Assembly: GCA_002862465.1 (NCBI GenBank)
Contig: PKDD01000121.1
Coordinates: 1-64,000 of the forward strand
Origin: Haliea sp.
GTDB lineage: Bacteria; Pseudomonadota; Gammaproteobacteria; Pseudomonadales; Halieaceae
Direction: 5' to 3'
Length of the DNA stretch: 64,000 nt
Part shown: piece after piece, positions 1-64,000 of the stretch
How the letters are laid out: every line of letters begins with the position of its first letter
Position numbering within the stretch: the stretch's first letter is position 1
Program-made: the position numbers and the translations under genes
Notes under the pieces: generated by a model
What the model was told of the DNA's origin: nothing
What the model saw: only the letters and a program-made list of their open reading frames with translations
Databases searched by the model: none

Positions 1-7
1 GCCGTAG

Positions 8-874
8 CTAGCTGCTTGCTGCCGGAACCAGTAATATCGCTATCGCCTCCATAGCTAGAGCCCCAGAGTCGTCCAGAATCCACAACTTCACTTCTTGATC
101 ATCCCTTCGACCCTGAAGCAACATTGAGGCGCCCTCAAGCAGGGGTTTTATGGCACGAAATTTAAATTCTTTTACTGTGCTATCGGGTAATTCGCGACGC
201 AGTAAATCCAAAAGAAGTGTCGCCGTAAGCGGCGCATGCACGACCAGAGAGGGGTAACCTTCAACCTGCATAGCATAATGCAGATCGAAATGAATACGGT
301 GACTGTTAAACGTCAGCGCCGAGTACCTAAACAGCAGCACCGAATCCGGACAGATTTCTCTAGACCACTGAGGCTCTGCAGATGCGAGTTTGACTGCACT
401 GTAGCTTTGTCGGGCATCATAGTCGCGATACACTAGGTCTTGCTCTTCCTCAATAACCAATTTTTCTTGCTGGAACATCTGATGCTTTAACGTGACAAAA
501 ACCAACTCTCCACTGCGACCGGTTTTATGAGTAATGGACGCAATAGTTGATATCCGATGCGCCTCCTGACCGATATTAACAGCAGAAAGAAAACGCAGGC
601 GACTGCCCGCCCACATACGACGGGAGAGTGGCACCGGCGGCATGAAACCACCTCGTCTTGCATGCCCGTCAGCCGCTAGGTTTGACGCCGCAACGGCGTC
701 CTGAAAGTACAGCCAATGCCAGCATGGCGGCAGCGAGTCTCCCAACCGTGCTATCGGACTTAAATAATCGAGACTTGCAGACAACGCCAAGGTTGGTGCG
801 AGTGCTATCACATCGTCTCGCGTCTCTGTACTACCGACCCAGCCCTGTAAGAATTCAATATCGACAGTACTCAT
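8..874 (-). CDS. FAS1-like / mesaconyl-C4-CoA hydratase-type hot-dog dehydratase
   Basis: This 288-residue protein is predicted to hydrate an enoyl-CoA (or dehydrate a hydroxyacyl-CoA) in the cytoplasm. The C-terminal half has the hydratase signature FNSHRIHFDLHYA followed by VEGYPSLVVHAPL (residues about 189-216), typical of the HTD2/FAS1-like dehydratase and mesaconyl-C4-CoA hydratase group. The N-terminal half looks like the usual degenerate second hot-dog fold. It is the last gene of a four-gene run with a CoA-transferase, an acyl-CoA dehydrogenase and an SDR, so it probably adds water to the double bond made by the dehydrogenase. The real substrate cannot be read from the sequence; true mesaconyl-CoA hydratase is only one possibility. 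The stop lies 8 bases from the window edge, so the gene is complete. Confidence 0.8.
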   Translation of the reverse strand: MSTVDIEFLQGWVGSTETRDDVIALAPTLALSASLDYLSPIARLGDSLPPCWHWLYFQDAVAASNLAADGHARRGGFMPPVPLSRRMWAGSRLRFLSAVNIGQEAHRISTIASITHKTGRSGELVFVTLKHQMFQQEKLVIEEEQDLVYRDYDARQSYSAVKLASAEPQWSREICPDSVLLFRYSALTFNSHRIHFDLHYAMQVEGYPSLVVHAPLTATLLLDLLRRELPDSTVKEFKFRAIKPLLEGASMLLQGRRDDQEVKLWILDDSGALAMEAIAILLVPAASS

Positions 875-907
875 ACACGATCAACCCAGACAGCGCCAAC
901 AGCCTCT

Positions 908-2038
908 TCAGTTGTCATTGTGGTACTCGCGACGAACGGCATCGGTATGCTCTCCTAATCCTGGGACCGGTCGCAACGGACGCTGCTCGCCGCTAGCGAT
1001 CACCGGCGGCGCAACCAGACTTACCGTCCCAGAAGGCGTAATCACCGCAGTGCGGCGCAGCTGCGGATGCTTCGCCAAATCAGCCACTGAATTCACTGTG
1101 CCGAAGGCGATTTTTGCTCGTAACAGGCGTCGCTCTAGCTCTTGTGGTGTCAATTGTGAGAATACACTATTGATCTCATCATCAAGTGCAACACGGTTCG
1201 CACACCGGGAAAGGTTATCACGGTATTGTGCCTCATCGGACAGCGCCTGATGCTCAAGCACGTCAACGCAAAAACGTGCCCATTCGCGCTCATTTTGGAT
1301 AGCGATTACCAACTGAGCACCGCCGCTGCAGCTATACGCTCCATAGGGTGCAATCGAGGGATGATTGAGTCCCACCCGAGCAGGCGCTACTGCAGTATAC
1401 TGCTGATGCAGCAACGGCACAGTCATCCAGTCCGCCAGCGCATCAAATAGCGATACTGCAAGACCCTTTCCCAATCCGGTCCTCTGTCGCTCAATCAACG
1501 CCTCAAGTATGCCAGCATGCGCATACATACCGCAGGCAATATCACAAACAGATACCCCCACTCGGCCCGGCTGATCTGGTCCACCGGTAATCGACGCCAA
1601 ACCACTTTCACACTGCACCAGCAGATCATAAGCTTTCATATCCCGATAAGGGCCACTGGCTCCATAACCTGTTATATCGACAGTGATTAAGCGCGGGTTA
1701 GTTAGGCGTAACTCATCGGCGTCAAAGCCTGCTCGCGCCGCAGCACCTGGTGCAAAGTTTTGAATGAAAACGTCTGCTTCACTCAGGATTCGTCTGAGCA
1801 AGTCGGCATCACGCGAATCTTTAATATTTAGACAAATAGATTCTTTACCACGATTAACCCAGACAAAATAAGCGCTTTCACCATCTGCTACGTGGTCATA
1901 ACTACGCGCAAAATCACCTTCCGGGCGCTCCACTTTGATTACCCTTGCACCAGCGTCAGCTAAACGTGATGTGCAAAACGGAGCGGCGACAGCCTGCTCC
2001 AGCGCGACAACCAGCAAACCTTCCAGTGGCAGGCCCAT
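908..2038 (-). CDS. CoA-transferase family III (CaiB/BaiF) protein
   Basis: This 376-residue protein belongs to the CaiB/BaiF formyl-CoA transferase family, which moves CoA between carboxylic acids. Family marks include GARVIKVERPEGD (about 30-42), the NRGKESICLN strand (62-71) and GVSVCDIACGM (161-171), whose Asp166 sits where the family's catalytic aspartate is expected. Its start overlaps the acyl-CoA dehydrogenase stop by one base (TGATG), so the two are translationally coupled. It probably activates the acid that the neighbouring dehydrogenase oxidises. Substrate unknown. Confidence 0.88.
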   Translation of the reverse strand: MGLPLEGLLVVALEQAVAAPFCTSRLADAGARVIKVERPEGDFARSYDHVADGESAYFVWVNRGKESICLNIKDSRDADLLRRILSEADVFIQNFAPGAAARAGFDADELRLTNPRLITVDITGYGASGPYRDMKAYDLLVQCESGLASITGGPDQPGRVGVSVCDIACGMYAHAGILEALIERQRTGLGKGLAVSLFDALADWMTVPLLHQQYTAVAPARVGLNHPSIAPYGAYSCSGGAQLVIAIQNEREWARFCVDVLEHQALSDEAQYRDNLSRCANRVALDDEINSVFSQLTPQELERRLLRAKIAFGTVNSVADLAKHPQLRRTAVITPSGTVSLVAPPVIASGEQRPLRPVPGLGEHTDAVRREYHNDN

Positions 2039-3195
2039 CAGAAAGACCGCGGCAATTGCAACTCACGCGTAGCGACATAAGACAAAATTAGATTCGTCGA
2101 TATGGGCGCTATTTGGTAAAGACGCGTTTCTCGAAACTTACGCTCGACGTCGTACTCCGTAGCAAATCCATACCCACCATGCGTCTGAATGCATGTGTCC
2201 CCCGCGGCCCATGCTGCCTCTGACGCCAGTAATTTTGCCATATTAGCCTCTGCTCCTGCCGTTCTGCCAGCGTCATATAAATCAGCAGCCCGCTGCACCA
2301 TCAATGCGGCGGCCTCAGTCTGAATATGCGCCTTCGCAATAGGAAACTGAATCCCCTGATTGGCCCCTATGGGACGATCAAATACCGTGCGTTCGCGCGC
2401 ATAATCTGCTGACTTGGCAGTGAACCAGCGGGCATCACCAATGCACTCGGCAGCAATCAAAATACGCTCGGCGTTCATGCCGTCAAGAATACACTTAAAG
2501 CCTTGGCCCTCTTCACCAATTAAGTTACAGACGGGAACTCTAAGATCGTCAAAAAATAATTCGGTGCTAGCATGATTCATCATCGTATCAATGGGATTTA
2601 TTGAAAGGCCATTACCCACTGCTTCACGCATATCGACAAGCAACACAGACATACCATCGGTATGTTTGATGCATTGCTCTCTGGGTGTGGTCCTAACTAG
2701 CAATATCATTAGATCGGAGTGCTCGGTGCGCGAAATAAAGACCTTTTGGCCGTTGATGACATAGTCCTCGCCATCGCGGACAGCGCTCGTACGGATTCGC
2801 GAGGTATCGGTGCCACTAGCGGGCTCGGTCACGGCAAAAGTTTGCAGGCGCAATTTACCTTCAGCAACTGCCGGTAAAAACTGCTCTTTCTGCGCCTCAG
2901 TGCCATGGCGCAACAAAGTACCCATGGTGTACATCTGTGCATGGCAGGCAGCCCCATTACCACCGCTTCGGTGTACCTCTTCAAGGACCGCACAGCCGGC
3001 TCCAAGTGGGAGACCGGCGCCACCGTAATTCTCCGGAATCAAGGTCGCGAGAAAGCCCGCGCTAGTCAAAGCCTGAACAAATTCAGTAGGATAGGCTTTG
3101 GCAGCATCCATCTTTTGCCAGTAATCACCTTGATACTGCGCACATAGGCTCGACACGGCCGCTCGAATCTCAGGATAAGTTTGATCAATAGTCAC
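2038..3195 (-). CDS. Acyl-CoA dehydrogenase with IVD-type catalytic Glu position
   Basis: A 385-residue flavin-dependent acyl-CoA dehydrogenase, full length for the family. The FAD/substrate motif is AVTEPASGTD (121-130). The usual C-terminal catalytic motif (YEGT in short/medium-chain enzymes) is replaced by QIAPIST (361-367), so the canonical Glu is missing. The central helix instead carries GMNAERILIAAE, and Glu243 matches the catalytic position of isovaleryl-CoA and long-chain dehydrogenases. That suggests a branched or bulky acyl-CoA, which is inference. It sits between the SDR and the CoA-transferase in one operon, separated from the SDR stop by 33 bases. Confidence 0.88.
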   Translation of the reverse strand: MTIDQTYPEIRAAVSSLCAQYQGDYWQKMDAAKAYPTEFVQALTSAGFLATLIPENYGGAGLPLGAGCAVLEEVHRSGGNGAACHAQMYTMGTLLRHGTEAQKEQFLPAVAEGKLRLQTFAVTEPASGTDTSRIRTSAVRDGEDYVINGQKVFISRTEHSDLMILLVRTTPREQCIKHTDGMSVLLVDMREAVGNGLSINPIDTMMNHASTELFFDDLRVPVCNLIGEEGQGFKCILDGMNAERILIAAECIGDARWFTAKSADYARERTVFDRPIGANQGIQFPIAKAHIQTEAAALMVQRAADLYDAGRTAGAEANMAKLLASEAAWAAGDTCIQTHGGYGFATEYDVERKFRETRLYQIAPISTNLILSYVATRELQLPRSF

Positions 3196-3228
3196 AGCGT
3201 GTTGCCTCGAAAAAAATTTTTAGTGGGC

Positions 3229-3990
3229 TTAAAGAAACCATGAGCCACCATCGATCATATGGGTTTGGCCAGTCACGAATGCACTACTATCAGAGGCCAG
3301 ATAGATAATCGTGCCCGTAAGGTCCTCTGTCTGCAGATTACGCTGAATCAGCTGTCCAGAGGCGATTACCTGTTTGGCTTTGCCTAGCTTCTCTCCGAAA
3401 AACTCTTCCGTGCCTTCGGTCATTACCGCTGATGGAGCTACCGCATTGACGCGAATCTGATCCTTACCGAGCTCCCTCGCCATAGCGCGCGTCATTCCAA
3501 TCACCGCTGCTTTGGATGCCACGTAGTCCATGCCGTAGGGCAAGCCATAGACCGCCGCCAGCGACGAAATATTAATGATGGAGCCACCGCCGGTGGCGCG
3601 CATCGGGCCTACTACTGCCTTACAGCACTGCCACAGCCCCTTGACGTTAACATTCATCACTGCGTCCCACTGCGCTTCATCCAATTCCTCAAAGCGGGCT
3701 CCTTTGAGACCCCCATAAAGCGCAGCGTTATTCACCAGCACATCGATTTTACCAAATGCGCTAGTTGCCTGCTCTGCCATCGCGGCGCAACTGGACATAC
3801 TTGCGATGTCGGTTATCGCCCCCTCGGCCCGACCACCCAGTGCAACGATAGTCGCCACTGTCTCATCACAGCTGTTAACGTCACAGGCGAAAATAGCAGC
3901 TCCCTCACGCGCCATAGCCTCTGCATAGGCACGACCGAGACCACGTGCAGCCCCCGTAATGATAGCCACTTTGTCTTGCAGTTGAGTCAT
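3229..3990 (-). CDS. Short-chain dehydrogenase/reductase (SDR)
   Basis: A classical 253-residue SDR acting as an NAD(P)-dependent alcohol/ketone oxidoreductase. It has the Rossmann motif TGAARGLG (12-19), NNAA (87-90), catalytic Ser142/143, Tyr156 and Lys160 in YVASK, and a C-terminal GQTHMIDGG. Asp37 after the second strand (ACDV) suggests NAD preference. I place the start at 3990 because a GGGGGA ribosome site lies 7 bases upstream; an 11-residue longer form from 4023 has no such site. It is the first gene of the acyl-CoA module and probably oxidises the hydroxyacyl-CoA produced by the hydratase. Confidence 0.87.
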   Translation of the reverse strand: MTQLQDKVAIITGAARGLGRAYAEAMAREGAAIFACDVNSCDETVATIVALGGRAEGAITDIASMSSCAAMAEQATSAFGKIDVLVNNAALYGGLKGARFEELDEAQWDAVMNVNVKGLWQCCKAVVGPMRATGGGSIINISSLAAVYGLPYGMDYVASKAAVIGMTRAMARELGKDQIRVNAVAPSAVMTEGTEEFFGEKLGKAKQVIASGQLIQRNLQTEDLTGTIIYLASDSSAFVTGQTHMIDGGSWFL

Positions 3991-4203
3991 AACAATCCCC
4001 CTATAGCAACGGATGAGCGGCAAAGAATATCAAGCTCTTTGTCAGCAGTATAAAAATAGAATTTTTCACAGCCGAGCCATCAGGAATAGAACGCTAAGAC
4101 TAGCGCCTGCATACAAGCGTGGAAGCTGAGCACATCATGGCATCAGGCATCGGTGTCATGATAACGTACTTCACGAGAGACAATTTTTAATACGGCTGCA
4201 AAC

Positions 4204-4677
4204 TTAATCTAAATGAAAGATATGCTGCCAGGAATCATCCGTCAAATGAGTAGATGTTACGGCACCGCTAGCACCCATATATTTTCCTGTTCCTCCAATC
4301 ACTGCCCGCTCCAAAGTGTCCTCACTTTTTAACGTCGATCCAGTAATCGGATACAGGCCAACCCCTTGAAGCTGAATCGTATCTTTGCCTTTATCGTCAA
4401 AAGAAACCACAGACAGTGTTATGCGACTTTCCAACTCCTTCGAGTGGGCAGCGTAGCCGGTAGTGGTCATCAACCAATCCATCATTACGTCTTGATTATC
4501 AGATGACTTTGCACTAAACCTCCAAATCCGCACATCACCCACTGAATCACCCTGCTCCCCCATGTCGATAACCGTGGGCGCTGGAGTTGGCCCATGAGTA
4601 ATACTAAGGGTAGTATCCGCTACCGCTACTCCGCAAAAAAACACCGTGGCAATGGCATATAAAAAAAATCGCTTCAT
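4204..4677 (-). CDS. Secreted allene-oxide-cyclase-barrel / dirigent-like protein
   Basis: A 157-residue exported protein. The N-terminus MKRFFLYAIATVFFCGVAVA is a signal peptide with probable cleavage after ALA-like VAVA. The rest is beta-rich and ends with IGGTGKYMGASGAV, the loop typical of the AOC-barrel/dirigent (calycin-like) fold. Bacterial members of this fold have no agreed function; the plant relatives steer cyclisation or radical coupling. The ATG at 4677 is preceded by GGAGG at good spacing; a TTG 12 bases upstream would put the ribosome site inside the gene. It is divergent from an HPPD-like dioxygenase across about 340 bases. Fold assignment is fairly firm, function is not. Confidence 0.65.
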   Translation of the reverse strand: MKRFFLYAIATVFFCGVAVADTTLSITHGPTPAPTVIDMGEQGDSVGDVRIWRFSAKSSDNQDVMMDWLMTTTGYAAHSKELESRITLSVVSFDDKGKDTIQLQGVGLYPITGSTLKSEDTLERAVIGGTGKYMGASGAVTSTHLTDDSWQHIFHLD

Positions 4678-5021
4678 TACTACCTCCAAAGTATAGCACC
4701 CTGCGCTTCTAGTCGATCCGTGCGTTTAAAGTCCAATCAGACAAAAAAGGTGACCTATCGGCGCGTATAACAGATCAATCTCTTTGATCGTAGCATGCGA
4801 TTAACACAAGTCAACGACTGAACCATCAATAACAGGTCGCTATTTCAGTGTTTTGCTACAATCACAAGCTATCGGCATTTTTGATCTTTTTTCTGGAAGA
4901 TTTCTTGCAAGAGGTTCAAACTTAGGGTGTGTTTCGAAATTCGGGAATAAACATCGATGGTCGGACTACCGACGTCGCACTCTCTATCAAAAATTGACTT
5001 AAAGAACGAAGGACCTACCCT
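4678..5021. promoter_or_regulatory. Divergent intergenic region with small dyads
   Basis: About 340 bases without a gene, between the dirigent-like gene and the HPPD-like gene, so both promoters should lie here. I see a perfect 6-bp dyad GATCAA-TCTCT-TTGATC at 4773-4789, which could be an operator. In the leader of the rightward gene is a short hairpin GTCGG-ACTA-CCGAC at 4960-4973. I could not assign convincing -35/-10 boxes for either gene. Confidence 0.4.
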
Positions 5022-6269
5022 ATGACTCTCGATATTAACAATTATAAGCCTCTGGGTGACAAAAAAAATTCTGAGTATTTTCATGATTATCTTGCGCGCA
5101 TTTATGAGCGACGCCAAAGTAGCGGTCTAGACGAACTGCTTGGAGGCATCTGCGCGTTGGTTGTGCAGGTCGATACAGACGATGCCGTCGCGTACATGAA
5201 AGAGCTTTATCTAATGACGCCCTATCGACTGAGTGACGTCTATCAAAACGCGACGCACAAATTTTACTTTTTGAGTGGACATTCCGGACGGCCGAAATTT
5301 ATCATTCTCGAACCACTGCAAACCTCGTTTGAAGACGACCTCACCCGCTTGAACATGCTCTACCCATTGTCCCGTGAAAAACCTAATGCCCGATATATCG
5401 GTGAAATTTTTTCAACTAAAGACCTAAAGGCAACCCGCGAGATATTAGAATCGCACAGCATTAGGTTTCACTATCCTAAAGAAACAGAAAACGAATTCTT
5501 CTCCAACAAACATTTCAACTTTACCTTCCCCTCCGCCATGACTGGAAACCGCATTGGCTATACACCGCACGATGCCTTTAGCCTAGAGGAACTCGAGCAC
5601 GGCAAACGCATCAAAATTTCTGGCGAAGATCAAGCCGCTCTGGATAAGGCCGCTGAACAAGCTGCGAGTCTTAATATCGCTGAACTCGTATTAGGAGTTG
5701 ATCACATGGCCACGCGGATACTTGCGGGAGAGCGCGAGGATGCCATTCTAGAATTTTTAACAATGAGTAACTACTATTTTTGGGGGGCTTATAACATCAA
5801 AGATCAGAACTCATCTACCAACGTTAACCGAAACCCTTGCGTTGATAATGACAAGCAATCACCCGCGAAAGTTTTTACCGCAAACAATATACCGTCATTC
5901 ATCAATTCTTTTGACAATGCGCCGATGCCGACAGAGGACTTTGTGCGAAATTATGGTCGCAGAATGCACCACATAGCCTATGAAATACAAGATGGCGATC
6001 ATGCGGGCGGCGAAAAAAATATCGATTTTGTTGTCAATGCTCTCAAAAATGAAAATATTGATTTCCTGGCGCAAGTAGTCGGCGAATGCAGCGACACGCC
6101 TAATCTGAAACAGATTTTTTCTAAGCACTCCAAATATTCTCTATTGATCACTGAGTACGTTGAGCGTTGTCATGGTTATGAGGGGTTCTTCACAAAGTCA
6201 AATGTTGCCGCACTGACTCAGGCCGCGGGTCAAGACGAGCGCTACGAGCATGGAAATGTATTCGACTGA
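5022..6269 (+). CDS. HPPD-like VOC-family dioxygenase
   Basis: A 415-residue protein resembling 4-hydroxyphenylpyruvate dioxygenase (two vicinal-oxygen-chelate halves, non-haem Fe(II)). The C-terminal half has LGVDHMATRI (His228), RRMHHIAYEI (His316/317) and LITEYVERCHGYEGFF (Glu378), matching the 2-His-1-Glu iron site and the final GFGKGNF-like loop of HPPD. It is longer than most bacterial HPPDs (about 350-360), carries an N-terminal extension, and the loop is altered to GYEGFFTKSN, so I do not call it hpd. It likely oxidises an alpha-keto or related aromatic acid. A GAAGGA ribosome site precedes the ATG. It is the only rightward gene in its neighbourhood, divergent from the dirigent-like protein. 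Confidence 0.68.
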   Translation: MTLDINNYKPLGDKKNSEYFHDYLARIYERRQSSGLDELLGGICALVVQVDTDDAVAYMKELYLMTPYRLSDVYQNATHKFYFLSGHSGRPKFIILEPLQTSFEDDLTRLNMLYPLSREKPNARYIGEIFSTKDLKATREILESHSIRFHYPKETENEFFSNKHFNFTFPSAMTGNRIGYTPHDAFSLEELEHGKRIKISGEDQAALDKAAEQAASLNIAELVLGVDHMATRILAGEREDAILEFLTMSNYYFWGAYNIKDQNSSTNVNRNPCVDNDKQSPAKVFTANNIPSFINSFDNAPMPTEDFVRNYGRRMHHIAYEIQDGDHAGGEKNIDFVVNALKNENIDFLAQVVGECSDTPNLKQIFSKHSKYSLLITEYVERCHGYEGFFTKSNVAALTQAAGQDERYEHGNVFD

Positions 6270-6341
6270 GCCGCCATCGAACTGACAAAATAAAAATTTT
6301 GAGCAAGCCGCTGACGCTTCAACCGGCCGCACGTAAATACA

Positions 6342-7865
6342 CTAATTCTTAACCTCTAGAATGTAATGCGCGACGGCCAGTCTGGTCTCTTCATCAAGAT
6401 AGTCCTGCGGTGGCATTTCAGGATAGTCGTCTCGCCTCTTAGTTGGGGCGGCAATATAGTCTGCAATACCCTCGGGGTCATCCATGTAGAGCGCCTGAAT
6501 AATCTGCACAGGAGGGCCTATCAGACGCCCGGTGTATGCGTGGCATCCTGCGCAGACACCCAAGTAAGCGATCTTACCTCGATCCTCGCTTTTTATTTCC
6601 CGCGGCGGCACTGGGGGCAGTAAATAATTGCCTATGCTTCGAGTATTTGTGAAATTACATTCAGAAAATCCGTTAATACCTGCGGTGACGTATCGATGGC
6701 GGTTAATGATACAACTGTCTAATGAAGGTCCGATACTTGCGATATCGGGATTGCCAATTTTTAGTTCACTCAACATAAATGCGGTAATCTCGGGAATAGG
6801 ATTGGCTCCATTGTTTATCATGGTGTTATTTAGGATTTTTACGCCGTCTGAATTAGGATCAGACTCTGGATCAACTGTTATATTTGAGGCATTCGCATGA
6901 TCGGTGATTAGGATGCCGATGTTTTTATTATCTCTTATTATATTGCCTTCAATCACTACATCGTCAGCTGCCATTATCAATATCCCAGTCCCGGCTGGCA
7001 CACCCGCCACCGTAGATCCCGGTGCGGCGAAATTAGGGTGGTTATTAGCAATAATGAAATTGTCGCGAATAATCACGTCGTAGGTGGTTTTAATAGGAAG
7101 ACCCGGAGTAATAAAGGCGAGGATACCTCCCGTATTATTATATACGCGGTTTGCTTCAACGATTGCATGACGACTATTTTCGATTTCAATGCCGGCAACG
7201 CTGTCAAATACATCGTTGTGGGCAACATGTATGTTATCACTCATACCAACGTAAATGGCCGCATCTTCTATCCCGGAAACCACGTTATGTTCAACAACAC
7301 CATTTTTACCAAGTTGCGGAAAGATGCCATAGACTCCCGTATCGATAATAATGTTATTGCGGATCTCCCAATTATTACCGGCCTGGCTCATAATACCATT
7401 GCCTTTGTAACGCATAATGGTGAAGTTTTCGACTACAATATTATTTCCGGAATAAAGAATGGCGTCGTTTAGTTTTCCCTCGCCATCCAACACCGCGCGA
7501 TTACTTTCTTTGATAACACCAATCAGCCTAATACCGTCTTTATCTATATAAACTGTTTCTTTATAGGTTCCCGGCATAACCCGGATCGTTGTACCGGGCT
7601 CTGCATTTTGCACAGCTGCTTGAATCGATTCGCCATCATTCACAACCACTACCACATCTGTCATTGGTGGCCCCGCGACAGACTTAGAATAACCACTAAG
7701 CGTGAACGTGCCATCACCAGCATCGAAGCCACCCTCATAGTCCTCACCTGCAATTCTATAGGAAATTACGGGGGCAGCAGCCGAGGTTTTATTTTTTCCA
7801 ACAATCCATCCAACTGCGAAGGCAGACAAAATCAACATCAGACCGAATATTTTTCCTGCCTTCAT
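6342..7865 (-). CDS. Parallel beta-helix protein fused to C-terminal cytochrome c domain
   Basis: A 507-residue exported protein with three parts. First is a signal peptide or membrane anchor (residues 1-23). Residues about 80-370 form a right-handed parallel beta-helix of NosD/pectate-lyase type, with repeated N-x-I/V turns such as NNIVVENFTI, NNWEIRNNII and NIHVAHNDVF. The C-terminal domain of about 90 residues is a monohaem cytochrome c, with CAGCH at 438-442 and probable axial Met484 in PEMPP. Beta-helix proteins of this sort are known to occur paired with uncharacterised cytochrome-containing partners. The start at 7865 follows AGGAG; a longer reading would overlap the upstream peroxidase gene. 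It is the last gene of the c-type cytochrome operon. Binding of a polysaccharide or other long ligand to the helix is inference. Confidence 0.8.
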   Translation of the reverse strand: MKAGKIFGLMLILSAFAVGWIVGKNKTSAAAPVISYRIAGEDYEGGFDAGDGTFTLSGYSKSVAGPPMTDVVVVVNDGESIQAAVQNAEPGTTIRVMPGTYKETVYIDKDGIRLIGVIKESNRAVLDGEGKLNDAILYSGNNIVVENFTIMRYKGNGIMSQAGNNWEIRNNIIIDTGVYGIFPQLGKNGVVEHNVVSGIEDAAIYVGMSDNIHVAHNDVFDSVAGIEIENSRHAIVEANRVYNNTGGILAFITPGLPIKTTYDVIIRDNFIIANNHPNFAAPGSTVAGVPAGTGILIMAADDVVIEGNIIRDNKNIGILITDHANASNITVDPESDPNSDGVKILNNTMINNGANPIPEITAFMLSELKIGNPDIASIGPSLDSCIINRHRYVTAGINGFSECNFTNTRSIGNYLLPPVPPREIKSEDRGKIAYLGVCAGCHAYTGRLIGPPVQIIQALYMDDPEGIADYIAAPTKRRDDYPEMPPQDYLDEETRLAVAHYILEVKN

Positions 7866-7890
7866 AATGACTCTCCTAGTTGAGTAGGTA

Positions 7891-9084
7891 TTACTGCTTT
7901 TCACGCTGCCGGCGTTTGCTCATGTTGTGACTGATCGGTGTCAATCCAGAAGGCAAGTGCGATGGCGTCTGAGGCTTCAGGCTCTCATCAGTCAAGGCTC
8001 CCATAAAATCGACTAATCGGTCCAACTCATAGTCAGTCAAATCAGGCGAGGAAATGTGCCAATGCAACTTCAAGTCAAGACCTTCAGGCACTGCATGACC
8101 TCGGCCTCCATTATAAAAAGTAGCGACTGCATGCAGACTATCAAAGCTCCCAGAGTGCATATAGGGCGCAGTCCTATCTATATTACGCAATGTGGGCACC
8201 TTGAACCCTGCTTTTAGTCGAGGCTCTTCAAAAGTCTCCTGTGCCCCGATATCAATCGTCATTCCCTCTGGCTCTGGGACACCAATCACTGCAATCTGCT
8301 GGTTAGTGAACAGTGGGGGGGTATGGCATTCTGCGCAGCGTGCAACAAATGAACGGAAAATGTTGAGCCCTTCAACCTCATGCTTTGACAAAGCAGCATG
8401 AAATCCGTGTGCATATCGGTCGTAGCGACTGTTCAACGAAATAAGCGAGGCCTGAAAAGCAACAAGCGCGTGATAAATCTCATCGAGTACAATACGCTCG
8501 CCCTTTCGCTCAGGGTATGCTGTTTTGAATAGTGCGCGATACGATGGGATTTCATTGATTGTTGTCAGCAAGCCATCAGGCGTGTTACCCATTTCGTTAG
8601 ACGCATACAACGGACCGAGAATCTGTGCTTCAAGGGTCTCAGCATGCGCATCCCAGAAAAACTTTTTCAGAAATGCCACATTCCATAGAGAGGGTGCAGC
8701 GCGGGCGAGTTGTTCACCCTCGATGCCGATTGAGCGAGGCAGGCCGTCGCTAAAACCTCGGTCGGGATGATGGCAACTTGCGCAAGAAATAGAACCACCT
8801 TTGGAGAGTGCAGGATCGAAAAAGAGATAGCGTCCAAGGTCAATTTGCTGCGGTGTAAAGCCGTCTCGATGCTGCGGCAAAGACGTCTGTGTGCCACCTA
8901 GCCCGGCGCCCTGTACAGATTCATAAAATCCATACACTGTAACTAGGTTACAGGTCCCATCCGACATTTTCTCAAAACTGGGGGGGCAACTCTCTCGCAA
9001 CATGATAGTCGCTGATGGAGAAGCGCTAGCGCTTAAGGTGAAAACCAGCGTAAGCAAGATCAATGCGAGTAAGCGAATAAACAT
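7891..9084 (-). CDS. Dihaem cytochrome c peroxidase / MauG family protein
   Basis: A 397-residue periplasmic dihaem protein with a signal peptide ending near SASA (about residue 21). Haem sites are CASCH at 101-105 and CAECH at 250-254, in the spacing of the bacterial cytochrome c peroxidase/MauG family. Family landmarks such as LGRYLFFDPALS (83-94), RAAPSLWN (128-135), KVPTLRNIDRTAPYMHSG and DYELDRLVDFM are present. It could reduce peroxide or, like MauG, oxidise a partner protein. The tail ends in a basic stretch (KRRQREKQ). It lies 25 bases upstream of the beta-helix/cytochrome gene and 12 bases downstream of the dihaem cytochrome gene, so the three are probably one operon. Confidence 0.88.
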   Translation of the reverse strand: MFIRLLALILLTLVFTLSASASPSATIMLRESCPPSFEKMSDGTCNLVTVYGFYESVQGAGLGGTQTSLPQHRDGFTPQQIDLGRYLFFDPALSKGGSISCASCHHPDRGFSDGLPRSIGIEGEQLARAAPSLWNVAFLKKFFWDAHAETLEAQILGPLYASNEMGNTPDGLLTTINEIPSYRALFKTAYPERKGERIVLDEIYHALVAFQASLISLNSRYDRYAHGFHAALSKHEVEGLNIFRSFVARCAECHTPPLFTNQQIAVIGVPEPEGMTIDIGAQETFEEPRLKAGFKVPTLRNIDRTAPYMHSGSFDSLHAVATFYNGGRGHAVPEGLDLKLHWHISSPDLTDYELDRLVDFMGALTDESLKPQTPSHLPSGLTPISHNMSKRRQREKQ

Positions 9085-9096
9085 TTATACAGAAAT

Positions 9097-9723
9097 CTAT
9101 AACGGCTTTGCCATTGACTGAATATAGGCGATAACATCATCTAGGTCTTTATCCGTCGGTAAACTCGTGGACATCATCTTCATTTGTCGCCCGTATTTAT
9201 CCTGTGGATGCGTGCCCCGCAAACCCCACTGGAAACCCTGAAACTGCTGCTTTAAATAGGTACCATTCAATATCGACAGAGCCGGTGCGTTCAGACTAGG
9301 ATTACCTTGAGCTTGCCCGCCATGGCAGGCCCCGCATTTTGACTGGTAATAATTATTTCCATTTTTCAGGTTTCCCTCTGGCACAATGGCGGGAGCAATG
9401 CGTGGGAGAGCAGACAAATAATTCGCGACGATAGAGATATCCTCGTCTGACAATGTATCAGCTATCGATTGCATTTGTAGGCCTCGGTTATCACGTGGGT
9501 CACTCCCACGAACGCCTGATTTGAAATACTGCAGCTGTCTCTCAAGATAGTGCGCTCCCTGCCCCGCTAATGCCGGTGCACCCAATTCAATATCGCCTTG
9601 CCCGGCCTCACCATGGCAAACGGCACAGGACTGATATGTTACTGCGGCATCCGGGTCAGCTTGCACTATGATGGCAACCCACATGAACCCCGTCAAAACC
9701 ATGATCCTAGCGATTTTTTTCAT
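9097..9723 (-). CDS. Dihaem cytochrome c4-like protein
   Basis: A 208-residue periplasmic cytochrome with signal peptide MKKIARIMVLTGFMWVAIIV and two class I haem domains, CAVCHG at 33-38 and CGACHG at 130-135. Each is followed by a distal Met loop (GLQMQSIADTLSDEDI; GRQMKMMSTSLPTDKD). This is the cytochrome c4 layout, which passes electrons from the bc1 complex or donors to terminal oxidases or peroxidases. As first gene of the set it is the natural electron donor or acceptor for the MauG-type protein. A GTG 12 bases upstream is an alternative start; neither has a strong ribosome site. Confidence 0.85.
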   Translation of the reverse strand: MKKIARIMVLTGFMWVAIIVQADPDAAVTYQSCAVCHGEAGQGDIELGAPALAGQGAHYLERQLQYFKSGVRGSDPRDNRGLQMQSIADTLSDEDISIVANYLSALPRIAPAIVPEGNLKNGNNYYQSKCGACHGGQAQGNPSLNAPALSILNGTYLKQQFQGFQWGLRGTHPQDKYGRQMKMMSTSLPTDKDLDDVIAYIQSMAKPL

Positions 9724-9834
9724 TATCCAGTACACGTTGACAGGAAAACTGTATAGAACGCCGCAAAGATAGGCAAATAGACCATAGAATTATTATTTCT
9801 GCCTATTGTTTCCAAAGGCATGGTTCGCTACTAC

Positions 9835-10242
9835 TCATTCAGAACGATGTCCGCGCGTGCCCCGCAGACTCTTCTCCATATTGCCAGCAATTGTTCTTGC
9901 CACCTGCTTTGCACGCTCAGTCATCTTACCGGCAAAGTGTTCGTCCGCTGTGGTCCCAAAAAAATCCAGCCAACGCTGAAAATCTTCTTCCTGCAGGACC
10001 CGCTTGTCGTTGAGTCGCCTATGGATACTCATGGTATGCCGCTGGTATTTTTTATCCCCGAGTAATAATTTGCGCCAGTAACTCTTAATATGAGGCAGAT
10101 GTACCGCGAGATCGACCTCTGCAACATCGACAAAAATCGGCGACAATCGCTCATCAGCAAGCACACGTTCGTAGAAACAATCTACGAAGAAATCGATACT
10201 TTCCTTGGAGTCCATATCAGGCCTATCATCACCAGCTATCAT
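9835..10242 (-). CDS. Group III truncated haemoglobin
   Basis: A 135-residue 2-on-2 haemoglobin. B10 tyrosine is Tyr24 in FYERVL, a conserved Trp56 lies in HIKSYWRKLL, the proximal histidine is His74 in MSIHRRL, and FQRWLDFF (88-95) closes the family pattern. Group III globins (Campylobacter Ctb type) bind oxygen or NO and are linked to microaerobic or nitrosative conditions. It lies 4 bases downstream of der and upstream of the c-type cytochrome genes on the same strand. An alternative ATG at 10215 would shorten it by 9 residues. No FNR- or NsrR-type operator is obvious. Confidence 0.85.
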   Translation of the reverse strand: MIAGDDRPDMDSKESIDFFVDCFYERVLADERLSPIFVDVAEVDLAVHLPHIKSYWRKLLLGDKKYQRHTMSIHRRLNDKRVLQEEDFQRWLDFFGTTADEHFAGKMTERAKQVARTIAGNMEKSLRGTRGHRSE

Positions 10243-10246
10243 GATG

Positions 10247-11662
10247 CTATTTATTCTTTTTGCTTTTCTTCGATTTAGTCACATGCGCCATCAGGCGCCG
10301 CTTTCTCTGCACTTGGCGCTGAGTCAGCCTATTGCGCCTATCGGCAAACGGGTTTTCACTGGTACGAAACTCAATACGTATCGGGGTTCCTGTCAACTCC
10401 AACTCGCGGCAATATACTTTCTCCAGATAACGCTTGTAACTCCTAGGAACCTCGCCCGTCTGGTTACCGTGGATTACAATGAGAGGCGGGTTTTGGCCCC
10501 CGGCGTGCGCATAGCGCATCTTGATACGCCGACCATTGAGCATCGGAGGCGCATGATCGAACACCGCAGACTCTAGAATCCGCGTCAATATGTTAGTGTT
10601 CAGCTTTCGAGTGGCCGATGCATAAGCGCTATTAACTGATTTATAGAGATGCCCTACCCCAGTGCCATGCAGCGCTGAAATATAGTGCGTATCGGCATAG
10701 TCCGCAAAGCGCAGTCGGCGGTCCAGCTCACTTTTTATCCAACTCCGCTGACCCGAATCGAGACCATCCCATTTGTTGACTGCCAGAACTAGAGCGCGAC
10801 CTTTGTCTACACAATGACCCAGCAGATGCATGTCCTGATCAACAATGCCTTCGTGGGCATCCATAACCAAAATCACCACATGGGCGTCTTCAATTGCCTT
10901 TAGTGTTTTCACAATGGAAAATTTTTCCACCGCCATCTTTATATTTTTGCGTCGACGCACACCTGCGGTATCAATCAGGGTGTATTTTTGTTCTTCACGC
11001 TCAAAATCGATATATATACTGTCACGGGTGGTTCCCGGTTGATCGAATACTACAACGCGCTCTTCTCCGAAAAGGCGATTCACTAACGTCGACTTGCCGA
11101 CATTAGGGCGTCCCACAATAGCGACCCGAATGCTGTCCGGGTAGCGTTCCCGCTCCAACTTCTCCTCAAGGTCCAGAAAACCGGAGAGGACCTTCTCTAT
11201 CATGCCGCTAACGCCACGACCGTGAGAAGCCGCAATCGCAAACATAGCATCCACGCCGAGCGCATAAAAATCGCTGACAGCAACATCCTCGTTGAGACCA
11301 TCGATCTTATTTACGACCAAGTGAAAAGCTTTATTACCCTGTCGCAATTTAACGGCTAACGCTTGATCCACCGCGTTCAATCCTTCACGACCGTCCACCA
11401 TAAATAATACGACATCGGACTCTTCTATGGCGGTGAGGGCTTGCTGCGCCATAGGGGATTCAACCCCTTCTTCCTCACCAGTAATGCCGCCCGTATCTAT
11501 TACAATAAAAGGAAGTGTGCCAATTTTTGACTCGCCGTATTTTCTATCCCGGGTGAGCCCGGAATAATTAGCGACTAGCGCATCCCTACTGCGAGTTAAC
11601 TGATTGAATAGTGTCGATTTTCCTACGTTGGGGCGGCCTACAATGGCTATTACTGGGATCAT
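10247..11662 (-). CDS. der: Ribosome biogenesis GTPase Der
   Basis: A 471-residue double-domain GTPase (EngA/Der) needed for 50S subunit maturation. The two G domains each begin with GRPNVGKS (9-16 and 184-191), with DTGG and DTAG G3 motifs, NKID (118-121) and NKWD G4 motifs, and a C-terminal KH-like domain that binds RNA. A lysine-rich tail (KSKKSKKNK) ends the protein. The start overlaps the bamB stop by one base (TAATG). The bamB-der pairing is standard in Gammaproteobacteria. Confidence 0.98.
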
Positions 11663-12837
11663 TAACTTTTTGCTGTGATCTCATATGCAGCGAGTTCACC
11701 GTCATTAGTGAACACATAAAGAATACCATCTTCGCTCAACATGTCGGCGCGCACTCCATCGCTATCCACCTTGACCCGACCCACAAAATCGCCATCGACC
11801 TGAGAAAGAATATGCACATAACCTTCAAAATCTCCTACCGCCACATAACCGCCAATCGGCATTGGCCTGGATAGCTGACGATAGCCCAGCGCTCCCTGAC
11901 TCCAGCGCACACCTTCCCCATTACGCATAAATGCGTTCAAAGTACCGCTTTCATCAGCGACATAAACATTACCGAACCCAAGGGAGACCCCAGAGAAGGA
12001 GGACGCCTTCTGTTGCCAGATCTTGCGCCCACTTTCGACATTGACCGCGACTACACTGCCCTGATAGCTGACCGCGTACAGTTCATTTCCCGCCAATTCC
12101 ATAGTTCCGTCGATATCAACAATACGCTCAATTTCAGAACGCCCCTGAGGGATAGCCACACGCACTTCCCAAACAATTGAACCGGTCTGTGCATCAAACG
12201 CGAGTACTCGACCGTTAGCAAAGCCCGCATACACCCGATTATTTTCTAAGATGGGAACGCTAGTACCTCGGATAGTTAAAAGGGGAACTGTACTGCTGTA
12301 AGTCCAAAGCAGTTGCCCTGTTGCAAAATCAAGACCCTGCAATTTGCCATTGTAGGTCTGAACAACCACCACCTTGCCGTTAGCCTGTGGTGGTGACAAG
12401 ATTTCTCCCTTTAGCGCCGTCGCCCAAAGCTGCTCGCCAGTGCTGGCATCCAACTTCAGAACAAGGCCCTCACTACTCCCCAGCAAGAGGACATCGTTAT
12501 AGACCCCAACGCCACCAGACAACGCCAGATCGAGGTCGATCTCCCACAGCGTCTTACCTCGCCTGCGATCCACAGCCACGACCTCACCATCGGCGGATGC
12601 CGCGTAAATAACCTCGCCGTCAACGGCAGGCTGTAAACGATAAAAACCATCACCCTGCCCATCACCGACTCTAACTGACCACAGCTCTTTAATATTTACC
12701 GTCTCGGTAATATCTGAAAGTGCCACCGGAGCCATCGGATCATCATCATCTGAATCGAACCATCCTGAAATCGTACTACAACCGGAGGTGCTAAATAGCA
12801 CGGCTAACAATAATAAGTATCGAAATATTTGCCGCAT
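11662..12837 (-). CDS. bamB: Outer membrane protein assembly factor BamB
   Basis: A 391-residue lipoprotein of the BAM complex, which inserts beta-barrels into the outer membrane. The signal peptide ends in the lipobox STSGC with lipidated Cys20. The rest is an eight-bladed propeller built from PQQ-like repeats such as [35 protein letters not shown] and GRKIWQQKA. It follows yfgM by 4 bases and is coupled to der, the conserved hisS-yfgM-bamB-der order. Confidence 0.97.
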
Positions 12838-12841
12838 GGTG

Positions 12842-13588
12842 TTATTGCTCCAAGGTTTCGACAGGTTCGGTTATAGCTCGTGCCTGCTCAGGTTCATCCG
12901 ACTGCATGCTTATAGTAGCGTCAAGTTCACGCACAGGCACGGGAGTCAGACTTTGCAACTTTTGTTGCAACACCGAAACGTTTAGCCCCTGTTGATTGCC
13001 ACCTGCTTGCGCGAATGCTTGTAAGTATGCATCCCGTGCTTCGTCTACGCGTCCAATACTCTGCAGAATGTCGCCACGCGCAGCAGCGTAGGACGCGCCA
13101 TAGGGACCTGGCGCAGCATCTTCTAGAATTGCCAGCGCCTGACCAGTATCGCCAGATGCAGCCAACACGCGAGCTAACCTCAACTGTGCAATCTGCTCAG
13201 CATCACTGCCCTTTTCGGCCTTTCCCAGAACCCAACGGAGTTCGTCCTCTGCCTCTGACAGTGCACCCCGATTAACCGCCAGCGCGGCAAGGTGCAGCGC
13301 AGCAAACTGAGCGTAGACAGTCCCATCAAAATGCTGTTTCAACTGTTCCGCTAAGTTAACACCTGCTTGCGAATTCATCGATGCATTGTTGGCGCCAATA
13401 GCCTGCAGCATCGCCTGATAAACAGTGGAAGCCTCTGCCTGACGGTCCTCTTGACGAGATTGCCATGTCTGCCAAGCAAAGCTCCCAACGAGTGCGATGA
13501 TCACCGCCGCGATTATGGACCGTCCATTTTCTTGCCACCAGCGACGCAGCGCTTCAACCTGTTCTTCTTCAGTACGATATTCTTCCAC
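12842..13588 (-). CDS. yfgM: YfgM family SecYEG-associated chaperone
   Basis: A 248-residue inner-membrane protein. A short cytoplasmic N-terminus (EEEQVEALRRWWQENG) precedes one transmembrane segment (about 24-41) and a periplasmic TPR-like domain rich in alanine helices. YfgM docks at SecYEG with PpiD and helps hand exported proteins to periplasmic chaperones. The C-terminal about 35 residues are acidic and low in complexity, beyond the usual domain. It lies between hisS (25 bases) and bamB (4 bases). Confidence 0.92.
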   Translation of the reverse strand: MEEYRTEEEQVEALRRWWQENGRSIIAAVIIALVGSFAWQTWQSRQEDRQAEASTVYQAMLQAIGANNASMNSQAGVNLAEQLKQHFDGTVYAQFAALHLAALAVNRGALSEAEDELRWVLGKAEKGSDAEQIAQLRLARVLAASGDTGQALAILEDAAPGPYGASYAAARGDILQSIGRVDEARDAYLQAFAQAGGNQQGLNVSVLQQKLQSLTPVPVRELDATISMQSDEPEQARAITEPVETLEQ

Positions 13589-13612
13589 GTTGTTTTTTCC
13601 TCTTACACGATC

Positions 13613-14920
13613 TCAAGACGCAATTAACGCGCACAATGTCGAATCCAATTCTATGAGTGGTACGGTACTCTGAGCGGGACCTTCGACAGTGCCCTCACGC
13701 AGCGATTTTACTGTGACTGCATGCGCTGCTACTTCGTTCTCACCCCAAATAAGAGCAACACGAGCGCCACTCTTATCAGCCTTTTTCATTTGGCTTTTAA
13801 AACTTCCACCTCCCATATGCTGCATTATGCGCAGCTGCGGATTCTCCTCACGGATACGCTCAGTAGCCACTAGCGCCATCACTTCTGCATCAGCTCCAAC
13901 GGCTACCACATACACATCGACAGTCGCCGCTTCTGCTACCGCTCCCTGCTCAGCAAGCAGAAGCACTAAACGCTCCATGCCCATGGCAAAACCAACCGCC
14001 GGAGTGGATTTACCACCCAACTGCTGTACCAGGCCATCGTAACGGCCTCCAGCACAAACCGTGCCCTGCGCTCCAAGCTTATCTGTCACCCACTCAAACA
14101 CTGTCTTGTTATAATAATCTAATCCCCTAACAAGTCGCTGGTTGACTGTATAAGCCACTCCTGCCGCATTGAGCAGTTCACACAAGCGTGCAAAATCGGT
14201 GTCCGCCTCTTCATCAAGAAACTCTTCTAGCGTAGGTCCACCATCCAGTATCGCTTGTGTTTCGGCGCTCTTACTGTCCAGAATACGTAATGGATTGCTG
14301 TGCAAACGGCGTTGACTGTCAGCATCAAGTGCGTCTGCGTGCGCTTGGAGGTAATCGACCAAAGCATCTCGATAGGCTTTGCGCGCTCTAGCATTACCGA
14401 TAGAATTTATCTGTAACTCGACACAATCAGTGAGACCAAGGCGCCTCCATAATCTGGCGCATAACAATATTAGCTCTGCATCCATATCTGGCGTGGCGAC
14501 ACCAAAGGCCTCTACTCCCGTCTGATGAAACTGGCGCTGCCGACCTTTCTGCGGCCGCTCATAGCGAAACATTGGGCCCATATACCAGAGGCGCTGCGGA
14601 GTGCTAAGTATTCCCTGCTGAATTGCAGCCCGAACACAGCCCGCCGTTCCTTCCGGACGCAGCGTCATGCTGTCGCCATTGCGATCATCAAAGGTATACA
14701 TCTCTTTCTCAACAATGTCAGTGATTTCACCAATCGAACGTTTGAATAGTGCTGTCTTTTCTACCACGGGCAAACGTATCTCGCCATAACCATAAGCAGC
14801 AAGAACGGCAGCCACAGTGCGCTCTAAAAACTGCCAGCGCAGTGCCTCTTCCGGCAGTATATCCCTCATCCCGCGAATGGCGGTTACTTCACTCACAAGT
14901 TCTCCCGTCTGGGGCGCCAC
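13613..14920 (-). CDS. hisS: Histidyl-tRNA synthetase
   Basis: A 435-residue class II aminoacyl-tRNA synthetase that charges tRNA-His. Seen are class II motif 2 (LRPEGTAG at about 82-89 and [11 protein letters not shown]), the histidine-specific [11 protein letters not shown] and AGGRYDGL motifs, motif 3 [11 protein letters not shown], and a C-terminal anticodon-binding domain. The start shares one base with the ispG stop. The ispG-hisS coupling is widespread in this class. Confidence 0.98.
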
Positions 14921-16056
14921 TAATCATGGGGGTGACTCCTTGCAATCAATTGTTCTTCTTGCGCGACACGACGCTTTTCTAAATCACTTGCACGCGCTCG
15001 AATAACCTCTTCAAGGTGATCAACAAAATCCTCGTTATTGATCTTGTGATGAGGCTCTCCATCAATATATATCAAGTTATTGGGACTAGCCCCAGTCAGC
15101 CCGACATCAGCTTCGCGCGCTTCCCCCGGACCGTTGACGATACAGCCAATGACGGCAACGTCCATAGGTGTACGGACGTCCTCTAGACGCTGTTCTAAAA
15201 TATTCATCGTCGCAACAACATCGAAATTCTGTCTTGAGCAGCTAGGGCAGGCAATAAAATTTATGCCATTAGCTCGTATCTGAAGGCTTTTTAAAATGTC
15301 AAAACCAACTTTAACTTCTTCAACCGGGTCTGCTGCGAGCGAAACGCGCAGCGTATCACCGATACCGTCCATCAACAGCATGCCCAATCCAACAGCGGAT
15401 TTGACCGTCCCGCCGCGTAAACCTCCAGCCTCAGTGATGCCTAAATGCAGGGGCTGGTCAATCTGTTTAGCAAGTAAACGATAAGCCGCCACTGCCATAA
15501 ATACGCCTGACGCTTTCACACTCACCTTAAATTCTGGGTAGTTATACTTGTCTAAGATATCGACATGGCGCATGGCTGACTCCACCAACGCCTCAGGCGT
15601 AGGCTCACCGTACTTGCGTTGCAAGTCTTTGCTCAAGGACCCTGCATTCACTCCTATGCGGATCGGAATACCTTTATCACGCGCGCTATCTATAACAGCA
15701 CGTACTTTACTGTCTTTTCCTATATTGCCGGGATTGATACGTAAGCAGTCGACACCATACTCGGCCACTTTAAGAGCTATATTGTGGTCAAAATGAATGT
15801 CGGCGATTAACGGCACTGTCGCCTGTTCACGGATCTGCCTAAAGGCTTCAGCCGCCTCCATCGTGGGCACGGATACCCTAACAATATCGGCACCCGCTTC
15901 AGCAATCGCGCGCACCTGAGCGACTGTTGAGGCCACATCACAGGTATCCGTATTGGTCATACTTTGCACGCTGATCGGCGCACCGCCGCCGACCGGGACA
16001 TTGCCGACAAATATCTGCCTAGAAACCCTGCGCTTAATAGGAGATTCAATTTTCAT
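14920..16056 (-). CDS. ispG: 4-hydroxy-3-methylbut-2-enyl diphosphate synthase (flavodoxin)
   Basis: A 378-residue [4Fe-4S] enzyme of the MEP isoprenoid pathway that converts MEcPP to HMBPP. The TIM-barrel N-terminus has [12 protein letters not shown]. The C-terminal cluster domain has ACPSCSRQ (two Cys ligands) and [10 protein letters not shown] (third Cys and the Glu ligand). Being an iron-sulphur enzyme it fits the nearby isc genes functionally. It overlaps the 3' end of the rodZ-like gene by 11 bases. Confidence 0.98.
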
Positions 16057-16534
16057 GCATCACCTCGAATTCGGAACGGTCATTCGTCGCAACAGCTAAT
16101 GAGGCATCTCCACTCAATGTGGACACAGACGAATCAGCGCTATCGCTTTTCGACCACCACAACAGGCCTATCAACAGTAATAACACTCCTAGACCGATCA
16201 CCACACCAAGCCCCGTTCGTTGCAATTGCAAAGGCCTCGCATTCTTCCGCTTGTCATTGTGAATCGGCGCATCCGCGCTGACCTGATCAAATACAGACAT
16301 CAAGTTTTCTTCATGCAAACCTAACATCCGCCCATAAGCTTTGACATAACCTCTCGCAAAAGACGGACTCCGCAACGACGTATAATCGTCCCGCTCAATA
16401 ATCCCAACATAGTTAGGCATTAAATTCAGTCGATCAGCCGCCTCACGTTCGCTCAAACCTTGCTTTTCCCTTGCAACTCTCAGCAAGAATCCCGGCGTCG
16501 TAAAAGCGTCAATCTGCAGAGTGTCATCAGTCAC
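16046..16534 (-). CDS. rodZ: Short RodZ-like protein (HTH plus one TM)
   Basis: A 162-residue membrane protein with the cytoplasmic Xre-type helix-turn-helix of RodZ (residues about 15-70, including [19 protein letters not shown] and [14 protein letters not shown]) and a single transmembrane helix (about 108-127). RodZ ties MreB filaments to the cell-wall machine. The periplasmic part is only about 34 residues, so the beta-rich C-terminal domain of full RodZ (roughly 330 residues) is absent. No frameshift or run-on is visible because ispG starts immediately. I chose the GTG at 16534, just after the pilF stop; a TTG at 16567 would overlap pilF and has no ribosome site. Position between pilF and ispG is the usual one for rodZ. 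Confidence 0.82.
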
Positions 16535-16535
16535 T

Positions 16536-17324
16536 TCATTTGGTCCGTTTATACGCCTGATATTCAATAGAATTAGGAAAGCGGCTACTTAGGGATAATA
16601 TGTAACTCGCTTCGGCATCTCGGTCATCGTTAATTCTAGCCAAGCGAACACCCAACAGTAACCCACGAGCCGATTGTTGAGGCACCACAGTGCGATAAAT
16701 ACGATAGTACTTGTTCGCTGTCGGATAATCTCCGGCATCAAAACGTATCTGTGCGATCTCCAACAGTGCCACCGGATTGGCACGGTCCATAGCTAGTGCG
16801 CGCACAAATGCCTCTTCGGCGCCCTGCGTATCAAACAGTTGGATGCGGCACAATCCCAAGTTTACAAATGCATTGGGCCGACCCGAATACAACGTATCTT
16901 GAATAACATAATCTAACTGTTTCTCCGCCTCCTGATAACGCTCTTGGCTGTACAAAAAAGCTGCATAGTTATTACGACAGCGTGAACATTTGCCATCCAG
17001 CCGTATCGATTTTTTAAAGTTTTTTTCGGCGAGCTCATACTCTCCGGTACTCTGATAGACTAGGGCAAAGGCCTCGTAAATCTCCGCATTATCATCATCG
17101 ATCTGCATAGCCAACTCAAGATTGCGCTTAGCAGCAACCCAATTACCCGTGCCAATATAATCGCGAGCAAGCGCTACACGCGTATCTAGAGCTCTTTGGG
17201 GCGACGCATCCTCGCTAAAACCACCAGTGGTTGTTGAGATGCAACCCCCCAACATCATAAATGTGAAGAACAGGGGCAGCTGAAACGCACAATTTTTCAA
17301 CCTGATCGACATCTGAAATCGCAT
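16536..17324 (-). CDS. pilF: Type IV pilus biogenesis lipoprotein PilF/PilW
   Basis: A 262-residue TPR lipoprotein, the pilotin that brings the PilQ secretin to the outer membrane. The signal peptide ends with the lipobox LGGC (Cys28). Several TPR units follow, for example YIGTGNWVAAKRNLELA, YEAFALVYQSTGEYELAEK and FVNLGLCRIQLFDTQGAEE. The ATG at 17324 has GGGGTGA just upstream; a GTG at 17330 overlaps the rlmN stop (GTGA). No other pilus genes are in the window, which is normal for pilF. Confidence 0.9.
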   Translation of the reverse strand: MRFQMSIRLKNCAFQLPLFFTFMMLGGCISTTTGGFSEDASPQRALDTRVALARDYIGTGNWVAAKRNLELAMQIDDDNAEIYEAFALVYQSTGEYELAEKNFKKSIRLDGKCSRCRNNYAAFLYSQERYQEAEKQLDYVIQDTLYSGRPNAFVNLGLCRIQLFDTQGAEEAFVRALAMDRANPVALLEIAQIRFDAGDYPTANKYYRIYRTVVPQQSARGLLLGVRLARINDDRDAEASYILSLSSRFPNSIEYQAYKRTK

Positions 17325-17326
17325 GC

Positions 17327-18481
17327 TCACCCCACTGAAATTATCTGAGCATCCGCGGATGCACGATAACGACTGCTGCGGTTGGTGCGATCCACTACCT
17401 CACCAACTAATTGGCCACAGGCCGCATTTATATCATCACCGCGCGTTGTTCTTATCGTGACAATATAGCCCGCGTCGATTAACACTTGCCAGAAGCGCGA
17501 TACCGTATTGCCGCTTGGCCGCCGATATTCTGACTGTGAAAACGTATTGAAAGGAATCAAGTTGATTTTACAGGGCACATCCCGCAGTAACTCTGCCAGT
17601 TCAAGAGCCTGTTCGCGGTGATCGTTTACACCTTCAATTAAAGTATATTCTATCGTCACCACTCGATTCTTGTCACTTTGGGCCGCCATATAATTGCGAC
17701 AACTCTCAAGCAGGACAGCTATAGGATACTTGCGATTGATCGGCACCAGTTGACTGCGCAGCGCATCGTTGGGCGCGTGCAGAGACACAGCTAGAGAAAC
17801 CTCGCTAACACCGGCCAACCTATCCAGCGCAGGAACAACACCGGAAGTACTCAAGGTCACGCGACGCTTAGACAAACCGTAAGCCAGATCTTCAAGCATG
17901 AGATCCATCGCTGCAACCACGTTATCAAAATTAAGCAGTGGCTCACCCATACCCATCATCACTACATTAGTGACGATGCGTCGATCGCTATGCTGGAAGC
18001 CATCGTAAGACTTTATCGCCAGCCACACCTGACCAATAATTTCAGCTGCACTTAAATCTCTCTGAAAACCCTGCTTCCCCGTAGAGCAAAAGCTGCAATC
18101 CAAACTGCAACCTACCTGTGACGACACGCACAGCGTGGCTCGATTGCCCGCAGGAATTAACACCGCTTCGACCAGGCCGCCACCCTTGACTCGAATCGCC
18201 CACTTGCGCGTGCCATCACGGGAATCCTGCTGGCTAGCGACTTCAGGAGGCCGCACTTCGGCGACTTCCGCAAGGGTCTCTCTCAGCGCCTTACCTAGGT
18301 TAGACATTTCTTCGATGCGCGTGATGCCGGCATGGTGTATCCACTTCAAAACCTGGTGAGCCCGAAATTTCTTTTCACCCATATCCAAAAAGAAATGTTC
18401 CATCTGCGGCCGCGACAACCCCATCAAGTTGACCTTGGTGTCTTGCGATGCAGCCGAGGGAAGAACAATAGAAGCAGTCAT
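17327..18481 (-). CDS. rlmN: Dual-specificity 23S rRNA A2503 / tRNA A37 methyltransferase RlmN
   Basis: A 384-residue radical-SAM enzyme that makes m2A in 23S rRNA and in some tRNAs. The radical-SAM cysteines are in [11 protein letters not shown], and a C-terminal Cys in NAACGQL is the residue methylated during the reaction. The N-terminus has the family start [16 protein letters not shown]. An open frame extends 37 codons upstream into ndk, but the ATG at 18481 gives normal family length and leaves a 25-base gap after ndk, so I use it. Confidence 0.97.
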
Positions 18482-18506
18482 AAAAAGCCGCCTGAAGCCG
18501 GAAAGC

Positions 18507-18932
18507 CTAGCGCCCGCAGAGTTCGCTGGAGGCGAAAAAATAAGCAATTTCGCGAGCCGCAGACTCGGAAGAATCAGAACCATGTACCGCATTGGCGTCT
18601 ATCGATGATGCGAAATCTGCTCGAATAGTACCCTCAGCAGCTTCCGCTGGATTAGTCGCACCCATTAACTCTCTGTTCTTTGTAACAGCGCTCTCACCCT
18701 GCAGCACTTGCACCATAACAGGGCCAGATGTCATAAACTCAATCAGAGCTGGGAAAAATGGCCGCTCCTTATGCTCCGCATAAAATCCACCTGCGACAGA
18801 ATCACTCAAACGAAGCATCTTGGAAGCCACGATTTCTAATCCGTTGGCTTCAAATCTCGAGTAAATCTTGCCAATAATACTTTTGCCAACCGCGTCGGGC
18901 TTAATGATAGACAGTGTCTGTTCTACAGCCAT
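18507..18932 (-). CDS. ndk: Nucleoside diphosphate kinase
   Basis: A 141-residue NDP kinase that balances nucleoside triphosphate pools. It starts with the family motif [12 protein letters not shown]-like [14 protein letters not shown] and has the catalytic His117 in NAVHGSDS. Length is typical. It follows iscX after a 290-base gap and precedes rlmN, the usual Pseudomonas-type order. Confidence 0.98.
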
Positions 18933-19222
18933 CGTGACTCTCCAAAAAAATTCATCATTTAAAGCGCGTAATTATACGGATTTTAGGTCGCCGTTTCACC
19001 TGCAAACATAGTTAGCTGGCAGATTCTTTTTCTTTTAAATCAGCGCGTTACAAATCGACGGAACAAATAAGACAAATTACAGCCCACGCGACGTCTGACG
19101 CAGAGGCAAAGGCCGCAACAATGGACTAGAGAGAGTACCGCCACAGGGGACCAAGAAACCGGACGCAAGTCCCTGAGCGCGAGGGTCGTCGGGGCAGGGA
19201 CAGTGCGCGCTTCTAATGACAG
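18933..19222. other. Spacer between iscX and ndk with a 7-bp hairpin
   Basis: A 290-base gap with no coding signal that I accept. It holds a perfect inverted repeat GTCCCTG (19169-19175) / CAGGGAC (19195-19201) with a 19-base GC-rich loop. There is no T-run after it on the minus strand, so it is not a classical terminator of the isc operon; it could be an RNA processing or stability element. The ndk promoter should be in the AT-richer part (about 18940-19080). Confidence 0.35.
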
Positions 19223-19426
19223 CTACTGCAACTCTTCAATCCAGGCACCCTGAATGGCCTCTAAGATCTTCTCGCCACAACGGGTGGGCTCATCATCGAA
19301 GTCATGCAAGGCAATCACCCAATTGCGCAGGTCGACAAAATTAACCGACAGCGGGTCTACATCAGGGTGGGCCTCCATTAATTCAATGGCAATCTCAGTA
19401 ATATCAGTCCACTGCATAAAAGCCAT
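19223..19426 (-). CDS. iscX: Fe-S assembly protein IscX
   Basis: A 67-residue acidic protein that binds IscS and iron and tunes cluster assembly. It shows the family body WTDITEIAIELMEAHPDVDP, the core LHDFDDEPTR and the end EKILEAIQGAWIEE. Length agrees with E. coli IscX (66). Start at 19426 gives that length; a TTG at 19435 and an ATG at 19417 are alternatives. It is the last gene of the isc operon, directly after fdx. Confidence 0.93.
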   Translation of the reverse strand: MAFMQWTDITEIAIELMEAHPDVDPLSVNFVDLRNWVIALHDFDDEPTRCGEKILEAIQGAWIEELQ

Positions 19427-19431
19427 CTCTC

Positions 19432-19770
19432 TCAATGTTGCTCTGACACCATATTAATGGTGTAGCGCGGTATTTCAACAACTAGGTCGTCGTCACCGAC
19501 AACAGCTTGGCAACTCAGGCGAGAGTCTGGCTCTAGACCCCAAGCCATATCCAGATAATCATCCTCCAACTCATCAGGTGCCTCCAAGGAATCATACCCC
19601 TCTCGCACGACAACGTGGCACGTAGTGCAGGCACAGGAAAGTTCACAAGCATGTTCAATCTCGACATTATTACGCAGCAACGCTCTGCAGATATTTTCTC
19701 CAGGTAAAGCATCAATGACAAGCCCGTCGGGACATAGAGCCTCGTTCGGCAGCACTACTATTTTCGTCAT
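19432..19770 (-). CDS. fdx: ISC system [2Fe-2S] ferredoxin
   Basis: A 112-residue adrenodoxin-type ferredoxin that supplies electrons for cluster assembly on IscU. Cluster ligands Cys42, Cys48 and Cys51 ([10 protein letters not shown]) and Cys87 (RLSCQAV) match the E. coli Fdx positions. The start overlaps the hscA stop by four bases (ATGA). Confidence 0.97.
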
Positions 19771-21650
19771 TGCATAACCTCATCGTCGAGCGAGTCCAGC
19801 GATATTCCTGCCAGCGCTTCCCGAATGCTTTTGTCCATTCGCCGGCCAGCAAATGTCTCGCTTTGGCGCCCCAGACGCTCTATCAGCGAGTGTATGGCAG
19901 CTGTATCTTGACCTTCGAGCAGTGCCTGTAATTCAATCATTAAAGTGGCAAGTGTCGTTCGGTCTTCTTCGTTCAATAAAGCCTCGCCATCTGCAGTAAG
20001 GGCAGCGTTCAACCCGTCGAGTAGCTGCCAGCCGGCCACACGTTGTTCCGCCAGTTGGCGCGCAAGCTTATCCTCAACTGCATGACTGAAAGATGCCTGC
20101 AACATGGCAGTGATCTCATCATCACTCAATCCAAATGACGGCTTGACCGTCACACTGGTCTGTGCGCCCGTAATTTCCTCACGAGCTGAAACGTTGAGCA
20201 AGCCATCTGCATCGACCTGAAATGTCACCTTAATTCTTGCAGCGCCCGCTACCATTGGAGGAATACTGCGCAATTCGAAGCGCGCGAGGGAGCGACAGTC
20301 ACTAACCATTTCCCGCTCACCCTGCAAGATATGTATCGCTAGGGCAGTCTGCCCATCTTTATAGGTTGTAAATTCTTGGGCGCGACTGGCCGGGATAGTA
20401 GTGTTACGTGGAACAATTTTTTCTACCAAGCCGCCCATGGTCTCAATTCCCAGTGACAGCGGAATCACATCCAACAATAAAAGATCACCTTCGGACCGGT
20501 TGCCCACCAAAATATCTGCCTGAATAGCAGCACCTAATGCCACGACCTGATCCGGATCAATATCTACCAGCGGGCGGCGCTGAAAGAAGTCAGCGACAGC
20601 CTCGCGAACGAGGGGCACGCGGGTAGAGCCGCCCACCATAACAATGTTATCAATGCCGGCATCAAGTTTCGCATCACGCAAACACCGGCGGCAGGCTCCC
20701 AAAGTTCGCTTGACCAAGGGTTCAATCAAACTATCAAAAGTCTCTCGCGTCACCTGAACCGCTCCACCCGAGGGCAGCACACCGGTTAGATCGAGATCAA
20801 CCGCCACCTCGTCAGACAGCCGCTCTTTAGCTGCACGTGCAGCAGCATGAAGCTGTCGATATTGGCCTGGCGCGAGAGCAGGCGAACCACAGTGCTGTAA
20901 GACCCACTCTGCGAGGGCCGCATCGAGATCATCACCACCCAAAGCGGTGTCACCGCCTATGGCCAACACTTCAAATACACCTTTATGCAAACGCAGAATA
21001 GAAATATCAAAAGTACCGCCCCCAAGATCGTAGACGGCTATGACACCCTGCTCTGCAGCATCCAGCCCATAGGCGACCGCTGCGGCAGTAGGCTCATTCA
21101 TTAGGCGCAACACACGGAGCCCCACGAGAGTCGCCGCATCCTTTGTCGCCTGGCGCTGAGCTTCGTCGAAGTATGCTGGCACTGTAATCACTGCACCATC
21201 AATCTCACCACCAAGTGTTGCCAGTGCACGCTGATGCAATACTCTTAAAATATCCGCAGAGACTTCAACCGGGCTGCGCTCACCACTACTGGTTATAAAA
21301 CGCACTAGACCCTCCTCCCCGTCAGCAAGGTGATAATGAGAACGCTGCGCGTCTGCAACGGCATCACGACTCCCTCGCCCCATGAAGCGCTTTACTGACA
21401 TGAGGGTGTCAGCAGGGTGCTGAGTCGCCAGCGACAATGCGCCGGCCCCCACAAGAGGCCGCCTTACATCAGTATAATTAACCACCGAAGGCAACATCAT
21501 CACGCCTATCTCGTCGGGCAAAATATCTACACTGCCGGCGCGCACTGCTGCAACTAGAGAGTTCGTCGTGCCGAGATCAATACCTATTGCCCGCTTTATT
21601 TGATGCGGTAGGGGAGACTGTCCGGGCTCGGCGATGTTTAGTAGCGCCAT
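19767..21650 (-). CDS. hscA: Fe-S protein assembly chaperone HscA (Hsp70 family)
   Basis: A 627-residue specialised Hsp70 that, driven by ATP, releases clusters from IscU by binding its LPPVK motif. The ATPase domain has [12 protein letters not shown] near residue 24, [13 protein letters not shown] and [12 protein letters not shown]; a beta-rich substrate domain and a helical lid follow. Shorter than DnaK, as usual for HscA. It lies 11 bases after hscB and overlaps fdx. Confidence 0.98.
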
Positions 21651-21661
21651 TATTGATCCTA

Positions 21662-22207
21662 TTAATTCTGATTATCTATCAGTCTGGACTCCATCTGCTC
21701 AGCTTCTTCGAGGAGTTTTTCCAGATATTGCAACTTTACACAGGCGCCAGCAGCAGAGGTTAGTTCGCCTGCAGAGAACGCGCGAGAAAACTCCCTATGC
21801 AACTGCTTGACGTCTACATCGATCTCGGTGACGAAGTGCTCCAATGCCGCTTCCGGATCGCCCGTTTCGTCCAGCATCATCAAGTTCTCGCGCAAATCCA
21901 TCTGCGCCATTAAAAAACTGCCATCCACCTTTTGACCAGAAATATCCTCCTTGCTCATACCCGCCAATTTAAGGAGATAAAGCGCACGAGGGAGGGCTTT
22001 ACGGAGTGTGGCATATGCTTCATTGATCAGGGCAGAATACTGAACCGCCAATCTTTGCTCATGGGCAGAGCCACTAGCATAACGGTCAGGGTGCAACTCT
22101 TTCTGCAACTCTCGGTAGCGCTCGCCCAGTTGAGCCTGATCCAGCGCAAAATTCTCCGGCAGATCGAACAACTGAAAGTAACTTTTTTGGAGTTCAGGTA
22201 ACGACAT
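21662..22207 (-). CDS. hscB: Fe-S protein assembly co-chaperone HscB
   Basis: A 181-residue J-type co-chaperone. The J domain carries the HPD tripeptide at 39-41 (KELHPDRY) that stimulates HscA ATPase; the C-terminal helical domain binds IscU. It lies between iscA and hscA in the canonical isc order. Confidence 0.97.
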
Positions 22208-22230
22208 ACCAGAATATCACATCGCCTAAC

Positions 22231-22554
22231 TTAAACGGTGAAACTCTCACCGCAGCCGCACTCAGCGGAGACGTTAGGATTGCGAAATTGAAGACCTTCG
22301 TTCAACCCCTCGCGCACGAAATCTAGTTCCGTGCCGTCTAAATAAACCATACTTTTGGGATCGATAAACACCTTGACCCCGTGATCTTCAAATACTTCGT
22401 CTTCTACCTGAACTTCATCGACAAATTCGAGCACATATGCCATACCGGAACAGCCAGACGTCCTTACCCCAAGCCGGATACCCAGCCCGTTACCTCGAGC
22501 AAGCAACTGTCCCGCAACATGCTTTGCTGCGGATTCTGTAATACTAACACTCAT
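22231..22554 (-). CDS. iscA: Iron-sulphur cluster assembly protein IscA
   Basis: A 107-residue A-type carrier, the same length as E. coli IscA, with the three ligand cysteines at the same positions: Cys35 (TSGCSGMAY), Cys99 and Cys101 (ECGCGESF). The open frame continues upstream into iscU, but the ATG at 22554 directly after the iscU stop gives the normal N-terminus [10 protein letters not shown]. Confidence 0.97.
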
Positions 22555-22555
22555 G

Positions 22556-22939
22556 TTAACGGCTCCGTTTTTCCCGGAGGTCCTTGACCGCAGCTTTGAT
22601 AGCGTCCTCAGCCAATACCGAACAGTGGATCTTGACAGGCGGCAGCGCCAGTTCTTCAGCAATTTCCGTATTGCGAATCTGTTCTGCCTCATCAAGATTT
22701 TTACCTTTCACCCACTCTGTGAGCAGAGAACTTGAAGCAATAGCTGACCCGCAACCGTAGGTTTTAAACTTGGCGTCTTCAATGATACCGTCAGCGTTGA
22801 CTTTAATTTGCAGCCGCATGACGTCTCCACAGGCTGGCGCACCCACCATACCGGTACCTACAGTTTCGTCATCCGCATCAAGCTTGCCAACGTTGCGAGG
22901 ATTCTCGTAGTGGTCTAATACCTTTTCACCGTATGCCAT
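22556..22939 (-). CDS. iscU: Fe-S cluster scaffold protein IscU
   Basis: A 127-residue scaffold on which [2Fe-2S] and [4Fe-4S] clusters are built. Ligands Cys37, Cys63, His105 and Cys106 are present, as is the HscA-binding LPPVK at 99-103. It lies 22 bases after iscS. Confidence 0.98.
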
Positions 22940-22961
22940 TAGCTTGCTTCTCCAATTGAGA

Positions 22962-24176
22962 TTAGTGGGCAGCCCATTCTATACTATCTAAGTCTACACC
23001 ATCTTTGTACATATCCCACAAAGGGGACAAATCACGTAACTTTTCTACCGCGGTGCGCAATTGTGCTACTGCCGCATCCACATCATCATCTGTGGTGAAA
23101 CGGCCAAAACTAAAACGCAACGAACTGTGCGCCAATTCATCACTGAGCCCAAGCGCTCGCAATACATAAGATGGTTCTAAGCTCGCAGATGTGCATGCTG
23201 AGCCGCTTGAAACCGCTAAATCCTTCAGTGACATAATCAGAGATTCACCTTCCACAAAAGCAATACTAACATTTAATGCGCCCGGTAAGCGGTGGACTTC
23301 GTCTCCATTGATATGCACTTCCTCAATATCCTTGATGCCGTCCCAAAAACGCCGACGCAACGTCTTTAGCCGCACTGCCTCTAACGCCATGCCTTCTTGC
23401 GCAACGTGAGCGGCCTCGCCCATACCAACAATCTGATGGGTCGGCAGTGTGCCCGAACGCATGCCACGCTCATGCCCGCCTCCGTGCATCTGCGCCTCGA
23501 GTCGCACCCGCGGCTTACGTCGCACATACAAAACGCCAATGCCTTTAGGCCCGTACATTTTGTGTCCAGACAACGAAAGCAGGTCAACCTTCATGTTCGC
23601 CATGTCAATTTCGACTTTGCCCGCACTCTGCGCCGCATCGACATGAAACAACACCCCAGCCGCACGCGTCACCTCACCAATCCCGGCTATATCATTCACC
23701 GTGCCGATCTCATTATTAGCATGCATAATGGATACTAAAATAGTGTCGCTACGCAAGGCGGCCTTAACCGCTTCAGGCGTAATCAAACCGTTGCTGGCCG
23801 GATCAAGGTAGGTGACGTCAAAACCCTCTCGCTCCAGTTGGCGACATGTATCGAGCACTGCCTTATGCTCGATTTTCGAGGTGACAATATGATTGCCCTT
23901 CTTTGCATAAAAATGCGCCACGCCTTTGATTGCGAGATTATCTGACTCAGTAGCACCTGAGGTCCAAACAATTTCTCTCGGGTCTGCTTTAATCAAATCA
24001 GCCACTTGACGGCGACCGTTTTCCACCGCCTCTTCCGCCTTCCAGCCATAAAGATGCGAGCGCGACGCAGGGTTGCCAAAATTACCTTCTATCGACAAGC
24101 AGTGTACCATCTTTTCTGTCACACGGGGGTCGACTGGGGTTGTTGCCAGATAATCAAAATAAATCGGTTTTTCCAT
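22962..24176 (-). CDS. iscS: Cysteine desulfurase IscS
   Basis: A 404-residue PLP enzyme that takes sulphur from cysteine for clusters and for tRNA thiolation. Lys206 (SGHKMYGP) binds PLP and the mobile loop has the catalytic Cys328 ([11 protein letters not shown]). Length and key positions match E. coli IscS exactly. Confidence 0.98.
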
Positions 24177-24217
24177 AGGGACGTTCCTCCTTAAACTATT
24201 ACGCGCTAAGCGCCTAA

Positions 24218-24721
24218 CTAGATTTCTGTCACGAGTAATGTATCACCCTGGATTCCCATCACAGGCAAGCTTTGACTGGCTTGACTGCGAGCATCCTGCC
24301 GCGCCGCGATATTGAGCACCTCTCTTTTCTCGAGCAGGTTAGACAGACTAATTTCGCTCAAAAAACCATGAATTTGATCACTCAAGTCGCACCATAGGTA
24401 GTGAGTCAAACAGACTTCGCCCTGCTGGCAGTCAGCTTTGCCGCCACAACCTGTGGCGTCAACCGTGTCATTTACCGCATCGATGATCTGTGCCACAAAA
24501 ATGTCTTGGCCACTCCGGCTTAATCGATATCCACCCCCGGGACCTCTAACGCTGCTTACTAGACTGCCGCGCCGCAACTTGGAAAACAGCTGCTCTAAGT
24601 AGGATAGCGATATATCCTGCCGCCCCGATATATCCGCCAAGCTAACAGGACGCTCGCGGCTGTGTAATGCAAGATCAAGCATTGCTGTTACCGCATATCT
24701 CCCCTTTGTTGTCAGTCGCAT
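24218..24721 (-). CDS. iscR: Fe-S cluster-sensing transcription regulator IscR
   Basis: A 167-residue Rrf2-family regulator. The winged HTH is near the N-terminus ([19 protein letters not shown], then [14 protein letters not shown]). The [2Fe-2S] ligands Cys92, Cys98, Cys104 and His107 are all present in [20 protein letters not shown]. With its cluster it represses the isc operon through type 1 sites, two of which I see just upstream. The leader has GGGGAGG as ribosome site. Confidence 0.98.
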
Positions 24722-24749
24722 CTCTCACCTCCCCAAATCTTCAGCAGAG

Positions 24750-24807
24750 ATAATGCAATAACCTACTAAACTAGTCAAGTATAAGTCCGACGATTTTAGT
24801 CAAGTAA
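24750..24807 (-). promoter_or_regulatory. isc promoter with two tandem IscR type 1 sites
   Basis: Read on the minus strand, a promoter with -35 TTGACT (24773-24778), a 17-base spacer and -10 CATTAT (24750-24755) lies about 30 bases before iscR. A 25-bp element at 24758-24782, beginning ATACTTGACTAGTTTAG, fits the IscR type 1 pattern at most positions and covers the -35 box. A second 25-bp copy, beginning TTACTTGACTAAAAT, abuts it at 24783-24807. The arrangement implies autorepression by cluster-loaded IscR, as in E. coli. Confidence 0.8.
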
Positions 24808-24828
24808 AATGCCCCCATTTGGCCACAG

Positions 24829-25575
24829 CTAAGGACCCTTGCGCGCCCGTCGGACCCATTTTTGCGTCTCAGTAAGAATCCCTCGTAGGATATTGAGTTC
24901 CATATCATCAAGACGAACTCGGCTATACAAACGCCTCAATCGAGACATCAACTGCCGCGGTGCGGCGGGGTCCAAAAACTCTACGTCGATCAGGGTTTCT
25001 TCCAGGTGCTGATAAAAATGCTCCATGTTACCCTGCGAGGCGAATGGACTGTCCCACTGTTCAAACTCATTTGTCGGCACTTCCGGAACTGACATTGCCA
25101 TGTGCAGCTCGTAGGCAACAATTTGCACTGCCATCCCCAGATTCAACGAGGTATAGGCGCCAGCCGTTGGGATATTGAGGTGTAGGTTACAGACCCTGAG
25201 TTCTTCATTAGTCAAACCACGATCTTCTCGGCCGAAGAGCACTGCAACCTGTTCTTGTGATGATGCCACCCCCATGCGCTTGGCACACTGGCGAGCATCC
25301 AGCAGAGGCCATGGTATTCTGCGCTCCCGCGCACTGGTGCCCACTACAAATTGGCAGTCCGCAATCGCGTCATGCAGCGTTGGTACGACTACCGCCGTAT
25401 CAAGGATATCTTTGGCTGACACCGCGCGCCATTCCGCCTGCTCATGCGGATAGTCTCGAGGAGCGACTAAATACAGCCGACTCAGCCCCATGTTTTTCAT
25501 CGCACGCGCCACACCCCCGATATTACCGGGGTGACTGGTGTTGACCAAAACAATACGAATATTATTCTTGTTCAT
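24829..25575 (-). CDS. trmJ: tRNA (Cm32/Um32) methyltransferase TrmJ
   Basis: A 248-residue SPOUT-class methyltransferase that 2'-O-methylates position 32 of tRNAs. It has the N-terminal VLVNTSHPGNIGGVARAMKN and the knot motifs VLFGREDRGLTNEEL and LNIPT..YTSLNLGMAVQIVAYEL. Position next to suhB and upstream of iscR is usual, though the cysE often found between trmJ and iscR is absent. Confidence 0.95.
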   Translation of the reverse strand: MNKNNIRIVLVNTSHPGNIGGVARAMKNMGLSRLYLVAPRDYPHEQAEWRAVSAKDILDTAVVVPTLHDAIADCQFVVGTSARERRIPWPLLDARQCAKRMGVASSQEQVAVLFGREDRGLTNEELRVCNLHLNIPTAGAYTSLNLGMAVQIVAYELHMAMSVPEVPTNEFEQWDSPFASQGNMEHFYQHLEETLIDVEFLDPAAPRQLMSRLRRLYSRVRLDDMELNILRGILTETQKWVRRARKGP

Positions 25576-25678
25576 TGGTTATTTCGAGGCTGAGAAAAAG
25601 AGCGTGAGAGTTTAGCAGGAATTGAAGGAGAATTAATTGAATATGCCCGTGATCAACCCCGCGCAAAAGAGCGAACGA

Positions 25679-26473
25679 TTAAGACAAGAGGGGGTTGACC
25701 ACTTGCAACACTGCCTTAAAACACTTAGGGTTTCCGCACACTATATTGCCAGAGTCTAGGTAATTATCGGATGCGTCAATGTCTGCCACTAGACCTCCCG
25801 CCTCACGAACTAACAGCACCCCAGCCGCGATATCCCACGAAGATAGCCCTACTTCCCAGAACGCATCCAGGCGACCTGCGGCAACGTATGCCAAATCCAA
25901 TGACGCTGCACCCGCGCGACGAATACCGGCACACTGAGATGCAAGGATTTCAATCGACTTAGAGTAGGCTTCTAACTTGTCATCACAGTGATTTTTAAAG
26001 GGAATGCCCGTTCCCAACAGAGCGCCTTCGAGACTCGCCAGCTCGCTCACGCGAATTCGATGACCGTTTAGTTGAGCACCGCGCCCTCTCGATGCAGTAA
26101 ACTCCTCTTGCCGCACTGGATCGACAATAACCGCATGCTCAATCTTACCTCTATATAGACAGGCTATTGACACTGCATAGTGCGGAATACCGCGAATAAA
26201 GTTGGTAGTGCCATCGAGCGGATCAATAACCCACCGATACTCCGCATCCTCACTCCCAAGGAGGCCACTCTCTTCACCTAAAATCGCATGTTCGGGGTAC
26301 GCCTTCTGCAACTGATAGATAATTTCTTGCTCGGCACTAATATCAACCTCCGTCACAAAGTTGTTAACCCCTTTAGCCTTTACCTCGAAACGATGGAGGT
26401 CGTCAGACGCTCGCACGATATTTTCACCGGCCTTACGAGCCGCCCGAAGCGCAATTTTGATCATCGGTTCCAT
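25679..26473 (-). CDS. suhB: Inositol-1-monophosphatase SuhB
   Basis: A 264-residue Mg-dependent phosphatase that also acts as a partner of the Nus antitermination complex in ribosomal RNA synthesis. Metal-binding motifs are GEESG (62-66), DPLDGTTNF (about 82-90) and WDIAAGVLLVREAGG. It lies 21 bases after secF's stop on the same strand. Confidence 0.96.
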   Translation of the reverse strand: MEPMIKIALRAARKAGENIVRASDDLHRFEVKAKGVNNFVTEVDISAEQEIIYQLQKAYPEHAILGEESGLLGSEDAEYRWVIDPLDGTTNFIRGIPHYAVSIACLYRGKIEHAVIVDPVRQEEFTASRGRGAQLNGHRIRVSELASLEGALLGTGIPFKNHCDDKLEAYSKSIEILASQCAGIRRAGAASLDLAYVAAGRLDAFWEVGLSSWDIAAGVLLVREAGGLVADIDASDNYLDSGNIVCGNPKCFKAVLQVVNPLLS

Positions 26474-26494
26474 ATGTCTTTCCTGCGGACTAAG

Positions 26495-27409
26495 TTAGGG
26501 GGAGAGGTCATCCTGGTCTGCGCCTTCCTTAACAGGCAGCATAAGATCTTCCTTAGTCACGCCCATCATCAGCGTCCAGGCAGAAGCCACATAGATGGAT
26601 GAGTATGTGCCTATCAAAACACCCACTATTAAGGCGATAGCAAAACCAAAAATCATTTCCCCACCAAAAAGAGCGAGGGCGACCACCACCATCAATGTTG
26701 TACCTGATGTCACCAAAGTACGCGCCAGCGTTTCACTGATAGAGATATCAACCACTTCGACAGGCTCTGCGCGGCGGAGCTTGCGGAAATTTTCTCGAAT
26801 ACGATCAAAAACAACAATCGTGTCATTAATGGAGTAACCCACCACTGCCAGTATCGCTGCCAGTACTGTGAGATTAAACTCCATACCCGTCAACGAAAAA
26901 AAGCCTAACGTAATAATCACGTCATGCAAGAGGGCAGCGACCGCGCCAAGTGCGAACTTTAACTGAAAACGGAAAGCAACGTAGAGTGTCACCAGGCCTA
27001 TTGCCAGCAGCATGGCAAGACCTCCCTGCTCTCGCAACTCGTCGCCTACCTGCGGACCCACGAACTCCATACGACGCAACTCTACGTCGCCAACAAAAGT
27101 CTGCTGCAGAACGCTAAGAAGAGCCACGCCCTCTTCATCAGAATAGCCCTGCGGCAGCCGAATCATCACATCCTGATCGCTGCCAAAACTCACGACGCTT
27201 GAGCCAGCATAACCCTGTGCCTCAAGCGTACTTCGAATCGCATTGAGATCTGCGGTCGCGCTGTAATGTACTTCTACCAATGTGCCGCCGGTGAAATCTA
27301 ACCCCCAGTTCAACTGCTTTGTAGCAAAAGAAAAGATGGATACCAGCAGCAGCGATCCTGAAAACCATATCGCCAACTTACGCTGGCTCATAAACTTAAT
27401 AACTTTCAT
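26495..27409 (-). CDS. secF: Protein translocase subunit SecF
   Basis: A 304-residue inner-membrane protein that, with SecD, uses the proton gradient to complete export through SecYEG. It has six predicted transmembrane helices and the family motifs LDFTGGTLVEV, GYSINDTIVVFDRIREN and SETLARTLVTSGTTL. Its ATG overlaps the secD stop by four bases, which supports coupled synthesis. Confidence 0.97.
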   Translation of the reverse strand: MKVIKFMSQRKLAIWFSGSLLLVSIFSFATKQLNWGLDFTGGTLVEVHYSATADLNAIRSTLEAQGYAGSSVVSFGSDQDVMIRLPQGYSDEEGVALLSVLQQTFVGDVELRRMEFVGPQVGDELREQGGLAMLLAIGLVTLYVAFRFQLKFALGAVAALLHDVIITLGFFSLTGMEFNLTVLAAILAVVGYSINDTIVVFDRIRENFRKLRRAEPVEVVDISISETLARTLVTSGTTLMVVVALALFGGEMIFGFAIALIVGVLIGTYSSIYVASAWTLMMGVTKEDLMLPVKEGADQDDLSP

Positions 27410-29286
27410 GACTGACTGCCCCCGATCGATAGTTTCCGCACGCGGCGCCCACCGTAGAAAAGATTAATCAAAGCGCGAGTACCGAGAATTGCCGTGAACA
27501 TCGAGGTCAAAATGCCAACAGAAAGCGTCACTGCAAAGCCCTTAATAGGGCCAGTGCCAACAGCGTAGAGGATCACCGCAACAATAAGGGTCGTGAGGTT
27601 AGCATCAAGAATGGTGGTAAATGCGCGGGCGAAGCCGGAATGAATTGCCATCTGCGGCGATAGACCATTGACTACCTCCTCGCGTATTCGCGCAAAAATC
27701 AGCACATTGGCATCGACCGCCATACCCACCGTTAGTACGATACCCGCGATACCCGGCAGCGTCAGAGTGGCTCCTAGCATAGACATAACGGCCACTAGTA
27801 AAATCAGATTACAGGTCAGAGCAATAACCGCGACGACGCCAAACACCCTGTAATACAGAACCATAAATAATAACACTAAAGTCAAACCGTAATACACAGA
27901 CTGGACGCCAAGGCGGATATTTTCGGCACCCAGAGATGGGCCGACGGTGCGTTCCTCGACAAAGGTGATGGGCGCTGCGAGCGCGCCGGCACGCAGCATC
28001 AACGCCAACTCGGAGGACTCTAGCGGGTTGTCAAGACCCGTGATCTGAAACTGCGCACCAAGGGCGGACTGGATAACTGGGGCGGTGAGTATCTTCTTCT
28101 CGTCATAGGGAACCTTAACAATCACTTCAGCGCCATCCTCATCGACTTCATAACGGGTACGGTATTTGCGCTCGATGAACAACACACCCATACGACGCTT
28201 GATATTGTTCCGCGTAGCCCTAGACATCAGCGTACCGCCCTCACTGTCTAGGCTGATCTGCACATTGGGCTGACCGTTCTGGTCAAAACTCGCCTGAGCC
28301 GTAGACACGCGTTCTCCGGTAATAATGACGTCACGTTCCAGCCACTCACTGGATCCACTCCGGTCAGCACTGCGATAATCAAAACGCTGTTTATCCGACG
28401 ACACGGCATCCCTGTTAGCCACTAATCTGAATTCGAGGTTAGCCACTTTACCCAGAATACGTTTGGCCTCCGCTGTATCTTGAATTCCCGGCAGTTCAAC
28501 CACGATACGATTCTTGCCCTGGCGCTGCACTAGTGGCTCAGACACCCCCAACTCGTTAACCCGGTTGCGTAATGTGGTCAGATTCTGACTTACAGCGTAA
28601 CTCTCAATTTCGTCACGCGCCTGCGGTGACATCGATGCTAACAGACTCCAACTATCGCTCTCATCGACTCGATCGATGACCAATTCTGGGCTGTTCTCCG
28701 CAATGATGTCCCGCGCCTGCTCGCGCAATGCCTCTGTTTTAAAACGTGCCTCCATGTCTCCTTGGGAATCAAGTCTGACAAGACCACGAATACGCTGCTC
28801 TCGTAATGCCCGCTTGGTATCATTGACGAAATATTCCATGCGGCGCTCCACTGCCGCATCAACATCAACTTCCAACTTAAAATGCACGCCACCGCTGAGA
28901 TCCAGACCCAGCTTCATCGGTTGTCCGCCATAATCGCTAAGCCAGTCTGGCGTTGTCGGAGCCAAGTTAAGCGCAACTATAAACCCATCTCCAAGGGCAC
29001 GAGAGACTCTTGCCTGTGCGACCAATTGCTGACCAGCATCCTCCAATCGAACCAGAGCCTGACGACCGCTGGCATCAATCGTTTGACCGAAATAAGCGAT
29101 TCCGGCTTCATCCAAGGCATTTAATGCTTTACTCAGGACTTTCTCATCAATCTGCTGAGTACTGCTTTGTCCGGCAATCTGCAGTGCCGGGTCGGGCGCG
29201 TACAAATTAGGCGCCGCATAGAACAGACCAAGCAGCAAGGCAGACAGTACAAGGAGGTATTTCCACAGTGGGTACTTATTTAACAT
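27406..29286 (-). CDS. secD: Protein translocase subunit SecD
   Basis: A 626-residue RND-like translocase partner with an N-terminal membrane helix, a large periplasmic P1 domain (about 60-440) and five C-terminal helices. Motifs GLDLSGGVHFKLEV, GMAVDANVLIFARIREE and TTILDANLTTLIV are standard. The yajC gene that normally precedes secD is missing: upstream on the same strand is purL, 111 bases away. Confidence 0.97.
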   Translation of the reverse strand: MLNKYPLWKYLLVLSALLLGLFYAAPNLYAPDPALQIAGQSSTQQIDEKVLSKALNALDEAGIAYFGQTIDASGRQALVRLEDAGQQLVAQARVSRALGDGFIVALNLAPTTPDWLSDYGGQPMKLGLDLSGGVHFKLEVDVDAAVERRMEYFVNDTKRALREQRIRGLVRLDSQGDMEARFKTEALREQARDIIAENSPELVIDRVDESDSWSLLASMSPQARDEIESYAVSQNLTTLRNRVNELGVSEPLVQRQGKNRIVVELPGIQDTAEAKRILGKVANLEFRLVANRDAVSSDKQRFDYRSADRSGSSEWLERDVIITGERVSTAQASFDQNGQPNVQISLDSEGGTLMSRATRNNIKRRMGVLFIERKYRTRYEVDEDGAEVIVKVPYDEKKILTAPVIQSALGAQFQITGLDNPLESSELALMLRAGALAAPITFVEERTVGPSLGAENIRLGVQSVYYGLTLVLLFMVLYYRVFGVVAVIALTCNLILLVAVMSMLGATLTLPGIAGIVLTVGMAVDANVLIFARIREEVVNGLSPQMAIHSGFARAFTTILDANLTTLIVAVILYAVGTGPIKGFAVTLSVGILTSMFTAILGTRALINLFYGGRRVRKLSIGGSQS

Positions 29287-29397
29287 AGTGTCACTCTAAC
29301 TGGAAAAAACTCGGACGCTTAATGCGCCCTCCGCTTCAAAAAATTTGTCATTATAGATTAACAAGCAGCGGCCACAAGGGGCGTTTTAACACCCTGC

Positions 29398-32300
29398 TCA
29401 TCCGAGCCAGTGGCGAGCGTTGCGAAACATCCGCAACCAGCCCCCGTCCTCGCCCCACTGGGGCGGTATCCAAGAGTGCTGAATGGCTCGATACACCCTC
29501 TCTGGATGCGGCATCATAATGGTAGCGCGCCCATCCGCACTGGTTAGACCGGTGATCCCTGCTGGAGAACCATTAGGATTAGCTGGGTATGCATGGGCCA
29601 ACCCAAGGTCGTTCTCAATGTAACGCAAGGCCACGGCACCACTAGCTTCACAATCGATCTGAGACCCCATATTAGCAAACTGGGCGCGCCCCTCTCCATG
29701 CGCTACTGCGATGGGAAGGTGAGAACCCGCCATATCCGATAATAGGATCGAAGGGCTGGACTCGACTCGGACCAATGTCAAGCGCGCCTCAAATTGTTCA
29801 GAACGATTACGCACAAAGCGCGGCCACAGACTGGCGCCTGGAATCAATTCCTTAAGCGCAGAGACCATCTGACAACCGTTGCAGACCCCAAGAGTAAAGG
29901 TGTCTTCACGTTCAAAAAACTCACTGAAACCTGCACGCACCGACTCGTTGAATAAAATACTCTTCGCCCAACCTTCACCGGCACCCAACACATCACCGTA
30001 TGAAAAGCCCCCACAGGCCACTAAGCCCTTGAACTGCTGCAGGTCAACACGCCCGCTTAGCAGGTCGCTCATATGCACATCGAAGGGCGCAAGGCCTGCT
30101 CGGTGAAAAGCGGCTGCCATTTCAACATGCCCATTCACGCCCTGTTCCCGCAGGACGGCTATTCGCGGACGAACTCCGGAGGCAATGTACGGGGCGCTAA
30201 TGTCCTCATCAACATCAAAACTCAAATCCACGGAAAGACCACAGTCTTCCGTCGTGTGCCGCTGATACTCTTCGAAAGCGCATTCTGGATTATCGCGTAG
30301 CGCTTGCATTTCATAGCTCGTGCGCGCCCACAGCTGCTGCAAACGCGCCCGACTATCAAGGAAAACCTGAGCCCCATCTAGCACGCTAACGGCATCACCA
30401 GGCGACGCCTTTCCAATGACATGCACACAATCGTCCAGACCCAATTCTGCCGCCTGTTGCTGGAAATCATGCAGGTGCGATCGACTAATTTGCACTACCG
30501 CTCCGGCCTCTTCATTGAACAATTTTTCCAGCGCACGGCCGGTTAGCTCTGACAACTCGATATCTAAGCCACAGCGGCCGGCAAATGCCATCTCTAGCAA
30601 TGTTGTGAATAGCCCCCCATCAGAGCGGTCGTGATAGGCCATTATTTGGCCCTTCACCACATAGTGCTGCACCAGCAGGAAAAATGCCTTTAAGTCAGCG
30701 GCATTATCTATATCAGGCACCTTATCACCTGTCTGTCCGCAGGCTTGCGCCAGAGCAGAGGCACCCATTCGATTGGCGCCACGACCGAGATCCACCAACA
30801 CAAGAAGCGCATCAGCTGCAGGGTTCAGTTGCGGGGTCACGGAGAGGCGTGCATCGATAACCGGCGAAAATGCAGAGACGATCAGTGACATAGGTGCGGT
30901 GACGGATCTATTCTTGCCCGCCTCCTGCCATGTAGTGCGCATCGACATGGAATCCTTGCCCACCGGAATCGTTATGCCGAGTGCAGGGCAAAGTTCCATA
31001 CCGACTGCCTGCACGGTGTCGAATAAAATCTCATCCTCCACACCGTATCCTGCGGCACACATCCAATTGGCCGACAACTTGATGTCACGAATATCTGCAA
31101 TGGCAGCTGCACAAATATTGGTAATTGCTTCGGCAACGGCCATACGCCCCGAAGCAGGACCGTTTATCAATGCCAGCGGGGTGCGTTCACCCATAGACAT
31201 GGCCTCGCCCACAAATGAATCATAGGATACCGTTGTCACCGCGCAATCTGCCACGGGGACTTGCCAAGGGCCCACCATCTGGTCCCGAGCCACCATACCC
31301 GTCACAGAGCGATCGCCAATGGTAATCAAAAAGTTCTTGCTTGCGACACTCGGCACCTGCAAAACTCGTTGCACCGCCTCTTGCAGCGAAATATTCAGGT
31401 GCAGTGCATCGTGCACGATGGTCTGCCGATGAACCTCACGACTCATACGCGGCGGCTTGCCAAACAAAACCGACATCGGCATATCCACGGGCACATTAGC
31501 AAATTTGCTGTCGGTAAGTCTTAGGTGCATTGCTTCGGTCGCTTCACCGACGACGGCGAAAGGACAGCGCTCACGCTCACAAATGGCTTCAAAACGCGCC
31601 AGATTTTCGGGCTCCACCGCCATGACATAACGCTCTTGAGATTCATTACACCATATCTCGAGTGGCGACATGCCCGGCTCATCATTTGGCACAGCCCGCA
31701 CCTCAAAGCACCCTCCGCGGCCACCATCCTTCACCAACTCCGGAAATGCATTGGACAGCCCACCGGCACCTACATCATGAATGAAAGCAATTGGGTTGGC
31801 CTCACCCAACTGCCAGCAGCGGTCGATAACCTCCTGACAACGACGCTCCATCTCAGGGTTCTGACGCTGCACAGAGGCAAAATCGAGATCCGCGTGACTT
31901 TGTCCGCTGGACATGGATGAAGCGGCACCCCCGCCCAGCCCGATCAGCATCGCCGGGCCACCCAAGGCGATCAAGTTGGCCCCTGCTCGATATTCCCCTT
32001 TCTGTACATGCTCCTGACGGACATTGCCATAGCCCCCAGCGATCATAATAGGTTTATGATAGCCACGCTTTTCTGGGCCACTAGCGCCGGGAGCCGTCAA
32101 CTCAAAGCTGCGAAAGTATCCACAAAGATTGGGCCGGCCAAACTCATTATTGAACGCTGCGGCGCCAATAGGGCCCTCCAACATGATGTCTAGAGCACTG
32201 ACAATTCTATCGGGCTTGCCATACTCGACCTCCCACGGCTGCGCGAATCCAGGAATCTTGAGATTCGACACGGAAAACCCGCTAAGTCCCACTTTCGGTT

Positions 32301-33291
32301 TGGAGCCGCGACCGACTGCACCCTCGTCGCGAATCTCGCCCCCTGCACCTGTCCCCGCCCCCGAGAATGGCGCGATAGCCGTAGGATGGTTGTGGGTCTC
32401 AACTTTCATTAAAAGATGGATGCGTTCATGGGAGGTAATGTATTCGAGGGATTGGGGGTCTGGATAAAACCGTCCCGCGATCGGCCCCGCAACCACAGCC
32501 GCATTGTCAGAATACGCCGAGAGGACATTCTCGCCGCCACATTCGTTAGTATTGCGAATCATGCTAAACAGTGAATGTGCCTGTGCGGTACCGTCAATGG
32601 TCCAGTCGGCGTTAAATATTTTATGGCGGCAGTGCTCCGAATTGGCCTGCGCGAACATCATTAGCTCAACGTCAGTAGGATTTCTCGCCAGAGCGATAAA
32701 AGCATTATATAAATACTCTATTTCGTCATCAGCAAGCGCAAGTCCAAGTGCACCATTAGCCTCTAACAACGCCTGGTGACCACTACTAAGCACATCCACC
32801 GTCCCAATTGGCCTCGGGCTCGCATGCTCGAACAGCTGCTGAGCAGACTCCATCGCAGGAAAAATGGTTTCGGTCATCCGATCATGCACAAGCGCCTCAA
32901 TGGCTTGGCGCTGCGACACGGTGAGGTGTGCTGGCAAGCTAAAATGCCAAGCCAGTCCTCGCTCCAACCGCTCAATCTCGCGCAGACCACAGTTTTGGGC
33001 GATATCGGTGGCTTTGCTAGACCAAGGAGAGACAGTGCCCGGCCTAGGAACAACCAACAGCAAGGTGGCGTTTGCCAACTCTTCCTCTTCGAAGGTCGGC
33101 AACAGAGCCCCGTAGGTCAGCACACTGGCAAGTATTTTCTGGCGCTCCTCTGTCAGCGGCCGATGTAATTGCACAAAGTGGACAAATTCAGCCCGCATCA
33201 CGCGAATATCCGGGTGGATCTCCGCAAGTCTTTGCGCCACTTTTTTTAGGCGAAAATCAGATAGAGCGGGAGCACCGCGCAGAGACAACAT
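29398..33291 (-). CDS. purL: Phosphoribosylformylglycinamidine synthase
   Basis: A 1297-residue single-chain FGAR amidotransferase of purine synthesis (E. coli 1295). The N-terminus is [18 protein letters not shown]. The synthetase region has [19 protein letters not shown] and [11 protein letters not shown], and the C-terminal glutaminase has the nucleophile Cys in LGVCNGCQM and the His/Glu in PHPERVYR. The frame is open 29 codons further up, but only the ATG at 33291 gives the family N-terminus. It is separated from divergent mltF by about 140 bases. Confidence 0.97.
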
Positions 33292-33433
33292 GCTGTGAAG
33301 AACTCCAAAAGGAGGCATTTCAGGGAAGCAATAGTGTACTGCATTTGATCTCGCTCCGATAACCGAAATTACACTCAATTACCATGCTAATTAAAACTGG
33401 GAGCTCCCGCTGGGTGCCGCTAAAATAACCAGC

Positions 33434-34861
33434 ATGAATCTTTACGTAAAAATAGTGACCCTAGTGCTACTGTGCACGGTGATTGGCTGCGACGCACAGG
33501 ACTCGTGGGAGAAAATACAATCTGACGGGGAATTGGTTGTGGTGACTCGCAATAGCCCAACCACCTATTACTTGGATAAAAACGGCCCCACCGGCTTTGA
33601 GTATGCTCTTACTCGTCTACTGGCAGAGGAGATGGGCGTAGCGTTAAAGATCGAAACAGCCTCCAACCTCAATGACCTTTTCGCACAACTAAAAGACCAG
33701 AAAGCAGACATCGCAGCGGCAGGGCTAACGCTGACAGAGGGGCGAGCAGCACGATATCCCCACACGATTGCCTACAATCAGCTTACCCCCCAAGTTATTT
33801 ATGTCGCAGGCACTTTCAGACCGCGCAGCGTATCCGACTTAACCACAATGAATATTGCTGTTGTCGCAAAGTCCAGCCATGCTGACACGTTATACACGCT
33901 GCAACAAAATCAAGCACCAGAACTAAGATGGCAAGAAATCGATGAGGCCGACACCATGCACTTGCTGGAGTTGCTCAAGTTGGGGCAGGCAGACATCGCG
34001 ATCGTCGACTCCAATGAATTTGCAGTCCAGCAAAGTCTCTACCCACGCCAAAAAGTCGCCTTTGATCTGCATGAGGAGCAGGATATGGTTTGGTATCTGG
34101 CGCCTGAAATCGACAATACACGTCTAACGATATTCATAAACGCGTATTTAGAACGGCTGAAAAATAATGGCACTATGGCGCGCCTGCGCGAACAGCATTT
34201 TGGCCATACTGACGGCGTCTCGCGCATCAGCGCACATGTGTTCACACAGAACATGCGACAAACTCTGCCGCTTTACCGCAGGCTAATCCGACAGGTCGCC
34301 AAAGAATATCAAATGGACTGGCACCTCCTGGCTGCAATAGCATATCAAGAGTCCCGCTGGGACCCAAATGCCACCTCCCCTACTGGCGTGCGCGGCATGA
34401 TGATGTTAACAAAGCCAACGGCTAGAGAGCTAGGGGTAGAGAATCGCCTGGACGTCACGCAAAGCCTTCGCGGTGGCGCTCGATATCTGAAAGACCTGAA
34501 ACGTCGACTGCCAAAAAGATTGCAGGAACCGGATCGGACGTGGATGGCACTGGCAGCCTACAACATTGGTCTAGGTCATTTAGAGGATGCACGGGTAATT
34601 ACTCAACGTCAGGGCGGCAATCCGGATCTGTGGCAGGATGTCATGCAACGACTGCCGCTTTTACAGGACTCCAAGTACTATGAAAAAACACGTTACGGCT
34701 ACGCTCGCGGAAAAGAGGCCGTTACTCTGGTACAAAATATTCGGCATTACTACAATATACTCGCGTGGCAGGATATTCCGGACAACCAGCCTATACCGCC
34801 CCTGCGTAGCGAAGATTATATCCCCAACGAAATAGACAACTTGCAGCTGCAGACATTTTAA
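33434..34861 (+). CDS. mltF: Membrane-bound lytic murein transglycosylase F
   Basis: A 475-residue lipoprotein that cleaves peptidoglycan to 1,6-anhydro products. The lipobox TVIGC gives lipidated Cys19. Residues about 25-260 are an amino-acid-binding (SBP3-like) domain that regulates the enzyme. The SLT catalytic domain follows, with catalytic Glu306 in AYQESRWDP, SPTGVRGMMMLT, and LAAYNIGLGHL. It is divergent from purL and convergent with tadA. Confidence 0.96.
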   Translation: MNLYVKIVTLVLLCTVIGCDAQDSWEKIQSDGELVVVTRNSPTTYYLDKNGPTGFEYALTRLLAEEMGVALKIETASNLNDLFAQLKDQKADIAAAGLTLTEGRAARYPHTIAYNQLTPQVIYVAGTFRPRSVSDLTTMNIAVVAKSSHADTLYTLQQNQAPELRWQEIDEADTMHLLELLKLGQADIAIVDSNEFAVQQSLYPRQKVAFDLHEEQDMVWYLAPEIDNTRLTIFINAYLERLKNNGTMARLREQHFGHTDGVSRISAHVFTQNMRQTLPLYRRLIRQVAKEYQMDWHLLAAIAYQESRWDPNATSPTGVRGMMMLTKPTARELGVENRLDVTQSLRGGARYLKDLKRRLPKRLQEPDRTWMALAAYNIGLGHLEDARVITQRQGGNPDLWQDVMQRLPLLQDSKYYEKTRYGYARGKEAVTLVQNIRHYYNILAWQDIPDNQPIPPLRSEDYIPNEIDNLQLQTF

Positions 34862-34908
34862 CAATCGAACACATAGACTTTTGTCACTTCTGAGCAGTTA
34901 CGGGTCGA

Positions 34909-35391
34909 CTATCGCCGCGCCTGAAAAAACGCTCGCAGACGCGCACTGCATTCCTCCGCCAACACATCAGCCTGCCAACTCACCCTATGGTTGAACCACG
35001 GTTCATCCAACAACGAAGAGACACTACAAATCACGCCAGCACGAGGTTCCTTGGCGCCAAATACAAGGTGCGCGATGCGGGCGTGCACCAGCGCTCCGGC
35101 ACACATCGTGCAGGGCTCCAGAGTGACATATAGGGTTGCTCCAGGGAGGCGATAGTTGCCAGCCCGCTGGGCGGCATCGCGCAAGGCTAAGATCTCTGCG
35201 TGCCCGCTAGGATCTTGTGCTGCAATGACTTGATTCCAACCTTCTCCCAGCAATTCACCGTCACGCACGACAACAGCGCCCACTGGCACTTCGCCTTCAT
35301 TCGCAGCACGATCTGCCAGCGCCAACGCACGGCGCATCCAATCCTCATGATTTACGGTGGATGACAGCGTGTTACTCCCACTCAGTAGCAA
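34909..35391 (-). CDS. tadA: tRNA-specific adenosine deaminase TadA
   Basis: A 160-residue zinc deaminase that makes inosine at the wobble base of tRNA-Arg(ACG). Zinc and catalytic residues are His64 and Glu66 (GHAEILAL) and Cys94/Cys97 (EPCTMC). The body from HEDWMRRALALA is typical, but no ATG precedes it: the start is apparently a TTG at 35391 lying inside the guaA-type direct repeat, without a good ribosome site. A CTG at 35367, 7 bases after GGGAG, is another possibility. The 5' end may have been changed by the island insertion upstream. Confidence 0.93.
   Translation of the reverse strand: MLLSGSNTLSSTVNHEDWMRRALALADRAANEGEVPVGAVVVRDGELLGEGWNQVIAAQDPSGHAEILALRDAAQRAGNYRLPGATLYVTLEPCTMCAGALVHARIAHLVFGAKEPRAGVICSVSSLLDEPWFNHRVSWQADVLAEECSARLRAFFQARR
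35373..35388. repeat. Putative attachment-site repeat, tadA side
   Basis: Sixteen bases, TACTCCCACTCAGTAG, repeating the guaA 3' end with one mismatch. On the minus strand it reads ACT-GAG-TGG-GAG-TAA in the frame corresponding to the GuaA C-terminus. It overlaps the proposed tadA start region. Confidence 0.6.
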
Positions 35392-35443
35392 CGTGTATTT
35401 TTTCTGTTTAATATCAATAACTTATCGACAATTCATGGTACGC

Positions 35444-35461
35444 GTGTAACTAATGTGTAAC
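35444..35461. repeat. Short GTGTAAC direct repeats near the island end
   Basis: GTGTAAC occurs at 35444-35450 and 35455-35461, an 11-base period (about one helical turn); a related GTGTAAG lies at 35541-35547. They are 56-73 bases from the tadA-side repeat, a place where recombinase arm sites would lie. Function is inference. Confidence 0.35.
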
Positions 35462-35474
35462 TCACCAACCACTC

Positions 35475-35743
35475 TGCACGTTTTTTCTACGCTAGTGCAA
35501 CTATTGCAATTTAATAGTTCACGCACTCAGCACTTGCACAGTGTAAGACGAAGAACGTGCTTAATCTATACACGTTTTTCTGTTCGTTCACTTGTTCTTT
35601 TGTGTCACTCGTCTACCAAACTGCGCTTGCTTCTCTATCAGCGCATCTAACTCACCATTCTCAGCAGCTTCGCGCACTCATTGCGTACTCGTCTTAGCTT
35701 AACCACGTCTGTAGCTGACGATTTTGCACGTTTTCTCCACGCT
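35475..35743. repeat. Pair of 19-bp imperfect direct repeats
   Basis: The 19-mers at 35475-35493 and 35725-35743 both begin TGCACGTTTT and end ACGCT, with 17 of 19 positions identical and a 250-base period. The right copy lies inside the small broken gene, the left one in noncoding DNA. This may be a remnant of an internal duplication. Confidence 0.4.
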
Positions 35744-35894
35744 TAAGCTTGTCAGCTATAGCTTCTAACTTAGCTAAGCGTTTAGTTTCTTCAGTAGTTA
35801 AGTTACGACGTGGATTAGCTTTATCAATTCGCTCTCGCACTAACTGAGAGACGCTACTGATTGATTGCTTTTGATTGTTGTACCATTCGCTCAC
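35588..35894 (-). pseudogene. Small gene apparently broken by a stop and a frameshift
   Basis: The first frame runs 66 codons from an ATG at 35894 (MSEWYNNQKQSIS...), is charged and helical (LTTEETKRLAKLEAIADKL) and ends ...QTWLS with TAA at 35694-35696. The same frame continues after the stop as DEYAM. From 35677 the next frame gives 29 codons of equally protein-like sequence (VREAAENGELDALIEKQAQF..., ending at 35588). One nonsense change (GAA to TAA would restore Glu) plus one indel would join them into a protein of about 100 residues. I do not recognise the family with certainty; the composition suggests a phage or island protein. The alternative is that the 66-residue protein is intact and the rest is chance. 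Confidence 0.45.
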
Positions 35895-35903
35895 ACTAAG
35901 AAA

Positions 35904-36632
35904 TCAACTGTCACTAATCGCTATTTTAATAAAGTATTTTTTTCCATTCTTCACAAAGAATGCATTTTTCAAGTCCCCATGAGTTAGCGCACGTAGTAAA
36001 TCGATATGATTTTCAAGCGTACCAACACTGCCAAGATCTAGTTGGCATAGCCTCTCGTAATCTTTTATTCCATTATAATTACCCTCCTCACTGGGAAAGT
36101 GGAGTGTGTAATCCTCGTCTATGATACTAATAAGATGCTCTTTTATGAGTTCTTTTTCAGCCTCAATAACCTTGTTATAAATTTCTAAAGATGTGTCCTT
36201 TGGAGAAACAGTAACTTCTTTCTGTCCTAGTATACCGCCATGATCTATTTGCTCATCCATTCGATGAATTGTCGCACCTATCGGCAAGCCGTTAATTAAC
36301 GAAAAGGCTTGCGGATACCACCCTCTGTTATGTGGATTAAATCCTGGGTGAAAGTTGAAGCAAGCAACTCTCGATACAAGGGAAGCTGGAAATATCTGTT
36401 TACAATGTAATGAAAAAACGATGTCGTAGTTATGTACTATCCACTCAACAACTTGATCGTCTTTTACATTTATTTCGCTAGCTCCAATGTTAATCATTGA
36501 TTGCGAGTTTTCGTTATATGATGTGTAACGGAAATCAAAACTACACTTTGAGCTCAAATCAAAACTATTCCAAATTTCGCGAAGAAAGCTACACAAGCCA
36601 ACATTCTCAGATACCACTAATATTTTTTTCAT
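35904..36632 (-). CDS. dTDP-4-amino-4,6-dideoxyglucose formyltransferase-like protein
   Basis: A 242-residue enzyme of the formyl-THF sugar N-formyltransferase group (VioF/FdtF type). The catalytic triad is Asn93, His95 (FNFHPGFNPHNRGWYPQ) and Asp130 (QIDHGGIL), and GLPIGATIHRMDE is typical. Such enzymes make N-formylated dideoxy sugars for O-antigen, but no other sugar genes are here, so it is an orphan in an AT-rich island. The C-terminal about 60 residues lack clear motifs. Its ATG overlaps by four bases the end of a short open remnant upstream. Confidence 0.82.
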   Translation of the reverse strand: MKKILVVSENVGLCSFLREIWNSFDLSSKCSFDFRYTSYNENSQSMINIGASEINVKDDQVVEWIVHNYDIVFSLHCKQIFPASLVSRVACFNFHPGFNPHNRGWYPQAFSLINGLPIGATIHRMDEQIDHGGILGQKEVTVSPKDTSLEIYNKVIEAEKELIKEHLISIIDEDYTLHFPSEEGNYNGIKDYERLCQLDLGSVGTLENHIDLLRALTHGDLKNAFFVKNGKKYFIKIAISDS

Positions 36633-36718
36633 GATTTTTTTCGGCCTTCAGCTAGCGCACCCTTAAGCATTCCAGCAGTAAAGCCAAACTCTTTACAAAG
36701 GCGCTTTACTTCTTTCAG
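36629..36718 (-). pseudogene. Short open remnant before the formyltransferase
   Basis: Between the guaA stop and the formyltransferase, 29 sense codons (KEVKRLCKEFGFTAGMLKG..., ending EGRKKS) run into a TGA that overlaps the next ATG (ATGA). A TAA precedes the stretch directly and the only ATG inside is near its end, so no full gene can start here. It looks like the 3' tail of a gene cut off by the island junction. Family not recognised. Confidence 0.35.
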
Positions 36719-36745
36719 TTAAATCAATTACTTACACTTAATTAA

Positions 36746-38323
36746 CTACTCCCACTCAATAGTTGCAGGGGGCTTACTGCTGATATCGTAGGTCACACGA
36801 GACACACCGGAAATCTCATTGATAATTCGATTTGATGTGCGTTCCAGTAAGTCGTAAGGTAAATGCGCCCAGCGCGCAGTCATGAAGTCCACGGTCTCTA
36901 CTGCCCTCAGAGCAATAACATACTCGTAGCGGCGCGCATCTCCGACGACACCCACTGACTTCACTGGTAAGAAAACAGCAAACGCTTGACTGGTCTTGTG
37001 ATAATAATCGTCGCGGTGCAATTCCTCGATAAAAATGGCGTCTGCCAAGCGCAACAGATCCGCATACTCCTTCTTTATTTCTCCCAGAATCCGCACGCCC
37101 AGGCCCGGCCCAGGAAAGGGATGGCGATAAACCATGTCGTAGGGTAGACCCAGTTCCAGCCCTATCCTTCGCACCTCATCCTTAAATAATTCACGTAACG
37201 GCTCCACCAATTCGAAGCTCATATCGTCTGGCAGTCCACCGACATTATGATGCGACTTAATATTATGGGCATTGCCGTTTTTGCCTCCCGCAGACTCAAT
37301 CACATCCGGATATATCGTGCCCTGAGCCAGCCACTTCACCTCGGTTAGCTTGCCGGCCTCCTCGTCAAACACATCAATAAAGGTGTTACCAATAATCTTG
37401 CGCTTTGCTTCAGGGTCAGACACGCCCTCCAACCGTCCAAGAAACAGTACCTCGCAGTCCCGGCGCAACACCGTTACCCCCATATTGCGGGAAAACATGT
37501 CCATTACTTGATCGCCTTCCTTCAAACGCAGCAATCCGTTATCCACAAACACACACGTCAGCCGATCGCCAATAGCACGGTGCAACAGCGCGGCCACTAC
37601 GGACGAATCCACACCGCCGGATAAGCCCAGCAATACCTTGTCAGTGCCTACCAGCGCCTTTACACGATCAATCGCATTTTCGACAATATTGGCGGGCGTC
37701 CAAAGGGCCTGACAACCACACTGTTCCAACACAAAATGCTCGAAAATACGATGACCTTGCAGCGTATGGGTGACCTCAGGATGAAACTGGATCCCGAAAA
37801 AAGGTTTGTGCTTATGCGCCATGCCCGCGATCGGACAACTCGCAGTTTCGGCCATGACCTCGAAGTCTGGTGGCAGCGTCGCTACCCTATCCCCGTGACT
37901 CATCCATACATCTAGGAGACCCCTGCCATCCTCGGCAACATGGTCGTGAATATCATGCAACAATCTGCCCTTACCAACCTGGCTTATCTGGGCATAACCA
38001 AACTCGCTGACGGAGGAACCGACCACTGTGCCACCAAACTGCTGGGCCATAGTCTGCATGCCATAACATATTCCAAGCACGGGCACGCCCAAGGTGAACA
38101 CACAATCCGGCGCCCGCGGGGATCCTTCTTGCACCACTGACTCTGGCCCGCCCGACAGAATAACGCCGCTAGGATTAAACGCCAGCACATCTTCTTCACT
38201 GACGGTAAAAGCGCGAATCTCACTGTACACACCGACCTCTCTTACCCGCCGAGCAATCAATTGCGTGTACTGTGAACCAAAATCCAGAATAAGGATTTTC
38301 TGGGCGTGGATATCTGCGCTCAT
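36746..38323 (-). CDS. guaA: GMP synthase (glutamine-hydrolysing)
   Basis: A 525-residue enzyme, as in E. coli, turning XMP into GMP. The glutaminase domain has Cys86 in LGICYGMQ and the His/Glu of [11 protein letters not shown]; the ATP pyrophosphatase P-loop is [13 protein letters not shown]. It ends PPATIEWE, whose codons form the putative attachment site. The ATG at 38323 follows AGGA at 8 bases; an upstream frame of 12 codons is not needed. It lies 72 bases after guaB in the gua operon. Confidence 0.98.
36747..36762. repeat. Putative attachment-site repeat, guaA side
   Basis: Sixteen bases, TACTCCCACTCAATAG, forming the last codons and stop of guaA; direct partner of the copy at 35373-35388 (15 of 16 identical). 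It marks the right edge of the island. Confidence 0.6.
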
Positions 38324-38395
38324 GGTTTGTCCTGACTGAGAAATGGAATGATCATTCATTCGTCACGAGGACCGCGAATGACGTGACTTAAAAGC

Positions 38396-39865
38396 TTAAC
38401 TTACCGGATAATTTGGCGCTTCCTTGGTAATTGACACGTCGTGCACATGGCTCTCTGCGATACCGGCGCCGGTGATGCGCACAAATTCAGGCTCGGTGCG
38501 CATGGCTTCCATGGAAGCACTGCCGGTATAACCCATGGCAGAGCGCACCCCCCCCATTAATTGATGAATAATACTTGAGACCGGCCCCTTATAGGCAACA
38601 CGACCCTCGATACCCTCTGGAACGAGCTTTTCCGTACCTCTGCTGGTGTCCTGAAAGTAACGATCGGAGGAACCCTGTGTTTTGGACATCGCCGCCAAAG
38701 AACCCATTCCTCGATATGCCTTATAGGTTCTTCCCTGATAGAGCTCAACCTCTCCCGGCGCTTCTTCGGTACCGGCAAACATGCTACCCACCATGATTGA
38801 ATGCGCCCCGGCCACAATAGCCTTCGCAATGTCGCCCGAAAATCGGATACCGCCGTCTGCGATAACAGGAATATCTGTGTCTTTAAGCGCCTGACTTACG
38901 TTGGATATAGCAGTAATCTGGGGTACCCCAGTACCGGTCACAATACGCGTAGTACAAATGGAGCCAGGCCCAATGCCCACCTTCACGCCGTCCACGCCGG
39001 CTTCTGCCAAGGCTACTGCGGCAGCGGCAGTTGCGATATTACCACCGATCACCTGCACCGACGGAAAGCACTTCTTAATCATTTTGATTCTGTTAATGAC
39101 GTTGCGTGAATGTCCATGCGCCGTATCCACCACCAGCACATCAACTCCCGCGGCAACCAGCGCCTCTACCCGGTCATCAGTGTCCGCACTGGTGCCAATC
39201 GAAGCCCCCACACGGAGATGACCATAGGAATCTTTACACGCGTTGGGGAAGCTCTCAGCCTTGTCAAAATCCTTAACCGTGATCATGCCGCATAAATCAA
39301 ATGCATCGTTCACGACCAACACTTTTTCAATTCTGTGTCGATGCAGCAGTTCCTGCACTTCCGCCAGATCAGCAGCTTCCTTCACCGTCACTAGTTTATC
39401 CCGGGGCGTCATGATGGCGGAAACGAGCTTTTCTGGGTTAGATTCAAAGCGCACATCGCGACGCGTCACAATGCCCACCAGATCTTCGCCATTGAGCACG
39501 GGCACTCCGGATATGCCATGGGCGCCCGTTAGGGTAATCAGTTCAGTGATAGTTGCCCCTTGCTGAATGGTAATAGGGTCCTTTACGACACCACTTTCGA
39601 ACCTTTTGACCTTGCGCACCTGTTCCGCCTGCTCGGAGATTGTCATGCTTTTATGGATAATGCCCAGACCGCCTTCTTGAGCGAGAGCAATAGCAAGGCG
39701 AAACTCGGTAACCGTATCCATAGCGGCCGACACAAGAGGAATATTAAGACTGATGCCCCGCGTTAGCTGTGTGCACAGTGATACGTCACCAGCAACAACC
39801 TCAGAATAGCCAGGCACCAATAGAACATCGTCAAAAGTAAGGGCGTCCTGAGCAATACGTAGCAT
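38396..39865 (-). CDS. guaB: Inosine-5'-monophosphate dehydrogenase
   Basis: A 489-residue enzyme (E. coli 488) oxidising IMP to XMP. It begins [18 protein letters not shown], contains a CBS pair (about 95-205) and the active-site loop [15 protein letters not shown] with the catalytic Cys. The ATG at 39865 has GGAGAG upstream; the 20-codon upstream extension is unlikely. First gene of guaBA, divergent from xseA across about 165 bases. Confidence 0.98.
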
Positions 39866-40029
39866 AAGGGTAACTCTCCGGCTAGAGCGGTTAAACGGCA
39901 TCCTCAAGTATAAATACAAGTGCACTGCAGCACAATTACCGCAGCATCAGAAAGCAGGAGAATGCGCTTGAAAGCCGAATAAAGTACACTGCGGCATCGA
40001 AGAAAATATGAAGCTGAGCCCGCCGTCTA

Positions 40030-41391
40030 TTGAATACTCGCGTCACACCTGATAAATCACCTCCACTGCTATCTGTCAGCCAACTCAATAGGCAAGCCAA
40101 GTCTTTGCTGGAAAGCCACTTTGACTTCGTCTGGGTTGAGGGCGAGATCAGCAACTTCGCGGCCCCCTCCTCCGGGCATTGGTACTTTTCGCTTAAGGAT
40201 ACCAGCGCCCAGGTTCGCTGCGCGATGTTCAAAAATCGCAATCAGCGGTTGAAGTTTACGCCGTCAAATGGAGATGCGATCCGCCTACGGTGCCGTGTAT
40301 CACTTTATGAGGGCCGGGGAGAATTCCAGATAATTGCCGAACATTTGGAGCATGCTGGCGCCGGCGCACTGCAAGCCGCGTTCGAACAACTCAAGGCCAA
40401 ATTACTGGCAGAGGGCCTTTTTGAGTCAGCGCGCAAAAAGCCTGTGCCCGTATCCGTATCACATTTGGGTGTTATTACGTCCCCCACGGGCGCTGCTATT
40501 CACGACATACTGACCATTCTAAAGCGGCGTTTCCCCTCTATCGATGTGCACCTCTTCCCCGTGCCGGTGCAGGGCGAAGGTGCAGCAGCACTCATCGCGA
40601 GGGCCATTGACCGAGCGAATCAATGGCAAAGAGAAGGTAAAATAAAGCTTGATGCACTGATCGTCGGTCGCGGTGGAGGCTCCCTAGAAGATCTGTGGGC
40701 GTTCAATGAAGAAATAGTGGCTCGTGCCATTGCGGCCAGTGAATTACCTGTCGTCAGTGCCGTTGGGCACGAAGTCGACTTCAGTATTGCCGATATGGCC
40801 GCAGATCGTCGGGCCGCCACTCCGTCGGCGGCGGCAGAACTCTTGAGTCCTGATCAGCAAGAATGGAAACAACGCCTGCAAATTACAGAGGGCAATTTAG
40901 TCCGTGCGATCCAACGCAAGCTTGCCGCGGTAACAACTCATCTATCTCACTTAAATCAGCGCTTGAAGCATCCGGGGGCGCAGCTTCGCGAGCGGACACA
41001 GCGTCTCGATGAACTCGAGCAACGGTTGCTACTCGCCCAAAAAAACACGTTGCTGAGACATCGTGGTACGCTAGCACTGCTTGAGAATCGCCTGATGGCG
41101 GAGTCGCCACTCCCGAAACTAGAACAACTCCAACGTGACACCCTGCTGCAGCGTAAACAAATAGAGACTGCGATGCGGCAACGTTTACAGGATTGCACAA
41201 ACCAGCTGACTCATATGGCGCAGATGCTCGACTCCCTAAGTCCGCTTGGCACTCTGCAGCGCGGCTATGCTATCGTTACAGACGCGAGTGGCTCGGTGGT
41301 GCGAGAAGCCGGCAGAGTTTCAATTGGGGACGAGCTTGAGGCCAAGATGGCGAACGGGCAGTTAGGGCTAATAGTCAGCCGAGTTGATTGA
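40030..41391 (+). CDS. xseA: Exodeoxyribonuclease VII large subunit
   Basis: A 453-residue nuclease subunit for single-stranded DNA. An OB fold at the N-terminus (LSVSQLNRQAKSLLESHF, then VEGEISNFAAPSSGHWYFSLKD) is followed by the catalytic core (GVITSPTGAAIHDIL, VGRGGGSLEDLWAFNEE, SAVGHEVDFSIAD) and a coiled-coil C-terminus. The start is a TTG at 40030. Divergent guaB/xseA is common in Gammaproteobacteria. Confidence 0.96.
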   Translation: MNTRVTPDKSPPLLSVSQLNRQAKSLLESHFDFVWVEGEISNFAAPSSGHWYFSLKDTSAQVRCAMFKNRNQRLKFTPSNGDAIRLRCRVSLYEGRGEFQIIAEHLEHAGAGALQAAFEQLKAKLLAEGLFESARKKPVPVSVSHLGVITSPTGAAIHDILTILKRRFPSIDVHLFPVPVQGEGAAALIARAIDRANQWQREGKIKLDALIVGRGGGSLEDLWAFNEEIVARAIAASELPVVSAVGHEVDFSIADMAADRRAATPSAAAELLSPDQQEWKQRLQITEGNLVRAIQRKLAAVTTHLSHLNQRLKHPGAQLRERTQRLDELEQRLLLAQKNTLLRHRGTLALLENRLMAESPLPKLEQLQRDTLLQRKQIETAMRQRLQDCTNQLTHMAQMLDSLSPLGTLQRGYAIVTDASGSVVREAGRVSIGDELEAKMANGQLGLIVSRVD

Positions 41392-41540
41392 CATTAGAAG
41401 TCGCATCCCATTTTCGGCCAGTATCGGCAAAGCGGAAACTTCCCTACAGCCATCGCTACCCGGGTGAACCCCGCAAAAAACCCTGATATTCCAGTCGAAT
41501 TGGTATCGCCGCAACCCGAGCAGGGCTCAGCCAAGGATAC

Positions 41541-42188
41541 CTAATATTTTGCCGGCAAGCGGGAGTTAATAATAATGTGCCGCCCCTCAAACCGTATGTA
41601 CTCACCAATAGTAAGATCCTTAAGGATTCTGGCCACCATCTCTCGTGAAGCACCTACACGGTCGGCAATATCCTGCTGCGTCAGTTTCTCGGGTATGTAG
41701 AGCGAACCGTCACCGCGCTCTTCAGACAGGTCCATCAAGACATTAGCCACACGACCATAAACATCCTGCAGGGCAAGACTTTTTACATCGGCAGTTAGTT
41801 TACGCACACGCTGCGCAAGATTGCGCACCAACTGGCGGCCAATATTCGGATGGTTATCCAACACCCGATTAAAGTCTTCCTTGTAAATAATGCAAAAACT
41901 GGACTTTTCCACCGTGCGAACAGACGCAGAACGGGTGGAGTCATCAAGCAGCGCCAATTCACCAAAATAATCTCCCGCGGCCTGGGTGTTCATGATGAAC
42001 TCTTTACCGTTCTTGTCGCTGCAGTAAACCTTAACCTTGCCGCTTTCAATCACAAACAGCGAATCCGCCGGATCATTCTCATGAATAACCACCGTATTTT
42101 TTGGAAATGACCGGCTTGTACTACTAGCGACCAAAGCATTCAGTTCCTCCGCCGCCAGGCCCCGAAATATTTCAACTTGCTGCAACAT
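41541..42188 (-). CDS. CRP/FNR-family regulator with CRP-like ligand and DNA motifs
   Basis: A 215-residue regulator. The cyclic-nucleotide pocket matches CRP: Gly76-Glu77-Leu78 (FGELALLDD) and Arg86-Ser87 (TRSASV), which hold the ribose and phosphate, with Thr132 on the dimer helix near the position that contacts the base. The recognition helix is SREMVARIL (181-189), with Arg182, Glu183 and Arg187 as in CRP's RETVGR, so TGTGA-type half-sites are expected. No FNR-type cysteines. The nearest gene, divergent across 271 bases, encodes a nucleotide cyclase. I did not find a clear CRP palindrome in that gap. Confidence 0.88.
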   Translation of the reverse strand: MLQQVEIFRGLAAEELNALVASSTSRSFPKNTVVIHENDPADSLFVIESGKVKVYCSDKNGKEFIMNTQAAGDYFGELALLDDSTRSASVRTVEKSSFCIIYKEDFNRVLDNHPNIGRQLVRNLAQRVRKLTADVKSLALQDVYGRVANVLMDLSEERGDGSLYIPEKLTQQDIADRVGASREMVARILKDLTIGEYIRFEGRHIIINSRLPAKY

Positions 42189-42459
42189 TTAGTACACCCG
42201 ATCTCGATTCTTAGTGCAGTAGATAGTACCTCAAAGTTTTAGAAAAACGCACCCTTGAGAGCAAAATTGGCACACCCCTTTTGCAATGAGGCCCAATTTC
42301 ACTCTTCTGCAGCTTCCAACTGCTCGTTATGGCGCACTTCAGGCAAAAATTTCAGGGATAAGTACAGTGTGCGTTTCCCGCCATATTGTTACACTCTAGA
42401 CACCTAGAATCTATGGAACTGTGGCCCTGCATGCGCAGAATCGCCCAGCACACTAATCC

Positions 42460-43902
42460 ATGACCATCAGCACCCGTTCAAGCCCAGAATGGATAGACCA
42501 GATGCGACACGACTTAGAGGTGTTGCGGCTGGAGTTTTCCGTCCAACAGCATAACCTAGGAGAGCTGACCCTGGGCGATTTCAGCCATATTTTCGACGCC
42601 GCCAGCCGCCTTGAACACATCCTGAATACGGCAGAACTCGCCACCCACAGCCACGACCTAATGAATGTACTGACGGCGCTGCGCGGCTACGCCGAAATGT
42701 TACGTGAAGATATCGGTGCATCTTACGCAAATCTCGATGCCATACTTGCATCACTGTTGGAGTCCGTGCGCGCTGCGCACAACGGCAACATCGTGCAGCC
42801 CAACAATCAGAGTCGAGACATTCAATCAGATCCAGGGTTTATTTTAGCGGTCGATGATCGCCAGGAAAATCGGGAGCTGGTTGCGAGAAATCTGTCTCGC
42901 ATTGGGCACATCGTTATTACCGCAGCCAGCGGCGAAGAGGCACTCCGTGCGCTAGAGCAGAGTGATGTCGACGTCGTTCTACTGGATTTAATAATGCCGG
43001 GCATGAGCGGCCATGAGGTCCTGCGCCGCATCAAGGAGCACCCCGAGTGGAGAGCGACTCCGGTTATTGTAATCTCGGGAAGCCAAGATATGGACGGCAT
43101 CATCGAGTGTATTGAGGCCGGAGCCGACGACTATTTGTTCAAGCCATTTAATCCCGTCCTACTGCAGGCTCGAATCAAAGCGGGAATAGAGCGCAAGCGT
43201 TGGCATGACAAGGAGCAGCAATATCGCTTGCAATTAGAGCGCAATGAGAAGTTTATCAGGGCAACTTTTGGGCGCTATCTTTCCGATGAGATCGTCACTG
43301 ACATCTTGGAACGTCCAGAAGGGTTAGAACTGGGAGGGGATCTACGCAGGGTCAGCATCATGTTATCTGATATCCGAGGCTTCACTTCCCTCAGTGAAAA
43401 CTTGGCGCCAGCTCAAGTTGTCTCGATGCTGAATCGATATCTAGGGCGGATGACCGACATTATTATGGCCCATAATGGCACCATCGACGAGTTTATTGGC
43501 GATGCCATTTTAGCTGTTTTTGGCGCGCCCCATTACGGAGACGATGATGCGGACCGTGCCGTCAACTGTGCCCTTGCGATGCAGGCTGCCATGGAAGATA
43601 TTAATGCACTCAACGAGGCAGAAGGGTTTCCCGCCATCACCACTGGTATCGCCATCAATACCGGCGATGTCATTGCCGGCAATATCGGCTCAGAAAGACG
43701 CAGCAAGTATGGTTTTGTAGGCCACCCAATGAACGTCACCTCTCGTATTGAAGATGTTACCGCTGGCGGTGAAATACTGATTTCAGAAAGTACGCTGCAA
43801 AGCCTCGAAGGCCGCTATATAGTGGGTCGCAGTGAGCGGATCAATGTTAGGGGCATAGACGAAACCATTCTGGTACATCACATCGCCGGAGAAAAAACAT
43901 GA
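42460..43902 (+). CDS. Response regulator fused to class III nucleotide cyclase
   Basis: A 480-residue cytoplasmic signalling protein in three parts. Residues 1-110 are helical and include SHDLMNVLTALRGYAEML, which resembles the H-box of histidine kinases (His65) without an ATPase domain. A receiver domain (about 126-245) follows, with acidic Asp132/Asp133, phospho-acceptor Asp176 (LLDLIMPG) and Lys228. After a short coiled linker comes the class III cyclase (about 295-480): metal Asp304 (LSDIRGFT) and Asp348 (FIGDAI), and transition-state Asn425 and Arg429. The usual adenine-selecting Lys is Glu344 (IDEFIGD). It overlaps the next gene by four bases and is divergent from the CRP-like gene. 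Confidence 0.88.
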   Translation: MTISTRSSPEWIDQMRHDLEVLRLEFSVQQHNLGELTLGDFSHIFDAASRLEHILNTAELATHSHDLMNVLTALRGYAEMLREDIGASYANLDAILASLLESVRAAHNGNIVQPNNQSRDIQSDPGFILAVDDRQENRELVARNLSRIGHIVITAASGEEALRALEQSDVDVVLLDLIMPGMSGHEVLRRIKEHPEWRATPVIVISGSQDMDGIIECIEAGADDYLFKPFNPVLLQARIKAGIERKRWHDKEQQYRLQLERNEKFIRATFGRYLSDEIVTDILERPEGLELGGDLRRVSIMLSDIRGFTSLSENLAPAQVVSMLNRYLGRMTDIIMAHNGTIDEFIGDAILAVFGAPHYGDDDADRAVNCALAMQAAMEDINALNEAEGFPAITTGIAINTGDVIAGNIGSERRSKYGFVGHPMNVTSRIEDVTAGGEILISESTLQSLEGRYIVGRSERINVRGIDETILVHHIAGEKT

Positions 43903-44273
43903 CAGCGAGCCAGCGTATTCTGCTCGTGGAAGACAATGAACTCAATCGCAATATGATGGTGCGACGACTGAATCGTGCTGGATTGGACGTTATCACCGCC
44001 GTTAATGGGCAGCAGGCTCTGGATATCATGCACGTGGAGCAACCCAGTATCGTCTTAATGGATATGAACCTACCTGTCTTAGATGGTTGGGCCGCCAGTC
44101 GCAGGGCAAAAAGTGACAAAAGCATCCAAGACATTCCTATTATTGCCCTTACCGCGCACGCTACAGAAGCCCATAAAGTCTACGCTATGGAAGCGGGTTG
44201 TGATGACTACGCCACTAAACCGGTCGATTTTCCGAGTTTACTCACCAAGATACGGGAACTCACTCGCGCATGA
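43899..44273 (+). CDS. Single-domain response regulator (CheY-like)
   Basis: A 124-residue stand-alone receiver. Acidic pair Glu11/Asp12, phospho-acceptor Asp55 (IVLMDMNLP), Thr85 (ALTAHA) and Lys107 (ATKPVDF) are complete. Start and stop overlap both neighbours by four bases (ATGA), so cyclase, receiver and kinase form one operon. It probably relays or drains phosphate between the kinase and the cyclase's receiver. Confidence 0.94.
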   Translation: MTASQRILLVEDNELNRNMMVRRLNRAGLDVITAVNGQQALDIMHVEQPSIVLMDMNLPVLDGWAASRRAKSDKSIQDIPIIALTAHATEAHKVYAMEAGCDDYATKPVDFPSLLTKIRELTRA

Positions 44274-45799
44274 GCCTACGTCGCCAACTGACGCTCTCTT
44301 TGGTCATTATACTCGTGCTTTTTGCAGCGAATGTGGGAACGCACTTCTGGGGCAGCTACGCGCGAAATGAAAGCATGCTTGCCTATCGAAACTCGGTTTC
44401 CGCGGCTCAGCTGTCAACAGAAATAGAGCAGCTACTAGAAGATCAGAGACAACAAATACTCATACTGGCGGCATTACGCGACACTACCGAAGAGCAGTTG
44501 GGAGATGCAGAGTTGCAGCGGGCTGAGGACGCACTCGTTGTGATTAATCAAAAAATTCAAAAGCTCGGCGAGTTGAGCCGCGGAGTGACTGAACTAGACT
44601 ATGACTTGCTGTGGCAAAGTAGCAGCAAGCTACTCAAGCGCTGGCTGAAGTTTTACCGCAGCTACAACGACCCAACATTCAAGATGAACATGAATGACCC
44701 TCTGCCCTTTCTGCAGGCTAGTGCGCGCCTCAGCGAGTTAGAGCGGCGGCAAGAATTCATAGCAGCTCAGCGCTCTGACATTATTGATCGGACTATTGAT
44801 CTGACTGACCGTATTACTGTAATCGGCTTTTTCTCTTCCATATTCCTCACCGCAACTCTGGGTTATTTTTTACTGAGTTATACCAATACATCATTAAAGC
44901 GGTTAAAAAAAGGCACGGAACGCTTTGGAAGTGGCGACCTCAACTATCGTATTGACAACATTGACGACACCGGCGAACTAGGCGATCTGGCAGATGCATT
45001 CAATGACATGTCAGACAAATTGCGCAACGCTATTTATGATGTGCGCAAGGCTAAAGATTCTGCCGACGAGGCCAACGCAGCCAAGAGTATGTTCCTGGCC
45101 AACGTCAGTCACGAACTGCGTACACCGTTAAATGCCATTATTGGCTACAGCGAACTGCTGCATGATGAGATGGGTGACAAAAGTGATATAAATCGGCCAC
45201 AGTTTCAGCAGGACTTGGGCACTATTATTCAATCCGGCCGGCAACTGCTCACTCTCATTGATGACATTCTAGACCTGTCAAAAGTTGAGACCGGCAAGAT
45301 GTCCCTACACTGTGAGACATTCAACCCTACGGTAGTCATCAAACAGGCGTGTGAAGTTTTGGCGCCGCTGTTGACAAACAACCATAATGAGCTGCTAATC
45401 AGCGACCTGAAAGAATTGCCCGCGCTTTACAACGATGCCGCAAAATTTAGGCAAGTTTTTACTAATCTGCTGAGCAATGCCAACAAGTTCACCCAACATG
45501 GACATATTAGAGTCAGCGCGCAGGAAGTTCCGGAGCAACCAGGGTGGATAACATTCTCTGTGGAGGACACTGGGATAGGCATTTCCAGTGACCAAATGTC
45601 TTACGTGTTCGACGCTTTCGCTCAAGCCGAGCCGTCTACGAGTGCAAACTATGGCGGCACGGGACTGGGACTGGCCATCTCGCGTGACTTTTGCAAGTTA
45701 ATGGGAGGAAGCATAACGGTAAAAAGCGAAATTGGCGTTGGGTCGACTTTTACAGTTCTAATCCCTACTGACCCAAAATCAACTCACGCAGCCGCTTAA
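44270..45799 (+). CDS. Membrane sensor histidine kinase
   Basis: A 509-residue kinase. Transmembrane helices at about 7-24 and 183-203 enclose a mostly helical extracytoplasmic sensor of about 155 residues. A HAMP segment (about 204-258), a HisKA domain with His281 (SHELRTPLNAIIGYSELL) and an HATPase domain with N-, G1- and G2-type boxes (NLLSNANKF, DTGIGISSD, GGTGLGLAIS) follow. No own receiver is attached; the two preceding genes supply receivers. Its 3' end overlaps the convergent lipoprotein gene by 35 bases. Confidence 0.93.
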   Translation: MSLRRQLTLSLVIILVLFAANVGTHFWGSYARNESMLAYRNSVSAAQLSTEIEQLLEDQRQQILILAALRDTTEEQLGDAELQRAEDALVVINQKIQKLGELSRGVTELDYDLLWQSSSKLLKRWLKFYRSYNDPTFKMNMNDPLPFLQASARLSELERRQEFIAAQRSDIIDRTIDLTDRITVIGFFSSIFLTATLGYFLLSYTNTSLKRLKKGTERFGSGDLNYRIDNIDDTGELGDLADAFNDMSDKLRNAIYDVRKAKDSADEANAAKSMFLANVSHELRTPLNAIIGYSELLHDEMGDKSDINRPQFQQDLGTIIQSGRQLLTLIDDILDLSKVETGKMSLHCETFNPTVVIKQACEVLAPLLTNNHNELLISDLKELPALYNDAAKFRQVFTNLLSNANKFTQHGHIRVSAQEVPEQPGWITFSVEDTGIGISSDQMSYVFDAFAQAEPSTSANYGGTGLGLAISRDFCKLMGGSITVKSEIGVGSTFTVLIPTDPKSTHAAA

Positions 45800-46343
45800 G
45801 AGCTTCCTCACGTTTTTCCAGACTCTCACTGAGATCATCCTTTTCATTTTGAAGTTCGTCAATATAATCATGTAGTTGCACCAACAAAGCCAACGTTGTG
45901 CTCAAGACCAAAACTTGCTGGTTTAATTCAATGCCCTCAGGCACACGCCTCATTAGGCGACGATAGTCTTCCGCCGCAGCTCTCCAGTTATAGTATGGGC
46001 TATCAGGCAACATTTTTTCATACGCAATAGCGATGCCCGCTTCCCAGTCTGCCCCCGGCGATGACTCTAGGCGCTGATAACGCCTGAAATATTTCACTGC
46101 CTCAACATTATCGCCCAACACCATTGCACCAAATCCTTTCTCCAGATAGGTATAGTCTGCGCCTGCATCTCGTTCGTTGGCACACAGTGCTAGGGTTTGA
46201 TCTGTCAGATTGAGGGTGATTTCGTTACCCGTTTTAGAGCCTGGAACTTGCGACGTCTCGACTGCGGGAGACCCAGATACACACGCCTGAACCAACAAAA
46301 CCATGACAGCCAATGAAAACAAGGGGGCGCGGATCAATAACAA
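45765..46343 (-). CDS. QseG-like lipoprotein with C-terminal coiled coil
   Basis: A 192-residue predicted lipoprotein. With a TTG start at 46343, preceded by GAGGA at about 7 bases, the signal peptide is 20 residues and ends in the lipobox VQAC. A TPR-like region (YTYLEKGFGAMVLGDNVEAVKYF) is followed by a long heptad-rich tail ending SLEKREEALKRLRELILG. It resembles the QseG/YfhG lipoproteins that sit beside sensor kinases. It is convergent with the histidine kinase and overlaps it by 35 bases. A farther upstream TTG (46391) would add 16 residues and spoil the signal peptide. Function unproven. Confidence 0.65.
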   Translation of the reverse strand: MLLIRAPLFSLAVMVLLVQACVSGSPAVETSQVPGSKTGNEITLNLTDQTLALCANERDAGADYTYLEKGFGAMVLGDNVEAVKYFRRYQRLESSPGADWEAGIAIAYEKMLPDSPYYNWRAAAEDYRRLMRRVPEGIELNQQVLVLSTTLALLVQLHDYIDELQNEKDDLSESLEKREEALKRLRELILGQ

Positions 46344-46464
46344 AATGATGTCCTCAAGGTAAACTAACTCTGCCGAGTGTAGCGCATTCAAAATCCCCCT
46401 GACAGTTCAATCGACAGCCTTGTGAAAGAACGCAATAATAATGGGGATCACATAACAACCGCTG

Positions 46465-47973
46465 TCATTCAGGTCGCATATGAGGGAACAATAATACATC
46501 TCTAATAGACGCAGAGTCAGTGAGCAACATCACTAAACGATCAATACCAATCCCCTCACCCGCGGTGGGTGGCAGCCCATACTCCAGAGCACGGATATAA
46601 TCCTGATCAAAATGCATCGCTTCTTCGTCTCCACTGTCCTTTTGCGCCACCTGAGACAAGAACCGCTCGGCCTGATCCTCCGCATCATTGAGTTCAGAGA
46701 ATCCATTAGCGAGTTCACGTCCCCCTACAAAAAACTCAAATCGATCAGTCACAAAGGGATCGGCGTCACTACGCCGGGCCAGCGGCGAGACTTCTGTAGG
46801 ATAGGCAGTAATAAAAGTTGGCTGATCCAGCAAATGCTCCACTGTTTTTTCAAATATCTCTATTTGAACTTTACCCAACCCCCAACTCTCCTTAAGTTCG
46901 ATGCCCAGGCCCTGCGCGATAAGTCCTGCGGCCGATATATCAGACAGCTGTTGAGCACTGATGTCAGCGTTATGCTGCAAAATAGCGTCAAACACTGTAA
47001 TACGATTAAAGGGTCTGGAAAAATCGTATGTGCCTCCCTGACTATACACCGTAGTGCTACCTAACACTGTTTCAGCAAGCTTGCGCAGCATATCCTCAGT
47101 CAGGTTCATCGCATCCTCATAATCGGCATAAGCCCAGTAGAATTCCAGCATAGTGAACTCGGGGTTGTGACGTGTCGAAAGGCCTTCATTACGAAAACTT
47201 CGATTAACTTCGAAGACACGCTCGAAACCACCGACCACTAAGCGCTTCAAATAAAGCTCTGGCGCAATTCTCAGATACATCTCCATATCAAGCGCATTAT
47301 GGCGCGTGATAAACGGCTTCGCCGCTGCTCCCCCAGGGATAACATGCATCATCGGCGTCTCAACTTCCATAAAATCAAGATCGCTCATGTAATCACGAAT
47401 AAATGCGATAATTTTAGAGCGCGTCCGAAATATCTGACGTGACTCAGGATTCACTATCAAATCCACATAGCGCTGCCGATAACGCAACTCCTGATCAGCC
47501 AGCCCGTGATATTTATCCGGCAGGGGACGCAGAGCTTTGGTCAAAAGCCGCGCCTCCTCCATGTTGATATAGAGATCGCCTTTACCCGATTTGTGCAGTG
47601 GGCCAGTAGCGCCCACGATATCACCTAGATCCCAGCTTTTGATTTGCGTCAACGAACTCTCGCTAAGCCCTTTGCGATTGACATACAGTTGTATCTGGTC
47701 AGTGCCATCCTGAAGCAACAGAAATGAGCCTCGATTACGAATTAAACGGCCTGCGACGGAGTAAATTCGATTGGCCTGTTCCAACTCCTCTTTCGAGCAG
47801 TCTGAAAATTCAGCTAGCAGCTTATCCGCCATTACGGATCGCCTGAAATCGTTAGGAAACGGGTTACCCTGATCTCTCAGCGCTGCCAGTTTGCCGCGAC
47901 GTTCAACTATTAGTTTATTCTCCTCACGCGCATCCTCCGTTCCTTGTCCAGACGCCTGTTTCTGCTCATTCAT
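46465..47973 (-). CDS. lysS: Lysyl-tRNA synthetase (class II)
   Basis: A 502-residue synthetase with an N-terminal OB-fold anticodon domain ([20 protein letters not shown]) and a class II core: motif 2 [20 protein letters not shown] and motif 3 [13 protein letters not shown]. It follows prfB. The ATG at 47973 gives the usual length; a GTG at 47985 would overlap the prfB stop (GTGA). The prfB-lysS order is conserved in Gammaproteobacteria. Confidence 0.97.
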
Positions 47974-47981
47974 AATACTTC

Positions 47982-49080
47982 TCACAGTCCGCTTTTCAGT
48001 GACGCTTCTATAAATCGGTCAATATCGCCGTCGAGCACTGCCTGAGTGTTGCTCGTCTCTATCCCCGTGCGCAAATCCTTTATACGGGAATCATCTAGCA
48101 CATAAGAACGAATCTGACTGCCCCATCCTATATCTGCTTTGCTATCTTCCATGGCCTGTTTTTCCGTATTCCGCTTTTGCACTTCCAATTCGTACAGCTT
48201 GCCACGCAGCAGCTTCATCGCATTATCGCGATTCTGATGCTGCGAACGTTCGGTCTGGCACTGTACCACGGTACCCGTGGGGTTATGGGTAATGCGTACG
48301 GCCGAATCGGTCTTATTAACATGCTGGCCACCGGCACCGCTAGCACGGTAGGTATCGGTACGAAGATCAGCTGGGTTGATATCGATTTCGATATTGTCAT
48401 CGATTTCCGGTGCCACAAAAATCGATGCAAATGATGTGTGTCTTCGATTTCCTGAATCGAAAGGGGATTTGCGGACCAGGCGATGCACGCCCGTTTCAGT
48501 TCGCAACCAACCAAAGGCATACTCGCCCTCGAACTTTATGGTGGCGCTCTTGATTCCGGCCACATCGCCTCCTGATGCCTCGACCAACTCCGTATTGAAC
48601 CCCTTGTCCTCACCCCAACGCAGATACATGCGTAACAGCATCTCTGCCCAATCTTGTGCCTCTGTTCCGCCGGAGCCTGACTGGATATCTAAGTACGCAT
48701 TATTTGAATCCATTTCACCCGAAAACATCCGCCGAAACTCCAACTGCTCCAACAATACGACGAGACTGTCTACCTCATCTTCAATTTCAGCAACAGTGGC
48801 CTCATCGTCTTCACCAGAAGCAAGATCAAGCAGATCCCGAGCGTCTATAACGCTGGTATCAAGTTTTTCAATGGTACGCACGATGGCCTCAAGTGACACT
48901 CTTTCACGGCCCAATTCTCTAGCGCGATCCGGTTGCTCCCAGACACTGGACTCAGCCAATTCCAATTCTACCTCGGCCAGACGCTCCTTACGCTGATCAA
49001 AGTCAAAGATACCCCCTCAGCACGTCAGCGCGCACCTGAATATCTTTCAATTGCATCAGAAGAGGATTGATTTCAAGCAT
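47982..49080 (-). CDS. prfB: Peptide chain release factor 2 (programmed +1 frameshift)
   Basis: RF2 ends translation at UGA and UAA. The gene is in two frames: 25 codons from the ATG at 49080 ([15 protein letters not shown]..., ending LRGYL), an in-frame TGA at 49003-49005, then 340 codons in the +1 frame starting Asp-Phe-Asp. The total is 365 residues, the same as E. coli RF2. The stop-recognition SPF is in KSPFDSG and the catalytic GGQ in [12 protein letters not shown]. It lies 111 bases after recJ and before lysS. Confidence 0.97.
49002..49017 (-). promoter_or_regulatory. RF2 programmed frameshift signal
   Basis: On the minus strand AGGGGGTATCTTTGAC contains the internal Shine-Dalgarno AGGGGG, three bases before the slippery CTT and the UGA followed by C, the poor-termination context. 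It is identical to the classical RF2 autoregulatory signal, so low RF2 favours shifting and full-length synthesis. Confidence 0.95.
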
Positions 49081-49191
49081 GTTATTAAACCGCACAATAC
49101 AGGAGGCGGCATTCTACCCCAGCGGCAGGCAGCGTAACAGAAAAAACAGCCTGGGCTCGCTTACTCATATGCGTAATTAAACGATTTAAAG

Positions 49192-50922
49192 TCAGCTTAG
49201 TGCCACCAGATGCTCGACCATAAGCTGCACCGAGCGCTGCCCACGAAACTCATTGACATCGAGACGGTAAGCAATTTCAACCTCCTCGACTTCCGAAGCT
49301 GGCCACCTGTCCAGATCGACATTAAAAGCGATGGCATCTAACATCGATTTACTACCAACAGGTGTTAATACAAGCTTGAGATGCTTCTGCCCTACCAAAC
49401 GCTGACTGACGACTAAAAACACACCATCAAACATTGGCTCTGAAAAATGCTGTCCCCAAGGCCCCGCAAAACGAAGTGTCGTAGCCAACTCCAACTCGAA
49501 TTCAGCCGGCACCAGCGCTCCGTCTGATTCAATCACTGCCTGCAACTGCACCTCGTCTGCATGCCGCGTAACTTCTACAACAAAGGCCGCGGAAAACGCC
49601 TCATAGTCCTCTGTTCGTAGCGTGAGACCCGCCGCCATCGCGTGCCCCCCGAAGCGGGTAATCAACCCGGGATGGCGTGTGGCGACAGCATCCAAAATGT
49701 CTCGAATATGAATGCCGGGAATGGAGCGTGCCGAACCCTTAATTTCACCCGAGTCACCGTCGGCAAACGCTATTGTGGGCCGGTGCAGCCTATCCTTTAT
49801 CCGTGACGCAAGGATGCCGATTACGCCTTGGTGCCATCCGCTCTGGTAGAGCGTCATAGCAATGGGCAGATCGGTATCTCCCTTAAACGACAACCTAGCT
49901 ATGATTTCGATTGCCTCTGCCTGCATGTCCTGTTCGATAATCCTGCGATCCTGGTTGAGTTGATGCAGCTTGTCAGCTTGCGCGCGAGCGCCGACTAGGG
50001 TCTCGCAAAGCAGACACTCAATACCAATGGACATGTCTTCCAGACGTCCCGCAGCGTTGATACGCGGCCCAACCGCAAATCCAAGGTCCGAAGCAACTAC
50101 CGAGTGAGGCTGACGGGACGCCACTTCAAGTAAAGCCAAAATACCGGGACGGCACTGGCTTGCGCGAATCCGCCGCAGACCTGCTGCAACCAGAATGCGG
50201 TTATTGCGGTCTAGAGGCACAACATCCGCAACGGTTCCCAGTGCAACGAGATCCAAATACTGGGCCAAATTGACCGGCGGACGTTGTTCGAACCATTCCC
50301 TAGCGCGCAGCTCGGCTCTCAGCGCCAGCATAATATAAAAAATAACACCCACACCTGCGAGATTTTTGCTGGGAAACTCACACCCAGGCTGATTAGGATT
50401 CACGATGACGTTCGCCATAGGAAGCTCTCGACCTGCCAAATGGTGGTCAGTGATGAGCGTGCTGATACCCAATTCCTTGGCCGCAGCTACGCCGTCCAAG
50501 CTGGATATCCCGTTATCCACGGTAATGATCAGATTGGGTTTATCGACGGCTGCGAGCGCGACAATTTCTGGGGTTAAGCCATAGCCATACTCAAAGCGAT
50601 TGGGCACCAAGTAGTCAACATGACGAGCACCGAAAGCCCTGAGGGCGGAGACTGCAAGTGCGGTGCTAGTGGCGCCATCTGCATCAAAGTCGCCAATAAC
50701 AACAATCCTATCGTCACGAGTAAGGGCATCTGCCAGCATCACCGCTGCGCGGTCTGCGTTCAGCAGCCGAGTTGGCGATAAAAGGCACTCAAGGGACAGA
50801 TCCAACTGATCGCATGAAACGATACCGCGTCCGCGATACACACGCGCCAACAGTGGATGAATATCGGTATCAAAAAAATTCTCCGTAGAGGCAACCTCCC
50901 GACGGCGAATAAGTTTCTGCAC
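49192..50922 (-). CDS. recJ: Single-stranded-DNA exonuclease RecJ
   Basis: A 576-residue 5'-3' exonuclease of the DHH phosphoesterase superfamily, used in recombination and mismatch repair. Metal motifs are GDFDADGATSTAL, LIITVDNGISS and LITDHHLAG (the DHH); the DHHA1 part has FGGHAMAAGLTL, and an OB fold closes the protein. It follows thrC by 17 bases. The recJ-prfB-lysS order is typical. Confidence 0.96.
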   Translation of the reverse strand: MQKLIRRREVASTENFFDTDIHPLLARVYRGRGIVSCDQLDLSLECLLSPTRLLNADRAAVMLADALTRDDRIVVIGDFDADGATSTALAVSALRAFGARHVDYLVPNRFEYGYGLTPEIVALAAVDKPNLIITVDNGISSLDGVAAAKELGISTLITDHHLAGRELPMANVIVNPNQPGCEFPSKNLAGVGVIFYIMLALRAELRAREWFEQRPPVNLAQYLDLVALGTVADVVPLDRNNRILVAAGLRRIRASQCRPGILALLEVASRQPHSVVASDLGFAVGPRINAAGRLEDMSIGIECLLCETLVGARAQADKLHQLNQDRRIIEQDMQAEAIEIIARLSFKGDTDLPIAMTLYQSGWHQGVIGILASRIKDRLHRPTIAFADGDSGEIKGSARSIPGIHIRDILDAVATRHPGLITRFGGHAMAAGLTLRTEDYEAFSAAFVVEVTRHADEVQLQAVIESDGALVPAEFELELATTLRFAGPWGQHFSEPMFDGVFLVVSQRLVGQKHLKLVLTPVGSKSMLDAIAFNVDLDRWPASEVEEVEIAYRLDVNEFRGQRSVQLMVEHLVALS

Positions 50923-50939
50923 TTTACGGACGGCCTAGT

Positions 50940-52337
50940 TCAGGCGTTAATGTTAGCCGCGATGAAATCCTGAACCGCTGCCAAATTGTTTGGCAGGACC
51001 TGAAATCGTTCGCTGCGTTCGAATAGGTCGATCAAATGCAGCGGCAGGGCCACGGCTTCTGTCAGACCCGCGCTTTTAACGGCCTCTGGAAATTTCGCAG
51101 GATGGGCGGTCGCCATGGTAATCATCGCCCTTCCCGCCTCGACATTACTGTCTAACGCAGCTTTCACACCAATGGCACTGTGCGGATCCAGCAGGTATTC
51201 ACAGTCTCGCCAGGTACTAGCTATTTGCTGGCTGGTTTCCTCATCCGAGACGCATTGACTGCTGAACAATGAGCGTGCCTGCTGCATCGCAGCTCCGCTC
51301 AAACGCACGTCGCCATGGTCAAATTGCTGCATCAAGTCAGCGATAGCCGCGCCATCTCTATTATACAAATCGAACAACAGTCGTTCAAAATTACTTGAAA
51401 CAGTAATGTCCATACTTGGAGATAATGACTGCTCTAGCGGTTGACGACCATACGTATTGCCCGTCATCACGCGATGCAATACATCGTTACGATTGGTTGC
51501 GATAACTAAGCGATCAACGGGCAATCCCATTTGCCGCGCAAGATAACCCGCAAAGATATCGCCGAAATTTCCAGTAGGGACAGAGAACGAAACTGGACGC
51601 GCGGGCGCGCCTAGGGCCAGTGCAGCATAAAAATAATACACGATCTGGACCATAATTCTCGTCCAGTTAATGGAGTTCACTGCCACCAGTTGGCGATCGT
51701 CGGGCAGAAACCTTTGATCACCAAAACTGGCTTTCACCATCGCCTGACAATCATCGAAGTTACCCTCTACCGCCAGATTGTGAATGTTGTCTCCCATTAC
51801 AGTTGTCATCTGCCGCCGCTGCACATCAGACACTCTGTTGTTGGGATGCAATATGAATATGTCAACATTCTTGCACTGTTTGCAACCCTCAATCGCAGCT
51901 GAACCGGTATCGCCCGAGGTGGCGCCCAATATTACCGCTTTCTGCTGTTTACGTTCTAGTACGTAATCTAGCAACCGTCCAAGCAACTGCAATGCGAAGT
52001 CCTTGAAAGCCAGCGTTGGCCCATGAAACAATTCTAGCACCCACTGGTCGGAGCCGATCTGTACCAGAGGGGCCACCGCGTTATGGCGAAACTCAGCATA
52101 AGTTTCCACTACCATCGAGCGCAGATCATCCGCTGGAATACACTCATGCACAAAGGGTGTAATAATTTTTTGCGCCAGTTGTGGATAATCAAGCTTGGCC
52201 ATGTCCGCAATTTCCGCGCTGGAAAACAGGGGTAATGCCTCAGGCACATACAACCCACCATCCGAAGCTAGGCCCGTTAGGAGGACCTGCTCAAAATTGA
52301 GCGCAGGCGCCTTTCCTCTGGTGCTTATGTATTTCAC
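50940..52337 (-). CDS. thrC: Threonine synthase
   Basis: A 465-residue PLP enzyme converting O-phosphohomoserine to threonine. The PLP lysine is in GPTLAFKDFALQLLG; PTGNFGDIFAGY and LGATSGDTGSAAIEG hold the cofactor phosphate and substrate. It is of the longer (about 460-residue) Pseudomonas/E. coli-type. It follows hom by 32 bases, so the last steps of threonine synthesis are co-transcribed. Confidence 0.97.
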   Translation of the reverse strand: MKYISTRGKAPALNFEQVLLTGLASDGGLYVPEALPLFSSAEIADMAKLDYPQLAQKIITPFVHECIPADDLRSMVVETYAEFRHNAVAPLVQIGSDQWVLELFHGPTLAFKDFALQLLGRLLDYVLERKQQKAVILGATSGDTGSAAIEGCKQCKNVDIFILHPNNRVSDVQRRQMTTVMGDNIHNLAVEGNFDDCQAMVKASFGDQRFLPDDRQLVAVNSINWTRIMVQIVYYFYAALALGAPARPVSFSVPTGNFGDIFAGYLARQMGLPVDRLVIATNRNDVLHRVMTGNTYGRQPLEQSLSPSMDITVSSNFERLLFDLYNRDGAAIADLMQQFDHGDVRLSGAAMQQARSLFSSQCVSDEETSQQIASTWRDCEYLLDPHSAIGVKAALDSNVEAGRAMITMATAHPAKFPEAVKSAGLTEAVALPLHLIDLFERSERFQVLPNNLAAVQDFIAANINA

Positions 52338-52369
52338 GTGTCCCTGATCCCTTCTTAAGCCCTAACCGG

Positions 52370-53683
52370 CTATCCGTCCAGTGCTTCTACCCGAATGCGC
52401 GTGACCTTGCCATTAATCGTCTCCAATGCTTCCATTTCACGCACGGCGTTATCCACACTGCCCTGAGACGCCTTGTTAGTAAGTACAATGAGTGATACCA
52501 AGGTCTGGCCCTCGTCCGGTGCTCTCTGAATCAAAGCCTCTATACTAATGCCCTGCTCGCTAAAAATACTAGCGACTCTGGACAACACACCGGGCTTGTC
52601 CGTTACTTCCATGCGCAGGTACCAAGGCGTCCTTACCTTTTCAATCGGTATGATGGGCAGGCTTCGCAAATCAGCTAAAGCGACGCCAAGGGCCGGAAGT
52701 GGAGCGCTTCTGCCCGCGCCGACGTCACGAGCCAAATCGATCAAATCGGCTACCACCGCAGACGCTGTGGGCCGCGCACCCGCGCCGGCACCATAATAAA
52801 GTGTGGGCCCTACCGCGCTACCTTCCACGAGAATCGCATTTTTTACGCCATCGACATTCGCCAGCAATAGATCGTTAGGTATTAGCGTTGGATGCACACG
52901 CAATTCAATACCCTCACGAGTTTGTTTCGCAATACCCAAGTGCTTAATGATGTACCCAAGCTCCGATGCATACCTGACATCCTGTGTTGTCAGAGCAGTT
53001 ATGCCTTCCGTGTAGACGGCATCAAATTGTAACGGTGCACCAAACGCAAGCGACGCGAGAATGACCAGCTTATGCGCAGCATCGGTACCTTCTACATCGA
53101 AAGCGGGATCGGCCTCGGCATAACCCAGGGCCTGCGCTTCAGCCAGTGCATCGGCAAATTCTCGGCCTCTGTCACGCATCTCAGTGAGGATATAATTGCC
53201 GGTGCCGTTGATAATACCTGCAAGCCATTCAATGCGATTTGCGGCCAAGCCTTCGCGCAATGCCTTGACAATAGGAATGCCGCCAGCGATAGCCGCCTCA
53301 TAGCGAACTTCCACCTTGTGCTTCTCCGCAAGTGCGAAAATCTGGTTACCATACTCTGCGATCAAAGCTTTGTTAGCAGTAACTACATGCTTACCGGCCA
53401 TAATTGCCGCTTCTACCAGTTCACGCGCCACAGTCGTGCCGCCGATCAGCTCCACCAGAATTTCCACTTCCGGATCGCGCGCAACGTCAAATATGTCTCG
53501 GCTGATACGAATATCAGCCATGTCTAAAGCAGGACTATCGTGACGGGCCCCGACATGAATCACGCGCAGTTCGACCGCCGCGCGTCCCATTATTAGCTCC
53601 GCGTTGTCCCGCAACACATTAAATGTGCCACCTCCGACTGTACCTAGGCCGCAAATGCCGATGTTGACTGATTTCAATTGCAT
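52370..53683 (-). CDS. hom: Homoserine dehydrogenase
   Basis: A 437-residue monofunctional enzyme reducing aspartate semialdehyde to homoserine. The NAD(P) motif is GICGLGTVGGGTF, substrate-binding KALREGLAANRIEWLAGIINGTGNYILTEM follows in pieces, and a C-terminal ACT domain (about 350-430: YLRMEVTDKPGVLSRVASIF) should sense threonine. No aspartokinase is fused. A GTG at 53689 is an alternative start. Confidence 0.96.
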   Translation of the reverse strand: MQLKSVNIGICGLGTVGGGTFNVLRDNAELIMGRAAVELRVIHVGARHDSPALDMADIRISRDIFDVARDPEVEILVELIGGTTVARELVEAAIMAGKHVVTANKALIAEYGNQIFALAEKHKVEVRYEAAIAGGIPIVKALREGLAANRIEWLAGIINGTGNYILTEMRDRGREFADALAEAQALGYAEADPAFDVEGTDAAHKLVILASLAFGAPLQFDAVYTEGITALTTQDVRYASELGYIIKHLGIAKQTREGIELRVHPTLIPNDLLLANVDGVKNAILVEGSAVGPTLYYGAGAGARPTASAVVADLIDLARDVGAGRSAPLPALGVALADLRSLPIIPIEKVRTPWYLRMEVTDKPGVLSRVASIFSEQGISIEALIQRAPDEGQTLVSLIVLTNKASQGSVDNAVREMEALETINGKVTRIRVEALDG

Positions 53684-53721
53684 TTCCACTTTTAATATTT
53701 GCGCTGCAGGCGCATGGTCAT

Positions 53722-54912
53722 TCAGGCAAAGCCATCATGTTTAAACATCCGCTTAATGTTGCGAACAGCCTGACGTGTGCGATGCTCATTCTCAATCAAA
53801 CCAAAGCGCACGTAACCCTCGCCGTACTCGCCAAAACCGATCCCGGGGGACACCGCGACCTGGGCTTCAGTGAGTAAATTTTTACTGAACTCAACTGAGC
53901 CCAACTCCTGATAGAACTGAGGAATTTTCGCCCAGACAAACATTGTAGCCTTTGGTGGAGTTACCTCCCAGCCAATAGCATTGAGGCCGCTGCACAATAC
54001 ATCCCGGCGGGACTGATACATTGCTACAATTTGCGCAACACAACTTTGATCGCCCTCTAGCGCTGCAATGGCAGCAACCTGAATGGGCGTAAACATACCG
54101 TAATCAAGATAAGACTTCATTCGCGCCAGCGCACTGATCAGCACTTTGTTTCCAACGCAAAAACCAACGCGCCAACCAGGCATATTGTAGCTCTTAGACA
54201 TGCTAAAAAACTCCACGGCAACTTCCCGTGCTCCCTCCACCTGCAAGATTGAGGGTGCTACATAACCGTCGTAACACAAATCGGCATAGGCCAGATCTTG
54301 AACTACCCAGATTGAATGCTCGCGCGCAACTTTGATCACTCTCTCATAGAATTCCAACTCCACGCACTGTGCAGTAGGGTTAGATGGAAAGTTTAGCACC
54401 AACATCTTGGGGCGCGGCCAACTGGTAACTATGGCTTTTTCCAGATCAGCGAAGAATTCTTCCTCATTCTCGGCCATAGGAACATGACGGATATCTGCAC
54501 CAGAAATCACAAAACCATAGGGGTGAATAGGATAAGACGGATTCGGCACCAATATGGCATCGCCAGGGCCGGTGGTCGCTAGCGCCAAATGGGCTAGGCC
54601 TTCCTTTGACCCCAGCGTCACTATTGCTTCAGAGGTAGGATCCAACAAGACATCAAAGCGCCGCTGATACCAATCGCAGATCGCTTTACGCAAGCGCGGT
54701 ATGCCCTTGGACTGAGAATACCCATGGGTATCCCCACGGCGGGCAGTTTCCACTAGCTTATCGACAATATGCTCAGGCGTGGGCTGATCAGGGTTGCCCA
54801 TACCGAAATCGATGATGTCTTGACCAGCCGCGCGAGCCTGCTGTTTAAGGTCACCGATGATATTGAACACGTATGGCGGTAGGCGCTCAATACGCCGAAA
54901 TTGGTCATCCAC
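53722..54912 (-). CDS. alaC: AlaC-like pyridoxal-phosphate aminotransferase
   Basis: A 396-residue class I/II aminotransferase close to AlaC (glutamate-pyruvate transaminase). It starts with the family [17 protein letters not shown], has [12 protein letters not shown], and the PLP lysine in [15 protein letters not shown]. It is upstream of hom-thrC, an order common in Pseudomonas relatives, so a role in alanine or related amino-acid supply is likely; exact substrate is inferred. Confidence 0.87.
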
Positions 54913-55021
54913 GATTATCTGACTCTACAGGGCGCTCCCGCAGCAGCGCCGTTATTAAAAAACGGGGCCGACACTACTGAGTCAGCCCCCTACTGGCAAC
55001 GCGGCAAAGCGTGCTCGGGCA

Positions 55022-55780
55022 TTATTGACCGGATTGTGAGTTCAATCCCAAAACCTCTATCAAATCTGCAGCCGGCCTGTAGCCGGGAATCATTTCTCCC
55101 GTCTCAGTAATAATAGCGGGTGTTCCGTTGACGCCCATCGCCTGACCCAGCGCAAATTGTTCAGCAACAGGGTTATCTTGACAGAACTTTTCAGGGACTG
55201 ACTGCTTACTCTTCAATTTCGTCAAGGTTTCCTGTGGATTGTCGGCACACCAGGCACTGACCAGTTGCTTACCAGGAGACGAATCTACTCCTGCACGAGG
55301 ATACGCTAAATACCGCACTTCGACACCATTCTTGTTGAGTTCAGGCACCTCCTGGTGCAGTTTCTGGCAGTAGTAACAGCTGACATCGGTGTACACGTAG
55401 ATATAACCGAGGGTCTCACCCTCCGGAGAAAAAACGATCATGTCATCGCTGTCTACCTTTGCCAGCACCTCCATTCGCTCCTGATCACGACGTTGCTCGG
55501 CCAAATTGACAAAACCTGTCGGACCAACAGAGTAGAGATCACCCACAATGAAAAAATCGCCGTTGACGCTAGAGTAAACTCTAGGGCCTGCTTTCAATTG
55601 CACCTCGACCACACCAGGCATTTCACTCATTTGAGCACTCGTTACCTCGACGCCCCCGACGTTTAATGTTGCGCGCAGCGCGTCCAACTCGTCCTTATCC
55701 AGCGTCTCTGCGGCCAACCCGAGCGGGGCAACCATCATCAGTATAACCATTGATGCTAACTTCAAAGTTCTATAACTCAT
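55022..55780 (-). CDS. dsbC: Periplasmic thiol:disulfide interchange protein DsbC
   Basis: A 252-residue periplasmic disulphide isomerase. Signal peptide MSYRTLKLASMVILMMVAPLGLAA, an N-terminal dimerisation domain, and a thioredoxin fold with active site CYYC (VSCYYCQKLH) and cis-Pro region VNGTPAII. The ATG at 55780 has AAGGAT upstream; a 12-codon longer frame is unlikely. The xerD-dsbC order is conserved. Confidence 0.95.
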   Translation of the reverse strand: MSYRTLKLASMVILMMVAPLGLAAETLDKDELDALRATLNVGGVEVTSAQMSEMPGVVEVQLKAGPRVYSSVNGDFFIVGDLYSVGPTGFVNLAEQRRDQERMEVLAKVDSDDMIVFSPEGETLGYIYVYTDVSCYYCQKLHQEVPELNKNGVEVRYLAYPRAGVDSSPGKQLVSAWCADNPQETLTKLKSKQSVPEKFCQDNPVAEQFALGQAMGVNGTPAIITETGEMIPGYRPAADLIEVLGLNSQSGQ

Positions 55781-55870
55781 GCTCTGATCCTTATCTGCGT
55801 GGGATGACTTCCCCACAATCGTTGTTTAATGCCCGCGTTCATTGGAGCAGCATTTACCCCGTTTAGTTCC

Positions 55871-56776
55871 TCAACCCCGAGGATGATGTTGCTCATGCAG
55901 TTCCTGCATCCGTTGCTGCGCCACATGCGTGTAAATTTGCGTTGTCGTGAGGTCACTATGCCCCAACAGCATTTGCACCACTCTGAGATCGGCCCCATGA
56001 TTCAGTAAATGTGTAGCGAATGCATGACGCAGAGTATGGGGTGATAGGTGCTTCTTGATGTCTGCTCGATCAGCGTATATTTTAATACGATACCAGAAGG
56101 TCTGGCGAGTCATTTGTGTCCCTCGGCGACTAGGGAATAATGCCTCGCATGGAAGACCCCTGAGTAGCTCTGCCCGCGGACCCGCTAGATAACGCTGCAA
56201 CCACCGCAGGGCCTCTTCTCCGACAGGCACCAACCTCTCTTTACTGCCCTTGCCGAATACACGCACAACACCTTGATTCATACTGAGTTGAACCATTTGC
56301 ATACTCGTTAGCTCACTCACCCGCAAACCACAGGCGTAAAGCAATTCCAGCATTGTACGATCGCGAAATTCGAGCACGGCATCCAAATCGGGAGCCCGTA
56401 ACAGGCGGTCCACCTCCGCTTCGGACAGCGCCTTGGGGAGTGGCCGCCCCAACCGAGGGCTGTCCACATCCATTGTGGGATCAAGGCTAAGCGCCCCCTC
56501 ACGTAACAGATAATGATAAAACCCTCTCGCGCAGGACAAAAATCGAGCACTGGAGCGAGGTGACTGACCCTGCTGCAAACGAGCTCCCAAGTATTTCTGC
56601 AGGGTTGAGCGAGTCGCCTGCGTGATAGTGCTACCCTCTTCTTGAAGCAGCCATTCATTGAACTGCCTGAGATCGCGCCGATAGGACGATAACGTATTGC
56701 TACTTAGGCCTTTTTCCATCCACATAGCGTCTATATAGCGTTCGATATCCGGATGAATGACAGTATCTGTAGGCAT
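55871..56776 (-). CDS. xerD: Site-specific tyrosine recombinase XerD
   Basis: A 301-residue recombinase that with XerC resolves chromosome dimers at dif. The N-terminal SAM-like DNA-binding domain (IERYIDAMWMEKGLSSNTL) is followed by the catalytic domain with Arg in YACGLRVSELT, HTLRHAFATHLL, the second His in LLGHSDLTTT and nucleophile Tyr in QIYTHV. This is the housekeeping enzyme in its usual place beside dsbC, not an island integrase. Confidence 0.95.
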   Translation of the reverse strand: MPTDTVIHPDIERYIDAMWMEKGLSSNTLSSYRRDLRQFNEWLLQEEGSTITQATRSTLQKYLGARLQQGQSPRSSARFLSCARGFYHYLLREGALSLDPTMDVDSPRLGRPLPKALSEAEVDRLLRAPDLDAVLEFRDRTMLELLYACGLRVSELTSMQMVQLSMNQGVVRVFGKGSKERLVPVGEEALRWLQRYLAGPRAELLRGLPCEALFPSRRGTQMTRQTFWYRIKIYADRADIKKHLSPHTLRHAFATHLLNHGADLRVVQMLLGHSDLTTTQIYTHVAQQRMQELHEQHHPRG

Positions 56777-56862
56777 GGATTTACCGTATCACAATTCTTA
56801 CACTGAACTTACGAGCAAAACCTTTTTTTCTCTCCAGCAGATGAACTCATTACCTCAGGCAC

Positions 56863-56884
56863 AAAAAAACGGCCCGCGGGCCGC
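56863..56884 (-). terminator. Rho-independent terminator after rplS
   Basis: On the minus strand the stem CGGCCCGCGGGCCG (56870-56883) is followed by seven T (56863-56869). It lies about 30 bases past the rplS stop and ends the rpsP-rimM-trmD-rplS operon. Confidence 0.85.
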
Positions 56885-56915
56885 CTTCAGCATCGCCAAT
56901 AATCGCAACGACGTC

Positions 56916-57266
56916 CTACAACTTTTCCTTAATTCGCGCGGCGCGACCACTCAACTCTCTCAGATAATACAATTTTGCCTGGCGCACGTCTCCACGGCGC
57001 TTGACAGCAATACTCTGCACCATTGGACTGTAAGTCTGAAATGTGCGCTCTACACCCACGCCGTGGGAGATCTTGCGCACCGTAAATGCGGTGTTCAGCC
57101 CACGGTTACGCTTGGCAATACAAACGCCCTCAAAACCCTGCAAACGCTCGCGGGTACCCTCGATGACTTTCACCTGAACAACCACGGTATCACCGGGGCT
57201 GAACTCCGGAAGTTCCTTACCCATCTGCTCTGCATCAAGCTCGGAAATGATCTTGTTAGTGCTCAT
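56916..57266 (-). CDS. rplS: 50S ribosomal protein L19
   Basis: A 116-residue protein at the 30S/50S interface. It has [33 protein letters not shown] and the basic end [18 protein letters not shown]. Last gene of the rpsP-rimM-trmD-rplS operon, before a strong terminator. Confidence 0.98.
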
Positions 57267-57302
57267 GCGGTACTCCTATTAAATAACTCTACAGCTTCAC
57301 AG

Positions 57303-58055
57303 CTAGTGTTCTATCGATAACTTCCGTTCGCGGACATATTCCGCCAACAATGTCTCTTCTTCACCTTTCATAAGCCTTCCCTGCAAAAGCTCTGGACGGC
57401 GCTCATAGGTTCTTCCCAGTGCTTGCTTAAGACGCCAGCGACGAATCTCTTCATGATTACCGCTTAATAATACGTCCGGCACATGCCTTCCTTGATAAGT
57501 TTCGGGCCGAGTATAATGTGGGCATTCTAGCAACCCGTTAACAAAAGAGTCCTCGAGCGCAGATGCCTCGTGCCCCAATACACCGGGCAATTGCCGGGTC
57601 ACCGCATCAATAACCACCATGGCGGCTAACTCACCACCACTCAACACATAATCTCCAATAGACAATTCCTCATCCACCTCGGACTCTATCAGCCGCTCGT
57701 CAATCCCTTCATAGCGCCCGGCGACTAGAATTAATCCCTCTAAACCAGCAAATTCTATAGCTTTATCATGATCGAACGCCTGTCCCTGAGGCGAGAGGTA
57801 GATCACCCGCGCATTCGCCACTGTCCCTGCCCGTGCCGCGGCGATGGCCTGCTGCAAGGGATCAATTTTCATTAACATTCCCGGGCCGCCGCCGTAAGGT
57901 CTGTCATCCACCGTACGATGGGAATCCAACGCATGATCGCGAGGGCTGCAGATAGTAAGGTCGACGTGGCCCTGCCTGACCGCCCTTCCCACAACGCCAT
58001 AGTCACTCACCGCTGCAAACATCTCTGGAAAAAGACTCACCAATCCAATACGCAT
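57303..58055 (-). CDS. trmD: tRNA (guanine-N1-)-methyltransferase TrmD
   Basis: A 250-residue SPOUT enzyme making m1G37, which prevents frameshifting. Trefoil-knot motifs are [26 protein letters not shown] and [22 protein letters not shown]. Fits the conserved ribosomal operon between rimM and rplS. Confidence 0.98.
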
Positions 58056-58088
58056 TGTGTCACGCTTAGGGCTTTCAGTCGGCCCCCT

Positions 58089-58637
58089 TCAGTCCTCGTC
58101 AAGGAACCAATCAACCTCAATCACCGCCTCCTCAATATCTACTCGGGTTACTGTGTCGCCGGGTAAATAAGGAATCAGACGTTCCCGCAAATCTATACTG
58201 TGTTCACAGGCTTTGACAACCAGCACATCGTTAGCGCCAGTCTCAATCAGATGTTCGACTACACCGATCAGCACACTGTTCTGGCCGTCCTTACACCAGA
58301 CCTGCAAACCTTGCAGATCACGCCAATAATATTCACCCTTCGGCAGCGCAGGTAAAGCACTTGCTGGCACCGAGACCTCTAATCCTTTGTAGGATTCCCC
58401 GAGAGTTCGGTCGTCCACGCCCAATATATGGGCAACAAAACCCCTACCATGGCGCTTAAATGTATCAAACTCCAGCGCCTCCAAAGCGCCCCTGCGCATC
58501 ACCTGCCAGCCATCGAAACCTTGAAAGTTCTCCGGCGGTTCTGTGTAAGAATGAATTTTTACCCAACCTTTGAGACCATAACAGCCAGTAATTTTGCCAA
58601 CCACCAGCATGTCTTCGACAGCGGACTCATTCATCAC
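58089..58637 (-). CDS. rimM: Ribosome maturation factor RimM
   Basis: A 182-residue 30S assembly factor that binds S19. The N-terminal RimM domain has VVGKITGCYGLKGWVKIHSYT, and the PRC-barrel domain has GEYYWRDLQGLQV and IPYLPGDTVTRVDIEEAVIEVDWF in adjoining stretches. First or second Met is possible as start. Confidence 0.97.
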   Translation of the reverse strand: MMNESAVEDMLVVGKITGCYGLKGWVKIHSYTEPPENFQGFDGWQVMRRGALEALEFDTFKRHGRGFVAHILGVDDRTLGESYKGLEVSVPASALPALPKGEYYWRDLQGLQVWCKDGQNSVLIGVVEHLIETGANDVLVVKACEHSIDLRERLIPYLPGDTVTRVDIEEAVIEVDWFLDED

Positions 58638-58666
58638 GCTGGCCCGCGTTCAGCCGGGCTACCCTG

Positions 58667-58915
58667 TCATGCCGCGGCAGCAACATCCTTCAGCAGCTTT
58701 GCTACACGATCTGAAATCTGCGCACCCTGACCTCGCCAGTACTCTACACGGTCAGCGTCGACGCGCAAACGCTCCTCCTGACCGCGTGCGGTCGGATTAA
58801 AAAAACCAACACGCTCTATAAAGCGTCCGTTACGCGAGCAGCGGCTATCCGACACGGTAAGGTGGTAAAAAGGGCGCTTCTTGGCGCCACCTCGAGCAAG
58901 ACGAATTATTACCAT
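58667..58915 (-). CDS. rpsP: 30S ribosomal protein S16
   Basis: An 82-residue S16 starting [19 protein letters not shown] and containing [19 protein letters not shown]. The ATG at 58915 follows AGGAAA; the frame is open 23 codons upstream but that is outside the family. First gene of the operon. Confidence 0.98.
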
Positions 58916-59074
58916 TTTACGTAATTTCCTAAAATAAACTGGGACATACCGCGATATTGCAGTAGCGCCCGCAACGAAATTCAACCGGCATACCGGAAAA
59001 GTGGCGTATCATACGGAAAATACGTCCAGTATTAAACCCCAGAACACGTTATTTTTAATACTAGATACAATCCA

Positions 59075-60451
59075 TCACCGCGCAGGGAAACTTCCGCCAG
59101 GCCCCCCGGGAGGCATCATTCCGCCTAAACCACGCATCATCTTTTCCATGCCCCCGCCCTTCATTTTCTTCATCATCTTCTGCATTTGCTTGTGCTGCTT
59201 TAATAGGCGATTGAGATCCTGCACCTGAGTTCCAGAGCCCTGGGTAATACGCCGCTTGCGGCTACCCTGAATGAGTTCGGGGTTACGGCGCTCTTTCGGG
59301 GTCATGGAATCAATCATAACCTCCATTCGTGCAAACATCTTCGTATCGACATTCTGCTGCGCCACCTGAGCCATCTTGCCCATACCCGGCAACTTATCCA
59401 GCATGCCGGTTATTCCGCCCATATTGTTCATTTGCTGCAACTGCTCACGAAAATCTTCAAGATCGAATTTCTTACCTTTTTTGATCTTGCGCGCTAATTT
59501 ATCAGCTTTCTTTTTGTCAACTTTACTCTCTACTTCCTCAATCAGGGACAGTACGTCCCCCATCCCAAGAATACGCGAAGCCAGCCGGTCGGGATGGAAG
59601 GGATCTAGCGCGGTGGTCTTCTCTCCCACCCCGAGGAATTTGATCGGCTTTCCGGTAATCGATCTGACAGACAGAGCGGCACCCCCCCGCGTATCCGCAT
59701 CAACCTTGGTCAGCACGACACCGGTCAGCGGCAGCGCATCACCGAAAGCCTTCGCGGTCATAGCGGCATCCTGACCCGTCATAGCATCTACCACAAACAG
59801 GGTCTCCACCGGACTTATAGCCGCATGCAATTCCCCGATCTCAGCCATCATCTCAGCGTCAACTGCTAAACGACCTGCGGTATCAACGATCAGCACATCA
59901 CTGAATTTAATTCTTGCATGCGCGATGGCAGCCTGCACAATCGCGACTGGCTTTTGACCGATGTCACTGGCGAAAAAATCCACGCCAACTTCTTCTGCAA
60001 GCACCTCCAACTGCCTGATCGCTGCCGGCCTGTAGACGTCAGCGCTGACAACAGTGACCTTTTTCTTGTCCCGCTCTCTGAGCAACCTGGCAAGCTTCGC
60101 AACTGTCGTGGTTTTACCTGCCCCCTGAAGGCCTGCCATCATAATCACCGCTGGCGGCGTGGTCGCCAAATTCAGCCCTTCGTTAGCTGAACCCATGGTA
60201 GCCTCAAGTTCGGACTGCACAATTTTGAGAAACGCTTGCCCTGGACTGAGACTCTGCATCACGTCTTCGCCGAGCGCCCGCTCCTTGACCACGTCCACGA
60301 AGCCCTTTACCACGGGCATCGCCACGTCGGCCTCTAACAACGCCATCCGAACTTCACGCATCGTGTCTTGGATATTTTCCTCATTCAACCGCGCCTTTCC
60401 CGAAACAGTGCGCAGGCTGTGGGACAATCGATCACTCAAACTCTCAAACAT
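59075..60451 (-). CDS. ffh: Signal recognition particle protein Ffh
   Basis: A 458-residue SRP GTPase that brings nascent membrane proteins to FtsY/SecYEG. NG-domain P-loop GLQGAGKTTTVAKLA (about 107-121), DVYRPAAIRQL and DTAGR; C-terminal methionine-rich M domain with MNNMGGITGMLDKLPGMGK and a glycine/methionine tail. It precedes rpsP after about 160 bases and is divergent from ypjD, the usual arrangement. Confidence 0.98.
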   Translation of the reverse strand: MFESLSDRLSHSLRTVSGKARLNEENIQDTMREVRMALLEADVAMPVVKGFVDVVKERALGEDVMQSLSPGQAFLKIVQSELEATMGSANEGLNLATTPPAVIMMAGLQGAGKTTTVAKLARLLRERDKKKVTVVSADVYRPAAIRQLEVLAEEVGVDFFASDIGQKPVAIVQAAIAHARIKFSDVLIVDTAGRLAVDAEMMAEIGELHAAISPVETLFVVDAMTGQDAAMTAKAFGDALPLTGVVLTKVDADTRGGAALSVRSITGKPIKFLGVGEKTTALDPFHPDRLASRILGMGDVLSLIEEVESKVDKKKADKLARKIKKGKKFDLEDFREQLQQMNNMGGITGMLDKLPGMGKMAQVAQQNVDTKMFARMEVMIDSMTPKERRNPELIQGSRKRRITQGSGTQVQDLNRLLKQHKQMQKMMKKMKGGGMEKMMRGLGGMMPPGGPGGSFPAR

Positions 60452-60561
60452 CTGAATCTCCCAGAGTTATTTAAAACCGGAACGGCAATTGCTATTGATT
60501 CTGCCGCTACAAGTCGGTAAAAAGAGCTAGTATACTTTACTCCGGGCTAAGCCCCAAACCG

Positions 60562-61365
60562 ATGTCAATTTCATTACTCGCTCCGCTCTGCGCACTGCTG
60601 TATCTGGCCGCCACCGGACTGCAATTGCTGCGCCTGTCGAAACAGCATAAAAAACTCGACCGCGGTATCTTTGCACTCGGGTTATTCGCGCTAGCGTCGC
60701 ACGCGCTTATCGTGTGGAAAATTGTGTTCCATGACGCAGGGGTCGACTTAGGAATCTTCAAGGTTGCTGCGCTTATTTCGCTGGTGATTAACTTGGCATG
60801 CGTCACATCTCTGACCCGTAGGCCGTTGCAGAACTTGCTGATCGTACTATTTCCGCTGTCGGCCATAACCGTACTAGTAGCCACTTTCGCACCCGACACA
60901 ACACCGCTTCTCGGTAATCTTAGTGCGGGGATGATCTTACACATTAGCAGTTCAATCCTAGCCTATGCGGTGCTTACTCTAGCAGCCATTCAAGCTATTG
61001 TGCTGGCCTTGCAGGATTACCAGTTGAAGAATCGCCAAACCCACGGGATTATTCAGGTGCTACCGCCACTGCAGTTAATGGAAGCTATGTTATTCGAACT
61101 CCTTTGGATTGGTGTGGCACTGCTGACCATCGCTATCGCCTCAGGCGGAGTATTCATTGACGATATTTTCAATCAATCTCTGGTTCACAAGACTGTCCTG
61201 ACGATAGCCGCCTGGTTGCTATTTTCCACCTTACTGTGGGGACATTATCAGTTAGGTTGGCGCAGCAATACTGCCGTGCGCTTCACGCTTATTGGCTTTG
61301 GATTGTTAGTACTGGCTTTTTTCGGCTCTAAGTTGGTGCTGGAACTGATCTTGCACCGTGGTTGA
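60562..61365 (+). CDS. ypjD: YpjD family inner-membrane protein (cytochrome c assembly-like)
   Basis: A 267-residue integral membrane protein with about eight hydrophobic helices and the CcsA/CcmC-like core (ILHISSSILAYAVLTLAAI with a conserved His, and later SQSLVHKTVLTIAAWLLF, LLWGHYQLGWR). It belongs to the cytochrome c assembly (haem-handling) superfamily, but E. coli YpjD has no proven role. It is divergent from ffh and followed by a CorB-like gene, the common gammaproteobacterial order. Confidence 0.9.
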   Translation: MSISLLAPLCALLYLAATGLQLLRLSKQHKKLDRGIFALGLFALASHALIVWKIVFHDAGVDLGIFKVAALISLVINLACVTSLTRRPLQNLLIVLFPLSAITVLVATFAPDTTPLLGNLSAGMILHISSSILAYAVLTLAAIQAIVLALQDYQLKNRQTHGIIQVLPPLQLMEAMLFELLWIGVALLTIAIASGGVFIDDIFNQSLVHKTVLTIAAWLLFSTLLWGHYQLGWRSNTAVRFTLIGFGLLVLAFFGSKLVLELILHRG

Positions 61366-61455
61366 TTCAACGCTAAAAACTAAACAGGCACTTGCTCCGC
61401 CGCTGGTTTTTCTTCAAGATGGCGTACGCTGTATTTTACGAGGTTCAAACCGGCT

Positions 61456-62712
61456 TTGAACGAAGCACCGCTGGGTATACTGTTTTCAATTCTTGCTGTA
61501 CTCATCATTCTCTCGGCCTTCTTCTCCAGTGCAGAAACCGCGATGATGACGCTCAATCGACACAAATTGAGGCACCTGCAGAAAAACAAGATCGGCGGAG
61601 CTATTCGTGCCGGAAAACTACTGGACAGGCCAGATCGTCTAATTGGCTTGATCCTGATCGGCAACAACTTGGTCAACATTTTTGCCTCAGCCGTGGCGAC
61701 AGTAATCTCTATACGGCTGTGGGGAGATGCCGGTGTCTACATTGCCACAGGCACATTGACAGTGATAATTCTTGTCTTTGCTGAAGTCACACCAAAAACG
61801 ATCGCAGCGCTTCACCCTGAAAGAGTCGCGTTCCCCGCAAGCATTATTTTACTCCCGCTAATGGCGCTCTTAAGCCCTGTCGTTGCAATGGTAAACGCAG
61901 TGACGAACAGGCTATCCCATATGCTTGGCTTTGATCCAAAAAAGGAAGCTTACGAGCACGTCTCCGCCGATGAATTGCGAACCATCGTAACCGACGCCGG
62001 GAAGTTAATTCCGGCAAGGCACAGAGAACTATTGATTAATATCATGGACCTAGTACAGGTATCGGTCGATGACATTATGGTCCCGCGAAATGAAGTCTAC
62101 GGCATTAATCTCGACAACACAGACCAAGAGATACTGCTCAAAATCCAATCGACTGCGCACACACGACTGCCTGTCTGGCGTGATGACATTAACAATATCA
62201 TTGGCGTGCTTCACATGCGAAGTATCAGCCGGGTTGTCAATGGGCGCACGTTGAACCGGGCCGCGCTAGAACGAGAGATGGAAAAGCCTTATTTTGTCCC
62301 CGAGAGCACGCCTCTGCATACTCAGCTGATAAATTTCCAGAAAATGAAAAAACCGCTAGCAGTTGTCGTTGACGAATATGGTGAAGTACGAGGGGTGGTC
62401 GCACTAGGTGATATTCTGGAAGAAATCGTCGGAGACTTTACTTCCAACATGGCTGAAACAACAGAAAGTATACTGTCAGAGCGCGATGGCAGCTACACCA
62501 TAGATGGCACAGAAAATATTCGCGATATCAACAAAACACTTGAATGGTCTCTGCCAACCGATGGGCCAAAAACACTAAGCGGGCTGATATTGGAATATCT
62601 TGAATCATTTCCCGCTGCACCCACGGGATTAATCATAGGAAACTATCGTTTAGAAATTCTTAAGCTTGAAGGGAATGTAGTGCGCTCAGTGCTGGCTAGG
62701 CCTATCGCCTAA
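61456..62712 (+). CDS. CorB/CNNM family transporter-associated protein (DUF21-CBS-CorC)
   Basis: A 418-residue membrane protein with a DUF21 domain of three to four helices (1-185; AFFSSAETAMMTLNRHKLRHL), a CBS pair (about 205-330; VPRNEVYGI and VVVDEYGEVRGVVALGDILEEIVGD) and a C-terminal CorC/HlyC domain. CNNM/CorB proteins handle Mg2+. The start appears to be a TTG at 61456. It lies about 90 bases after ypjD. Confidence 0.92.
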   Translation: MNEAPLGILFSILAVLIILSAFFSSAETAMMTLNRHKLRHLQKNKIGGAIRAGKLLDRPDRLIGLILIGNNLVNIFASAVATVISIRLWGDAGVYIATGTLTVIILVFAEVTPKTIAALHPERVAFPASIILLPLMALLSPVVAMVNAVTNRLSHMLGFDPKKEAYEHVSADELRTIVTDAGKLIPARHRELLINIMDLVQVSVDDIMVPRNEVYGINLDNTDQEILLKIQSTAHTRLPVWRDDINNIIGVLHMRSISRVVNGRTLNRAALEREMEKPYFVPESTPLHTQLINFQKMKKPLAVVVDEYGEVRGVVALGDILEEIVGDFTSNMAETTESILSERDGSYTIDGTENIRDINKTLEWSLPTDGPKTLSGLILEYLESFPAAPTGLIIGNYRLEILKLEGNVVRSVLARPIA

Positions 62713-62774
62713 CCCGAGCACGCTCCGTGCGCGGTTGCGTCTAGTTAACGGGCCACGATTTCAGGCGCACACAG

Positions 62775-62966
62775 CTACATGAGTCGAATAGTAGTGCTTG
62801 CCTGCCGACGCTCGTCCGCAATCCGCAATACCTCGTGCTTTTGCTCATCCGTAGCCATAAACCAGTCTGTAATCTCCTCCGCAGAACGGTAACACCCCAT
62901 ACAGATATCGTTCTCGTCCAACGCGCATATCGAAATACAAGGTGATTTCACATCATCGGTGCTCAT
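62775..62966 (-). CDS. DUF1289 small cysteine-motif protein
   Basis: A 63-residue protein with four cysteines in [21 protein letters not shown] followed by EITDWF, the DUF1289 (YdhL-like) signature. The cysteines could bind a metal; function unknown. Its start overlaps the stop of the carbonic-anhydrase-like gene by four bases. Confidence 0.9.
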
Positions 62967-63487
62967 TCCTGCTCCTTAAGATCTGCATTATAACGCTGTC
63001 CGTTGCGAATATAATGATTCGCTGTGTATATCAAGCCCAGCTGCTGATCTTGGGACAACTGGGACTTAATCCTAGCAGGCGACCCTAACACAAGAGAACC
63101 ATCGGGAATTTCCATGTTTTCCGTGACGAGTGCATTAGCACCTATCAAACAGCCTTTCCCTACCTTAGCTCCATTAAGAACAACAGCATTTATACCGACC
63201 AGTGAGCCATCCCCAATCGTGCAGCCATGCAGCATTGCATTATGACCAACAGTTACGTTCTTCCCCACTCTCAGTGGGAAACCAGGATCCGCATGCATCA
63301 CCGTTCCGTCTTGAATATTACTGCCAACTCCCACCTCTATAAGGTCAGCATCACCGCGCAGCACACAACTGAACCATACACTAGCGTTTTCATGCAAAAT
63401 GACCTCACCAATCACCACTGCATTTGGCGCAATGAAATGTCCTTCACCCAGCAGCGTCACTCGTTTATCACCCAGACTATACTTCAT
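62963..63487 (-). CDS. Gamma-carbonic anhydrase-like left-handed beta-helix protein (YrdA type)
   Basis: A 174-residue trimeric hexapeptide-repeat protein. Zinc-binding histidines are at His65, His82 and His87 ([26 protein letters not shown]), and Arg44/Asp46 (VLRGDADLI) are the conserved pair of the gamma class. YrdA/PaaY-type proteins have weak or no carbonic anhydrase activity; some act as thioesterases. Coupled by four-base overlaps to the genes on both sides. Confidence 0.92.
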
Positions 63488-64000
63488 GGCTGTTGCTTCC
63501 AGTCGCGTTGTAAATCAAAACCTGCATCGTAGGCAACATTCGCCAACAGCACCAGTATAGCAGCGGTGACACCCCAAATATTGTCTTTGCCCACTTGATA
63601 ATGGGGCACACGGCGAGACGCGCTGCCATAGGACATCGTCTTCATACGAAATATAATAGGGTCTCCGAAAACAGCCAGTGGCGAAAAAAAAACACTGTCA
63701 AATTCTCTCGCGTCAACAAATAAATCAGGCGCGGCAGGAACGCTGGCAACGCAGGGAAATACTTCAAAGCCAGTACGCGTGATCAATGGCTCCAACTCTC
63801 CCAGCGGCTGAATGACTTCGAGTGGTAGACCGACCTCCTCCATTGCCTCACGGGTTGCAGTGTCCCAAGGTGAAAGATCTTGCGCCTCGCGCTTCCCGCC
63901 GGCAAAGGCGATTTCCCCGGGATGCATCGGCAAGTGCATCGCGCGCCGCCCCAATAAAACCCGAGGCTCAGCCTCCTCGGTAAGGGCAACTAGAACAGCA
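63484..64000 (-). CDS. nudL: Nudix CoA pyrophosphatase (5' end outside window)
   Basis: A Nudix hydrolase of the NudL/YeaB type, cleaving CoA or acyl-CoA to phosphopantetheine. The Nudix box is seen in [12 protein letters not shown]...[12 protein letters not shown], preceded by the family [12 protein letters not shown]. The frame is open to the right edge ([20 protein letters not shown] before it), which matches the family N-terminal strand, so the true start lies beyond base 64000. The last four bases overlap the next gene. Confidence 0.9.

Follow-up and report, generated by a model that had tools for sequence, protein, structure and literature searches.

In this study, we analysed a window of 64,000 nt, the whole stretch of DNA considered here, from contig PKDD01000121.1 of the marine bacterium Haliea sp. 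(GCA_002862465.1) and identified a trio of minus-strand genes at 6342-9723, named C4, M and B. The genes are separated by 12 bases (C4-M) and 25 bases (M-B), and they contain two, two and one CXXCH motifs, respectively, five in total. The first-pass annotation had described three adjacent minus-strand genes with five haem sites and a beta-helix/cytochrome fusion, and the ORFs, motifs and Pfam matches bear this out. The genes and their features, with the evidence in brackets, are the following.

9097..9723, minus strand: C4, di-haem c4-type cytochrome, 208 aa (ORF, Pfam and profile; signal-like N-terminus by eye)
9613..9627, minus strand: C4 haem motif 1, C33-H37 (sequence, alignments)
9322..9336, minus strand: C4 haem motif 2, C130-H134 (sequence, alignments)
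7891..9084, minus strand: M, MauG/MbnH-type di-haem enzyme, 397 aa (Pfam CCP_MauG, NCBIfam, alignment, tree)
8950..8988, minus strand: M N-terminal extension with the Cys pair C33/C45 (100/100 rows)
8770..8784, minus strand: M haem 1 motif, C101-H105 (sequence, alignments)
8323..8337, minus strand: M haem 2 motif, C250-H254 (sequence, alignments)
8113..8115, minus strand: M Tyr324 (aligns with Tyr294 of the MauG chains; 100/100 rows)
8056..8064, minus strand: M His-Trp-His motif, residues 341-343 (100/100 rows)
6342..7865, minus strand: B, right-handed beta-helix fused to a mono-haem cytochrome c, 507 aa (TIGR03805, AlphaFold2)
7794..7865, minus strand: B N-terminal hydrophobic helix, signal or membrane anchor by eye (model helix 2-24)
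6726..7652, minus strand: B beta-helix domain, about residues 72-380 (model, fold match, alignment)
6342..6590, minus strand: B C-terminal cytochrome c domain (Pfam; profile matches to c551/c552/c555; 100/100 rows)
6540-6554, minus strand: B haem motif, C438-H442 (100/100 rows)

The start of C4 was placed at the ATG at 9723, where the ORF listing instead gives a GTG at 9735, and that of B at the ATG at 7865, which is preceded by GGAGAG; the alternative listed start of B, a GTG at 7904, would run into M. Neither promoter-like patterns (9 vs 7.1 in shuffles) nor terminator-like patterns (4 vs 4.0) were in excess in the region 6200-10400. A truncated-haemoglobin-like gene adjoins C4. As this gene keeps to der when a receptor gene separates it from C4 (e.g., loci L069 and L072), it was not counted as a member of the set.

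C4, M and B form a conserved gene module. The named loci examined were the best 80 of 360 confirmed and therefore lean to near relatives; in all 76 of these with more than 1400 bases of room, M is the same-strand gene directly upstream of B, and this arrangement was also found in 28/28 uncut loci among the 29 examined at the order level. C4 is present in 70 of 73 named loci (from the same best 80 of 360) and in 22 of 28 order-level loci. In the order set of 194 genomes, fused B occurs in 30 and M in 29, all of them within those 30, and the contig of the one genome with B only is cut; in the phylum set, fused B and M occur in the same 7 of 398 genomes. Both were also found in one genome of another class (locus L174), where tblastn gave no match to C4. 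Named hosts in the Gammaproteobacteria include Halioglobus, Colwellia, Thalassotalea, Bowmanella, Steroidobacter and Povalibacter. Given these neighbourhood and co-occurrence counts, the grouping is non-random and chance clustering was rejected. With the neighbourhood this strongly conserved, the objection foreseen in the first-pass annotation, that a survey of other genomes might reveal no conserved neighbourhood, fails. Tree-distance correlations (B-M r 0.72, B-C4 0.53, M-C4 0.75) were rejected as support for a B-M link, the B-M value being moderate and a control gene absent. The large alignment drew on 101 loci: all 80 of the named set, 18 of 29 at the order level and 3 of 6 at the phylum level. 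Two of the 101 were left out because their matches were too short; alignments A1, A2 (M) and A3 cover 23/28, 23/26 and 17/19 of the clustered proteins.

C4 reaches no NCBIfam cut-off. Pfam identifies two cytochrome c stretches in it, and the best PDB matches of its profile, 1etp and 6q2u (E 9e-25 and 1e-24), are both cytochrome c4. With two c-type haem domains and c4 proteins as its nearest solved relatives, it is classed as a cytochrome c4.

M matches Pfam CCP_MauG at 7.4e-51, and its haem-free AlphaFold2 model has a CcP/MauG-like fold at middling confidence (pLDDT 73). The first-pass annotation had called it a MauG-type enzyme. What stands of this is the tyrosine: Tyr324 of M aligns with MauG Tyr294 (TIGR03791; 3l4m), the ligand of the second haem in MauG. 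However, M scores only 183.7 bits against the MauG family, below the curated cut-off of 443.85, and the residue two before the first Cys of its second haem is Ala in 100/100 rows; judged by the spacing to the haem Cys, this is presumably the position of W199, the hole-exit residue of MauG. M is likewise di-haem as MbnH is (TIGR04039; 6e1c), with a Tyr aligned at the second haem and a core in common, but it scores 212.9 bits, below that family's curated cut-off of 362.85. Across 274 genomes, TIGR04039 has 10 members above the cut-off, at 418-500 bits, and the next score is 293. M also stands apart from MbnH in a tree from which MauG was left out, and it differs in the C33/C45 pair and the His-Trp-His motif, both of which were found in 0/10 MbnH and 0/5 background sequences (a Cys aligned with C45 is present in 2/10 MbnH). 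Taken by its sequence features, M apparently represents a subfamily of its own.

M resembles bacterial cytochrome c peroxidases in fold and core residues; these enzymes are its best solved matches in a single-sequence search and account for most of its leading fold matches. M might accordingly be read as a peroxidase for peroxide respiration or defence, fed by C4 and the B cytochrome, with the beta-helix as a scaffold that positions the donor, either at a surface or within a complex. Proteins of the cytochrome c4 type can donate to periplasmic oxidases and peroxidases, and W144, Q154, P158 and E164 are invariant in M and common to its relatives (although P158 is Val in 6/10 MbnH); their spacing is presumably that of MauG W93, Q103, P107 and E113. 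Against this, the second-haem residue of M is Tyr, whereas the ligand in bacterial cytochrome c peroxidases is Met. A further difference from the peroxidase 2c1u is that the His of its SIGH motif, which has a functional role there, aligns with Ile in M. We regard a peroxidase role as rather unlikely, also in view of the features of B and of the neighbouring genes described below.

B exceeds the curated cut-off of TIGR03805 (185 vs 141.5 bits) and, by this score, is a divergent member of that family. A known function of the fused family would have spoken against the proposal of the first-pass annotation; the NCBIfam name and description of TIGR03805 state none. Pfam matches B to Beta_helix and NosD and, marginally, its C-terminus to Cytochrom_C (21.9 bits vs a cut-off of 21.3). 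The AlphaFold2 model contains a confident beta-helix (mean pLDDT 83.9) and is lower in the cytochrome domain and at the junction; a linker at residues 25-60, after the N-terminal helix, has pLDDT <50. Met484 may be the axial ligand of the B haem. M159, F182, Y205 and E227, together with Q161, Q184, G207 and E229, are conserved in 100/100 rows and recur every 22-23 residues in predicted strands. R232 and K259 are also invariant, and H233 and H323 are present in 96/100 and 88/100 rows. This invariant row may form a binding cleft, and it exceeds what a scaffold in a peroxidase complex would need.

TIGR03805 proteins and TIGR03806, the SO2930-family di-haem cytochrome, are a regular pair. The same Haliea genome encodes a second TIGR03805 protein, in one ORF with TIGR03806, and it was in this genome alone that the HMMs showed the pairing here. 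The sole genome match to TIGR03806 lies on contig C34, with none among the 10 window proteins scanned. B differs from this system in having a mono-haem domain in place of TIGR03806 and in accompanying M and C4. The fused set has 136 conserved columns; in 40 of these, including Y179, Y205, E227 and E229, at least 6/7 canonical TIGR03805 proteins have the same residue, but the fused B differs at M159, Q161, F182, Q184, M208 and D210.

The first-pass annotation had also suggested a surface polymer as the substrate. B shares its beta-helix fold with NosD and AlgE/AlgG (Z 27 to 31.5), and mannuronan C5-epimerases match it best (Z 31.5, rmsd 2.1, 281 aligned), so that B could be an enzyme of the polysaccharide lyase or epimerase kind, with the haems reporting on or assisting it. 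The invariant Y205, E227, E229, R232 and K259, with H233 and H323, are consistent with such chemistry. However, the fold is widely spread and occurs in a variety of enzymes, in phage tailspikes and in NosD. B differs from NosD and AlgE/AlgG in its fused haem domain, and no solved protein matches the sequence of its beta-helix part strongly (the best E is 0.0086, over 27 residues). The beta-helix has no invariant His in 100 rows; we dropped this as proof against polysaccharide chemistry, and retained the polymer reading, because H233 is present in 96/100. No sugar-processing family was seen among the recurrent neighbour families scanned, a subset of all. Polymer processing by B is therefore improbable in our estimation.

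Alternatively, M may act on B in the way that MauG and MbnH act on their partners, oxidising residues of B itself, for example, Tyr205, Tyr179 or Met159/208, to give a protein-derived cofactor. The near-strict pairing of M and B, the Tyr that M holds in common with MauG and MbnH, and the invariant Tyr and Met of the beta-helix would all fit. However, the known targets of MauG and MbnH are Trp residues, which they oxidise, and neither B nor C4 has a conserved Trp (best columns 37/100 and 18/89, respectively). Trp-based modification of either protein was therefore set back, and the self-modified beta-helix of the first-pass annotation is unlikely in the MauG/MbnH sense; Tyr or Met residues of B may be modified instead. 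The partner of MbnH, MbnP, carries the target Trp, and a search of the Haliea genome for MbnP (PF20243), run without a positive control, gave no match. Y179 and Y205 are found in canonical TIGR03805 proteins too, and none of the six loci of such proteins that were tested gave a match to M; M has Ala at the MauG W199 position. Altogether, we consider modification of B unlikely.

The genes around the module point elsewhere. In the interval between 6.5 kb before and 4.5 kb behind B, a TonB receptor is present in 48 of the best 80 of 360 loci and in 40/56 with full context; this is a raw count, and TonB receptors are common in bacteria like these. An AraC-type regulator lies upstream on the same strand in 39/80 of these loci (32/56 with full context). 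Conversely, 32/80 have no receptor and 41/80 no regulator, some of these loci ending at a contig edge, and neither gene was found within the initial 17 kb of the Haliea window. A sensor kinase is found downstream in 11/80 loci and an aldehyde dehydrogenase in 8/80; the latter was too rare to be kept as a hint of an aldehyde product. Each neighbour family was identified from one or two scanned members. A receptor and a regulator next to so many loci are not what a peroxidase would lead one to expect, and their recurrence favours an imported ligand over a surface polymer, the part of the earlier suggestion for which the alginate epimerase matches still speak.

We therefore tentatively favour, while rating it somewhat short of an even chance, the view that the set is an inducible periplasmic unit that takes up and oxidises a TonB-imported ligand. 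In this scheme, the TonB-dependent receptor would import the ligand and the beta-helix of B would grip it in the invariant cleft. H2O2, or O2 plus electrons, would drive M to a high-valent state, in which it would draw electrons either from the ligand or from the complex of ligand and B, and C4 and the fused cytochrome of B would link M to the respiratory chain as electron carriers. The AraC-type regulator would turn the set on in many hosts. We infer the action of M on a cleft-bound ligand, the direction of electron flow and the service of the receptor to the same ligand. It is possible, though doubtful, that the set constitutes a new kind of periplasmic oxidoreductase in which M, of the MauG superfamily, uses a haem-bearing beta-helix as a dedicated substrate holder and the His-Trp-His motif as its hole-exit site, and has a TonB-imported compound, not a protein residue, as its target.

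Titles and abstract openings in the literature searched, in which subscription journals were mostly outside, gave no recognised description of the C4-M-B set. Portions of three papers touch on related proteins: SO2931 is a cytochrome c lipoprotein named together with Fe/Mn oxides (PMC5955497), SO_2930 and SO_2931 are placed at the outer membrane or outside (PMC4837345), and the TIGR03805 label occurs within an exopolysaccharide cluster (PMC3584217).

In summary, a TIGR03805 protein and a MauG-like enzyme, each of a distinct subfamily, are locked into a compact set in many Gammaproteobacteria. We know of no role for TIGR03805 beta-helix proteins or for most MauG-like enzymes. The set has cultured hosts and, in many of them, an adjoining receptor and regulator, so its ligand can be sought; the substrate, once found, would give both families a first function.

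The three adjacent genes that the first-pass annotation had described as a periplasmic set all exist at their position in the window, as follows.

9097-9723, minus strand: C4, a c4-type di-haem cytochrome, first in transcription order, with two CXXCH motifs
7891-9084, minus strand: M, a MauG/MbnH-type di-haem enzyme, second in transcription order, with two CXXCH motifs
6342-7865, minus strand: B, a beta-helix fused to a mono-haem cytochrome c, third in transcription order, with one CXXCH motif

The intergenic gaps are 12 bases (C4-M) and 25 bases (M-B), and the nearest relatives of C4 among solved structures are cytochromes c4. Among 194 genomes of the same order, full-type fused B was found in 30, with E values no higher than 1.4e-120; the match ranking after these is the second beta-helix of the window's own genome (E 2.4e-43). 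Same-type M was found in 29 of the 194 (E 3.3e-121 or better), with no further match reaching 1e-60, and all 29 fall within the 30 genomes with fused B; in G045, the B genome without M, the contig ends inside B. Of the order-level loci with B, 29 were fetched: all but the contig-cut G045 have M upstream of B, and 22 of these 28 also have C4 upstream (absent from L037, L051, L052, L053, L060 and L062). In a phylum set of 398 genomes, both B and M occur in the same seven, one from another class; G213, also in this set, carries a protein that resembles M less closely (40% identity, E 3.3e-55, the match starting at residue 68), and gave nothing for B at E 1e-20. A pattern search of the named genome collection gave 467 stretches, of which 360 were confirmed; the 80 best were retained, and the nearest of them comes from an uncultured Haliea (88%). 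Among these best 80 of 360 loci, 76 have over 1400 bases of sequence before B, and every one of the 76 has M next to B on the same strand; of the 73 with over 2400 bases, 70 have C4 there as well (absent from L073, L142 and L143). The neighbourhood survey that the first-pass annotation had proposed thus found the grouping conserved: C4-M-B is a conserved module.

B belongs to a known beta-helix family, TIGR03805 (185 bits; cut-off 141.5). The annotation had considered that a function might already be known for the fused family; the name of TIGR03805 describes the fold only. The combination of B, M and C4 was not recognised in searches of an open-licence library, by titles and abstract openings. 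In the own genome, a second TIGR03805 member shares one 808-aa ORF with a TIGR03806 di-haem domain (L039:7197-9623, contig C34; 370 bits for the beta-helix and 386 bits for the di-haem domain). Elsewhere, large ORFs that look TonB receptor-like by eye (L183:4358-6802, minus strand; L182:10361-12886, plus strand) stand near canonical TIGR03805-type beta-helix genes, with a two-haem ORF between the two in L183.

In the AlphaFold2 model of B, an N-terminal helix leads through a low-confidence linker into a beta-helix predicted with confidence, and the cytochrome domain at the C-terminus is modelled less confidently. Its predicted first beta-sheet carries two residue rows with 22-23 positions between members, M159-F182-Y205-E227-L249 and Q161-Q184-G207-E229-F251. 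In a larger alignment set drawn from named, order-level and phylum-level loci (100 rows, 99 distinct; B pairwise identity 0.41 to 0.99), both rows are conserved in 100 of 100, save L249 and F251 (99 of 100). We infer from the predicted strand pattern that the row residues face outward and line a putative cleft. Y205, G207, E227 and E229 are common to B and canonical TIGR03805 proteins, whereas M159, Q161, F182, Q184 and M208 are not shared with them; this comparison suggests one common type of site with an altered ligand. Two cysteines, C385 and C403, are likewise invariant and could be joined by a disulphide. By fold, B comes closest to mannuronan C5-epimerases (Z 31.5), followed at a short distance by polygalacturonases, tailspikes and NosD, which shows the fold and not the function.

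M matches CCP_MauG (7.4e-51) and scores under both the MbnH and the MauG cut-offs. Its Tyr324 aligns with MauG Tyr294, which ligates the second haem. W144, Q154, P158 and E164 have the same spacing as MauG W93, Q103, P107 and E113; all five M residues are found in 100 of 100 rows of the larger set. At the position placed by spacing against W199, the MauG exit residue, M has Ala. Two features occur in M but not in 10 MbnH and five other relatives. One is the cysteine pair C33/C45, which lies in an N-terminal extension outside the profile match of every solved relative (earliest match position 73); the other is an invariant His-Trp-His (341-343), whose W342 might serve as a radical site. A small tree, midpoint-rooted and with MauG left out, placed 23 M sequences in one clade (support 0.77). 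Given its Tyr and core residues, its own features, the single clade and the sub-cut-off scores, M resembles a MauG-type enzyme and qualifies for neither named family; the earlier label of MauG-type peroxidase holds for the Tyr and core spacing but not for the family cut-off or the W199 site.

Other genes stand around the set in the window:

9835-10242, minus strand: truncated-haemoglobin-like protein, adjoining a der/engA-like gene; closest PDB entry a group III truncated haemoglobin (E 3.5e-7) and nothing in Pfam at 1e-3; cluster seen in 10 of 81 loci, counting the window
5022-6269, plus strand: 415-aa protein, same neighbour in L065; nothing in Pfam or NCBIfam at 1e-3 or in PDB at 0.1; in appearance 4-hydroxyphenylpyruvate dioxygenase-like
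4204-4689, minus strand: 161-aa protein, signal-like N-terminus by eye; dirigent-like match under the cut-off (22.8 vs 29.1 bits)

The count of recurrent neighbours covered the stretch between 6.5 kb ahead of B and 4.5 kb past it in the best 80 of 360 loci, with family names based on one or two members per cluster. By raw count, 48 of 80 loci have a TonB-dependent receptor: 24 have it upstream on B's strand, 15 upstream on the opposite strand and 11 downstream on B's strand, two loci being counted twice. Upstream on B's strand, 39 of 80 have an AraC-type regulator, with a membrane part as judged by eye from its sequence. Smaller numbers have a sensor kinase downstream of B (11 of 80) or an aldehyde dehydrogenase near it (8 of 80). 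Receptor, regulator, C4, M and B is a frequent gene order; the window's first 17 kb hold no receptor or regulator from these clusters. The two partners are common, not universal.

We favour reading the set as an inducible import-and-oxidation system, its main rivals being peroxide respiration and protein modification. MauG and MbnH modify Trp, and a self-modified beta-helix had been suggested at first; such modification of B or C4 is unlikely because the best Trp column reaches only 37/100 in B and 18/89 in C4. In an import-and-oxidation system, the receptor would bring in a ligand under inducible control, B would hold it in its cleft, M, loaded by peroxide or oxygen, would oxidise it there, and the haem of B and C4 would carry the electrons. 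The receptor link may extend to the wider TIGR03805 family.
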